Below, piece after piece: positions 1 through 45,665 of a stretch of DNA of 45,665 bases. Every line of letters begins with the position of its first letter. The stretch's first letter is position 1. Both the position numbers and the translations under genes were made by a program. Where the stretch lies: assembly GCA_900299185.1 (NCBI GenBank), contig OMIV01000037.1, positions 1 to 45,665 on the forward strand. Direction: 5' to 3'. The notes beneath the pieces were generated by a model. The model made no database searches. It had not been told where the DNA came from and was given only the letters and a program-made list of their open reading frames with translations. The DNA comes from Planctomycetaceae bacterium. GTDB lineage: Bacteria; Planctomycetota; Planctomycetia; Planctomycetales; Planctomycetaceae.

Positions 1-81
1 CTTGTCCCTGTTGAGCTTGTCCCTGTTGAGCTTGTCCCTGTTGAGCTTGTCCCTGTTGAGCTTGTCCCTGTTGAGCTTGTC
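1..81. repeat. 15-bp tandem repeat inside a coding region at the contig edge
   Basis: The unit CTTGTCCCTGTTGAG occurs five times in perfect register (1-75) plus six more bases. On the minus strand it encodes repeating QQGQA in the tail of the membrane protein. Since the array touches base 1, its real length is unknown and the assembly probably broke or collapsed here. Confidence 0.95.
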
Positions 82-1054
82 GCGGCTCTGGTTGATCAGT
101 CTTGGGTTGCGGAGCGGAACCTGGCTGGTTCGGGTCTTTCACTCCGTCATTCTTGAGCATCGCGAACTTAGACGCGTCTTCGATCTTGTCGCTTGCCTTA
201 TCGATCATCGCGGTGACGGTGAATTCACCTTGGGGCCTCGGTAGCAACAAGCAAACGATCAAGATCCCAAGACCGATCGCGCTGCCGACGCCGACCCACG
301 TCGCAGCCATCTTTGGTGGCATCTGTAAGCCGCGCTGACGCAGGTAGCGACGCAGTCCCAGGAAGCTCGTCAGCATCAGCAAGCCCAAGGCAGCGCCGAC
401 AAAACAGAACAAGCATTGAAACGCGAAGCCACGTTCGGCGGTCTGACCACGAGGAATCATCGCCTGCCCAAAGCCAAACACCGGCAAAGCCATCAGCGAG
501 AAATAGACCACCCACAAACCAGGAGCGTGCGGGCGTCCGGCTCGCTCGGTCGTATTCAACAGCAGTCGCATCCAGAAAGGACGCCGTTTCTTCTGAGCAG
601 CGGCATCTTCCACCGCATTGTCCGAGAGGTTGGCTTGGTCGCCGACGCCCGCAACTTGCAGCAAGCCTTCACCCGAAGCGTCTTCGGTCTCGTCGATGAG
701 AGTGCAATCCCAGGTCAGCTTATCGGTCAGCCACCAGATCAACGCCAAGCAGCCGATCACGGCCAGTTGCTTCTCGGGGACAAACTTAAAGACCGCCAAG
801 GACACCACCGCGCCCAAACCCAGCGTAAAGATGCTGGCATGTTCGCGACCGCTTTCGATCGCAATGCGGGCGATTAGCACAGACCCCAGCACGAACCAGA
901 ACAGGATCCATTTCACGCGCGAGTCGAATTGGCCTTGGTACAACATGCCCTGTAAGAAGAACGTCAGGCTGCCGACCAGCACCATAATCAGCACCGGACT
1001 GACAGCGATCGCCAGATAGTCAGCCAGCGTCTTGTCAGGGCGTTGTTTCGCCAT
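1..1054 (-). CDS. Partial multi-span membrane protein with C-terminal QQGQA repeats (runs off left edge)
   Basis: An open frame reads from an ATG at 1054 to the window edge with no stop, giving 351 visible residues. An AGGA sits 8 bases before this ATG, which favours it over an in-frame ATG at 1063. About seven hydrophobic segments are visible (roughly residues 14-36, 47-67, 73-91, 95-110, 178-198, 209-235, 253-272), with a charged cytoplasmic-looking loop at 112-175. After the last segment comes a soluble stretch, then a Pro/Gln-rich tail that enters a five-residue repeat (QQGQA) still running at the edge. I do not recognise the family. It follows the LRR and PSD1 genes on the same strand after a 193-base gap. 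The C-terminal end is missing because the contig breaks in the repeat. Confidence 0.75.
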   Translation of the reverse strand, partial: MAKQRPDKTLADYLAIAVSPVLIMVLVGSLTFFLQGMLYQGQFDSRVKWILFWFVLGSVLIARIAIESGREHASIFTLGLGAVVSLAVFKFVPEKQLAVIGCLALIWWLTDKLTWDCTLIDETEDASGEGLLQVAGVGDQANLSDNAVEDAAAQKKRRPFWMRLLLNTTERAGRPHAPGLWVVYFSLMALPVFGFGQAMIPRGQTAERGFAFQCLFCFVGAALGLLMLTSFLGLRRYLRQRGLQMPPKMAATWVGVGSAIGLGILIVCLLLPRPQGEFTVTAMIDKASDKIEDASKFAMLKNDGVKDPNQPGSAPQPKTDQPEPRQAQQGQAQQGQAQQGQAQQGQAQQGQ

Positions 1055-1247
1055 CACGAACATCCTGGAGTGCGACACTCGTCGCAGCACTTATGTATGC
1101 GGCTCAGCCACGATGCACTTGGGATGACATCGAAGGATTCCGGCGTTCCGATCGCTCGCTGCATCGGCATCTGAGGACTTCGAACTGACTCACGGCACGG
1201 CCGCGAGCGTCATCCCACGAAAGCACTCCAGGACATCGCGACGATAA

Positions 1248-2048
1248 CTACTTCTTCTCTTCGGCCTTCTTGGCCTCTTCCGCTTTCTTGGCTTCCTCAG
1301 CCTTCTTCTTAGCTTCTTCGTCGGCTTTCTTTTTCTCTTCTTCGGCCTTTTTCTTGGCCTCTTCCTCGGCCTTCTTCTTCTCCTCTTCAGCCTTCTTCTT
1401 GGCTTCTTCTTCAGCCTTCAGCTTCTCGAATTCAGCCTTGCGCTGAGCCTCGATCTCCGCCTTGCGCTTATCCTCGATTGGATCAGGAATGATCTTCAAA
1501 TCGGCTCGCGCGGCCTTCAGCTTCTTAACGCCCTCTTCGGTGATCTTGGTCTGCCAGATATAGACCTGCTTCAGCTTCTTGAGCGCCACAAGGGCATCAA
1601 TGCTGGCATCGGTGACCTCAGTGCCGAACAGGTTGAGGTACTCCAAGTTCTGCAAGCCAGCCAAGTGCTTGAGACCAGCGTCGGTGATCTTGGTGCGTTC
1701 CAAGTGCAGCTTCACCAGACCGGCGGACTCGGCCACGTTGGCCAGTCCATCGTCGGTGATTTCTTTGCCGCGAACGTTGATCGAGTAAACGAACTTCAAA
1801 CCTTTCAATGGCTTGAGATGGTCGTTGCCGATCTTGCCATCTGCGAGGTGGAACGAGACATCGACGCGATTGTCGTTCTGAGCCAGCTCCAAGACTTGGC
1901 CGCCGGACTTCTTGACCTCGGCAATGGCGGCCTTATCGCTGTCGGTCAGTTCGATCTTCACAGGAGCTGGTGCCTTGGCCTTGTCGTCAGCCATGACAGC
2001 CACGGATGAAAACGCTGAGAGTGCGAGCAACGTAACGAGAATCCGCAT
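1248..2048 (-). CDS. Secreted leucine-rich-repeat protein with Lys/Glu/Ala-rich helical tail
   Basis: 266 residues. The ATG at 2048 is chosen because GGAGG lies 5 bases upstream and a clear Sec signal follows (MRILVTLLALSAFSSVAVMA, cleavage near residue 20). The frame is open further upstream, but that part looks non-coding. Residues about 60-170 contain LRRs of the planctomycete/GALA-like type, with repeats such as TKITDAGLKHLAGL and TEVTDASIDALVAL. The last ~85 residues are nearly all K, E and A (KAEEEKKK units) and should form one long charged helix. It lies 161 bases downstream of the PSD1 gene on the same strand, so co-expression is likely. LRR proteins are often found next to PSD1 genes in planctomycetes. 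The function is unknown; protein binding at the cell surface or in the periplasm is an inference. Confidence 0.85.
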   Translation of the reverse strand: MRILVTLLALSAFSSVAVMADDKAKAPAPVKIELTDSDKAAIAEVKKSGGQVLELAQNDNRVDVSFHLADGKIGNDHLKPLKGLKFVYSINVRGKEITDDGLANVAESAGLVKLHLERTKITDAGLKHLAGLQNLEYLNLFGTEVTDASIDALVALKKLKQVYIWQTKITEEGVKKLKAARADLKIIPDPIEDKRKAEIEAQRKAEFEKLKAEEEAKKKAEEEKKKAEEEAKKKAEEEKKKADEEAKKKAEEAKKAEEAKKAEEKK

Positions 2049-2209
2049 GAGTCCCTCCGAGTGAAACAACAGCGAGTGGGTGAGACGTCCGCTGGGACGT
2101 CGTGAGGTGGGCAAAACAACGACAGCGATTCTAGCGGCGTGAAGTTCAGGCGAAAGCTGGCTGAGGCCGCCCCTCAACTCCGTGCATTCCGCATCGCGAT
2201 GGCGAGTGC

Positions 2210-4657
2210 TCAGTCCACGAAGATGAATTCGTTGGTGCTGAGAATTGCCCGAGCAAACGCGGCCCACACTTGAGCTTCGATTTGCTCTTGAGGCTTGCCG
2301 AGATTCGTCAGTTGCTCGCGATAGATGTGTAAGAACTCTCCCGCTTCGGTGATCTCGTCCGTACTTGGTGGGCGACCGAACGCTAGTTGATAAGCCAAGG
2401 TCACTCGGCCCGATTCAGCCACAGTGGCTGCCGAGATGCGTTCGGCAAACTTGGTGGCCGCACCGTGAGCCAACGGACCATTCATCACAAACAACGCCTG
2501 CAACGGAGTCGTGCTAGGTTGGCGAATGGCAGTGCTGGAACTCGGGTCGGCCCCATCGAACAGCGCGAGATACGGATTCTTCTTCAGCCGTTGCTGCATC
2601 ATGTAGATGCTGCGTCGTCGCGTTTCATAGTTCGCGAAGAACGGGTTGTGTTGCGTGAAGCTCCAGGTGTTCTGAGGCGGAAACGGATGCCCGCCCGTGG
2701 TGCTTTCATCCAAGTCGCCACTGACAAACAACAGCGCGTCGCGGATGGATTCGGCGTCGAGCCGTTGGCAGCGGAACCGTCCGAACAACTCGTTTTGAGG
2801 ATCGCGCTGCAAGCTTGCCTCAGACTCGGTGCTCGATAATTGCCAGGTATGTGAGAGCAGAATCAAACGATGCATGGCCTTCAGTGACCAACCGCTTTCC
2901 ACGAACCGAGTCGCGAGGTGATCGAGAAGCTCGGGATGCGTTGGGGCTTTGCCTTGTCGTCCAAAATCATTCGGCGTCCCAACGATGCCTTTGCCAAAAT
3001 GATGCTGCCACAGCCGGTTGACCATCACACGCGCCGTCAGTGGGTTGTGAGGATCAGTCAGCCAACGAGCCAACTGCAAACGACCGCTGGTGTGGTCGTC
3101 CGACGGAAGCAGTTGACCTCCCAGAATGGCTGGAAAGTGACGAGGAACCTCGTCGCCCAGCTTCTTGGGGTCGCCTCGCAATTGCTGCTTCGTATTGCCG
3201 ATCTTGCCGTCAGCCACCGCATAGGCATTGTCGATAAACGGTGGCGTAGATTGCTCGGTCGTCAGCCGCTTCTTGGCATCGGCCACTGCTTTTGTGGCGG
3301 CATCGACCTGCGACTTCTTGTCGTCTCCATCGGGCAACTTATTGGCTTCAGCTAGCTTCGCTTCGGACATCTTCACTTCGCTCATGAGAGCCGCGATGCG
3401 AGCTTGATGAGCCTGCTGAATAGCTTCGACTTCGGCCTTCGGAATCAGCGGAATGAAGTCTTCTTGCCGATTGGCGCCTTCCGCTCCGGGGTGCGGATAC
3501 AGCGTGCTCTCGAAGATGCCATAGATCCCGTAGTAGTCGCTCATCGTGAAGGGATCGAACTTGTGATCATGGCAACGAGCACACGACAGCGTGGTGCCCA
3601 ACACGGCTTTGCCCATGTTGTCGATCGAGTCTTCAATCGTCAGATGATGCTCGCCACGTCGACCGCCACCGAAGCGTCGCGAGATCGCGAGGTACCCCGT
3701 CGCGACGATATGATCCACTCGCTCGGTCTCGTTCTGACTCGGCAAAAGGTCTCCGGGAAATTGCTCGCGCAAGAATTGGTCGTAAGGCAGATCGCGTTGC
3801 ACCGAACGAATCACCCAATCGCGGTACTTGTAAGTCTGCGGCACTGGATAGTCGGACGCGTTGCCGCTGGTGTCCGCGTAACGCACCACATCCAACCAAT
3901 GTCGCCCCCAACGTTCGCCATAGCGCGGCGACTCCAACAAGCGATCAACCACTTTGGCAAAAGCGTCGCTCGCAGTGTCTTGTAGGAACGCTTCCACTTC
4001 GGATGGAGTCGGCGGCAGCCCCGTCAAATCAAAAGTCACTCGTCGCAAGAGCGTGCGTTTGTCGGCATCTTCAGCCGGCACAACGCCCGCAGCTTCGAGT
4101 CTCGCCAAGATGAAAGCATCGACCGACGTTCGAACCCAATTGGCAGTTTTGACCGCCGGAAGCTCCGGCTTTGTCACTGGCTTGAAGGACCAGAATTGGC
4201 GGCCCTCTTCGAGCGACATTCCGTACTTTGTCGGAAGACTGAGCGTGCCGGTTGACGAAGGCTTGCGCGGATCGGGAGCCCCCATCTTGACCCAAGCCGT
4301 CAGGTCTTTGATCTGCTCTGCCGACAGCCTGCCTTGCGGCGCGGGCGGCATCCTCTGTTCGTCATCCGGTTGTTGAATAGCCTTCAGCAGCAAACTCTTT
4401 TCAGGCTCGCCAGGGACGATCGCCGCTCCCGAATCGCCGCCACGCAACAAGCCCTCCTGCGAATCCAGCAGGAGTCCACCTTTGATCTTGGAACTGTTCG
4501 CGCTGTGGCACTCGTAGCACTTGCTGACGAGCAACGGTCGAACCTTCTTCTCGAAGAACTCCAATTGCTCGGGAGCAAGAATCTTCTCGTCGGCGGCCTT
4601 CGCCAGCGAACTCAACATCGCGGCAGCCAGCAACGCGGGGATCGCAATCTTCATCAT
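2210..4657 (-). CDS. PSD1 and planctomycete cytochrome C domain protein (DUF1549/DUF1553)
   Basis: 815 residues. The ATG at 4657 has a GGAG 6 bases upstream and starts a Sec signal peptide ending AKA/ADEK; an in-frame ATG at 4687 would add ten hydrophilic residues and is less likely. The N-terminus has the planctomycete cytochrome C domain with a heme-binding CYECH at about residues 47-51 and the usual MPP motif (RMPPAPQGRLS). A DUF1549-like (PSCyt2) region follows, with a second CXXCH-type motif (CARCHDHKFDP). The C-terminal DUF1553 (PSD1) region contains LTARVMVNRLWQHHFGKGIV and the closing ILSTNEFIFVD. The family is hugely expanded in planctomycetes and suspected to act on complex polysaccharides, but no reaction is proven. 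No DUF1501 partner gene, a common neighbour of this family, is adjacent; an LRR gene follows instead. Confidence 0.95.
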   Translation of the reverse strand: MMKIAIPALLAAAMLSSLAKAADEKILAPEQLEFFEKKVRPLLVSKCYECHSANSSKIKGGLLLDSQEGLLRGGDSGAAIVPGEPEKSLLLKAIQQPDDEQRMPPAPQGRLSAEQIKDLTAWVKMGAPDPRKPSSTGTLSLPTKYGMSLEEGRQFWSFKPVTKPELPAVKTANWVRTSVDAFILARLEAAGVVPAEDADKRTLLRRVTFDLTGLPPTPSEVEAFLQDTASDAFAKVVDRLLESPRYGERWGRHWLDVVRYADTSGNASDYPVPQTYKYRDWVIRSVQRDLPYDQFLREQFPGDLLPSQNETERVDHIVATGYLAISRRFGGGRRGEHHLTIEDSIDNMGKAVLGTTLSCARCHDHKFDPFTMSDYYGIYGIFESTLYPHPGAEGANRQEDFIPLIPKAEVEAIQQAHQARIAALMSEVKMSEAKLAEANKLPDGDDKKSQVDAATKAVADAKKRLTTEQSTPPFIDNAYAVADGKIGNTKQQLRGDPKKLGDEVPRHFPAILGGQLLPSDDHTSGRLQLARWLTDPHNPLTARVMVNRLWQHHFGKGIVGTPNDFGRQGKAPTHPELLDHLATRFVESGWSLKAMHRLILLSHTWQLSSTESEASLQRDPQNELFGRFRCQRLDAESIRDALLFVSGDLDESTTGGHPFPPQNTWSFTQHNPFFANYETRRRSIYMMQQRLKKNPYLALFDGADPSSSTAIRQPSTTPLQALFVMNGPLAHGAATKFAERISAATVAESGRVTLAYQLAFGRPPSTDEITEAGEFLHIYREQLTNLGKPQEQIEAQVWAAFARAILSTNEFIFVD

Positions 4658-4966
4658 GCAGGGCTCCGAGTATGGAGAAGTCGGCATTGAGCGACTCGCA
4701 GAACGAATCGCCTAGGTAGCTCAGTCGCTCCGCAACTGAGAATCTTCGCAGCTCGAACAACACAAAGTTCGGTATAGCCAGCCCGACAAAGATCCGCGAC
4801 TGACCGAACCCAACGGTGCGCGGTCTTGCCGTTCGCTGTTCGGTCATGAAACCATCGGCCAGAATTCGGCCCGCAACCAAGGCGACCGAGAGACCAGTTC
4901 GAGTCCACCTCGTCAGCCTTAACTCAGCGAAGACCAACGCCTTCTGCCATTGGGAAGAATTGTGAC
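4658..4966. other. 309-base divergent intergenic region
   Basis: This lies between the start of the PSD1 gene (minus) and the start of the uracil-DNA glycosylase gene (plus), so it must carry promoters for both. I see no convincing -35/-10 pair. It contains a degenerate copy of the double-hairpin repeat at about 4693-4740. Confidence 0.6.
4693..4740 (+). repeat. Double-hairpin dispersed repeat, degenerate copy
   Basis: The core CCTAGGTAGCTCAGTCGCTCC is followed by GCAACTGAG. It aligns with the copies at 5942-5991 and 36804-36852 (reverse strand). The left hairpin (GACTCGCAGAACGAATC) has four mismatches to the perfect form seen elsewhere; the right hairpin keeps CAGTCGC-TCC-GCAACTG. Confidence 0.7.
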
Positions 4967-5911
4967 ATGAGTCGCCAACGCGCCGTTCGACAACAACTCG
5001 AAGACCTACGCCGCGCCGGGGTTACTCACGTGCCTGCGGAGGTCGCCAAGAGATTGCTCGAGAGCGTTGCCCCTTCGACCAATCCAACCAAGCCAGTCGC
5101 TAACGCAGCGGCACGCGCGACTCCACCAGCTCCAACCAGCAGGCCGATACCCACAGCGTCGACGAGCACCAGCCATCGTCCCGGCGCGGCAGCTCAGGCG
5201 CAGCCTCAGCAACCAACGACGCCTGCAACTCGACCTGCAGCCGCGACATCATTTGCGCGACCGGCTGTAGTACCAATTACTGACGTGGCCACTCCCGCCT
5301 TAGCGACGGCGATCACCATCCGACCGGGCTGCTCGCTGAGTCGCGAAGACCGCATCGCCCAACTCAGCGGCGTCGCTAAGCATGTCTCGCAATGTACGCG
5401 CTGCTCGGAGCTTGCCCGGACTCGGACGCAAACCGTCTTTGGAGTCGGCAACCCCGAAGCCTCGATCATGTTTATCGGAGAAGCACCGGGAGCCGACGAG
5501 GATGCGCAAGGTGAGCCGTTCGTCGGTGAGGCCGGGAAGCTGCTCACCAAGATCATCGTGGCCAGCAAGCTGACTCGCGAAGAGGTCTATATCTGCAACG
5601 TGCTCCGCTGCCGTCCGCCAGGGAATCGAGTCCCCACACCGGTCGAAGCCGCCAATTGCCGCGAGTATCTCGACGCTCAGATCGCGACGGTGAATCCTCA
5701 ATGGATCGTCTGTTTGGGAGCGACTGCCGCTCAGAACTTGCTCAACACCAAAGCGGCGATCGGCAAGTTGCGAGGTGCCTTCCACGACTACAAGGGGATC
5801 AAGGTGCTTTGCACGTATCACCCTTCGTATCTGTTGCGGTACGAACCCGCGAAGAAGGATCTGTGGGCCGACATCAAGATGCTGCGAGCCGCTCAGGGCG
5901 TCATCTTGTGA
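4967..5911 (+). CDS. udg: Family 4 uracil-DNA glycosylase with long N-terminal linker
   Basis: 314 residues. It should remove uracil from DNA in the cytoplasm as the first step of base excision repair. The catalytic domain covers about residues 125-314. It has the motif-A stretch GEAPGADEDAQGEPFVG and the C-terminal motif HPSYLLR. Four cysteines fit the 4Fe-4S ligands of family 4 enzymes: C143 and C146 (CTRC), C215 (VLRCRPP) and C231 (NCREYL). The 16-residue spacing between the last two equals that in the Thermus enzyme. The first ~120 residues are a short helix followed by an Ala/Pro/Thr-rich stretch of low complexity, absent from typical ~200-residue members. It stands alone between the divergent PSD1 gene and the next plus-strand gene. 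Confidence 0.93.
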   Translation: MSRQRAVRQQLEDLRRAGVTHVPAEVAKRLLESVAPSTNPTKPVANAAARATPPAPTSRPIPTASTSTSHRPGAAAQAQPQQPTTPATRPAAATSFARPAVVPITDVATPALATAITIRPGCSLSREDRIAQLSGVAKHVSQCTRCSELARTRTQTVFGVGNPEASIMFIGEAPGADEDAQGEPFVGEAGKLLTKIIVASKLTREEVYICNVLRCRPPGNRVPTPVEAANCREYLDAQIATVNPQWIVCLGATAAQNLLNTKAAIGKLRGAFHDYKGIKVLCTYHPSYLLRYEPAKKDLWADIKMLRAAQGVIL

Positions 5912-6247
5912 GCCGATCGCATCTTCAATCCTTCTGGTTCTGCGAGTCGCGGAGCAACTCGCCTACGTAGCTCAGTCGCTCCGCGACTGAGATTGGCAAC
6001 CCGAAATACTGAGCGCAGAAGACGCACCAGTCGTCCCCGCATCGACACCGTTGAAGGAACTTCGCCTTCCTAAAGTCGCTCGGGACAAGTGAGCGGCGGA
6101 GATCACCTTGCTGGTGTTTGCGAAGTTGGGCTAAAAGCTCGCCCCCCGTTTGTTTTTTGTCACGTGCAGCACATTTTGAAGTGCTGGGGCTGGGTGATTT
6201 CGAGCCCTTGTCACGGCGTCTGTTTTTCATCGAGATGGCAGGAAGCC
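5912..6247. other. 336-base intergenic region
   Basis: It lies between the uracil-DNA glycosylase stop and the start of the large membrane protein. It holds a well-preserved double-hairpin repeat at 5942-5991. The coding frame of the next gene extends upstream to 6089, but that stretch does not look like protein. No clear promoter or terminator was found. Confidence 0.6.
5942..5991 (+). repeat. Double-hairpin dispersed repeat, well-preserved copy
   Basis: Two short palindromes are joined by a spacer with the core CCTACGTAGCT. The left arm is GAGTCGCGGAGCAACTC (stem with GGA loop, one mismatch). The right arm is CAGTCGC-TCC-GCGACTG with a perfect 7-bp stem. The copy at 36804-36852 is its near-exact reverse complement. 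Confidence 0.85.
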
Positions 6248-9200
6248 ATGCAGTCAATCTCCCGCATTGGACGCGTTGTTGGTTCGTTTGTTTTGTCGCT
6301 GGTCTCGGCCAGTGCCGTGCCGTTTTTCGGCGGAGTGATGAGCGTCGTTTGGTTAATGACCGCTCAAGCTATCTTCGGGGCTGGCCCCGTCGCGCATACC
6401 GCGCTTGTCACCGCAGTTGGTTTGGGCTTCTTGGTCGCCGCAGCGACTGGCCCTTTACTGCAACGCTGGTCCGTTTGGCGTCGCCACGGCGCGATCATCT
6501 CCGCATTGTTGTTGATGAGCTGCACGATCGCGACGACTCAGATGACGGAGTTCAGTCGGTCAACTTGGGACCAAATCAACGAAGCCACTCTGGCGACCAA
6601 CGGTTCTCAATTCGCGTTCTTACTCCGTGCATTCTGCCTGTTGATCGCCGCACCGACGGCTTGTTGTGGTTGGCTATTACTGGCTCCCACAAAGTCTGAA
6701 GCCAACGGCTCTCAGTTTCTCTCGCGATGGATGAGCTTCGCCTGCGGCATGCTGTTTCAATCACTCGGCTTCAGCAGCGGGCCGACGATCAACGCCGTGC
6801 TTATGCTCGGCACCATGTTGCTGCTCGTCAGAGGACTCAGTTTGGTGGTGCGTCTCGTCACCACTACAGACAACGCCGCGGTAGCCCCGACCACCACTCG
6901 CACTCTTGTAAGTAGAGACCTCGTCATCACGGTCATGGCCGGAGCAATCACAGGAGCCGCATTTGTCGGACTGAGTCGATTGGCCGATCAACTGACGCTC
7001 GCGACGTTATGGGCAGCAACGGCGAAGTGGTCCGCACTGCTCATCGGCCTTTCGTTGAGTGTCGTTGCCAGCACTCGTCGACCACTCGTTGCACCTGCTG
7101 TCACGGCATTGCTCGCGATCGCGAGTTGCTGCTTGTCAGTCGTCATGTTCCCGCAGTTGGTCGAATGCTGTTTGAACTGGAGCACGTTCGTCGAATCGCC
7201 ATCTATGCAGATCGCACTCCGCTGCGGTTTGTTGTTTGCTCTCTTCGCCCCCTTAGGACTTTGGCTGGGGACAACCGGACGACTGGCCTCAGCGAACGAT
7301 CGCCCGCTCGCGCCGCTGCTGCTGACTGTCACCTTCGTCGGCGGCTACTTGCTCGCTGCTCAAGTTGGTCTTGTCAGCTTCGGCGTCATCAGTGTGTTGA
7401 CTGCCGCAGCATGCGGAGCAGTCGCCGTGCTGGCGATCAACGTGCTGCCAATTGGCACCACTTCCAATCGGCGATTGTCTGGGGGACTGATTGGCTCCGC
7501 CGCCTTATTGGCAGCGCTGTTGCCGCTGTTCGCACATCGCTACCGCCCAGAGATCGCTGCGAAGCTGCTGTTCGACACCCGCGTCTTTGTTGCTCATCGC
7601 ATTGAGTCCCGAGTCGACATCTTGCCGCACTTGGATGAAGCCCGTTGTGTAGGAGTTGCTGAAACCGGCACGGGCACATTGAGCCAATGGAGATTCGGTG
7701 GTTCTCGTTTGCAAATGCGTCAGTCGGGTGTGCTAACGGCCGCTCAAAGCCTCAACACTCACATCACTCCGCAACTCGCATCCGAAGGACTGCCCGCGAT
7801 CCTGCCATTGGTGTTGCACGAGCATCCTCAACACGTCGCAGTGTTGGGGCTGCGTTCCGGACTAGCGGTCGAAACCGCATTGCAGTTCCCTGTGCAAACT
7901 CTGACATGCGTCGAATCGGATGCGGAGCTGACTCAAGTGGTGCAACGCGATGTCTGGTCGCAACTGGCGGCGAATCCTCAAGCTGACGATCGCCTGCATG
8001 TGATCAATGCCGAGCCCATGATGACACTGGCCGCACGGCCTGAGTCGTTCGATCTCATCATCAGCAACGCCGATCAAGCAGCACTCGCTCGCGAAGCTTC
8101 GGCCTATACCTCGGAGTTCTATCGACTAGCGGCACGGGCACTCGCACGAGGCGGCATCTTCTGTCAGCGCTTTGCAGTGGCGGATGTGGGAGCGGAACCG
8201 GTGACGTTGCTGCTCGAGACTTGGCGCAATGTGTTTCACGAAGTTGCAGCCATCGAAACCTCATCGGGCGAATGGCTGCTCGTCGGCGGCAACTCCATCA
8301 CGGTCGATCCTGAGACGCTTAACGATCGACCAATTGTGGCTGATCGAGTCGGTGCGATTTGCTTGCCGTCGGGCTTAGTCGAACGACTGCAACGTCCGCA
8401 TGTGCGACGAGCGTTCTCCGCGATCGGTGCAGATTGGTCGGCACCGCTGCTACTGAGCACGATGCTGTTCCAGCAGTCCGATCGAGAACCTGCTAACTCA
8501 CTGCTGCCGATCAACACAGCCAAGAGCTGCACGCTAACCGCCCGGCTTCCGTGGGACGTTTTGCGTTGGGGCAACAAGCTCGGTGAGATCAACGAAGTCT
8601 ATACGTCGCAGACACAAACGCTGGGAGCACGTCTTGGCGAAGAAGCAGCGACCGACGAGATCACTCGACGACTCACCGAAGTCGCGCTGCAACGTCAGAT
8701 CGTTGCACAACATCCCGACGAATATTGGGCCTATCGCAAGTCGGTAAAGAAGCGACTGACCGAATCGCCGCAATCCACGATCGTTCAAGTCAAAGGCGAA
8801 CGCCCCACGAAAGACTTGCATCCGAATGAGAAGCGTCGCATGAGCTACTTCGAAACTTTGGGAGTGGCCGCGAAGGCTGCTTCGCCATCAAGCGATCAAT
8901 TGGCTGCGGTCGTCGCCTTTGCCGAACCACATGACCCGCTCATCAGTAGCTTCTTGCATCAAGAGGTCGCCGAACTCGCGAGTAAGAATTCTGACAAGTT
9001 CGCGTCGCTCGAATGGGAGCACCGGCTGCAGGCCATCAACTTTGCAGAGCCCAATGATCGATCAGTGCGAAACGTGGTCTCGGCGATCGAGCTGCTCTGC
9101 CAACATCCTGAATTCATTGAGGATGCCGCGCAGCGTGGCGATCAGCTCGATTCGTTGCTGCAAGTCCTGCATGCTCGCTGGCTCGCTCGCGGAGATCTCA

Positions 9201-9424
9201 CTCCGGCGACTTCACAGATCATGCTCAGCGATCTCGAACACAGCATCACCGCGATCGATCATGCATTCGTCGCATTGGACGAACTCCGAGAGGCGCGATC
9301 ACTGAGCGTTGCCGATTGGGATGCTCGTCGCACCGCTTTGGAGAAGTCGCTGGTTCGACCGCTGCGCCATTACCGCTCGGTGTTGGCTCCGCATCATGCC
9401 AAGGAACGCAAGGCGGCGAATTAG
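6248..9424 (+). CDS. Large membrane protein with spermidine-synthase-like methyltransferase-fold domain
   Basis: 1058 residues. The ATG at 6248 is chosen because AGGA lies 5 bases upstream and hydrophobic sequence starts directly (MQSISRIGRVVGSFVLSLVS); an upstream in-frame ATG at 6089 adds 53 unconvincing residues. Residues 1 to about 440 contain roughly ten or more membrane segments. Residues ~442-680 resemble the Rossmann fold of polyamine synthases (SpeE), with VAVLGLRSGLAVETAL at the usual glycine-rich cofactor loop, then CVESDAEL and a DLIISNADQAAL stretch. The GGGDG signature of true spermidine synthases is not kept, so the substrate is unclear. The last ~375 residues are soluble, helical and not recognised. 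Fused transporter-like/spermidine-synthase proteins are common in planctomycetes, but this one has an unusually long tail. A G+C-rich palindrome follows the stop. Confidence 0.8.
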   Translation: MQSISRIGRVVGSFVLSLVSASAVPFFGGVMSVVWLMTAQAIFGAGPVAHTALVTAVGLGFLVAAATGPLLQRWSVWRRHGAIISALLLMSCTIATTQMTEFSRSTWDQINEATLATNGSQFAFLLRAFCLLIAAPTACCGWLLLAPTKSEANGSQFLSRWMSFACGMLFQSLGFSSGPTINAVLMLGTMLLLVRGLSLVVRLVTTTDNAAVAPTTTRTLVSRDLVITVMAGAITGAAFVGLSRLADQLTLATLWAATAKWSALLIGLSLSVVASTRRPLVAPAVTALLAIASCCLSVVMFPQLVECCLNWSTFVESPSMQIALRCGLLFALFAPLGLWLGTTGRLASANDRPLAPLLLTVTFVGGYLLAAQVGLVSFGVISVLTAAACGAVAVLAINVLPIGTTSNRRLSGGLIGSAALLAALLPLFAHRYRPEIAAKLLFDTRVFVAHRIESRVDILPHLDEARCVGVAETGTGTLSQWRFGGSRLQMRQSGVLTAAQSLNTHITPQLASEGLPAILPLVLHEHPQHVAVLGLRSGLAVETALQFPVQTLTCVESDAELTQVVQRDVWSQLAANPQADDRLHVINAEPMMTLAARPESFDLIISNADQAALAREASAYTSEFYRLAARALARGGIFCQRFAVADVGAEPVTLLLETWRNVFHEVAAIETSSGEWLLVGGNSITVDPETLNDRPIVADRVGAICLPSGLVERLQRPHVRRAFSAIGADWSAPLLLSTMLFQQSDREPANSLLPINTAKSCTLTARLPWDVLRWGNKLGEINEVYTSQTQTLGARLGEEAATDEITRRLTEVALQRQIVAQHPDEYWAYRKSVKKRLTESPQSTIVQVKGERPTKDLHPNEKRRMSYFETLGVAAKAASPSSDQLAAVVAFAEPHDPLISSFLHQEVAELASKNSDKFASLEWEHRLQAINFAEPNDRSVRNVVSAIELLCQHPEFIEDAAQRGDQLDSLLQVLHARWLARGDLTPATSQIMLSDLEHSITAIDHAFVALDELREARSLSVADWDARRTALEKSLVRPLRHYRSVLAPHHAKERKAAN

Positions 9425-9758
9425 CTCTTGGCCCCATCTTTTGTTGCCCCTCTCCCCAGTAGGAGCGAGGGGAGAACTGCTGAGTGTCTCTCCATCATCG
9501 CGAGATCGCGTTCTGATTCTCGCGCGACTTATCTCGGTCTCAAGCAATGTTTTGATGGGACTTCAGTCTGGCTTTTCAGACGAGTCGCAGCGGACAGGTT
9601 TGACATGTCGCGCCGAGTCGAGACGAGTTGTGTCGACTTATCTGCCTCTCCAGCGGCGCCGCGTTGGATCGTGCGAAATTTGACCGCTAGCCTGCCGCCC
9701 TTGGTCTAAGTTCAAGCACAGATTCGACTCAAGCGAGGCAGTTCGGAGATTCAGTGAC
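9425..9758. other. 334-base intergenic region upstream of the wsp-like cluster
   Basis: It begins with a C-rich/G-rich palindromic repeat (9447-9474). The rest should hold the promoter for the chemosensory cluster. A TTGACC near 9678 is a possible -35 element, but no good -10 sits at the right distance, so I do not call a promoter. Confidence 0.5.
9447..9474 (+). repeat. C-rich/G-rich palindromic repeat, copy 1
   Basis: The sequence CCCCTCTCCCCAGTAGGAGC runs on into GAGGGGAG and can fold by pairing CCCCTC with GAGGGG. It starts 22 bases after a stop codon. A near-identical copy lies in reverse orientation at 45585-45611. It could act as a transcription terminator or be a REP-like element; there is no T tract. 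Confidence 0.75.
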
Positions 9759-11408
9759 ATGTCCCAGGGCCTGACTTTCAAACAACGCATGTGGTTACTC
9801 GTGACCGTCTTCATGGTCGCGTTGCTCGGCACGCACCTGATGTACGGCATCATGCTCAGCAAGCTCCGAGTCAGTGGCCCGGTCTATCACCGGATCGTGC
9901 AAGGCAAGGACATCGTCGCCGATATCCTGCCACCGCCGGAGTACGTCATTGAGTCGTATCTCGTCACCTTGCAGCTCGCTCATGTCAACGACATCGAGCA
10001 AGCCAGGCCGTTGATTGAGCGGCTCAATCAGTTGGAAAAAGAGTTCAACGACCGTCGCGACTATTGGAAGTCGAAGCTCGATGAAGGCGACCTGAAGCGC
10101 GGACTGGTGGATAAGGCTTACTTGCCTGCGAACCGTTTCTATCAGCTCGTCCAAGAGCAAATCGTGGCGGGCATCCGAGCGAATAAGAAGTCGGAAGAAC
10201 TACTCGCCGCCATCAATGGGCCGATCAAGACGGCCTATGAAGCTCATCGTCATGAGATCGACGAGGTCGTCAAACTGGCCAACGCGCGCATCGTGGTGGA
10301 TGAAGAAGCGGCTTCCGCGATGGAGTCCTTCTGGAGTTGGACCGTCACCATCTTCGGAGTGTTGTCGTTCGCGGTTCTGGTTGGGTTCAGTTACCTGGTG
10401 GCACGCAGCATCCTCGGCCCGACAGCTCAGTTGATTGAGCGAGTGCGCGACATGGCCGAAGGCGAAGCCGACTTGACCAAGCGCGTGGAGATAAACACCA
10501 ACGATGAAATCGGCACGCTGGCTGAGTTCATCAACAAGACGATCAGCCGCATTCACGACGTGATTGCTCGAGCTCGTATCTCGACGATCCGACTGAATTC
10601 GACGGCTTCTGAGATCGCAGCGTCGGCTTCCGAGCAAAGCGGCACCGTGCAGAACTTCAATGCGTCGAGCACCGAGATTGCTGCCGCCGTTAAAGAGATC
10701 ACGGCCACCGGACAAGAGCTGTGGCGCACGATGGAAGATGTCGATGCGCGAGCCGGTGAAGCATCAACGTTAGCCGACTCTGGCCGTCACGGTTTGCAAA
10801 ACATGGAATTGTCGATGGGCCAGTTGGGAGAAGCGACCAATGCAATCTCCTCGAAGCTGGAAGTCATTCGCGAGAAAGCCAGCGGCATTAACTTGGTCGT
10901 AACAACGATTACAAAGGTCGCCGACCAAACGAACTTGCTCTCGATCAACGCCGCGATCGAAGCCGAGAAAGCGGGCGAGGCAGGACGAGGCTTCTTGGTT
11001 GTCGCTCGCGAAATTCGTCGACTCGCCGATCAAGCAGCAGTGGCCACACTCGACATCGATCAGATGGTTCGACAGATGCAAGCCGCCGTCACATCCGGCG
11101 TGATGGAGATGGATAAATTCAACGAGCAAGTGGGACGCTGCATGGGGCAAGTCGGCGAGATCAACGGACAGATGGGCCAGATCATCGCTCAAGTGACTAC
11201 CTTGAAACAGCGGTTCTCACTGGTCGCGGACGGCATGCAACATCAGGCACAAGGTGCGTCACAAATTGACGAGGCGATGGTGAACCTCATCGGCGGCTTC
11301 CGCAATGTCGGCACCGCAGTGCATGACTTCCAACAAGCATCCGAGAACCTCAGAGAGTCAGCCGTCGAACTACAACGCGACGTCGGACAGTTTGTGGTTT
11401 CCGGCTGA
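9759..11408 (+). CDS. wspA: WspA-like methyl-accepting chemotaxis receptor
   Basis: 549 residues. This is a membrane receptor that would control the WspE kinase. The first membrane helix is at about 11-31, a helical periplasmic domain at 35-190, the second membrane helix at 193-215, HAMP at 216-269, and the cytoplasmic signalling hairpin at about 290-530. The tip (residues 396-423) reads NAAIEAEKAGEAGRGFLVVA followed by REIRRLADQ, then GVMEMDKF; this EAEKAGE...FLVVAREIRRLADQ form is typical of WspA rather than ordinary chemotaxis receptors (EAARAGE...FAVVADEVR). A GGAG lies 9 bases before the ATG. It opens a five-gene cluster whose order matches wspABCDE. In Pseudomonas WspA responds to surface contact; whether that holds here is an inference. 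Confidence 0.9.
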   Translation: MSQGLTFKQRMWLLVTVFMVALLGTHLMYGIMLSKLRVSGPVYHRIVQGKDIVADILPPPEYVIESYLVTLQLAHVNDIEQARPLIERLNQLEKEFNDRRDYWKSKLDEGDLKRGLVDKAYLPANRFYQLVQEQIVAGIRANKKSEELLAAINGPIKTAYEAHRHEIDEVVKLANARIVVDEEAASAMESFWSWTVTIFGVLSFAVLVGFSYLVARSILGPTAQLIERVRDMAEGEADLTKRVEINTNDEIGTLAEFINKTISRIHDVIARARISTIRLNSTASEIAASASEQSGTVQNFNASSTEIAAAVKEITATGQELWRTMEDVDARAGEASTLADSGRHGLQNMELSMGQLGEATNAISSKLEVIREKASGINLVVTTITKVADQTNLLSINAAIEAEKAGEAGRGFLVVAREIRRLADQAAVATLDIDQMVRQMQAAVTSGVMEMDKFNEQVGRCMGQVGEINGQMGQIIAQVTTLKQRFSLVADGMQHQAQGASQIDEAMVNLIGGFRNVGTAVHDFQQASENLRESAVELQRDVGQFVVSG

Positions 11409-11534
11409 TTGCAAACCAAATTTGCGGACCGCGCTTGGAGCCGCATCAGCGAACCCCATGCGACAGCACACAGCACGAATACATGAAGCTCGTGCGACTT
11501 ACTCCAAAATCCTCGTTGCGAAGAAAGGCTCGAC

Positions 11535-12005
11535 ATGTTGGTTCTGATGTGCCGCGCCGGAGACAATCGCTTCGCCTTGGATTCTGAAGTCGTCGCCGAA
11601 GTTGTGCCGTATGTTGAATTGAAGTCGATGCCTGGTGCTCCTGAATGGTTGGCAGGAGTCTTCGCTTATCGAGGCCAAGTGCTCAACGTCTTGGACCTCG
11701 TGCAAGCAGCCACTGGCACTCGATGTCCGCCGAGATGGAGCAGTCGCATTGTCATCGTGCGATTGCCTGGATCTGCGAATCAACAGCTCTTGGGCTTACT
11801 GACCGAACATGTCACCACAACTCAATGGAGTGGCGAGCCTCTTCAAAACGACGCCGCTTCACAGCAGCACAAAGCCAATCAACTACGAGAGCACTCCCGG
11901 TCCGAATGGAATTGGGGATCAGTGCGACTCGATGAAGAAGGAATGTTTCGCGTGTTGGACTTAGAGCAGCTCGTCACTCCAGAACGACGAGCGATGTTGG
12001 CGTGA
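11535..12005 (+). CDS. wspB: WspB-like CheW adaptor
   Basis: 156 residues forming one CheW domain, which would couple the receptor to the WspE kinase in the cytoplasm. The start MLVLMCRAGDNRFALDSEVV and the segment KSMPGAPEWLAGVFAYRGQV match the N-terminal half of WspB proteins. AAAGG lies 6 bases before the ATG. It follows the receptor gene after 126 bases and precedes the CheR gene by 52 bases on the same strand. CheW proteins are short and alike; the assignment to WspB rather than a general CheW rests mainly on position and on the LVLMCRAG/FALD start. Confidence 0.85.
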   Translation: MLVLMCRAGDNRFALDSEVVAEVVPYVELKSMPGAPEWLAGVFAYRGQVLNVLDLVQAATGTRCPPRWSSRIVIVRLPGSANQQLLGLLTEHVTTTQWSGEPLQNDAASQQHKANQLREHSRSEWNWGSVRLDEEGMFRVLDLEQLVTPERRAMLA

Positions 12006-12057
12006 GTTAGCACAGTGAATTCGTAGGGCCACTTGGGTTTCATAGGCAGGGTACGAA

Positions 12058-13344
12058 ATGGAGATCAGTCCCGATTCGTTGCAAAGAATTGACGCCATTC
12101 TGCGAAAGCAAATTGGTCTCAATGCCAAGTCACTAGGAGATACGGGAGTCGCGACAGCGCTGACCGAACGCATCAGCAAGCTGGGCCTCAAGGCGAGCGA
12201 CGAATACATCGAACGCGTGCTCGCCGAATCAACCGAACTCCAACAACTCATCGAATCCGTCGTGGTCCCAGAGACATGGTTCTTTCGCGACATGACACCG
12301 TTTCGATGCATCCAACAGATTGCTCGTCAGCAAGCTGGATCGCGACTGGGACGCCCTCTGCGAGTCCTCAGCATCCCGTGCAGCACCGGTGAGGAACCCT
12401 ACTCCGTCGCCGTAACCTTGCTGGCAACCGGCCTTCACTCGCAACAGTTCTCCATCGACGCTGTCGACATCAGCCAACGCTCCTTGGCCAGAGCAGCCGA
12501 GGGGCATTACGGAGCGATGTCGTTTCGCGAGAAGCACCCCGATTGCCACAACTGGCAGAAGCAATTCTTCCACATCCGAGGCGATCGCTACCACGTCTGC
12601 GAAGACGCTCAGCAACGAGTGACGTTTCGACAAGGGAACCTCGTCTCAAGCGACTTTCTCTCGGGCTCAGCAGCCTACGACGTCGTGCTGTGTCGCAACT
12701 TGCTGATCTACTTCGATGGAACCGCTCGCCAATCGGCCATGAAAAATCTGAAGCGACTGCTGGCGACGGATGGCATCCTCTACAGCGGACACGCAGAAGC
12801 CGCCGCCTTCGCCGATGCAGGCTTCCAAAACTTCGACAAGCAATTCCCGTTTGCCTTTCGACATGCGACTAACGCCCAACCGACGTCGAAGAGCGTGTCG
12901 ATGCCGTTGATGAAAGAGATCAAAAACGTCGGAGCTTGCCGACCAAACAATCGAGTAACTGTTACTCCAGCAGTCCCAACCAAGGGTACAAGCAACGTCA
13001 CCAAGCCTGCCGCTGTCATCGCGCCCAAAACCCTAACGCAGCATGGCCCGTCACTCGCAGAACTCCTTCAAGTCGCGCGCCAGGCAGCGGATCAAGGACG
13101 ACTAAGTGAAGCCCTAAAGGTCGCGGAGCCTCTGACAAAACAACATCCAACCAACGCCGAGACCTGGTGCTTGCTCGGAATTCTCCAACAAGCCACCGGC
13201 CAAAGTGGACTCGCGGAACGCAGCTTTGAACGAGCGGTCTATATCGATCCTCGGCACGGAGAATCGCTGATTCATTTATCGCTGCTCTGCCAACTTCGAG
13301 GTGATGCCGACAAAGCAGCGAGGTATCGCCAGCGAATCACATAA
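12058..13344 (+). CDS. wspC: WspC-like CheR methyltransferase with C-terminal TPR
   Basis: 428 residues. It should methylate glutamates on the WspA receptor using S-adenosylmethionine. The CheR helical and catalytic parts cover about 1-270, with VVVPETWFFRDMTPF (68-82), the SAM-binding SIPCSTGEEPYSVA (105-118), and CRNLLIYF (212-219). A disordered linker (270-330) leads to TPR-like helices (about 333-425, e.g. AERSFERAVYIDPRHGESLI). CheR fused to TPR is the architecture of WspC. AGGG lies 7 bases before the ATG. Normally a CheB esterase (WspF) opposes this enzyme; none is in the window. Confidence 0.92.
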   Translation: MEISPDSLQRIDAILRKQIGLNAKSLGDTGVATALTERISKLGLKASDEYIERVLAESTELQQLIESVVVPETWFFRDMTPFRCIQQIARQQAGSRLGRPLRVLSIPCSTGEEPYSVAVTLLATGLHSQQFSIDAVDISQRSLARAAEGHYGAMSFREKHPDCHNWQKQFFHIRGDRYHVCEDAQQRVTFRQGNLVSSDFLSGSAAYDVVLCRNLLIYFDGTARQSAMKNLKRLLATDGILYSGHAEAAAFADAGFQNFDKQFPFAFRHATNAQPTSKSVSMPLMKEIKNVGACRPNNRVTVTPAVPTKGTSNVTKPAAVIAPKTLTQHGPSLAELLQVARQAADQGRLSEALKVAEPLTKQHPTNAETWCLLGILQQATGQSGLAERSFERAVYIDPRHGESLIHLSLLCQLRGDADKAARYRQRIT

Positions 13345-13502
13345 AGCCTTAATGCCATGCTCGACCTGACACACAACTCCAAGCCAAGTGGGATTCATTC
13401 CAACCAATGTCAAACAAGCTGCTGACATGTTCTTCGTAACCACAGCCCCGACCAAAATCAGGTTCGTGGCAAGCATGTAAGAAACCTGCCACTTGCAAAC
13501 AT

Positions 13503-13521
13503 CCTCTCGCGGAGCGAGAGG
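13503..13521 (+). repeat. Perfect 8-bp hairpin between wspC and wspD
   Basis: CCTCTCGC-GGA-GCGAGAGG forms a perfect stem with a GGA loop in the 222-base gap between the two genes. Its centre TCGCGGAGCGA is the same as the left hairpin of the double-hairpin repeat. It has no T tract, so it is more like a REP-type hairpin than a terminator. Confidence 0.7.
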
Positions 13522-13566
13522 CCACAACTCGCAGAGGATTCGCAACAACGACCAAAGACGCCATTC

Positions 13567-14268
13567 ATGCTCGTGGAACTTGCTATCGACGATTGCTGGA
13601 ATCGCATCGGTGTGAAGGGGGACGGCTCTTGTCCGGAACTCAAGCAGCACGTGCATTGCCGCAACTGTCCGGTCTATGCCGATGCTGGACATCGTTTGTT
13701 TGATAGAGAGCCACCCACAGATTGCATCCAAGAATGGACTCAACAGATCGCCCAAACAGAACCGCTTGAAGCCAGCAATACTGCTCCAGTGCTCGTGTTT
13801 CGTTGCGGCGAAGAGTGGCTCGGATTGCACGTCGCTCAAGTATTGGAAGTTGGTGCTCCTCGCGTCGTACATCGAATTCCACATCGCTCCACCAAGCTAC
13901 TGCAAGGACTGGTCAACATTCGCGGAGAGCTTCAGCTTTGCGTGGCTCTGCGTGAGTTGCTCGGCATCGACTCGACTTCCAACGTCCCACCGCAGCAGCC
14001 ATCGGGTGAGAACAACTCGGCGACGGATACTTCGGATAACAAGCAACGCTTGGTCGTTGTGGAGCGTAATTCGCAAGTCTGGGCCTTCGATGTCGATGAA
14101 GTGGCTGGTGTTACTAGGTTTCCTTTGAGTGAACTTGGAAACGTCCCGGCGACTGTGGCCAATAGTTTGGCGAGATATTCGCGCGGCGTGTTTATGTGGA
14201 ACGAGAAGGCGATTGGTTTCCTCGACGACGAACGGTTGTTCGAACAACTACGGAGGGCAATCGGATGA
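13567..14268 (+). CDS. wspD: WspD-like CheW adaptor with Cys-rich N-terminus
   Basis: 233 residues. An N-terminal segment carries four cysteines, C10, C22, C31 and C34 (DCWNRIGVKGDGSCPEL, HCRNCPVY), which is a signature of WspD. A CheW domain follows (about 74-230) with GLVNIRGELQLCVAL. It would be a second adaptor bridging receptors and the WspE kinase. The N-terminal Cys/His set could bind a metal, but this is an inference. The stop overlaps the WspE start in an ATGA, so translation is probably coupled. No strong ribosome binding site is visible before the ATG at 13567. Confidence 0.9.
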   Translation: MLVELAIDDCWNRIGVKGDGSCPELKQHVHCRNCPVYADAGHRLFDREPPTDCIQEWTQQIAQTEPLEASNTAPVLVFRCGEEWLGLHVAQVLEVGAPRVVHRIPHRSTKLLQGLVNIRGELQLCVALRELLGIDSTSNVPPQQPSGENNSATDTSDNKQRLVVVERNSQVWAFDVDEVAGVTRFPLSELGNVPATVANSLARYSRGVFMWNEKAIGFLDDERLFEQLRRAIG

Positions 14269-17200
14269 GCGGTTATGAAGAACTGCCACTGTTAGACCTC
14301 TTCAAAGAGGAAGTGCGTTCGCAAGTCGAGTCGCTGGAAGCCGGACTTGTCGAATTGGAGCAAGCGCCGACGAACCCGCAGCTCATCGAACCACTGATGC
14401 GAGCCGCACACTCAATCAAGGGTGCAGCGCGAGTGGTTGGAGTCGATCTCGCTGTCGGTCTCGCTCACATCATGGAAGAATGCTTGGTCCGTGCTCAGCG
14501 AGGAACAATCACACTCAATGCATTTTCCATCGACGCCTTGTTGGCCGGTGTCGATTCGCTGCACCAGATCGCGAATGCAGCCGGTGAGGGCTTCGAAGCC
14601 TGGGCTCTTCAACATCAGCCCAAAGTCGACGAACTCAAAGCGAAGTTCGAAAAGATCAGCGCGGGCCAAGTTCTTGAAGTGGCAACAGCTGCGCAAATAG
14701 TCGAGGCGACACAAACGCCGACTTCTGCTCCCAAGCCAGCGGCCGATGTAGTAGCTCCAACACAACCAGACTTGCGTGTCGTCGCTGCTCTGCCGACACC
14801 TGTCCCCGAGGCAGTTGTTGTCCCTGCTGAAAATTCAGATTCGGTTCGGCAAGCGCAGGCTCGGCTGGAAAAGCTAACGGCAGAAATCGCGCGCGGGCCG
14901 TTTGCAGAAACAACGCCAGCCGAACCCACGATCTCGTCGCTTCCAGAAGACTCGCCACTTCTCGACCTGTATCGCATTGAGGCAGAAGCCAAAGCCAAAA
15001 CTCTGATGGCTGCCCTGCCGTCACTCGAAACACATGCGCGAGACGCCCACTTCATCGAACCATTGGTGAATGCGGCCAAGAACATTGCCAGTACGGCACG
15101 AATTGTCTTCTACACCCAAATCGGCGACCTCGCGGCCTCTGTCGAACAAACATTGGCAGCGATCCTGAAAGGGAAGCTCAAGGTCGAAGAGTCAGTGAAT
15201 GCACTCTTCGATGCGGTCGTTCTTATCGAACAATCTGCAGTGCCCGAGTCCGGCGGTAATCAAAGCACTCGGAATGCAGCATCCGAACTCGCGCAAGTCT
15301 TGAAATCACTCGCGCCAAGCGACGAACCGTCGCAGGCAACTAGCCTGCCCACGACAACTCCAGTCGCCCAGCTGACTCAAGCCGTGACGCAACCAGCGAT
15401 AGCGATTCAAAAGGTCGAACCTGTCGCTCAAACGCCGTCACAAGTCGTTGAATCGCAGACACATCATCCAGCGACCACTCTCGCTCAAAACGATCTCTCG
15501 TCACCCAAGCCTGTAACGCCAGTTACAGAGGCCACCCCGGTCCCTAATTCCAAGCCACCAGCAAAGCCTGCAACGCTCGACGAAAAAGAACGAGTGGTTC
15601 GAATCACAGCTCAAAGTCTTACGCGACTGATGGGCTTGGCTGGCGAATCACTCGTGGAAGCGCGGTGGCTTCAACCATTCTCCCAGTCGTTGCTCATGCT
15701 CAGGCGTCAGCAGGATCACCTCGCGGATGTGATCGAAGAACTTTCCGAGCAATTGTCGCGAACAAAGTCTGATCGGCGCGCCTTAGATCTCATTCTGGAC
15801 GCAAGACAACAAGTTGGTCACTGCCGGCACGAACTCACGGAGCGCATCGACGAATTCGAGACTCATGCACGTCAGTCTGATGATCTCAATAGTCGGCTCT
15901 ACCACGAAGTCATTACCAGCCGCATGCGGCCGTTCGGAGATGGAGTACACGGCTTCCCCCGCATGGTTCGCGATCTCGCAAGGCAACTCGGCAAGAACGT
16001 GCATTTTGAATTACTCGGGCAACGAACCAACGTTGATCGAGAGATCCTAGAAAAACTCGAAGCGCCGCTCACCCACCTGATTCGTAACGCAGTCGATCAC
16101 GGACTCGATACGCCCACCGAACGACTGGCTGCGGGAAAGTCCGAACATGGCCGTATCGTGGTTGAAGCACGCCATGCAGCAGGGATGCTTTCAATAACTA
16201 TTAGTGACGACGGGCGCGGAGTCGATCTCGATCGGCTTCGCCAGAAGATCATCGAGAAGAAGCTACAGAAGCCAGACATCGTTAAGAGTCTGAATGAGAA
16301 AGAACTCCTCGACTTCCTGTTCCTACCAGGCTTCTCCACCGCAGAAAAAGTCACAGACGTTTCAGGACGCGGCGTTGGGCTGGATGTGGTTCACAGCACC
16401 ATTTACGCCGTCGGCGGCAACCTAAAGATCACAACCAAGAAAGGGCTGGGCACGACGTTTCATCTGATGCTGCCAATCACGTTGTCAGTCTTGCGAGCCG
16501 TTCTATGTGACATCGGGGGAGAGCCGTATGCGTTCCCTCACAACCGCATTGAGCGTCTCATCAAACTCCCGCGTTCGTCAGTTCGATCGCTCGAGTATCG
16601 CCAGTACTTCGAAGTGGATGGCCGCAATGTGGGGCTCGTGCAGGCTCAGCAAGTACTCCATTTAGATGGAGCAGAATCCGACGACGAAGAGTTATCAATC
16701 GTTCTTTTTGGCAATGACTCCCGTCAGTACGGCTTAATCGTGGATGCCTTTCGATCCGAACAAGATCTGGTAGTCAGACCGCTAGATGCACGGCTAGGAA
16801 AAGTCCCCAACATCAGCTCAGCCGCCATTTTGGAAGACGGTTCTCCCGTATTGATTGTCGACATCGAAGACCTCACCCGATCGATCGAAAAACTGATCAA
16901 TGGCGAACGTCTGCGACGCGTCGGCCATAAAACCAAACCCAATGAGCAACGACGAAAACGAGTGCTAGTCGTTGACGACTCGATCACCGTTCGAGAGGTT
17001 GAACGGCAGTTGTTGACGAGTCACGGTTACGAGGTCGAAGTAGCCGTTGACGGAGCAGATGGTTGGAACGCCGTAAGAGACGGTCAATTTGACCTCGTCG
17101 TCAGCGATGTCGATATGCCCCGCATGAACGGCTTCGACTTCGTAAACCAAATAAAGAGCGATCCGCGACTACAAGCCACTCCCGTCATAATCGTGTCCTA

Positions 17201-17330
17201 CAAGGACCGAGAAGAAGATAAACTTCGAGGATTGCAAGTCGGAGCAAACTACTACCTGACCAAGAGTAGTTTCCACGACGAATCCCTAATCAATGCCGTC
17301 GAAGTTCTAATTGGAACGGGAAAAGCATAA
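14265..17330 (+). CDS. wspE: WspE-like hybrid CheA histidine kinase with C-terminal receiver
   Basis: 1021 residues. The ATG at 14265 overlaps the wspD stop (ATGA) and has GGAGG 8 bases upstream; a longer in-frame start at 14196 is less likely. Domains: Hpt with phospho-site H49 (AAHSIKGAARVVG), then a second Hpt-like repeat at about 228-325 in which the His is Lys (K272), then a Pro/Thr/Gln-rich linker (330-440). The CheA dimerisation/ATPase region follows: N box HLIRNAVDHG (604-613), G1 DDGRG (648-652), G2 GRGVGL (701-706). A CheW-like domain (~735-880) and a receiver end the protein, with D904/D905, phospho-acceptor D948, S978 and K1000. The Hpt-kinase-CheW-REC layout is that of WspE. It should autophosphorylate on receptor input; the output partner is not encoded here. 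Confidence 0.93.
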   Translation: MSGYEELPLLDLFKEEVRSQVESLEAGLVELEQAPTNPQLIEPLMRAAHSIKGAARVVGVDLAVGLAHIMEECLVRAQRGTITLNAFSIDALLAGVDSLHQIANAAGEGFEAWALQHQPKVDELKAKFEKISAGQVLEVATAAQIVEATQTPTSAPKPAADVVAPTQPDLRVVAALPTPVPEAVVVPAENSDSVRQAQARLEKLTAEIARGPFAETTPAEPTISSLPEDSPLLDLYRIEAEAKAKTLMAALPSLETHARDAHFIEPLVNAAKNIASTARIVFYTQIGDLAASVEQTLAAILKGKLKVEESVNALFDAVVLIEQSAVPESGGNQSTRNAASELAQVLKSLAPSDEPSQATSLPTTTPVAQLTQAVTQPAIAIQKVEPVAQTPSQVVESQTHHPATTLAQNDLSSPKPVTPVTEATPVPNSKPPAKPATLDEKERVVRITAQSLTRLMGLAGESLVEARWLQPFSQSLLMLRRQQDHLADVIEELSEQLSRTKSDRRALDLILDARQQVGHCRHELTERIDEFETHARQSDDLNSRLYHEVITSRMRPFGDGVHGFPRMVRDLARQLGKNVHFELLGQRTNVDREILEKLEAPLTHLIRNAVDHGLDTPTERLAAGKSEHGRIVVEARHAAGMLSITISDDGRGVDLDRLRQKIIEKKLQKPDIVKSLNEKELLDFLFLPGFSTAEKVTDVSGRGVGLDVVHSTIYAVGGNLKITTKKGLGTTFHLMLPITLSVLRAVLCDIGGEPYAFPHNRIERLIKLPRSSVRSLEYRQYFEVDGRNVGLVQAQQVLHLDGAESDDEELSIVLFGNDSRQYGLIVDAFRSEQDLVVRPLDARLGKVPNISSAAILEDGSPVLIVDIEDLTRSIEKLINGERLRRVGHKTKPNEQRRKRVLVVDDSITVREVERQLLTSHGYEVEVAVDGADGWNAVRDGQFDLVVSDVDMPRMNGFDFVNQIKSDPRLQATPVIIVSYKDREEDKLRGLQVGANYYLTKSSFHDESLINAVEVLIGTGKA

Positions 17331-17565
17331 CACCACTACACAAAACCAATTCGCTTTCAGCCGAACGGAGGCGATTGGATCATCTCAACAACACGCCGGA
17401 AATCATCCTGGAATAAATATGATACACAATCGTGATCGCTAGATACCTCGATCTTACCCAGCCACTTCCCCAAACGCGTCTACAGTCGCGGCAAAACACC
17501 GACAACTAAGTCATGAAACCCACGCCAACACGATCTACAGCTGCAACATCACTGCCAACATTTAA
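17331..17565. other. Convergent intergenic region between wspE and the respiratory operon
   Basis: The 235 bases separate two converging transcription units. They are A+T-richer than the wsp genes. I see no strong hairpin followed by a T tract for either side. No gene for a CheB, GGDEF or receiver protein fits here. Confidence 0.6.
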
Positions 17566-17955
17566 TTAATGCGACTGCCCTGGACCGTCAGCAGGATCGA
17601 GCCGTTCGAAAGCATGCTGAGAAATAGGATCCTGAGGAACATCCATGTCGTAATAATGGACCCCGACGTCAGGTAACAACGCCAGAGGAAGTCCGATTGC
17701 GAGAATCACAGTTGGTCCTAAAAGCACATACTTCCAAGCTCTCTCAAACTTCAAATGCATAAAGAACAGCATTACGACAAGAGCTTTAAGAGTTGCGATC
17801 CCAAGAACAACTACGGCTAGCGTCGACCGGCCAGGGAAAAACGCTTTTGCTTCATCCGCTGCCCACGAGAGAGCCGTGAAAACACAAAGCAAACCGAAAA
17901 TCGCACGATAAAGACCACTATGGTCCGAACCACCGCTGTGCTCGCTATGAGACAT
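17566..17955 (-). CDS. Cytochrome c oxidase subunit IV family protein
   Basis: 129 residues with three hydrophobic segments (about 16-32, 46-66, 73-95) and the family stretch ATLKALVVMLFFMHLKFE. It is a small accessory subunit of the heme-copper oxidase in the inner membrane. It is the last gene of the operon, 22 bases after subunit III. The His-rich start MSHSEHSGG and a hydrophilic C-terminal tail are plain to see. Family members are 90-130 residues long, so this is full length. Confidence 0.85.
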   Translation of the reverse strand: MSHSEHSGGSDHSGLYRAIFGLLCVFTALSWAADEAKAFFPGRSTLAVVVLGIATLKALVVMLFFMHLKFERAWKYVLLGPTVILAIGLPLALLPDVGVHYYDMDVPQDPISQHAFERLDPADGPGQSH

Positions 17956-17977
17956 AACACATCCGCCTTACCGTGAA

Positions 17978-18955
17978 TCAGACAACCGCCGCAGAACCAA
18001 AATTGACAATGTAAATCAATGGGAACAAGAATATCCAGACCAAGTCGACGAAGTGCCAATAGAGGCCACTATTCTCAACCCAATCGCAATAATCGGCACC
18101 CAGATTCTTACCCCGTAGTAAAGGGAACACCCAGAGAATCATTCCAACTATCACATGAATCGCGTGGAACCCAGTCATGATGAAATAGATCGAGGCGAAC
18201 ACGTTTCCATAAACTATTGGATGGGGATCATGCACACGAAACGCGGGGCCGACCGTCGGATCGGATCGCCATTTATCAAGGTAAGCCTGAATTAATGGAT
18301 TCAATTCGTGAGCACCAGGGCTCCCGGATCCAACATGCAAAGATATCTCTTCTTTACGAACTTTGCTTTTCAAATCAGCCACCGCAGTTTCGAAAGCCAC
18401 AAACGCCTTCTCAGCATCGGTGACGCCGTCAACCTTGCCCCGAATAGAAGTCGCCTTCTGAAGCGGGCTATCCCCGCCACTCACGAGTCGATCCGCCAAA
18501 GTATCTCTCGCCTGGACTGATTCGCCGACCAACTTCTGTAGTGCCTGGTAGTCATTCTCCGCGATATGACCAGGCAAAATATCATGGGAGAATTTACCGT
18601 AGTACTCTATAGATTTAATGCCAAGAAAGAGACAACCTAACGCCAAAACCGCTAGCATCGCTTTCCATGCTTTTTGAAACTCAGACTTCCCCATTGCCTC
18701 GTGAGCCAACACGACCAAATAACTCGAGAGAATCAACACAAACGTGTTTACTCCGCCGAGACGAACATTGATGTGAGTATCGGCTACATCCGAAGGCCAT
18801 CCCGGCGAACCAAGTCGTAAAACCAAATACGACCCGATGAAGGCGGTAAAAAACATGATTTCAGTGCCGAGAAAGAGCCACATGCAGAGCTTAGAATTGG
18901 GAATCGCCAATCCCATTCGCACCGCACCATGCCCAGAAGTCTGAATATGCGACAT
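17978..18955 (-). CDS. ctaE: Cytochrome c oxidase subunit III with large hydrophilic insertion
   Basis: 325 residues. It is the third core subunit of the aa3-type oxidase. Membrane helices lie at about 25-46, 68-86, 98-116, 248-277 and 300-320. The motifs GTEIMFFTAFIGSYLVLR and FHAIHVIVGMILW are typical. Between helices 3 and 4 there is an insert of roughly 125 residues (120-245), partly helical and charged, that ordinary five-helix subunit III proteins lack. It starts with MSHIQ, the same SHIQ found at the start of subunit I. AGG lies about 6 bases before the ATG. It sits 20 bases downstream of the heme O synthase gene. Confidence 0.93.
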   Translation of the reverse strand: MSHIQTSGHGAVRMGLAIPNSKLCMWLFLGTEIMFFTAFIGSYLVLRLGSPGWPSDVADTHINVRLGGVNTFVLILSSYLVVLAHEAMGKSEFQKAWKAMLAVLALGCLFLGIKSIEYYGKFSHDILPGHIAENDYQALQKLVGESVQARDTLADRLVSGGDSPLQKATSIRGKVDGVTDAEKAFVAFETAVADLKSKVRKEEISLHVGSGSPGAHELNPLIQAYLDKWRSDPTVGPAFRVHDPHPIVYGNVFASIYFIMTGFHAIHVIVGMILWVFPLLRGKNLGADYCDWVENSGLYWHFVDLVWIFLFPLIYIVNFGSAAVV

Positions 18956-18975
18956 AAAAAACCTACAACCGACAC

Positions 18976-19890
18976 CTAAGAACCGAGACTAAGAAAACAA
19001 CGCAAACCAACGGTCACAAAAGCGACGCAAACAAAAATCAGTGACACGGTAAGGACGATTCGTGACTGACGGATAGAACGAGAATGCCAAAATCGAAATG
19101 AAACCAACACGTAACAAATGCCACATACGACTAGCAATAAAACTCCGCGACTACCAACCAGCCCGCACCGCTCAACCCAAATCACGGAAGGCAGCGTCCC
19201 AATCGCATACGCTGCCGCGATTGGACCTGACAGATCAGTCTCCGAACCGATTAGAGGCAACAATCGATAACCGACAACCGCGTAATCCTTCTTGTAAATC
19301 GTCGCAATCGCCAAAAAATGCGGGAATTGCCAGCCAAACAAAAATGTAAAAAGTACCAACCCTGGCACTAAATTCTCATTACCAGAAGCGCACCAACCTA
19401 ACATCGGCGGCAACGCACCTGAAATCGCGCCAGGAATTGTCCCAAAGAATGTCACCCTCTTAAGAGGTGTATAAACAATTCCATAAAGCACCAACACTGA
19501 AAGCGCCAGTAGCGCTGTCAACAGTGTGCACCAAACCCAGAGTCCGACGATGCCAACCGCAGAAACTAATCCACCTACGAGAATTACTTCCCGACTTGTA
19601 ACCCGCCCTGAACTCACCGGCCTATCAACTGTCCGACACATCAATCGGTCTTCGACCCACTCTGAGCACTGATTAAAAGCTGCTGCACCATACGCGACCG
19701 CCGAAATCAGAACCACAGAGAACCACAGATGCGTAAACCGAACCGATCCACCCGCACCCGCGAAATACCCGACCGAGACACTAGCTACCGCCACCAGCAG
19801 AATCCTCGGCTTTCCGACTACGACGTAGTCTCTAGCTCTGATACCAAGACAGGTTGCATCCCCGCACCGGGAATCATAGGGAACGTTCAT
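18976..19890 (-). CDS. ctaB: Protoheme IX farnesyltransferase (heme O synthase)
   Basis: 304 residues. It adds a farnesyl group to heme b to make heme O, the precursor of heme A for the oxidase, in the inner membrane. The UbiA-type prenyl-diphosphate/Mg motif is NQCSEWVEDRLMCRTVDRPV at about 73-92, with Glu where many members have the first Asp. YTPLKR and the FPHF motif in the second loop are also present. About eight membrane segments are visible. Its ATG shares one base with the subunit I stop (TGATG), so the two are translationally coupled. No heme A synthase (CtaA) gene occurs in the window. Confidence 0.93.
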   Translation of the reverse strand: MNVPYDSRCGDATCLGIRARDYVVVGKPRILLVAVASVSVGYFAGAGGSVRFTHLWFSVVLISAVAYGAAAFNQCSEWVEDRLMCRTVDRPVSSGRVTSREVILVGGLVSAVGIVGLWVWCTLLTALLALSVLVLYGIVYTPLKRVTFFGTIPGAISGALPPMLGWCASGNENLVPGLVLFTFLFGWQFPHFLAIATIYKKDYAVVGYRLLPLIGSETDLSGPIAAAYAIGTLPSVIWVERCGLVGSRGVLLLVVCGICYVLVSFRFWHSRSIRQSRIVLTVSLIFVCVAFVTVGLRCFLSLGS

Positions 19891-21707
19891 CAGTGATGGC
19901 CGCTCGATCGCGACTCCACAGATCCGTCGGTTTGCATCAAGAAGTCGCTATTCGCCGACAACGGTGAAGAATATTCATAGGGCCCCCGATAACAAACTGG
20001 TGGGACATCAAAATTCCCGTGCCCAGGTGGAGACGGAGCAGACCATTCTAACCCATTTGCATTCCAAGGATTCCGATCGGAACGCTTTCCGACGAACCAA
20101 CTGCTCACAAAATTGAAAATAAGTATCAGTTGAGCAAACCCCATCAAGATCGCACAAAGCGTCATAAACCGATTCATTGGAAGCAAATGCTCCATGTAAG
20201 GGTGAATGTAGGGGTCAGCGTATCGGCGCGGAAACCCCGCAATACCCAACATGTGCATAGGAAAGAAAGTGCCATTAAAGCCAATGAACGTTAAAACGAA
20301 ATGCAGCTTCCCAAGTCGATCATCCATCAACCGCCCGAACATTTTCGGATACCAAAAAGGTATCGCTCCAAAACAACCAAAGAGCGTCGCCCCAAACAGC
20401 ACATAATGAAAGTGAGCAACAATGTAATAAGTATCGTGGAAGTAGATGTCAGTTGGAACCGACGCCATCCAAATCCCACTAAGCCCGCCGACAATGAACA
20501 TGCTAATAAAGGCCACGCAGTTCAAGGTCACCGTATCGAACGAGATCTTGCCACCCCAAATAGTACCAATCCAGTTAAATACCTTCACCGCCGAAGGGAG
20601 CGCAATCATCATAGTAGAAATCATGAATGTCATTCCGAGTGCCGGATTCATACCACTCGTAAACATGTGATGCCCCCAGACAATGAAGCCGAGACCAGCG
20701 ATCGCAGCCATCGAATAAACCATCGGCTTATATCCGAAGATTGGCTTCCGCACCTTACAGGCCAACATATCAGAGACCATGCCCATGGCAGGCAACAACA
20801 TGATGTAAACTGCCGGATGGGAGTAGAACCAGAAAAGATGCTGCCACAGCAACGGTTGCCCGCCGCCAATGGTTGGCGCACCGTCGTTAATGACGAGATT
20901 TCCCGGCACGAAAAACTTGAATCCCAGCGTTCGCTCTGCCACGAGCATGAATCCCGCCGCAGTAAGGACTGGTAATGCGAACGCCTGAAGGATGGCCGTT
21001 ATAAACATGGACCAAATCGTCAAAGGCATCCGAAATAGCGTCATGCCAGGTGCACGCATATTGATAATTGTCGTCATGTAATTAACCGAACCCATCATCG
21101 ACGAAACGCCGACGAAAGTAAGCCCGATAAGCCAAAGCGTCTGGGGAGCACCAGCACTAGGCGACGCCTGCACAACCGCGGCGAGAACCGGGTAAGACGT
21201 CCAGCCATTCGCTGGCGCCGCGTTCAATCCACCGATCGTAAAACTCAGCCCGAAGCAGAGAATCGCCGGCCACATAAACCAATAGCTCAACATATTCAAT
21301 GTAGGAAAAGCCATATCATCCGCCCCAATCATGAGCGGAATTAAAAAATTACCGAACGCTCCGGCGAGTATAGGAATGATCACAAGGAAAATCATAACCG
21401 ATGCGTGCATAGTAAACAGCATCGTGTAGAACTCGGGACTAACCTGGCCCCCCTCCGCCCCAAATAGACCGCCCGTCAATTCATATACCAACGGCATTGC
21501 TCGCCAAGGCCAGGCCAATTGAAAGCGGACTCCTAACGCCAATGCTCCACCAACCAAGAGCATCAACAGCGTCGTCATGAGGAATTGTATCCCAATGACT
21601 TTATGGTCTTTGGAAAACACATACTGACTGACGAAGCCTTGACTATGATGTCCGTGCTCGTGCGTCAGGTGCGGCTCGGATTGCATTTCAGACTGAATGT
21701 GTGACAC
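19890..21707 (-). CDS. ctaD: Cytochrome c oxidase subunit I
   Basis: 605 residues with a GTG start at 21707, 8 bases after the subunit II stop. It carries low-spin heme a, heme a3 and CuB and does the oxygen reduction and proton pumping. Diagnostic motifs are present: FTMHASVMIFLVIIP, WQHLFWFYSHPAVYI (CuB His and the cross-linked Tyr of the HPxVY motif), WGHHMFTSG (the His-His pair for CuB) and HDTYYIVAHFHYVLFG (heme ligands). About 12 membrane helices are visible and the length is normal for A-type oxidases. The first ~20 residues are His-rich. An ATG at 21686 is an alternative start but has no ribosome binding site. Confidence 0.96.
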   Translation of the reverse strand: MSHIQSEMQSEPHLTHEHGHHSQGFVSQYVFSKDHKVIGIQFLMTTLLMLLVGGALALGVRFQLAWPWRAMPLVYELTGGLFGAEGGQVSPEFYTMLFTMHASVMIFLVIIPILAGAFGNFLIPLMIGADDMAFPTLNMLSYWFMWPAILCFGLSFTIGGLNAAPANGWTSYPVLAAVVQASPSAGAPQTLWLIGLTFVGVSSMMGSVNYMTTIINMRAPGMTLFRMPLTIWSMFITAILQAFALPVLTAAGFMLVAERTLGFKFFVPGNLVINDGAPTIGGGQPLLWQHLFWFYSHPAVYIMLLPAMGMVSDMLACKVRKPIFGYKPMVYSMAAIAGLGFIVWGHHMFTSGMNPALGMTFMISTMMIALPSAVKVFNWIGTIWGGKISFDTVTLNCVAFISMFIVGGLSGIWMASVPTDIYFHDTYYIVAHFHYVLFGATLFGCFGAIPFWYPKMFGRLMDDRLGKLHFVLTFIGFNGTFFPMHMLGIAGFPRRYADPYIHPYMEHLLPMNRFMTLCAILMGFAQLILIFNFVSSWFVGKRSDRNPWNANGLEWSAPSPPGHGNFDVPPVCYRGPYEYSSPLSANSDFLMQTDGSVESRSSGHH

Positions 21708-21715
21708 TTCTCGAC

Positions 21716-22546
21716 CTATTTCTTGTCCGTTGCTTTTTCAATCTTTACCAACTCGGCCGAACCGTCCCGATCAGAATTGTGGCCATCGTAACCCTGATCA
21801 TGTGCGAGAGACTTGATATATTTGTCATAATCACTCTGTCGTTCCGCGAGAACGCGGCCTCGCATCTTGTAGTGCCCCCAGCCGCATAGTTCGGCACATG
21901 TCAAGTCGTAATCACCGATTTCTAAAGTCTCGAACCAGACCGGAATCACCGTTCCCGGAACCGCATCCTGTTTAACTCGCAGTCCCGGAACGAAGAAAGA
22001 GTGTTGAACGTCTCCGCTCTTCAATCGAATCAAAACACGGCGATTTACCGGAACATGCAGGTCATTAACCGTGTAAAGATCGTCGGGCTGCGGACTGGGT
22101 AACAGTTTTTTTCCTGGGGCAGGATATCTAATCCGCCATTCGAACTGCCGTGCGGTGACTTCAGCAACGGTGAGCATGTCCTTGGGATATTTCGATTGAA
22201 CTCGATACCTCGTCCAAACATCCAGCTGATAGAGGCTTATGAACATTAGAATGCCTGCCGGTGCAATCGACCAAAGCATTTCAAGATTGTGACTTCCGTG
22301 ACTAAACCAAGCCTTCGGCTCTTTGTTATCTACCGCTTTCCAAAGAACATATCCGAGTCCAATATGGGTGCCGATAAATGTGATCCCAACGATGATTAGG
22401 ATCATATAGAAGAGATTATCAATCTGCTTTCCTAGTGGGCTGAACGCTTCAGTGGGAAACCACCAACCCATTGAAGGCGATATGGCGAAAACTACAATCG
22501 CCAAGACCGGCCAAAACATGAAGAAGCAAGGCCAAAACTTATTCAC
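21716..22546 (-). CDS. ctaC: Cytochrome c oxidase subunit II (CuA)
   Basis: 276 residues with a GTG start at 22546 (ATG at 22519 is an alternative). It accepts electrons from cytochrome c at the CuA centre on the outer face of the membrane. Three hydrophobic segments are seen: about 8-24, 45-70 and 92-108. The cupredoxin domain holds CuA ligands H182, C217, E219, C221, H225 and M228 (the CAELCGWGHYKM motif). There is no fused cytochrome c domain at the C-terminus, unlike caa3 enzymes, so the separate cytochromes of the operon must supply electrons. It sits between the diheme cytochrome gene (32-base gap) and subunit I (8-base gap). Confidence 0.95.
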   Translation of the reverse strand: MNKFWPCFFMFWPVLAIVVFAISPSMGWWFPTEAFSPLGKQIDNLFYMILIIVGITFIGTHIGLGYVLWKAVDNKEPKAWFSHGSHNLEMLWSIAPAGILMFISLYQLDVWTRYRVQSKYPKDMLTVAEVTARQFEWRIRYPAPGKKLLPSPQPDDLYTVNDLHVPVNRRVLIRLKSGDVQHSFFVPGLRVKQDAVPGTVIPVWFETLEIGDYDLTCAELCGWGHYKMRGRVLAERQSDYDKYIKSLAHDQGYDGHNSDRDGSAELVKIEKATDKK

Positions 22547-22578
22547 AGTACTCTGCCTTTATATCCCAACAATTTGAA

Positions 22579-23916
22579 CTAGTGTTTTGACTCTGAATGG
22601 GCCTTGAACGGTATGGACAGCACGTAATTCGTCAGATCCCACACCTGCTGATCCTCCAACCTCGAAAATCCCTGCATCGGAGTTCCCTTAATACCGGCGC
22701 GAATTCGTCGATAAATGTCGAGTGGCCGCCGGCCTCCGCGATAGATGCCAGTTGTAAGATCGCGTGGCTTTACAAGATTACCCCAGTCATCAAACAGCCC
22801 CGGAACTTTCGACAACTCAGTTGAGTTCGGTAGCTTGTTGAATGTCTCAGTCGAAACTCCGTTTCCGCGCCCTGATTCGCCGTGACAAGAGAAGCAGCCT
22901 ACATCCTTATTTAGGAACAACTCCCTTCCACGCTTGATAGAATCCCCATCAACGTTTCCTCTAGCATCTTTAGGCAGCAATAAATTTGCCTCGTCTTCAG
23001 ACGCACTCCACGTTTCAGCAAGATCTCGACCAATCTCCGACATTTTCCCAGGAAGCTGACTCGCAGCGAAATTATCAACTTCCTTCTTAAATTCGGCCCT
23101 GGCTTTATCTTTATTCGCCTCTGTTGAGAAATCATTACTCAGCTCGATGTAGAGACTGTTTTCAACCTCACCACGCATCGAAAGCCACCGAATATATTCC
23201 ACCAGCGAGACGATCTCATCGTCAGGGAGTAGCATGAACGAAGGCATGTACGTTCCCGGGATTCCTAGCTTAATTATTCGCTTAAGATCATCTCGGGATG
23301 CTCGCACGCCCTGAACTGTCGATGTGAATTTGAAGGTGCCGCGTCGATAATCTCGAGGCTTCACCGCGAAGTACTTAGCAGTCGGCCCATCACCATCCCC
23401 ACTCACGCCGTGACAATGCATACAATGGCGGAGGTACAAATCCCGACCGAATTGCAAACCGTCGCCAATAACTCTAACTGTCGTATCAGATTCAATCTTG
23501 GCCTCTCCGGTGTTTGAAAGTCTCATTGCACCGTCGCTAGGGCTGTAATGCGTCACTTCCCCAATAGCCACTCCTGCTTCATTCGTTACGACAGATCCGC
23601 TCAGATTTGATAACCTGCGGTCCGCTGCATTCGATCCGATTCCTTTCAAGCTGACGACCAAGTCCTGCCCGTTAAACTTAGTCGCCTTCCCTTCGAATAC
23701 TCCATAATCAACCGGTAAGACTTGCCAAGCCACAAGTGATGTTGGAGTACCGAAACTCGACTTCAATTCAGAGCGCACTAGCTCTTGAGCGGCAGATACC
23801 AATAGGCCCGTCTGCTTCCCGCTCGCGAACTCAGGCCCTCGTTTCGAAGTACAGCCGAACGGCGAAAGCACGATCGCCGCCACGAGTAACTTCAACAAAT
23901 GTACCTTCGGTCTCAT
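22579..23916 (-). CDS. Membrane-anchored diheme cytochrome c
   Basis: 445 residues from the ATG at 23916; an in-frame TTG at 23928 is possible. An N-terminal hydrophobic stretch ends in SPFGC, a weak lipobox. Two class I cytochrome c domains have heme motifs CMHCH (C165) and CFSCH (C341), each followed by the GxSGxGxG-type loop, with Met ligand candidates in GTYMPSF and GTPMQGF. Residues 30-150 form an extra domain that I do not recognise. The gene lies 21 bases after the cupredoxin-like lipoprotein and 32 bases before subunit II, so it is the best candidate for the direct electron donor to CuA. Confidence 0.88.
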   Translation of the reverse strand: MRPKVHLLKLLVAAIVLSPFGCTSKRGPEFASGKQTGLLVSAAQELVRSELKSSFGTPTSLVAWQVLPVDYGVFEGKATKFNGQDLVVSLKGIGSNAADRRLSNLSGSVVTNEAGVAIGEVTHYSPSDGAMRLSNTGEAKIESDTTVRVIGDGLQFGRDLYLRHCMHCHGVSGDGDGPTAKYFAVKPRDYRRGTFKFTSTVQGVRASRDDLKRIIKLGIPGTYMPSFMLLPDDEIVSLVEYIRWLSMRGEVENSLYIELSNDFSTEANKDKARAEFKKEVDNFAASQLPGKMSEIGRDLAETWSASEDEANLLLPKDARGNVDGDSIKRGRELFLNKDVGCFSCHGESGRGNGVSTETFNKLPNSTELSKVPGLFDDWGNLVKPRDLTTGIYRGGRRPLDIYRRIRAGIKGTPMQGFSRLEDQQVWDLTNYVLSIPFKAHSESKH

Positions 23917-23937
23917 ACGACTCGCCAATTCGAATAA

Positions 23938-24792
23938 TTAAAGCCTAAACTTTGCCAACGGAATCTTGATATCCCCTAGATCAATTTTGCCCGCGCCCGT
24001 TACCACAACCTTGCGAGTTTCAATTGCGCCTGCACGTTCATGCCATATCCGCAATTGATGTTCACCAGCCGGTAAGTTCTTCATTACAAACTCGCCACTA
24101 CTAGCACTCACTGTCGCATAAGGATGATCCACAACCAACGTGTAGAAGTTCATCCAGGCATGGATTGCACAAGACGACTCGAAAGGAGCCTTTTCAGACT
24201 TCTTAAAACTCAAGGACATCGTCTCGCCACCGCCCATACTATTGTTACTGGCCGCGTTTTTACCCGGGTTCGTTTTGACGTTGTGCGTGACAGGATCTGA
24301 GTTCTTTAACGGGAACGTCTTTCCCGTTCGTACAACCAGCGCATGAGGCTTAAATACGCACCCGACCTGATCAAGGAGCGGATTGTCAGGGATCGAATCC
24401 TCAGCCGGTGCGTTTTTAGGGGACTTATCGAGGTAAACGAATATGTTGCCGATTCCACCTTCCGCGCCTAAAACGAGACTCTCATCTTCTATCGCGTGCT
24501 CTTTAGCGCAGATTTGCGGATCTGCAGGAGCGCCGCCTTTACCAAATCGGCTCGGAAGTTTGGACGCGGAACCATCGATCACAAACCGCCCAATTAAGTC
24601 CACTGGTTGACTACTAGCTGTAGTTTCGGGTTGTTTACCATCCAAAGCTACATCTGAATTAACCGCATCTCGTTTTAACGAAACTACGGTACGCGTTGAA
24701 GCACCACCTCCAGGGTCGATTCCATCCAAAACTTCGGATCCACACCCGACACAAGTGAGGAGCAAGCCACATGCACTAACTCGTAACAACAT
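23938..24792 (-). CDS. Cupredoxin-like lipoprotein
   Basis: 284 residues. The N-terminus has a hydrophobic signal with a possible lipid-attachment Cys at 17 (TCVGC, an imperfect lipobox). A plastocyanin/methylamine-utilisation-like domain spans about 105-220. Candidate type 1 copper ligands are H170 (VTHNVK), C208, H211 and M214 (SSCAIHAWM); the His-to-Met spacing is shorter than the C-x2-H-x4-M of many blue copper proteins. Residues ~220-284 look like a carboxypeptidase-regulatory beta domain (GEFVMKNLPAGEHQLRIWHE). It is 11 bases after the octaheme cytochrome gene. Electron transfer or a structural role in the complex are both possible. Confidence 0.78.
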   Translation of the reverse strand: MLLRVSACGLLLTCVGCGSEVLDGIDPGGGASTRTVVSLKRDAVNSDVALDGKQPETTASSQPVDLIGRFVIDGSASKLPSRFGKGGAPADPQICAKEHAIEDESLVLGAEGGIGNIFVYLDKSPKNAPAEDSIPDNPLLDQVGCVFKPHALVVRTGKTFPLKNSDPVTHNVKTNPGKNAASNNSMGGGETMSLSFKKSEKAPFESSCAIHAWMNFYTLVVDHPYATVSASSGEFVMKNLPAGEHQLRIWHERAGAIETRKVVVTGAGKIDLGDIKIPLAKFRL

Positions 24793-24803
24793 ACCACGCC
24801 CCC

Positions 24804-27800
24804 TTACTTCTTCTCAGCCGAGGACGTCGCCTCAGAACGCTGGCTCACGATCGCTTTACCATGCTTCTCAAGAAGCCGCTGGTAATTCATCAGTGCGCGA
24901 AACACGCCATCTGTTTGAAGCTTGGGATCGCCCCCGAATACATGTTTGTACTCATTCTTATCCCCCACAGCGTCGGCACCAAACGGCAAGGGCATCCCCG
25001 TATATGGCGTGATCCACGCAGGTTTATTTAGCCAAACCTCAACCCAATCGGGACGCAAACGATACGGAACACGCTCGAGATTTGGGCCTCGCACCACCCC
25101 TTGCGTACCAGGCGCAGTAACAAACAGCCTGCCACCAACGGCGTGACACTTGATGCATAAAGTCGTTGTCAACATCTTCCAGGATTCATCAAACCTAGCA
25201 GCATCCCCTGTGAGACTACTATCAACCCTTTTCTCGCTCTCGGAAGGGTCTATGTGGCTTAGGTCTGATTGTGGAGTAACTTCATACGGATAAGGCACGC
25301 CATCTGTAGCAGCAAAGTAATTCGCTAAGGCACTCGCTTCCGAAGCTGATATATTAAATTTCGGCATCCTTAAAACCGTGACGTACCTCAGTTGTTCAGG
25401 CTCTAGCAAGAAGCGATAAGCCCAGGGGGTTTGAATCTTTTGCCCCTCCAAATGAAGGGGTGGCGGCGACATTTGCCACGCGTCCTTTTTGTTCTTCCGC
25501 TGTTCTCTAGAGATTCGTTCAACAAGCCACTCAGCGAATCTACCACCACGCGCCGGAACGATACGCGTAATAGACTTCTCCTTTATAACCGGCTTGGACC
25601 CGGGTAGTAGGATACGGATCGGATCTCCGCCAGCAGACTTAATACCGAAATGCGAGTACTTGTTGTTAGCCGTGTCCGCGTCATGAACGACTTCGAGTCT
25701 CTCTGAGATAGAACTACCTCTCAGAGCTCCATCCAGTTCCGACGCGGTGGCCAGTGCCTGCGGCTCCCAAGTCTCTACTGAATAAACCCTATCTTCCGGA
25801 TCCTCATCGGGATCCGGTGTCAAATCTGGCATCCCAACTATCCTGGCGATTCTGGATACGTTCCCATCGGCCGATTCTCGTTTGCCGACATAAGTCGGGG
25901 AAGGCTTTCTCAAAGTAAGGAGCTTTTCGAGGCCGCGACGATGCTCCTTATCCTCCAGCACTGATGGTGCTAGGTCGCCGTCTGCTGCCGCGAACTCGAA
26001 ACTTGGCAGCGACAACATGTGACACCCAGTGCAATTGAATTTCTGCATCAGGTATTCGCCATGATTCTTATCCTTCTGGGATTGCGAAGGACGATACACA
26101 TACTGAGACGCCGGGGGATCCGCCACCAACCCCAATACAAAGGTTGCAATCGCCTCTATCTGCGACTCGTTAAATGGGAACTTGGGCATCACGAGGCGTT
26201 CTGCGTACCCTTTTGTCTCAGTCTTTCTGAAGTCGTAGCTACGCGGATCTTTTAATTTCTGGTAGAGAAACCCCGCTCTCCCATGATGTGCAAGATCCTC
26301 GTAGAAGTATGCAGCACGCAACTCAGACTCGCGCTCCACTGCAGAATCAAACGCATCACCGTTCGCTTTAGCAAGGGCCTGCTCGACGCGATGGTGTGTC
26401 GACCCGCCATTATTCTCTCCGTGGTGCGCAAGGAACTCCTCGATATGCTCTAGTGCGAGACGCCCAGTATCCTTGCGCCCCCAATCAGCTAACCCGGTAC
26501 CAATAGACCGTGATGTACCGAATCCATTAATATCATGACACGCGTAACAACCGTACCGTGAAATACTCCGCCGACCAACGTACTCAAGCAGCTTTGCATC
26601 GAATGCGTCTACATCTAAACCATTTTCGAGCGCGGTGAGTTCGACATCGTCCCCCTTGAGAACCGAAGCCGAAACGGGGAGTTTTCGGGCACTCAATAAC
26701 TCCTCAAATTGGGAGTCTGTCAGGGCTTTACCCGACAGGTACACTCGGGCGAGCGAAACAAGTGCGGCCCGGTCAAACGCAGGCGCGTCATATGACTTTG
26801 GACCGTCACCTAAAAGAAACTCTGCGATGTCAGCAGCCGGATCAATCAGTACCAACTTTTCATCTTCAACAGTTTCGTACGGCTCAAGGAACAAGTTTGG
26901 CATCTTCGTACGTGGATGATGCCTCTCAGGCTCACGAATCCATGTATAGAGCCACTGACGACCCTCATCGCCCCCCCTCATCTTCAACGCAACGCTACTC
27001 AATTCAGGGCCAAAAGTAGCATCCACACCGCGAAACTCTTCGTCACTATGGCTATGGCACGCGAGACATCCCTTCTCTGCGAAGAATTTCTTTCCACGGA
27101 CTTTATTCGCTTCATAACCCCGCTTGGGCACAAGCAACTCATTGGGGGTCGACTGCTTAATCAAGAACGCGGAGATACCCGCAATTTCAACCGCGGACAT
27201 ATTCTTCCCGTGTGCATCAGATAGATTCGTCAGACCGAAAAACTGCGGCATACGCGTATTCGGGCGGAAAGCTTTGGGTTCAGCAGTCCAAGCCGCTATC
27301 CAATTTGCGTTAGTCTTCTGAGCTACATGTTTCAAACTCGGTCCAACCTTCCGCTCGTTGCCTCTAACGAGATTCGGGTCTGAAGCATATTTCGACTCTT
27401 CTTCTTCGGTCGGCTCAAGCCTCAAATCCGGCCCTATCCTTCGCTTACCGTCGAAGCCATTGATTTCATGGCAGCCGAAACAGCCATACTGTCGAATCAA
27501 ATTCCAACCCTCAACCGCCTTAGGCGCCGTTGCACCGTATGTCGCATTAACACCTAGTTCGATTACATCGTGGTGACATTTTAGACATGCGGCCTCCCGC
27601 AGGCGTTCCGGGAACATCGGATACTCCCAGAAATGGTTATGGAAATGGCCGTATTCTCTGTTCCAAACCTTATCTTGGTGCGGATCATTCGCACCGTGCT
27701 GGGCGTTGTGAAAACTCGTAGCCGATCCTTGACCTTCGTGGCATACCGTGCACCCGAAGGTGGCTATTGGATGAGGACTTGCGGCCGTTAAATAGACATC

Positions 27801-28700
27801 GGGGCGTGGATGGCTACTAAAAGGCTGCGCGTATTCGCCTCCATCCCTTTTCGCGAGAAATGTCGGAACATTACCGGTACCGAAGCGATCGATACCTAGA
27901 TGACAAGTTCGACAACGATCAAAGCGCGCGGGCGTTGCCATTCCCAATCGAATTCGAAGCTCGGGTAGCCAGTCTTGTTTAACTTCAAGATGGCCGTTGA
28001 AGCCGTCAACAATCGGCCACTCCATAAAGGCCCGCTTCAGTTTCTGCAGTGTGTCGGCCGGAGCGATCTCTCTGAGTGAATCCTGAATTCGATTTACTTC
28101 GGAGAGTAACTTCTTCTTAGCGTCAACGATCCGATCCATGTTCAAAGTCAACGCCGCCGCTGCCTTTGCGGCGTCCTTCGACTCCGTTGTCAGTCGCTCC
28201 CACTCAGCTTCTAGAGCTAACACTATCTGTTGCTTCTTGTCGAACTCATCTTTCAACTTTGCGAGTTCTGAAGAATCAATTGCATCACGAATACCTAGGT
28301 CGTAATTCGCTCGTGCCACGTCGCGATGCGCACGAGCGAACCGTACCTCGCGACCTTTGAGATCGGCTCTTGTCTTCGCTGCCAAGGCGTCCTTCTTCGC
28401 CGAACTTACATCATTAGATATCTTTGTGAGCTCAATCTCAGCCTCTGAAATTCTTTTGCCGAGATCGGCGAGTGTCGAATCGAATCGATCTTTGCCACCG
28501 GCGGCATTAAAAATCGCGTCTTGATCGCGGCGAAGATTGGCCGCTTCCATATGAAGAAACTGCCTTTGAAACCCACGCCATTCGTCATCATGGTCACGGT
28601 ACAAAACTATAACAGTTGCGAATCCAAACGCTAACACACTCGCCAAAAAAGCGACGTGAGTCTTCTTAATATCGCGTATGTATTGTTCGTTAGCAGGCAT
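24804..28700 (-). CDS. Giant membrane-anchored octaheme cytochrome c
   Basis: 1298 residues. A single membrane helix at about 15-33 is followed by a long coiled coil (roughly 40-215), then a large heme region. Eight CXXCH motifs start at C263, C317, C372, C407, C545, C718, C890 and C1182 (CRTCH, CTVCH, CLKCH, CFGCH, CLACH, CYACH, CTGCH, CIKCH). Several lie in cytochrome-c-like units with nearby Met candidates (TRMPQFF, TKMPNLF, LRMPKFN). It lies between the cytochrome b genes and the oxidase genes, where a c1-type subunit would be expected, so it probably carries electrons from the Rieske protein towards the oxidase. Neither the size nor the coiled coil fits standard cytochrome c1. Confidence 0.9.
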   Translation of the reverse strand: MPANEQYIRDIKKTHVAFLASVLAFGFATVIVLYRDHDDEWRGFQRQFLHMEAANLRRDQDAIFNAAGGKDRFDSTLADLGKRISEAEIELTKISNDVSSAKKDALAAKTRADLKGREVRFARAHRDVARANYDLGIRDAIDSSELAKLKDEFDKKQQIVLALEAEWERLTTESKDAAKAAAALTLNMDRIVDAKKKLLSEVNRIQDSLREIAPADTLQKLKRAFMEWPIVDGFNGHLEVKQDWLPELRIRLGMATPARFDRCRTCHLGIDRFGTGNVPTFLAKRDGGEYAQPFSSHPRPDVYLTAASPHPIATFGCTVCHEGQGSATSFHNAQHGANDPHQDKVWNREYGHFHNHFWEYPMFPERLREAACLKCHHDVIELGVNATYGATAPKAVEGWNLIRQYGCFGCHEINGFDGKRRIGPDLRLEPTEEEESKYASDPNLVRGNERKVGPSLKHVAQKTNANWIAAWTAEPKAFRPNTRMPQFFGLTNLSDAHGKNMSAVEIAGISAFLIKQSTPNELLVPKRGYEANKVRGKKFFAEKGCLACHSHSDEEFRGVDATFGPELSSVALKMRGGDEGRQWLYTWIREPERHHPRTKMPNLFLEPYETVEDEKLVLIDPAADIAEFLLGDGPKSYDAPAFDRAALVSLARVYLSGKALTDSQFEELLSARKLPVSASVLKGDDVELTALENGLDVDAFDAKLLEYVGRRSISRYGCYACHDINGFGTSRSIGTGLADWGRKDTGRLALEHIEEFLAHHGENNGGSTHHRVEQALAKANGDAFDSAVERESELRAAYFYEDLAHHGRAGFLYQKLKDPRSYDFRKTETKGYAERLVMPKFPFNESQIEAIATFVLGLVADPPASQYVYRPSQSQKDKNHGEYLMQKFNCTGCHMLSLPSFEFAAADGDLAPSVLEDKEHRRGLEKLLTLRKPSPTYVGKRESADGNVSRIARIVGMPDLTPDPDEDPEDRVYSVETWEPQALATASELDGALRGSSISERLEVVHDADTANNKYSHFGIKSAGGDPIRILLPGSKPVIKEKSITRIVPARGGRFAEWLVERISREQRKNKKDAWQMSPPPLHLEGQKIQTPWAYRFLLEPEQLRYVTVLRMPKFNISASEASALANYFAATDGVPYPYEVTPQSDLSHIDPSESEKRVDSSLTGDAARFDESWKMLTTTLCIKCHAVGGRLFVTAPGTQGVVRGPNLERVPYRLRPDWVEVWLNKPAWITPYTGMPLPFGADAVGDKNEYKHVFGGDPKLQTDGVFRALMNYQRLLEKHGKAIVSQRSEATSSAEKK

Positions 28701-28758
28701 TCGAGATAACTCAGTCTAGGCAATGCGATGCTGTGCAGAAAAAGCAAGCGAGACACAC

Positions 28759-30132
28759 TCAGACGTTCAAGAACCATTCCGGAATAGCGATGATGTACTT
28801 GAGATTGAACGCCCATCTTAAAACCATTTTTATTGGCAAGGCAGCCATCATCAGCACTAGGTTCGCGAACACCATATACCGAATAAAGCCCATCCGCAGT
28901 GCGAACGTCCGAAAAATCGTCGACGCCATCACGGATGGCAATACTGCCAAATAACCAATTGTCAGAACGATACCCAGCCACTCGCGCAACAAAATCGTCT
29001 TCGCGATATCGAGCAATCCCATACCGGGCGCGGGCATCGGGCGGGCCTGTCCTAGGCTGTACCAGAAGTACTCAGACAAGTCCACATTATTCAGCGCTTC
29101 CAGCTTATGAACATCCCAGTACTCGTAGATACCGAAGATATTCCAATTTGGACCCCGGAGAAACGTGCCTAAAATAATCATGCCGACCCAAAGCGGTAGA
29201 AATCCAAAAAGAAAAACATTTATGGAAAATTTCCGCTCATTATAGGTATAATAACCGTTGCCTTTTTTATTAAAGTCGATATAAGGCAGGGCCATCAAAC
29301 CGCCAAGGATGACACTTGGGAACACGACACCCGCGAGCCAAGGATCGTAATAGACCAACATCTCTTGGAGTCCCAGGAAGTACCAAGGGGCTTTTGAAGG
29401 ATTCGGGGTCTTAACCGCTGAAGCAGGCTCTTCAAGTGGCGCTTGTAAACAACACCCCCAAATGAAGAGGAATGCTGTCACTGCAATCATGCAAATCAAT
29501 TCAGAATAGACTAGATCAGGCCACGTCAGCACCTTCTCGTTCTTATCAGCTTCTACAACAGGCCTTCCCTCAGCGATCCGTTTGTCGTTTTCGTTCGCTC
29601 TATTGAAGTACAACCAGGTAAAGAAACCCACAATGAACAACATTGCTACAATTGGAACATTGTCTGGTTTTCCGACAATCTGCCTGAAGTCGTAATCCGT
29701 CATACTTAAAGTTAGAAACAACAACGCGCCGTTTAAAATAAGCCATCCGGGAGTTTCGCGGGCTAGTACCAACCGCAAGCGGACAATGGCTATATAGCTC
29801 CCAAGCGATAGACCAAAGAAGCGAACTGGATTTGCAACACACCAATCGATGATCGGCTTGAGGAACTCCGGCATTCCAATCTGAAAAAGTTCCGGCGTGC
29901 TGGAGCCTGTGAAGTGAGCCGCCGCGATCATGGCCAAGAACGCAGTGTATATCCCCCACCACATCGCAATGGGGACCTCTCCTCCGCCCAAGACCCCGGG
30001 CAAATGGTGATCACCATCTTTCTTATAGCTTCGAATAGTCCAACCCAGGTTCATTAAGAACTGAACCAAGTAGAGCCATCCGAGGCCGAATATGACCGAA
30101 GGCGTCAGGTTTGGGTGGGGATTGAGATCCAT
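28759..30132 (-). CDS. Cytochrome b C-terminal (subunit IV-like) membrane protein
   Basis: 457 residues, with extra membrane helices at both ends compared with the ~160-residue PetD. The conserved part is NPSKAPWYFLGLQEML, which takes the place of the PEWY quinol-oxidation motif; here it reads APWY. It should form the quinol-oxidising half of the bc complex with the cytochrome b encoded just upstream (56-base gap). About ten hydrophobic segments are visible. The first part (residues 15-190) has no clear counterpart in PetD. No CXXCH is present. Confidence 0.88.
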   Translation of the reverse strand: MDLNPHPNLTPSVIFGLGWLYLVQFLMNLGWTIRSYKKDGDHHLPGVLGGGEVPIAMWWGIYTAFLAMIAAAHFTGSSTPELFQIGMPEFLKPIIDWCVANPVRFFGLSLGSYIAIVRLRLVLARETPGWLILNGALLFLTLSMTDYDFRQIVGKPDNVPIVAMLFIVGFFTWLYFNRANENDKRIAEGRPVVEADKNEKVLTWPDLVYSELICMIAVTAFLFIWGCCLQAPLEEPASAVKTPNPSKAPWYFLGLQEMLVYYDPWLAGVVFPSVILGGLMALPYIDFNKKGNGYYTYNERKFSINVFLFGFLPLWVGMIILGTFLRGPNWNIFGIYEYWDVHKLEALNNVDLSEYFWYSLGQARPMPAPGMGLLDIAKTILLREWLGIVLTIGYLAVLPSVMASTIFRTFALRMGFIRYMVFANLVLMMAALPIKMVLRWAFNLKYIIAIPEWFLNV

Positions 30133-30188
30133 TGGTCTTTTAGACTTCGAGTAGAATATGCTTTGAAGAACAGTTTTGGGATACAGCG

Positions 30189-30962
30189 TTAGAGTGGCTG
30201 GCTTATTCCACCATCCTTGCGGACTCTCCAGAAGTGAATTGCGATCAACCCAGACACTGCGAGTGGAATTGCGACACAGTGCAGAATGTAGAAGCGATTA
30301 AGCGTTTCTTCGCCAACGAATTTGCTGCCGAGCAGTAGGAAGCGAGCGTCGCTGGCGTTCGTGATCAAGTCATAGCCGCCAACGTTAAGCAGCTGGAATC
30401 CGGGTCCTTCATGTCCCAACACGGGAGTGGCTCGTGCCATATTCGAACCGACGGTGATAGCCCAAATAGCAAGCTGATCCCACGGAAGCAGATAACCTGT
30501 GAATGACAACAGCAGAGTTAACTTCAAAAGTATCACTCCGACGACCCAGTTGAATTCACGAGGCGGTTTGTAACTTCCAGTCAGAAACACACGGTACATA
30601 TGAAGCCATACGGTAATCACCATGGCGTGCGCGCCCCATCGATGAATCTCACGCATCACGCCGAGAGTATTCACGTCACGCAACGCTTGAATGTCACTGA
30701 ACGCCCATTCGAGTGTTGGGCGATAGTAGAACATCAACAACACGCCGGTGATTGTTTCCACCAGAAACAGAAAGAACGTTATTCCGCCCATGCACCATGT
30801 GTATGAAAGCGCGATTCCTTGCTGTTTAATCGAGACTGGGTGCAAATGCAGAAAAAAGTTTGTCAGCATAACCACAACCCGATTGCGCCGATCATAGGGG
30901 GCCGGGTGGCGGAATATACTTTTCCAAATCTGCGAGTCGCGAATGTAGTCGCCAACAGACAT
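30189..30962 (-). CDS. qcrB: Cytochrome b (b6-type, heme-binding half)
   Basis: 257 residues, the four-helix heme-binding half of a split cytochrome b. The heme ligand pairs are H107/H121 and H228/H243. The second pair is 15 apart, the spacing of b6 rather than mitochondrial cytochrome b. C57 in WCMGGIT aligns with the Cys that holds the extra covalent heme ci/cn in b6f and Bacillus-type complexes. GAGG lies 6 bases before the ATG. Together with the Rieske protein and the subunit IV-like protein it forms the quinol oxidation core in the membrane. Confidence 0.93.
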   Translation of the reverse strand: MSVGDYIRDSQIWKSIFRHPAPYDRRNRVVVMLTNFFLHLHPVSIKQQGIALSYTWCMGGITFFLFLVETITGVLLMFYYRPTLEWAFSDIQALRDVNTLGVMREIHRWGAHAMVITVWLHMYRVFLTGSYKPPREFNWVVGVILLKLTLLLSFTGYLLPWDQLAIWAITVGSNMARATPVLGHEGPGFQLLNVGGYDLITNASDARFLLLGSKFVGEETLNRFYILHCVAIPLAVSGLIAIHFWRVRKDGGISQPL

Positions 30963-31013
30963 TGATAGCCTCGAACGATCTATTTGCTCGAGCGTGATAC
31001 TCCACGCTACTGC

Positions 31014-32018
31014 TTAAACCAGAGCAGCGTCAACAAAGGACTTGGAGTCTTCCCATTGTCCTTTTTCCTCTTGGAATTTGAAGCTCTTATCAACTTCCAG
31101 CATTCCGTCGGCAGCAATACGCAGAGCGACTCTTTCGAGCGGACGAGGAGCAGGTCCCTCAAAATTAATGCCGGTGATATAGAAGCCAGATCCGTGACAC
31201 GGACACTTAAACTTTTGCTCGCCGTCTAACCAACTCGGTGTACAACCCAGATGAGTGCAGACCGAGGCGAGCGCATAGATAGAATCTTTTCCTTGATATT
31301 GATCTGTATGAACTACCCAAATTCCACGAGCAGCAGTCCACTTCGTAGAGACAGTTCCGAGCGGATAATCCGATGGTGGTCCAATCTTGAATCTTGTCGG
31401 CGGTTCGACCAGTACATTTGGAAACATGAATCGTGCAACGGCCAAAACCCATGTACCAGCAGCAGCAGAGAGCGTGGTGCAGGCAAGAGCAAATGGCGAA
31501 GCAACAAGCGAGACAAAGAGCCCACATATCGTTGAGAGAACCCCACGCCGACTGACTGCTGCAACCTCTGGCTTAACCGGCCGCACAGGCATCTTGACCA
31601 CAGGCTTGGGCGGAACTGAAACAGTCGCCTTAGCCCCTGCCTTTAGCTGATCAACCATCTCCTTGGCTGTTGGAAATTCTGTAATTTGTGACTTCGGATC
31701 CTGCGCTACAGGATCGCCGACGGCCTTTGTTTCGGCGACGGGCGCCGTTTTTGATTGTCCTCTGGCCGCAGCAAGTATCTCAGCAGTTGTTTTGGGAGCA
31801 GGCTTAGCCCCGCCTGACTGTGCTCTCGCGGCGGCAAGAATGTCGGCCGTGCTTTTCGGGGCAGCAACTGCAGGCTTAGAAGGTTCCACTGATGGCGGCG
31901 ACGCTGGAACTGCTGCCTCACTAGAAGCGGTCGCAGGGTTCGAAGATGCAGGCTGCGTCGCGCCAGTTTGTTTTCGGGCGAGCTTCAGTATTTCTTCAGT
32001 AGAAAGTTTCTGTGCCAT
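31014..32018 (-). CDS. qcrA: Rieske iron-sulfur protein with long repeated N-terminal extension
   Basis: 334 residues from the ATG at 32018 (MAQKLSTEEIL); an upstream in-frame ATG at 32057 is less likely. The C-terminal Rieske domain has CTHLGC (ligands C254, H256; disulfide C259) and CPCHGSGF (ligands C272, H275; disulfide C274). The transmembrane segment (about 160-195) is preceded by a Tat-like SRRGVL (156-161). The ~155 residues before it are unusual for the family: three copies of a 12-residue motif (STEEILKLARKQ, STADILAAARAQ, TTAEILAAARGQ at 6-17, 56-67, 77-88) separated by Ala/Pro/Ser-rich linkers, then a PVxPPKPVVKMPVRPVKP stretch. It is the first gene of the respiratory operon. Confidence 0.92.
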   Translation of the reverse strand: MAQKLSTEEILKLARKQTGATQPASSNPATASSEAAVPASPPSVEPSKPAVAAPKSTADILAAARAQSGGAKPAPKTTAEILAAARGQSKTAPVAETKAVGDPVAQDPKSQITEFPTAKEMVDQLKAGAKATVSVPPKPVVKMPVRPVKPEVAAVSRRGVLSTICGLFVSLVASPFALACTTLSAAAGTWVLAVARFMFPNVLVEPPTRFKIGPPSDYPLGTVSTKWTAARGIWVVHTDQYQGKDSIYALASVCTHLGCTPSWLDGEQKFKCPCHGSGFYITGINFEGPAPRPLERVALRIAADGMLEVDKSFKFQEEKGQWEDSKSFVDAALV

Positions 32019-32065
32019 GATTCTCTTGGCAGTTTTATGTTCAACGTTGATTAGCATCTTCGCAT

Positions 32066-32086
32066 AGACTTGAAATTAGCAAGTCT
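32066..32086. promoter_or_regulatory. Candidate operator: 21-bp dyad upstream of the respiratory operon
   Basis: AGACTTG-AAATTAG-CAAGTCT is a perfect inverted repeat with 7-bp arms, centred about 58 bases before the Rieske start codon. Its position fits a regulator binding site or core promoter region. No regulator gene is adjacent. The assignment is inferred from symmetry and place only. Confidence 0.4.
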
Positions 32087-32113
32087 GCGCCGCTTTTGCC
32101 CTGGTATTCTCAA

Positions 32114-32163
32114 CCAAGTGCGTTGAATCGACAACGCTTGGGGGCAAGCATCACGCGATGCTT
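32114..32163. terminator. Two adjacent inverted repeats between the isochorismatase and Rieske genes
   Basis: One is CCAAGTGCGTTG-AATCGA-CAACGCTTGG (32114-32141, one extra base in the left arm). The other is AAGCATC-ACGC-GATGCTT (32146-32163). Both lie 70-120 bases downstream of the isochorismatase stop on the minus strand. They could end that transcript before the operon starts, but a T tract is lacking. Confidence 0.35.
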
Positions 32164-32233
32164 TCTCAATTCTCGGAACACGTTCGATTTGATGTTCCCG
32201 GTGGCGGGAAGCGAACCACGAACGTGTTAGTTG

Positions 32234-32806
32234 TCAGTTCGCTCGAACTATGAGCTTGCTGATCTGCTTAAAATCCGGGGAACCTGCCCGTTCGCACCAT
32301 TCAAAAAGTACCGACTCATAGGTCGTTAGGATCGCTCCGGCTGCGGTGAGCCGTTGTAGGGCAATGTCCCGGTCGAGAGTTTTTCTGCTGCCGACTGCGT
32401 CGACAGGGATGTAGACGCGGAACCCGGCCGCAAGTAGATCCATCGCCGTTTGCAAGACACAAACATGCGCTTCAATTCCCGCGACGACTACTCTAAACCG
32501 CCCAGCAGGATCGTCCTGAGCCAAGCCCCACCCAAGACACCGTGAGCAACTGAAGTCGAGTTTCTCAGGGCGATGTGGGATCGTCGTGGCAAGTTGGGGA
32601 ATAGTTGGCCCCAAACCCTTCGGGTATTGCTCCGTTGCGGTCACAGGCACATGCAATGAGTTTGCAGCCGCAATGAGCTTCGCACAATTAGCCACGACTT
32701 CTTCTGAGTTATGTATGACCGGCACGAGCTTCTCCTGCATGTCAACAATCAGCAATCGGCTCTCATCGCGTGAGAGAAGTTCATGACTTCGGGGAAGCTC
32801 GGACAT
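32234..32806 (-). CDS. Isochorismatase-fold hydrolase
   Basis: 190 residues, a complete cysteine-hydrolase fold. The catalytic triad fits D22 (LIVDMQ), K82 (PEKLDFS) and C116 (GIEAHVCV). Family members hydrolyse isochorismate, nicotinamide or other amides; the sequence resembles the YcaC-like branch and its substrate cannot be read from the context. The ATG at 32806 has a weak GAAAG upstream. It is transcribed divergently from rlmI and sits upstream of the respiratory operon on the same strand, 215 bases away, so it is probably a separate unit. Confidence 0.9.
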   Translation of the reverse strand: MSELPRSHELLSRDESRLLIVDMQEKLVPVIHNSEEVVANCAKLIAAANSLHVPVTATEQYPKGLGPTIPQLATTIPHRPEKLDFSCSRCLGWGLAQDDPAGRFRVVVAGIEAHVCVLQTAMDLLAAGFRVYIPVDAVGSRKTLDRDIALQRLTAAGAILTTYESVLFEWCERAGSPDFKQISKLIVRAN

Positions 32807-32950
32807 TGATTGCTTTCAGTGAGGCGGACGGATTCGGTAGCAAGCGGGGAAGGAAGATCGCACCATAATCAGAAGAACTCAAGCGGTTGCTTTTCGCTGC
32901 GTCCGTGTTGAGTTCGGTCTCGCCTCTGAATCTATCGAAAGCATCATCGA

Positions 32951-34156
32951 ATGGCCGGTCTGGTGGCTGTCCCAGTTGTCTCGTTGCGTCCCCGGAAAGC
33001 GCAGCCGTTTTTCAATCGTCACCCGTGGGTATTCGCTGGCGCGATCGCGAAGGTCGCTGGCAATCCCCAGGCCGGTGACGAAGTCGTCGTGAAGTCGCAC
33101 GAAGGCAAGTTTGTCGGACGGGGTCTCTTCAATCCGGTTAGCAAAATTCGTGTGCGTCTCTACTCTTGGAATGAGGAAGAAGCCCTGAACGATGAGTTTT
33201 GGAGCGAGAAGATCGGCAATGCGATTCAATTGCGTGAGCGACACGTCGTTCGTCCGAGCACGGATAGCTACCGCGTGGTGTTCAGCGAAAGTGATGGAGT
33301 CTCTGGGCTCACCGTCGATCGGTATGGTGAATGGCTGATGGTGCAACTCACGAGCTTAGCTTTGTCACTGCGTCGGGAGTGTCTCTTTGACGTTTTGGCC
33401 GAACGACTCAAGCCAAAAGGGATTTGGCTTCGGACCGAAAAGGGCATCGCTGAGGCGGAAGGTCTTGAGCTAATGGACGGTCTCGTCCGAGGCGTCGAAC
33501 CTCCACGCCCCATGACTATCCAAGAGAATGGTCTGCGATTCGGGGTTGATCTCGCGGAAGGCCAGAAAACCGGAGCGTTCCTGGATCAGCGCGATAACCG
33601 GCGAGCCGCTGCGGCATATTGCCAAGGCGCGAAGATGCTTGATCTTTTTTCGTATTGCGGTGGCTTCGGGGTTACCGCAGCGGCTTTGGGTGGCGCAGCA
33701 AGTGTGACTTGCGTTGATTCGTCACAGCCGGCTCTCGATGCGGGACTTAGAAACGCCGAGGTGAATGCAGTCGCAGACCGAATGACTTTCGTTCGTTCGG
33801 ACGCGTTTAAGTTTCTGGAAGAGGCGATATCGCGCAGCGAGCAGTTTGACGTTGTGGTGTTGGATCCGCCGAAAATGGCGAGACGGCAAGCAGGAATCGA
33901 GCAAGCACTCCGCGGCTATCACTCACTCAATGTGCTAGCCGCTTCGGTCTTGAAACCAGGCGGGATCTTGGTGACCTGTAGTTGTTCTGGCCGAGTCTCG
34001 CGAAGTGACTTCGAAATGATGCTCGCTCAGACAGGAACTTCAATTCGGCGATCGATCAAAGTTTTAGAGACGCGTGGACCAGCGGCTGATCATCCCACAT
34101 CGCCGAACTGCCCCGAATCCGACTACTTGAAGTGCTTCATCTGCGCGATCGACTAA
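32951..34156 (+). CDS. rlmI: RlmI-like 23S rRNA (cytosine-5) methyltransferase
   Basis: 401 residues. The N-terminal PUA domain covers about 8-85 (RKAQPFFNRHPWVFAGAI), a linking domain about 95-190, and the SAM-dependent methyltransferase the rest. LDLFSYCGGFGVTAA is the SAM-binding motif, VVLDPPK motif IV, and VTCSCSGRVS (about 341-350) contains the catalytic Cys expected of m5C enzymes. RlmI methylates C1962 of 23S rRNA in E. coli. The length matches the family. It converges with the LRR lipoprotein gene, 13 bases apart. Confidence 0.92.
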   Translation: MAGLVAVPVVSLRPRKAQPFFNRHPWVFAGAIAKVAGNPQAGDEVVVKSHEGKFVGRGLFNPVSKIRVRLYSWNEEEALNDEFWSEKIGNAIQLRERHVVRPSTDSYRVVFSESDGVSGLTVDRYGEWLMVQLTSLALSLRRECLFDVLAERLKPKGIWLRTEKGIAEAEGLELMDGLVRGVEPPRPMTIQENGLRFGVDLAEGQKTGAFLDQRDNRRAAAAYCQGAKMLDLFSYCGGFGVTAAALGGAASVTCVDSSQPALDAGLRNAEVNAVADRMTFVRSDAFKFLEEAISRSEQFDVVVLDPPKMARRQAGIEQALRGYHSLNVLAASVLKPGGILVTCSCSGRVSRSDFEMMLAQTGTSIRRSIKVLETRGPAADHPTSPNCPESDYLKCFICAID

Positions 34157-34169
34157 ACGAGCAATAAAT

Positions 34170-34736
34170 CTACTCGGAAGTCTCGATCAGGCATTGAGGA
34201 AGAGCGTCGCGCAGTTTCATCAGTCCAGCCTCAGTCACTCCCGTCTTTCGAATGCAAATCGCTCGTAGGTGGCGAAGCTGACCTAGATCTGAGATCGAAT
34301 TGTCCGTGATGGGATTGCCGTCGAGCACCAAGGTCTCCAACGCGTTCATTCGACTGAGCCTTGCTACCGAGCGATCACTCAAGTTGTTTTGCGACACATC
34401 AAGCAGCTTGAGTCGCGTCAGCTCGGGTAGCTTCGTGATGTCTTCGTCCTGCAATTGAGTGTTGGTGAGAATGAGTGTTTCAAGTGACGTGAACTGCTCC
34501 AGGGACTTCGCAAAATCAATTGGCTGTTGTCGTTGCGGAACCTCAACCCAGAAGACCTCGAGTGATTTGCCGACCATTCGGAAGCGGACATCACAGCCCA
34601 AATTCTTAAGGCGATCAGCTTCGAGTTGCTGAGTCGAACGACCACAACCAGACGTCAGCAATAGACCAAGCACGACCGCAGCGTGAAGCAGGGCTCGCGG
34701 TCCAAATCTAATGGCGATCATGCCAGTAACAGTCAT
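34170..34736 (-). CDS. Leucine-rich-repeat lipoprotein
   Basis: 188 residues from the ATG at 34736; ATGs at 34814 and 34721 are alternatives. A signal segment ends in the lipobox LLTSGC. Residues about 60-180 hold four or five LRRs, such as FTSLETLILTNTQLQDEDIT and MNALETLVLDGNPITDNSIS. The whole protein is short, so it consists of little more than anchor and repeat. No catalytic motif is visible. Its function is unknown. Confidence 0.8.
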   Translation of the reverse strand: MTVTGMIAIRFGPRALLHAAVVLGLLLTSGCGRSTQQLEADRLKNLGCDVRFRMVGKSLEVFWVEVPQRQQPIDFAKSLEQFTSLETLILTNTQLQDEDITKLPELTRLKLLDVSQNNLSDRSVARLSRMNALETLVLDGNPITDNSISDLGQLRHLRAICIRKTGVTEAGLMKLRDALPQCLIETSE

Positions 34737-34966
34737 TCCACATGGTCCTGAGGAGAAGCCGATTCGTATCGCCAGCGATGCGTGGCGTGGCGGCAGCATG
34801 TGGTTTTCAGACAACGCGCGGAAGTGCGGATTGAAGCAGCTTCCTTTGGCAACAACCTGTCAGACGTGCGTCTCCTGTCGCATTTGCCGAGGCGGCATCG
34901 ACTTTGCATTCAGGCCGAGTGACGTCAGCGCGAAGTCTTCCGGGCCAACTTACCAACGAGCGTTCA

Positions 34967-35839
34967 ATGCCACTCAACCTGCGCCAAATTGCCGAATCGG
35001 CTGCACTCGTTTCTTCACGAGCCAGCCTGCTCATTGAAGGTCGTTCGGGAATCCCCGAAGCGAAGCTGCAATGCTATTGGACGAATTGTCGATCACGCTC
35101 GAACGAGTGGATCAAGCAACTCGATTGCTACTCCTGCCGACTCAACGAAGAAGTCATCACAGAACATCCTCAGATTTGGATGGAACTCGAACCGCTGCTC
35201 AATGAGATCTTTGTTTCCGAAATCTTGACAAGAGTTTGGGCCGCCGTGCTGACGGCAACTGATCAACGGCATCAGAAGAAGCTCTCTGCCCCGATCGCTC
35301 GCCATACCGTTTCGCTACATATCGACGCTCGGCATCGAGCAATGTCGTTGATGGTCAGCGGTCCGCAAGTTTCGTTAGCTGAGCTAGCACGCGTTGATCG
35401 AGTTCGTCGAAAGGCCGAGCGTTGGTCGGACATCTTGATTGGTCAATTCGTGACACGTTACGGGCTCGAAGAATTGGCGTTCGATGTGCAACGCTCGATC
35501 GAGTTTGCCGACAGCCAAGTTCGCGAAATCCTCAAAGCGACGGACGAGCCAGTGTGGGAATTCGTACTCGCGGGCATTCGCATTGCCTTTGCCACTTTAG
35601 GATCAGTTTCAGCTCCTTCGGCTGCGGCGCATTCGGCGATCTTGAGTTCCGTCATGGGCTGCTTCCCGGCGGACATATTCGACTGCATGGGTCTAACTCG
35701 TCCGGTCTTTCAAGTTCGCACGGAACGAGGCCCCGCCAGCGATGTTTCGCCGTTCCGCCCTGTGCCACAAGCTCCCGTTGATCGAGGCTCTCGACACATC
35801 AGTTTCGCAGACCTTCGAAGCCGCAACGGGAATAACTGA
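34967..35839 (+). CDS. Protein of unknown function
   Basis: 290 residues from the ATG at 34967 (MPLNLRQIAES); an in-frame TTG further up at 34904 is less likely. I do not recognise the family. It has no signal peptide. Residues about 20-90 contain five cysteines in CYWTNC and LDCYSC settings, and about 145-235 are helical (VRRKAERWSDILIGQFVTRYG). Residues 200-235 are hydrophobic (VLAGIRIAFATLGSV). The C-terminal 40 residues are Pro/Arg-rich and look disordered. Codon choice matches its neighbours, which supports a real gene. The HAD gene follows after 160 bases on the same strand. Confidence 0.65.
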   Translation: MPLNLRQIAESAALVSSRASLLIEGRSGIPEAKLQCYWTNCRSRSNEWIKQLDCYSCRLNEEVITEHPQIWMELEPLLNEIFVSEILTRVWAAVLTATDQRHQKKLSAPIARHTVSLHIDARHRAMSLMVSGPQVSLAELARVDRVRRKAERWSDILIGQFVTRYGLEELAFDVQRSIEFADSQVREILKATDEPVWEFVLAGIRIAFATLGSVSAPSAAAHSAILSSVMGCFPADIFDCMGLTRPVFQVRTERGPASDVSPFRPVPQAPVDRGSRHISFADLRSRNGNN

Positions 35840-35999
35840 TCTTGCGAGATACTTCAGTTGCGAGGTCTATCCGACCACAGAGACGTCATTCATCGTGAGG
35901 AGTTGCGAGCGTTGCGCCTCACTTCGTTCTCAATGCTCGCTACTCTTCGCCCGGGCGATGAGGCGAATTGGTTCGAGCGTTGGTCACGAAAGAGGCTGC

Positions 36000-36725
36000 A
36001 TGAAGACTCTGGCTCCACACTTGAAGGCACTGGTGTTTGACTACGGAAACACACTCATTGAGTTCGGTCCGCAGCAGGTCGAGTCTTGCGACCGAGCACT
36101 CAGCGCGGCGTTGACTCAAATGTTTGGCCAGCACGACTTCGAGAAACTCACGGCGATGCAGCATCACGAACGTCGCTCGCCGTATTCGGGCGAGTTCATC
36201 GAGAACGATCTGCGCGACATCACGCGGCGACTCGTTCGCTTGCTCTATGAAAAAGACCCCACCAACGAGCAGCTCGACGAACTGTTGGACGTCCGATTTC
36301 AAGCGATGACATCTGCTGTTCGAGTCGACGATCACGTCCATGAATTGCTGGAAAGATTAGCCGGTCGTTATCGGCTGGGCTTGATTTCAAACTACCCGTG
36401 CAGCCGGTCGATCATGCACAGCTTGAGACAGCACAACCTCGAACGCTGGTTTGAGTCTGTCGTCGTTTCCGCAGATGTGGGCCGAGTGAAACCGCATCCG
36501 TCGTTGTTCGAGTTGCTGACCAAGCAAATGGGAATTGAACCCGGCCACGCACTATTCGTGGGCGACAATTGGCTGGGAGACATCCAGGGAGCAAAGCGTT
36601 TCGGCATGCGCGCCGCGCTGACGACTCAGTACGTACCCTACGAGAAGTTTGATCGTGAGCCCGGCGATCACGAGCCGGACTTGAAGATCACTCACCTTCT
36701 GGAATTGGCTGGGCTAGTCGATTGA
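36000..36725 (+). CDS. HAD-superfamily hydrolase
   Basis: 241 residues. GAGG sits 4 bases before the ATG at 36000; the open frame upstream to 35742 is discarded because it overlaps the previous gene and lacks family similarity. HAD motifs: I is FDYGNTL (nucleophile D14), II is LISNYP, III is GRVKPHPSLF (Lys), IV is VGDNWLGDIQGAK. At the general acid position the motif has Gly16, not the Asp of DxDGT phosphatases. It resembles YjjG-like/2-haloacid dehalogenase-type enzymes by length and cap position. The substrate is unknown. A dispersed repeat lies about 80 bases past the stop. Confidence 0.88.
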   Translation: MKTLAPHLKALVFDYGNTLIEFGPQQVESCDRALSAALTQMFGQHDFEKLTAMQHHERRSPYSGEFIENDLRDITRRLVRLLYEKDPTNEQLDELLDVRFQAMTSAVRVDDHVHELLERLAGRYRLGLISNYPCSRSIMHSLRQHNLERWFESVVVSADVGRVKPHPSLFELLTKQMGIEPGHALFVGDNWLGDIQGAKRFGMRAALTTQYVPYEKFDREPGDHEPDLKITHLLELAGLVD

Positions 36726-36803
36726 TGAGCCTCGCGCAGCAAAGTTAATGTCCGCCCGACAAGACTAGGGCGTCTTTAAACTAAGATTTCGGGGTACCAA
36801 TCA

Positions 36804-36852
36804 TCAGTCGCAGAGCGACTGAGCTACATAGGCGAGTCGCTCCGCGACTCGG
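36804..36852 (-). repeat. Double-hairpin dispersed repeat, reverse copy
   Basis: Read on the minus strand it matches the copy at 5942-5991 over about 48 bases. It has a perfect GAGTCGC-GGA-GCGACTC hairpin, the spacer GCCTATGTAGCT, and CAGTCGC-TCT-GCGACTG. It lies between the HAD and Gfo/Idh/MocA genes. Confidence 0.85.
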
Positions 36853-36995
36853 AACTCCGAATTCAAAACTCGAAGACACGCTAGGGCGGCGTCTGAGCCT
36901 TCGGTTCTACAAGGTTCGCATTACGACCCCGCGACGGCTTTCTTAATCACTTGGCGAGGCTCGCAGCTTTGCCCTTTCATCGGAGCGAATCAGCA

Positions 36996-38195
36996 ATGGA
37001 GACGACGAACGGATCCCTCAATCGCAAGTTGCGAATGGCATTGATTGGTGGCGGGCAGGGATCGTTCATCGGTCGAGTTCACGCGACAGCGGCAGTCCTT
37101 GATAACCGCGCGGCGTTGGTCGCTGGCGCTCTGTCGTCGAATCCGCAGAAGGCTAAGGATTCCGCTCCGGCTTATGACATCGCTGCGTCTCGTGCGTATG
37201 GCTCTTATGAAGAACTCCTCAAGAGTGAACTCGCTCTGCCGGCTGATCAGCGCATTGATTTCCTGAGCATCACGACTCCCAACCACGTCCACTTCCCGGT
37301 TGCTAAGGCCGCCGTTGAAGCTGGCTTTAACGTGATCTGCGACAAGCCCATGACCTTCGACTTGTCTGAGGCTGAGGCACTGGTGAAGGCGGTCGAGAAG
37401 AGCGGTGTGGTCTTCGCTGTAAGCCACAACTACACCGGCTATCCGCTGGTTCGACAGGCCCGCCAAATGATTCAATCTGGCGAATTGGGAGAGATCCAAG
37501 CAATTCGCTCGAACTACATCCAAGGCTGGTTGCGAACTCGTTTGGAGAGCTCTGACCAGAAGCAAGCGGCCTGGCGAACGGACCCCGCTAAGTCCGGCGC
37601 CGCAGGTTGCTTCGGAGATATCGGCACTCACGCCTACAACCTTGGCCGCTTCATGACTGGCCTGTTGCCCGAGTCCGTCTCCTGTCACCTAAAGACCTTT
37701 GAGTCGGGTCGTCAACTCGACGACTACGGTCACGCGGTCATTCGCATGGAGAACGGCGGGTTGCTGACGGTCACCGCCAGCCAGATCTCTCACGGCCGCG
37801 AGAATGATCTCTTCATTGAAGTCGACGGCACCAAGGGCGCGCTCCAATGGCGACAAGAAGAGCCCAACAAGATGACCTTGCGAAGCAATGGCAAGCCGCA
37901 TCAGATCTACACGCGCGACCCCAACGCTCCGTTCATGAACGATGCTGGCCGAGGAGCTTGCCGTCTGCCGTCAGGACATCCCGAGGCATTCTTTGAAGCG
38001 TTCGCGAACGTCTATCGAGCCGCCTACGACGCGATGGTGCTCCGCGCGGCTGGGCAAAAGTTTGAATCCCGCGATACCGTCTTCCCGAACGTCTACGATG
38101 GCTGCGAAGGCATGTATTTCATCCAACAATGCGTCGCCAGCAGCAAAGAAAACGGTGCCTGGCTGCCGCTCAAGCATTCAGCCGCACGCCGCTAG
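36996..38195 (+). CDS. Gfo/Idh/MocA-family NAD(P)-dependent oxidoreductase
   Basis: 399 residues from the ATG at 36996, chosen over an in-frame TTG at 36951; GGAG lies 11 bases upstream. The N-terminal Rossmann domain has ALIGGGQGSFIG and SITTPNHVHFPVAKAA. The cofactor/substrate motif reads CDKPMTFD where EKP is usual. The C-terminal domain has GDIGTHAYNLGRF, with the active-site His. The family oxidises or epimerises sugars and inositols; the exact substrate is not visible. No secretion signal is present, so it is cytoplasmic. A strong hairpin terminator follows the stop by about 20 bases. Confidence 0.92.
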   Translation: METTNGSLNRKLRMALIGGGQGSFIGRVHATAAVLDNRAALVAGALSSNPQKAKDSAPAYDIAASRAYGSYEELLKSELALPADQRIDFLSITTPNHVHFPVAKAAVEAGFNVICDKPMTFDLSEAEALVKAVEKSGVVFAVSHNYTGYPLVRQARQMIQSGELGEIQAIRSNYIQGWLRTRLESSDQKQAAWRTDPAKSGAAGCFGDIGTHAYNLGRFMTGLLPESVSCHLKTFESGRQLDDYGHAVIRMENGGLLTVTASQISHGRENDLFIEVDGTKGALQWRQEEPNKMTLRSNGKPHQIYTRDPNAPFMNDAGRGACRLPSGHPEAFFEAFANVYRAAYDAMVLRAAGQKFESRDTVFPNVYDGCEGMYFIQQCVASSKENGAWLPLKHSAARR

Positions 38196-38214
38196 TTGAG
38201 ACAAGCAGTTCAAC

Positions 38215-38265
38215 GAGCCGTTTAGTTGCGTCTTACTCAGACGCCGCTAAACGGCTCTTCTTTTT
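38215..38265 (+). terminator. Rho-independent terminator of the oxidoreductase gene
   Basis: GAGCCGTTTAG (38215-38225) pairs perfectly with CTAAACGGCTC (38247-38257). The 21-base loop contains its own GCGTC/GACGC hairpin. The stem is followed directly by TTCTTTTT. Confidence 0.88.
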
Positions 38266-38390
38266 GAACCGTTTGGTTGTAAGAAGGACTCCCTGCCCGT
38301 TTCGTATCCGCTCACCGATTCGACATTCCTACCTGCAATGGCAGGCGGCTCGCCCCACCTTTGCCGCGTCTCCCATAAGGACTGCATGCC

Positions 38391-39404
38391 ATGACTCAAT
38401 TCACTCGACGGCAAGCTCTTCGAACTCTGTTCTGCGCCAGCGCTTCATTGGCTCTCAACATTCGACCGAGACAACTTGAAGCTGGTGAGATCGACATCTC
38501 CGCTAGCGACCAGCATTGGCTGATGATCGGCGACTTTGGAGCGCTGGGAACTACCAGCAAGCAAACTGATGTCGCGGCGGCGATGAAGTCCTATCTCGCG
38601 CGGCACAAGATTCAACCGGCGGGTCAGCTGCTCTTGGGAGATAACTTCTACGGCAAGATGGAAGGTGGCGTGACGTCGTCCCGTTGGAAGTCAGGCTTCG
38701 AAGACATGTACCCAGCGAGCGTCTTCCCAGGCCCCTGTCCGGTCGTGCTCGGCAATCACGACTACCACGACAATTTCAATGGCGACCAAGTGCAGTTGGA
38801 GTACGCCCGCCTTAATCCAAAGTCGCGTTGGACACTGCCGAGCAAGTGGTATCGATTCGAATTGCCCAAGTCGCAGCCCCTTGTCTCGTTCATCTGCGTC
38901 GACACCAACTTGCCGTCGATCAGCGGTGCCTTCAGTACCAAGTTGGGGAAGCTTCTAAACTCACTGACCAAAGCCGATGAAGAAGCTCAGTTGAATTGGC
39001 TGAAAGCAGAGCTCGCCAAATCAACGGCTCCGTTCAAAGTCGTCGTGGGACATCATCCGCTCTACAGCAACGGTGCTCATGGCGACTCAAAGAGTCTGAT
39101 TACCCAATGGGGCGGACTCTTTGAAAAGCACGGCGTGCATGCCTACCTCTGCGGTCACGACCACGACTTGCAGCATCTGGAATTAGAAGGACTCAAGACG
39201 TCATTCGTGATCTCTGGTGGCGGCGGTGCAAAGCTGCGAGAGATTAAGTCCCAGCGACCAGCACGCTTTGCGAAGTCGGTCTACGGTTTCACTCACCTGC
39301 AAGTCAGCCGCGAGCGCATGTTGCTCCGGCACATCGACCCAACTGGCACGCAGTTGCACGCGTTCGAAAAGCGACTCGACTTCAAAGTTCAAGTGCTGGG
39401 GTAA
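38391..39404 (+). CDS. Tat-exported metallophosphatase, purple-acid-phosphatase-like
   Basis: 337 residues. A Tat signal starts at TRRQALRTLFCASASLAL and ends near residue 32. The calcineurin-like metal-binding motifs appear in order: GDFG, GDNFYG (about 82-87), GNHDYHDNF, VVGHHPLYSNG and GHDHDLQHL. GDNFYG and the spacing fit the tartrate-resistant purple acid phosphatase group. It should be a metal-dependent phosphoesterase in the periplasm or equivalent space. AAGGA lies 10 bases before the ATG. A long palindrome lies between it and the converging next gene. Confidence 0.92.
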   Translation: MTQFTRRQALRTLFCASASLALNIRPRQLEAGEIDISASDQHWLMIGDFGALGTTSKQTDVAAAMKSYLARHKIQPAGQLLLGDNFYGKMEGGVTSSRWKSGFEDMYPASVFPGPCPVVLGNHDYHDNFNGDQVQLEYARLNPKSRWTLPSKWYRFELPKSQPLVSFICVDTNLPSISGAFSTKLGKLLNSLTKADEEAQLNWLKAELAKSTAPFKVVVGHHPLYSNGAHGDSKSLITQWGGLFEKHGVHAYLCGHDHDLQHLELEGLKTSFVISGGGGAKLREIKSQRPARFAKSVYGFTHLQVSRERMLLRHIDPTGTQLHAFEKRLDFKVQVLG

Positions 39405-39429
39405 TCGAGCAGCCGTTGGGAGCACATCA

Positions 39430-39456
39430 GTACGACGGACTTGTAGTCCGTCGTAC
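39430..39456. repeat. Perfect 27-base palindrome between converging genes
   Basis: GTACGACGGACT pairs perfectly with AGTCCGTCGTAC around a TGT loop. It lies 26 bases past the phosphatase stop and 58 bases from the other gene's stop. It may act as a bidirectional terminator or be a REP-type repeat; there is no T tract on either side. Confidence 0.8.
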
Positions 39457-39514
39457 GAGAAGTTTGACCGAGTCAGCTCGTCACTTCGTCAGAGTTAGCA
39501 ACCATCCGCTGCTG

Positions 39515-41359
39515 CTACTTGTTCTTGCCCGTCGACAAGTCGTACGCCGCTTGTTGAATCTTGGCTTGGCGGCGCGAGAGCGTTTGAAGCTGCTCAATGA
39601 TTTCTGGCTCCTGAGCTTGCTCACCGTCAATCAACCGACCGAGCTGCTTCGTTTGTCGGTTGATCCTGAGCTGCAACGATCGGAGCATCTTGAGTTCCGC
39701 CAGCGCATCAACCAGAGCGTTCTCATCCTCTTGTTGCTGCTGCTGTTGTTGCTGTTGCTGCTTGTCTTTGTCCTTTTGCTTTTCGAGTTCTTTCTGCAAC
39801 GCGTCAATCATCTCTTCGAGAGCTTCGATGACGTTGCGTTCGATGGTTTGAGTGAGCTCACCCGGATCGGCCTTATCCAGCCGTTGCACGATGGTTGCCA
39901 TGTCGTCGCGAATGGCTTCAGCAGCATCGGGAAATGCGACCGACGAACCTTCGGACTTCAGAAGCACCAACGTCTTTTCAGCTTCAACGACAATCTCGTC
40001 TTCGTTGCGAGCAAGCTGCTTTGATTTGGCTTCGTAGGTCGGATCGTCTTTCTTTCCGGTCTTCGACAACGTGAGGGTGTCGTTGTAGACGATCAATTGC
40101 AGCGCCAGCATCTTTCGGAAGCGTGCTTCCAACGCAGTCAGAGTGAGCTTCTTTTCTTCCTCACGAAGCTGTCGCAGGATCTCTTCAAACTTTTCTTTCG
40201 CTTCCAGCAATCGTTTGATCGCTTCGTCTTGGTGACGCGAAGCCTTATCACGATCGAGCTTCTTCAAATCCTCGATGGCCTTCTGCATCTCCTCGCGGGC
40301 TTGTTCGAGATCCTCTCGCCCCGGCGTCTTCTGCTGTTCTTGTTGCTGTGGCTGAGGCCCATTCTGTTGCTGGCCGGGCATAGGCTTACCTTGTTGCCCT
40401 GGCATCGGTTGCCCCTGTTGGCCGGGCATCGGTTGGCCCGACTGACCCTCTGGGCTCTTCTGGCCATCAGAGTTCTTCGACGAGTCGCCGGATGGCTCGG
40501 GTTTGTCCTTCTCGTTCTTCTGCACACGACTCTTCGGCGAATCCTTCTCGCCATCCTTCATGCCGTCTTTCGAACCATCCTTGGGCTCCGCCGACTTGTC
40601 TTTGTCGTCTTTGCCTTTGCCGTCTGACTTCTTGCCTTCTTTCGAATCACCCGACTTGCCATCGGACTGCTTGCCGTCTTGTTGCTGAGCATCGCCAGAT
40701 GGATTCTTGGCGTTCTTCGATTCCTGCTCGGCGCGTTTCTGAGCGTCCTGCTTGTCGATCTTCTCTGCGACCTTCTTGGTCTCGTCAGACACATCCTTCT
40801 GCTGACCAGCAGCCTTGTCAGGATCCGATCCGCGTTCGGTCGCAGCGCGAGCATCCTTCTCTTTGCCGATGAGCTTATTGACGTCCTTAAGCAGCGCTTC
40901 GATCCGCTTACGCTCGGCATCGATTTCATTCAGCCGATTCTCGCTCTGTAACAATTCCAACAACGTAACGAGCGACTTCGCCAAGTCATCCTGCCGACCA
41001 ATGGCCGAACCGAATTGCTTCTTCGTCAGCAGCTCCTCGATGACCTTCATCTGGCCCGAGACTCGTTCTTCCTGACTCTTGCTGAGTGCCCGAAAGATGA
41101 GTTCCGCTCGATCAGGATCCGTCTTCCGCATCTGCTCGGCCATTTGCAGCAACGTGTTTTGGAATTGCTCAAACCGCTTCGCCAAAACTTGCTGGCTGAC
41201 TTCGAGAGGCACTTCCTTGGGCTTCTCCGCCGGGACCGCTTCTGGGGCTGGCTTCGCCGGTTGCTTCATCGGTTCGTCAGCCAGCAATGCACTCGACCAA
41301 CTCAATCCGACAGCCAGGGCGAGCAGCGTCACCGCGCGGATCACAGATTTCAGAGTCAT
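39515..41359 (-). CDS. Secreted Gln/Lys/Asp-rich protein with coiled coils
   Basis: 614 residues. A Sec signal ends near ALLA/DEP (residue 27). Residues 45-165 are helical coiled coil. Residues ~170-300 are a low-complexity stretch of K, D, S, G and E. Three PMPGQQG(Q/K) repeats follow (about 303-325), then more coiled coil (345-470), and a run of ten Gln residues encoded by mixed CAA/CAG codons at 39731-39760. No enzyme motif is seen. It is 75 bases downstream of the DUF4175-like gene, so the two probably work together. The role is unknown. Confidence 0.8.
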
Positions 41360-41434
41360 CGGAATTCCTTCGACAAAGTGCTGATTCAGACGAACGCGTC
41401 GTTAGGTTTTCGGAACGCCACCAACGAGCTTCAA

Positions 41435-43927
41435 CTACTGCAAGCCTTCGAGCAGCTTCTTCTTCTGCTCTTTTTTGGTCTTCTCCGTCAGTTGCTCTTG
41501 CTGCTCAATGATGGCTTTCAATTGCTCTAAGGCTTCTTGGAACGTTTCGAGCTTTCGCATTTCACCCAAGATGCGTTCCATGTTGGCGATCAAGACACCC
41601 AAAGCCTGCACACTGGCATCGATCGCAGGAGAGGGATCGTTTCCCTTGTTGTTGGCGAAGCGGTACAGCCCTAAAGCCTCATCCACCAGCGGGTAGTCTT
41701 TGCTGTTGATGGCATTCAGCGGCTTCACGATGCGGTCATCAAGTCGCTCCAACGTTTGCGGCGTGTGCAAGCCGTTGTTGACCAGCTCTTCACGGATATC
41801 ACGAAAGGCCAGTTCGAGCGACGCAGTCTCGTTGGCGTTCTTTCGCACGGCATGCAGCGACTGTTCGGCACACGCCACGATGGCATTGTTGAGCGCGATT
41901 AGCTTCTGCTTGGCCTCATCGTTGTTCGCCCCGCTGCTGACGATCTTCGAGCGATCATCGACGCGAGCGCGATGGCGAATCAAATCGCGCTGCGTGCCCT
42001 TACTCTCTTCAATGATCTGCTCGAATCGCCGCCTCAAATTGAGTTCGCGTTGATAGAGGACCGACAACAACTCTTCGTTGGTCACGACCTTGAACGTGTA
42101 CCGTTCGCCGCGCGTGATGTGCGGACCGTTGAGATTGTCTTTGTCTTCAGCAGCCACGGTGACGACGAGCTTCTGCCCCAGCGAGAGATCGAGCGACACG
42201 ACTTCAAAGCGTTCGAACTCTTCATCGGACTTCCGCTGCAACTTGAACTCGCGTGCGACCGACTTGCTCTCGGCATTCGGCAAACCAACATCCAGAGTTC
42301 GACGACTCCATTCCGCAGCGTCGTTGATTTGAAACTCGAAGCGCACATCAGCCAGTCCGTAGTCGTCAGCGATGCGTCCCAGAATCGGAATCGACGCTTT
42401 GCGTGTAATCGATGTTCCAATACCTCGCAGCTTCGTTTCAACCACCGGGGGTTGATCGACGATACCGCTGACGAGAACCCGCGCCGGCTCAGGAGTCAGG
42501 ATTTCGTCCGTGTCTTCGAGATAGATCCTCAACTGAGTATCCGGTGGAACAACCAACGTTCCGTACTGGGATTGCAAGCTCGCGGATCGAGCCTTAGCAG
42601 CCTCTGTTTGCAGGCTACTAACCAGCAACGGGACAGAGATTTGAGTGCGATTAGAAGCCACCCAATTCGTAGCGTTGATCTCTACGACACGAGCCTGCTG
42701 CGACCCGTCATCTCGTTCAATCAACTTGCCGGTCGTTCCTGAGTCGGTGACATCGAGCACCAGTTCTCGCGAAGCCATTTGCACGCGAACTTGCCTCAAC
42801 GGCTTATTGCTTTGAGCCTGCAAGAAGACGTCGGTCTCGACGGGCAACGCGACCTGAGTGCCGCGAACTGGGACCATCGTTCGCAGCAGCTTCGATGTCT
42901 GATCGGCTGGCTCATCGGTCGCTGCGGTCTTGGACTCAGGATTCACGATCCCGGTGTATTCGGGATAAAGACTCGCCAGTTCGATGCGGTCCAAGTGCGG
43001 GGCATCAACGACGGTAACGTGGTACGGCAGTCGGCTCACAAAATCGCCGCCGTAGATCCAGAACTCGACATCATCCAGCAAACCGGCAATCGCATGTCGG
43101 AACTGTCGCTGGCCCACTTTCGAGCACAGCACAGTGCCCCCGCCGCGACCATCGGCCAGTCGATACTTGAGCTGCACGGTCTCGGGAACGAGCTTGCCGT
43201 CGGGGACTTGAATCATCAGCGACAAGTCCGCGCCACGCGGGTGCTTGTAGTTGCCGTCACGGAACTCGCGCACCAAGTCGCCGGGTTGAGCGATGACTTT
43301 GACTTGCAGCTCAAAACGACGCTGCCAGTACTGCGAGTCGAGACTCAGAAAGCTGTTCTTCCAAGTTGCCAGCGCCGGTTGATTGACGATCGCCAGACCG
43401 CCAATAGATGCGAACAACACAATCGCTCCGGTGAGTGCTCGACGCAGCGGCTGTGGGTTGAAGACTTGATCGAGATCCAACTGCGAGGCTTCGCGTGCCA
43501 CGTCACCAATCGTCTTGGTCATCATCGCGCGACTCAAAGCAGAGTTACCATCAGACTTACCAGAGGCCAGCTCCACCGCAGTCACCAGTCGATCGTCGAG
43601 CTGCGGGAAACGTCGTTCGAGCACCAGTGCGAGTGCCTTCAAGCGAAACGAGCGAAACAGTCTCAGCCCCACCCACGAGACGACCAGAAACGCGACGACC
43701 GACAATACGACGACATCGAATGTCGCTCGAAACCAAACCGGCAACTCCAAGCGACTGACTGCGAACCAAGCGTGATCGAGCCCGAAACTGATCCAAAACA
43801 AACCCGCGAGCGCGGCCAACGTCAGAGCGACTCCTTCCAGCAAAACATACTTGCGAATACGGCCGCGGAGTTGCTGGAGCAACTGCTCCAATTCCGGCGG
43901 CAAATCGAAACGCGGAGCATCAGTCAT
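41435..43927 (-). CDS. DUF4175-like membrane protein
   Basis: 830 residues from the ATG at 43927; an in-frame TTG at 43969 is less likely. Three membrane segments are visible at about 29-50, 70-92 and 165-181. Between them is the stretch ALALVLERRFPQLDDRLVTAVEL, which recurs in DUF4175-type proteins. A large non-cytoplasmic part with beta-rich domains follows (about 200-580), then a helical coiled-coil C-terminus (600-830) rich in E, Q and K. No enzymatic motif is seen. Such proteins often sit near MoxR/DUF58 genes in planctomycetes; none are visible here. Confidence 0.8.
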   Translation of the reverse strand: MTDAPRFDLPPELEQLLQQLRGRIRKYVLLEGVALTLAALAGLFWISFGLDHAWFAVSRLELPVWFRATFDVVVLSVVAFLVVSWVGLRLFRSFRLKALALVLERRFPQLDDRLVTAVELASGKSDGNSALSRAMMTKTIGDVAREASQLDLDQVFNPQPLRRALTGAIVLFASIGGLAIVNQPALATWKNSFLSLDSQYWQRRFELQVKVIAQPGDLVREFRDGNYKHPRGADLSLMIQVPDGKLVPETVQLKYRLADGRGGGTVLCSKVGQRQFRHAIAGLLDDVEFWIYGGDFVSRLPYHVTVVDAPHLDRIELASLYPEYTGIVNPESKTAATDEPADQTSKLLRTMVPVRGTQVALPVETDVFLQAQSNKPLRQVRVQMASRELVLDVTDSGTTGKLIERDDGSQQARVVEINATNWVASNRTQISVPLLVSSLQTEAAKARSASLQSQYGTLVVPPDTQLRIYLEDTDEILTPEPARVLVSGIVDQPPVVETKLRGIGTSITRKASIPILGRIADDYGLADVRFEFQINDAAEWSRRTLDVGLPNAESKSVAREFKLQRKSDEEFERFEVVSLDLSLGQKLVVTVAAEDKDNLNGPHITRGERYTFKVVTNEELLSVLYQRELNLRRRFEQIIEESKGTQRDLIRHRARVDDRSKIVSSGANNDEAKQKLIALNNAIVACAEQSLHAVRKNANETASLELAFRDIREELVNNGLHTPQTLERLDDRIVKPLNAINSKDYPLVDEALGLYRFANNKGNDPSPAIDASVQALGVLIANMERILGEMRKLETFQEALEQLKAIIEQQEQLTEKTKKEQKKKLLEGLQ

Positions 43928-44338
43928 GACGAGTATCGCTCTCAGAACGGAAGTCGGATCAAGGCTCAAATTCAGCGAGTTGGAGCCTATCCGCAGTCAG
44001 AATCGAACGCCACGTGGAGCTACCTAGGAGCGGACCTATCGCGGCAACCGAGTTGATTGTTCCAACGTATTATTCGCGCTCCATTTCATTCGCGCGGCTC
44101 TTGTCGATAAGCCGCGCGAATGAAACGGAACGAGAATAGGAGCAGCGTTGGCCATCAGCCGAGTCTTCATCGCCTAGCTGAATTCGATGAAGCTACTTTC
44201 GGACAATGACTGAGCCGACCGATCAAGCATGTGACTCATTACGGTCATACTCCGATTGGTTTGAAACCTCGTTGGCAACGTGTCATTCATCCGCAATCAC
44301 CAACTTGAAGTCCCTGAACATCGGCAGGACTCGAATTC
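43928..44338. other. 411-base divergent intergenic region
   Basis: It separates the DUF4175-like gene (minus) from the XylR-like regulator (plus) and should hold promoters for both. It contains a 68-base imperfect palindrome (44071-44138). A short core GAGCTACCTAGG at about 44017-44028 is the exact reverse complement of the core of the repeat copy at 4693, but the hairpin arms are not recognisable. Bases 44139-44338 show nothing I can name. Confidence 0.6.
44071..44138. repeat. 68-base imperfect palindrome (29-bp arms)
   Basis: The arms 44071-44099 and 44110-44138 match at 26 of 29 positions around a 10-base loop. The inner 16 pairs (TTTCATTCGCGCGGCT) are perfect. If transcribed from the minus strand, two of the three mismatches become G-U pairs. 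It may be an RNA hairpin in the leader of the DUF4175-like gene, a REP-like element, or an operator. Confidence 0.8.
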
Positions 44339-45538
44339 ATGAAACCCATTCGGCGAGTAGCTGTGTTAATCGAAACGACTCGCGCGTTCGGACGCGGGTT
44401 GATCGAGGGTATTGCGGATTACAGCCGAGACTGCGGACCTTGGTCGATGTACTTCGAACCGCAGGGTCTCAGTTCCACACCACCAGCTTGGCTCGCCGAT
44501 TGGAAGGGCGACGGCATCTTGGTTCGCATTGATGATCAGCGCATGGTCGATGCGGTGATGGGAACTGGGTTACCGGCTCTCGACCTGCGAGGACGATTGG
44601 ATTCGCCGCTGCCATTCATCGGCAGCAACAACGAACTCATTACGAAGCTGGCGTTCGATCATCTTCGCGATCGCGGACTCAGATCGTTAGCGTTTTGTGG
44701 CGTTGCGCCGGGTCAGATCCGAGCACTCGACTTCCGTCGCAAGCACTTCATTAAGCACGTGGAAGCAGCGGGGTTCGCGTGCGAAGTTTTTCAGAATGCG
44801 ATTCCCAAACCCACCCGCTCGGGAAAGCCACCCTCAGATCCGATGTCGATCGATTGGGAGACCGAACAAGAAGCCTTGGCAGCTTGGGTGTCCTCGCTGC
44901 CCAAACCCATTGGCATCATGGCCTGCCATGATCCGCGCGGTTATCAGCTCGTCGATGCGTGCCGCCGAGCGAACGTCAAAGTGCCCGATGAAGTTGCCAT
45001 CGTCGGTGTCGATAACGATCGAGTCTTATGTCAGATGGCTGACCCGCCGCTGACGAGCGTAGAGCCGGGCGGTCAACGCATTGGATACATCGCCGCGCAG
45101 TGGCTCGATCGCATGATGAATGGCGAACCTGGCCCGGCTGGTCCCGTGCTGGTCGAACCCAAAGCGTTGATCGCCCGACGTTCGTCCGACATGCAAGCCA
45201 TCCCCGAAGCAGACATCGCTCACGCCGTGCGCTTCATTCGCGACAACGCCTGCAAAGGCATTCGCGTCACTGACGTTGTTCGGGAAATTGCCACGTCGCG
45301 GAGTGTGCTCGAACGCAGATTCCGTCGAGTCGTAGGCCGAACGCTGAAGGACGAAATGCTGCGAGTGCAGCTTGATCTCGCGCGGCAGTTGCTAAGCGAT
45401 ACCGATCTCGCCATGGCCGAGATTGCTCGACGAACAGGCTTCGCAAGCGACAAGTACTTCAGCGATGCCTTCTGGCGCCAAACCGGAGAGCGCCCAACAA
45501 CATTTCGCCATCGATTCCGAGTCGGCAGCCAACGGTGA
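44339..45538 (+). CDS. xylR: XylR-family transcriptional regulator (LacI-type sensor plus AraC DNA-binding domain)
   Basis: 399 residues. The N-terminal part (about 5-280) is a periplasmic-binding-protein-like sugar sensor of the LacI/XylR kind (RRVAVLIETTRAFGRGLIEGI, VAIVGVDNDRVLCQMADPPL). The C-terminal ~100 residues are an AraC helix-turn-helix pair (TSRSVLERRFRRVVGRTL, FASDKYFSDAFWRQTGERPT). AGGA lies 9 bases before the ATG. The family senses sugars such as xylose and activates catabolic genes, but no sugar-use genes are adjacent on this side, and the contig ends 80 bases on. It is divergent from the DUF4175-like gene. Confidence 0.93.
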   Translation: MKPIRRVAVLIETTRAFGRGLIEGIADYSRDCGPWSMYFEPQGLSSTPPAWLADWKGDGILVRIDDQRMVDAVMGTGLPALDLRGRLDSPLPFIGSNNELITKLAFDHLRDRGLRSLAFCGVAPGQIRALDFRRKHFIKHVEAAGFACEVFQNAIPKPTRSGKPPSDPMSIDWETEQEALAAWVSSLPKPIGIMACHDPRGYQLVDACRRANVKVPDEVAIVGVDNDRVLCQMADPPLTSVEPGGQRIGYIAAQWLDRMMNGEPGPAGPVLVEPKALIARRSSDMQAIPEADIAHAVRFIRDNACKGIRVTDVVREIATSRSVLERRFRRVVGRTLKDEMLRVQLDLARQLLSDTDLAMAEIARRTGFASDKYFSDAFWRQTGERPTTFRHRFRVGSQR

Positions 45539-45584
45539 TCGGCATCATCAAGACCGCTCGCCTCGGCAGCATTGGAAGCAATTA

Positions 45585-45611
45585 CTCCCCTCGCCCCTCT
45601 GGGGAGAGGGG
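45585..45611 (-). repeat. C-rich/G-rich palindromic repeat, copy 2
   Basis: On the minus strand it reads CCCCTCTCCCCAGAGGGGCG then AGGGGAG, nearly the same as 9447-9474 with one indel. It sits 46 bases after the XylR stop and 9 bases before the adapter sequence. Confidence 0.75.
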
Positions 45612-45620
45612 TTGGGGGTG

Positions 45621-45665
45621 CTGTCTCTTATACACATCTCCGAGCCCACGAGACGTAGAGGAATC
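45621..45665 (+). other. Nextera (Tn5) library adapter contamination, not genomic
   Basis: The last 45 bases start with the Tn5 mosaic end CTGTCTCTTATACACATCT, then CCGAGCCCACGAGAC (Nextera read-2 adapter), then GTAGAGGA (an i7 index, the one I recall as N712) and ATC, the first bases of the flow-cell part. This is adapter read-through joined to the contig end. It should be trimmed. Confidence 0.97.

Follow-up and report, generated by a model that had tools for sequence, protein, structure and literature searches.

A Wsp chemosensory system probably divided between two contigs of a planctomycete genome, with a predicted PP2C phosphatase output

The window analysed here, a stretch of 45,665 nucleotides from a Planctomycetaceae bacterium, carries five genes in the order wspA-wspB-wspC-wspD-wspE, all with open frames (Table 1). 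A preliminary description of the sequence had recognized this order and domain layout, including a CheR-TPR protein, a Cys-rich start of WspD, and a CheA kinase with a receiver (REC) domain, and the open reading frames and Pfam matches agree with it. The wspD stop codon is overlapped by the ATG of wspE. WspA aligns with its counterpart from Cupriavidus metallidurans over 550 amino acids (35% identity) and with WspA of genome G277 over 274 (55% identity). The four-cysteine motif at the N-terminus of WspD is common to WspD of C. metallidurans and occurs in 65 of the 79 loci having a WspD match. From position 17566 on, the genes lie on the minus strand and converge on the wsp cluster; by eye, from the list of open reading frames, they are read as cytochrome oxidase genes. 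The cluster does not include wspF, and in the window neither a CheB nor a GGDEF gene adjoins wspABCDE, so the methylesterase and the output are absent from the locus, as described earlier. The five genes are situated well inside the window, and the end of the cluster does not coincide with the end of the contig.

Table 1. Genes assigned to the Wsp system in the window and on contig C118 of the same genome (G000).
Gene	Position	Strand	Product	Evidence
wspA	9759..11408	+	Membrane chemoreceptor, HAMP and MCP signalling domain	Pfam HAMP 1.9e-9, MCPsignal 4.8e-29
wspB	11535..12005	+	CheW-type coupling protein	Pfam CheW 2.1e-20
wspC	12058..13344	+	CheR methyltransferase, C-terminal TPR	Pfam CheR 1.3e-36, TPR at residues 334-421
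wspD	13567..14268	+	CheW-type coupling protein, Cys-rich N-terminus	Pfam CheW 4.7e-22
wspE	14265..17330	+	Hybrid CheA kinase, Hpt-HATPase-CheW-REC	Pfam Hpt, HATPase_c, CheW, Response_reg
wspF	C118, L017:9288-10430	-	Methylesterase, CheB	WspF clade (tree)
receiver-PP2C gene	C118, L017:7879-9054	-	Output protein	PP2C/SpoIIE 1.7e-37, no GGDEF

The window WspE belongs to a WspE clade apart from six outgroup CheAs (two in one set and four in the other, three of them from this genome; the C271 CheA was not placed). All 72 WspE rows, which include four betaproteobacterial and one Mesorhizobium WspE and no Pseudomonas WspE, fall on one side of a 100/100 branch; the tree suggested earlier as a check thus separates WspE from ordinary CheA.

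The preliminary description had left a choice between missing parts encoded elsewhere and a rewired system, and each half is partly right. A methylesterase is indeed encoded elsewhere, on contig C118, where its CheB is sister to WspF of loci L081 and L086; the window WspE likewise has its nearest kin in these two loci. A c-di-GMP output is absent: the search of the genome for a WspF-like CheB and a WspR-like receiver-GGDEF protein leads, for the second, to a gene beside wspF whose product joins a WspR-type receiver to a PP2C/SpoIIE-type serine phosphatase, the output domain being neither the GGDEF of the R-system nor the histidine kinase of the H-system. Judged by these domains, the Wsp system is rewired through this dedicated output protein rather than through the receiver of WspE, one of the options raised earlier. 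With the C118 pair found, the WspE receiver is not needed as the sole output; it may be a helper. Other CheBs of the genome are poorer candidates for WspF, three being placed outside the WspF clade and a fourth, on C293, being cut at the contig start and carrying an in-frame stop; this last shares 34-37% identity with WspF and two ordinary CheBs alike and 30% with a third.

The C118 receiver is 70% identical to that of Cupriavidus WspR and matches the solved WspR structures 3bre (7.5e-58) and 3i5a. In the phosphatase part, D52, D70, D191, D242, and D243 of A1 (PP2C) are invariant in 19 sequences; we take these aspartates to be the PP2C metal ligands. The receiver residues are invariant as well. 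An AlphaFold model of the L081 homologue joins receiver and phosphatase by a single 48-residue helix, and its best PDB matches are Pseudomonas aeruginosa RssB (about 24% identity) followed by WspR. PMC12143880 describes RssB as an adaptor whose phosphatase is active and whose operon includes an rsbV-like partner. The receiver-helix-PP2C layout and the fold are thus like those of RssB and of RsbU/SpoIIE-type phosphatases, and partner-switch genes neighbour the gene in some loci, but the receiver here is of the WspR type and apparently fed by a chemosensory kinase.

The combination is not confined to this genome. Of 392 Planctomycetota genomes, 20 have WspE, and precisely these 20 also have the WspR-type receiver; its fusion partner is PP2C in 19 of them and a histidine kinase in the remaining one (G110). 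Locus sharing by receiver-PP2C, wspE, and wspF is seen in 17 of the 19. In the phylum of Desulfoferrobacter (385 genomes) the receiver was found in 22, with PP2C in 15, three of which have a nucleotide cyclase as well, and with GGDEF in seven. Both censuses used a receiver profile instead of a PP2C bait. Ten of the 13 receivers that went into this profile are fused to PP2C, and it could miss divergent ones; the assignment of output domains relied on small home-made profiles and tblastn, with Pfam applied to a part. A separate survey with the PP2C part as bait gave at least 80 loci (the best 80 of 583), a sample unsuited to frequencies. Wsp systems with a receiver-PP2C also exist in several other bacterial phyla. 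Among the same-family genomes listed, only this one has a Wsp system.

Relatives with wspF and wspR directly downstream had been named as a finding that would reduce the locus to a local rearrangement. Many relatives do keep wspF downstream of wspE, but what follows is the receiver-PP2C gene, not wspR: WspE is present in each of the 18 relatives that have a full-length homologue at least 45% identical, and in 17 of them wspE is upstream, followed by wspF and then directly by receiver-PP2C. The split seen here is therefore due to rearrangement, and it is found repeatedly. Genomes G392 and G393 likewise have wspABCDE apart from wspF and receiver-PP2C; in one of the scans behind this result, a fusion was called where the two matches, receiver and PP2C, lay on the same strand no more than 150 bases apart. 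Speaking less for a joint pathway, WspE and the receiver-PP2C of G094 lie apart, and the surroundings of the latter contain no Wsp gene. Wherever the receiver-PP2C is away from wspE, WspE is found elsewhere in the genome (20 of 20). An assembly break or contamination is unlikely, as both loci are internal to their stretches, C37 and C118 agree in composition, and other genomes repeat the split.

Taken together, the window and C118 probably encode the two halves of one Wsp system, the sensing half in the window and wspF with receiver-PP2C on C118, with output through a partner switch; our confidence in this is good. The sensing half would consist of WspA as receptor, WspB and WspD as couplers, WspC as methyltransferase, and WspE as hybrid kinase. 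A signal at WspA would activate WspE, whose Hpt histidine would pass phosphate to WspF, giving adaptation, and to the output receiver too. Phosphorylated receivers would be expected to pair, their helices forming a coiled coil that turns the phosphatase on; coiled-coil switching of the phosphatase is published for RsbU linkers. The likely substrate is a STAS anti-anti-sigma factor, which in its dephosphorylated form would capture an RsbW-like kinase and free an alternative sigma factor.

A partner switch is pointed to by neighbouring genes: STAS/RsbW-like genes lie within 1.2 kb of receiver-PP2C in eight of 87 loci from several phyla (p about 5e-7), and Pfam confirms ten of the eleven such genes. 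The other 79 loci have no STAS/RsbW-like gene within that distance, and the rsbV-rsbW-like pair of this genome, on C80, is unlinked to receiver-PP2C, so the substrate is derived from a minority of loci. The genome as a whole gives 11 STAS matches. The same 79 loci favour a different reading, in which Wsp does signal through the receiver-PP2C, yet no STAS/RsbW switch follows and the protein targets other phosphoproteins or serves as a degradation adaptor like RssB. The closest solved full-length fold is that of RssB, and because RssB can act as a proteolysis adaptor (PMC12143880), such an output is conceivable. The enrichment in eight loci and the invariance of the catalytic aspartates speak against it, and we regard it as rather unlikely.

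It is improbable that the C118 pair serves another chemosensory system, leaving the window Wsp with a different output or none. Besides the location of the parts on separate contigs, the idea draws on L078, L100, L126, and L156, where a receiver-PP2C stands beside a different, non-Wsp chemosensory cluster, and on the finding that the C118 protein is closest to that of L078 (61%), not to the neighbour shown by WspE and WspF. However, the CheBs of these four loci lie outside the WspF clade, whereas the C118 CheB is a WspF with the same nearest kin as the window WspE, and searches of the genome turned up a single WspE-grade kinase and a single WspR-type receiver. Loss of function through decay or recent shuffling, which the spread of genes over two contigs and the isolated occurrence among the listed genomes of the family might suggest, is very improbable, since the seven genes all have open frames and retain their domains, and G392 and G393 show the same split. 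That an ordinary WspR elsewhere in the genome makes c-di-GMP is already contradicted and scarcely credible: seven GGDEF proteins are encoded, one of them a receiver-GGDEF on C14, but the receiver profile finds the C118 protein only (E up to 1e-28) and, in the 20 Wsp-bearing Planctomycetota genomes, has no match on a GGDEF protein.

The Pseudomonas Wsp (an R-system whose WspR is a diguanylate cyclase) and the system described here are built from the same types of component (receptor, couplers, CheR-TPR, hybrid kinase, and methylesterase). The receiver and its helix are shared as well, and so, in many relatives, is the gene order. The two systems differ in the output, PP2C here and GGDEF there, and in the placement of wspF and the output gene on another contig than wspABCDE. 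The Burkholderia H-system (WspH) likewise has a WspR-type receiver with the cyclase replaced, in that case by a hybrid histidine kinase instead of a phosphatase; G110 alone among the 20 Wsp-bearing Planctomycetota genomes has a WspH-like fusion. A published statement restricts Wsp to beta- and gammaproteobacteria and its outputs to WspR or WspH; the present data disagree with it. A 2012 survey of alternative-cellular-function (ACF) clusters with CheR-TPR (Munoz-Martinez 2012, PMC3447774) already lists fusions of receivers to family-2C phosphatase, to histidine kinase, to GGDEF, and to mononucleotidyl cyclase; Wsp orthologues with PP2C, their lineage, the gene split, the partner genes, and the relation to WspR are not singled out in the text available. 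This general survey and the contrary statement were all that was found, in the literature as seen in part, on a Wsp with phosphatase output.

Two rooted WspE trees (LG+G4), one per outgroup, place GGDEF-type systems in a single clade that arises from within the PP2C types. Support at the deepest forks is weak, and the two outgroups put the root in different places, but both recover this nesting. From the tree with the first outgroup, 15 locus labels were dropped by hand (near copies, long branches, and others, including L148, L127, and L265), together with rows having a short match. Tentatively, and with slightly more doubt than belief, we suggest that Wsp systems ending in PP2C are older and commoner than the c-di-GMP version, with a sigma-factor partner switch coming first, and that the WspR branch is derived, GGDEF having taken the place of PP2C on an unchanged receiver and helix. 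Further swaps of this kind would have brought in histidine kinase, class III cyclase, and possibly HD-GYP.

Wsp, a textbook example of surface sensing that also serves as a model in experimental evolution, is told as a c-di-GMP pathway. In other phyla, it ends in a protein phosphatase, and the genes next to this phosphatase in some genomes make control of a sigma factor probable. In a single type of pathway, PP2C, GGDEF, histidine kinase, and nucleotide cyclase all occur attached to one receiver-helix unit, and such natural swaps make the exchangeability of outputs behind shared coiled coils, as proposed in PMC12143880, testable. Predictions also follow for the records of the named strains Limnoglobus roseus, Zavarzinella formosa, and Desulfoferrobacter suflitae.

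Between 9759 and 17330 on the plus strand of the window, five adjoining open genes encode proteins whose Pfam domains match WspA, WspB, WspC, WspD and WspE in that order, as the preliminary description held; the wspD stop is overlapped by the wspE start ATG. The cluster lies deep inside the window, away from its ends. The same description's claim that the eraser and the output are absent from the locus is also borne out: no CheB or GGDEF gene was found beside the cluster, and the genes following wspE are convergent and, judged by eye from their ORFs, respiratory. Of the 79 loci matched by WspD, 65 conserve its N-terminal four-cysteine motif, which looks as if it might bind a metal; it is lacking in 14, namely planctomycetes of families f62 and f89 and locus L347, with L068 lying near a contig end.

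Coordinates of the wsp genes in the window and of the eraser and output genes on contig C118 of the same genome (stretch L017)
Feature	Position	Strand	Domains
wspA	within 9759-17330	+	HAMP plus MCP
wspB	within 9759-17330	+	CheW
wspC	within 9759-17330	+	CheR plus TPR
wspD	13567-14268	+	CheW, Cys-rich N-terminus
wspE	within 9759-17330	+	Hpt-HATPase-CheW-REC
wspF (C118)	L017:9288-10430	minus	receiver-CheB
receiver-PP2C (C118)	L017:7879-9054	minus	receiver plus SpoIIE/PP2C domain (1.7e-37), 391 residues

The missing parts had been proposed to lie elsewhere or to reflect a rewired system, and the genome shows both: a WspF is kept on another contig, C118, where the cyclase is replaced by a PP2C-type phosphatase behind a WspR-type receiver. 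The genome encodes five CheB and seven GGDEF domains; the WspF-clade CheB that had been looked for is among the former, followed by the receiver-PP2C gene, but a REC-GGDEF protein close to WspR was not found with a profile of WspR-type receivers. The receiver of the output protein matches the solved WspR structures 3bre (7.5e-58) and 3i5a (1.6e-54), with much weaker matches to RssB (7.3e-23) or PleD (4.3e-16), and is 70% identical to the Cupriavidus metallidurans WspR receiver. That profile (E up to 1e-28) found no second WspR-type receiver in the genome. One of the seven GGDEF proteins has a receiver, the rest carrying CBS, HDOD, HD/PAS or no further Pfam domain. Some contig ends in this assembly may carry artefacts, since the first ORF of contig C257 starts with RGLGDVYKRQ, which we take to be translated sequencing adapter, and C293 begins inside an interrupted CheB.

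Several lines of evidence bear on whether C37, the contig that makes up the window (1-45665), and C118 hold one system. Their tetranucleotide profiles correlate at 0.959, similar to the 0.90-0.97 of 11 other contigs of the genome against either one; six loci from other genomes reach 0.69-0.87. In a quick WspF/CheB tree, the C118 CheB falls inside a 76-row WspF clade (SH-aLRT 100) with the WspF proteins of L081 and L086 as its sister group (support 95), while three other CheBs of the genome fall outside; it is 44% identical to C. metallidurans WspF and 28-32% to those three. The window WspE groups with L079, L081 and L086 (93 in one tree, 80/93 in the careful tree). The two halves agree, as L081 and L086 are nearest to both. 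Against this reading would count four loci (L078, L100, L126, L156) in which receiver-PP2C stands beside a different chemosensory cluster, its CheB outside the WspF clade, and the fact that the C118 output protein is closest to that of L078 (61%), ahead of those of L079, L081 and others. At L100, a free-standing WspE-like Hpt (8557-9273, minus) apparently opens the non-Wsp cluster and may relay phosphate from another CheA; a similar WspE-like match stands at the same place in L126 and L156.

The split layout is found elsewhere. With the PP2C part as bait, a WspR-type receiver was joined to PP2C in 56 of the best 80 of 583 loci in a named genome collection, and both WspF domains lay on the same locus in 34 of these 56, one of them (L078) being of the different cluster type. 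Whole genomes were searched for 20 of the 56 loci, of which 19 have no wspE on the same stretch and L100 adjoins a different cluster; all 20 genomes contained a WspE at 51-65% identity, other listed CheAs reaching at most 39%. Two genomes (G392, G393) share the layout of the window's genome, with wspABCDE lacking wspF on a contig with more than 8 kb to spare and wspF plus receiver-PP2C on another; four more (G394 to G397) are similar but lie about 0.1 to 2 kb from a contig end. In the WspE tree, G392, G393 and G395 to G397 belong to a different clade from the window, so that the split is likely to have several origins.

A search of 392 Planctomycetota genomes found, besides the C118 protein itself, 18 full-length homologues with at least 45% identity; matches at 1e-30 occurred in 62 genomes, the others being partial or weaker. 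The phylum assignment rests on two of these genomes, which coincide with named Planctomycetota contigs (G377 with L132, of the same class as the window's genome; G245 with L139, of the same phylum) and have identical WspE rows. The neighbourhoods of all 18, and of two further receiver loci, were fetched. In 17 of the 18 (G094 excepted), wspE lies upstream of wspF, with a gap of about 2 kb in this arrangement at L057, and is itself preceded by wspA-D where the contig extends far enough. Relatives with wspF and wspR downstream had been envisaged; wspF is indeed there, but receiver-PP2C directly follows it instead of wspR. The WspE kinase part identified 20 genomes at at least 46% identity (E below 1e-165), clearly separated from the next match (35%, 1e-104), and the receiver profile selected the same 20. 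In 19 of them the receiver is joined to PP2C; the histidine kinase output of WspH-type systems has a counterpart only in G110, where the fusion is to histidine kinase plus receiver. A second, weaker receiver match is fused to GAF and HD-GYP in five, all of family f89, and none of the 25 receiver matches in these 20 genomes is on a GGDEF protein. The receivers of the GAF-HD-GYP loci (L260-L264, from G364, G251, G295, G376 and G360) are 39-60% identical to that of C118. At six loci (L056, L058, L060, L061, L062, L064), the wsp operon end beside receiver-PP2C is faced by a convergent additional MCP gene whose signalling part resembles that of WspA.

Among the matches listed, Wsp with receiver-PP2C also occurs in Thermodesulfobacteriota, including Desulfoferrobacter suflitae strain DRH4 (L094), Acidobacteriota (L110, L141), Elusimicrobiota (L114, L118), Lentisphaerota (L128, L134), bacterium SM23_31 (L096), the planctomycetes Limnoglobus roseus (L111) and Zavarzinella formosa (L125), and three gammaproteobacteria (L080 and L083, titled Methylococcaceae; L090, Candidatus Methylumidiphilus), whose genomes all hold receiver-GGDEF as well. 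In the phylum of D. suflitae, 22 of 385 genomes have a WspR-type receiver, with PP2C alone (12), class III cyclase plus PP2C (3) or GGDEF (7) as output; WspF is directly upstream of the first receiver gene in 21, the remaining one being at a contig end. Four Thermodesulfobacteriota genomes (L120:7246-8733, L341, L342, L343) have wspF followed by a receiver-class III adenylate/guanylate cyclase and then receiver-PP2C. A complete wsp cluster with receiver-GGDEF is annotated on a plasmid of the alphaproteobacterium Mesorhizobium.

A careful WspE tree (72 WspE and two outgroup CheAs) unites all 14 GGDEF systems in a single clade (99/96) that lies inside the PP2C-type systems, and PP2C types form the deepest ingroup branches. 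When four different CheAs serve as outgroup, the root shifts, to a deepest fork between a PP2C-only group (15 rows) and the rest; the GGDEF clade (100/97) stays nested. A single origin of the GGDEF output would be the simplest reading of a tree whose sample is partly bait-biased and excludes Pseudomonas WspE, whose outgroup branches are long and whose deep forks are weak (81/47, 64/75).

As to the output, the acidic PP2C-site residues D52, D70, D191, D242 and D243 are invariant among 19 aligned phosphatase parts, as are D15, D16, D60 and K112 of the receiver among 26 full-length proteins. AlphaFold models the L081 protein (mean pLDDT 89.7, pTM 0.65) with a single helix (residues 116-163) running from receiver into phosphatase, and the best PDB match is P. 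aeruginosa RssB, ahead of WspR. With two duplicates dropped, 8 of 87 loci have a STAS or RsbW-like gene no more than 1.2 kb from receiver-PP2C. Of the 14 genes of these kinds that turned up, 11 fall in this interval (binomial p about 5e-7, with same-locus gene pairs non-independent), and ten of the 11 were confirmed by Pfam. In the window's genome there are 11 STAS matches, and contig C80 carries an rsbV-rsbW-like pair. A partner switch is accordingly the likely, though inferred, output; against it counts the lack of such a gene within 1.2 kb in 79 of the 87 loci. In RsbU, a coiled coil formed by the linkers is reported to activate the phosphatase, and outputs are proposed to be exchangeable behind such linkers (Baral et al., 2025; PMC12143880).

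Kessler et al. (2021; PMC8552884), who searched with Pseudomonas or Burkholderia queries and demanded synteny together with an identity of 30% or higher, restrict Wsp to beta- and gammaproteobacteria and to the outputs WspR and WspH; as worded there, neither range nor outputs fit the present data. The Burkholderia cenocepacia replicon NZ_CP091013.1 has WspR-type receivers on both GGDEF and histidine kinase (L290, L293; receiver matches alone), at odds with the printed claim that no genome has both Wsp types. The parts have been seen before, as phosphatase and cyclase fusions are already listed among response regulators of CheR-TPR clusters by Munoz-Martinez et al. (2012; PMC3447774). Stage 1 F7 clusters likewise combine chemosensory genes with anti-sigma factor antagonists and a serine phosphatase (PMC7184735). 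Going by the Planctomycetota census, some of the WspR among the Wsp proteins reported in a freshwater planctomycete study (PMC6461901) may be receiver-PP2C. The literature searched, mostly outside subscription papers, yielded no paper on a Wsp system with PP2C output. Unlike WspR-type Wsp with its GGDEF output, the system described here has PP2C behind a WspR-type receiver, and wspF and output apart from wspABCDE. The window locus is a genuine Wsp system whose parts are dispersed in its genome; WspF is kept, the same receiver carries a PP2C phosphatase in place of the c-di-GMP cyclase, and Wsp with PP2C output is the main form in the two phyla counted.
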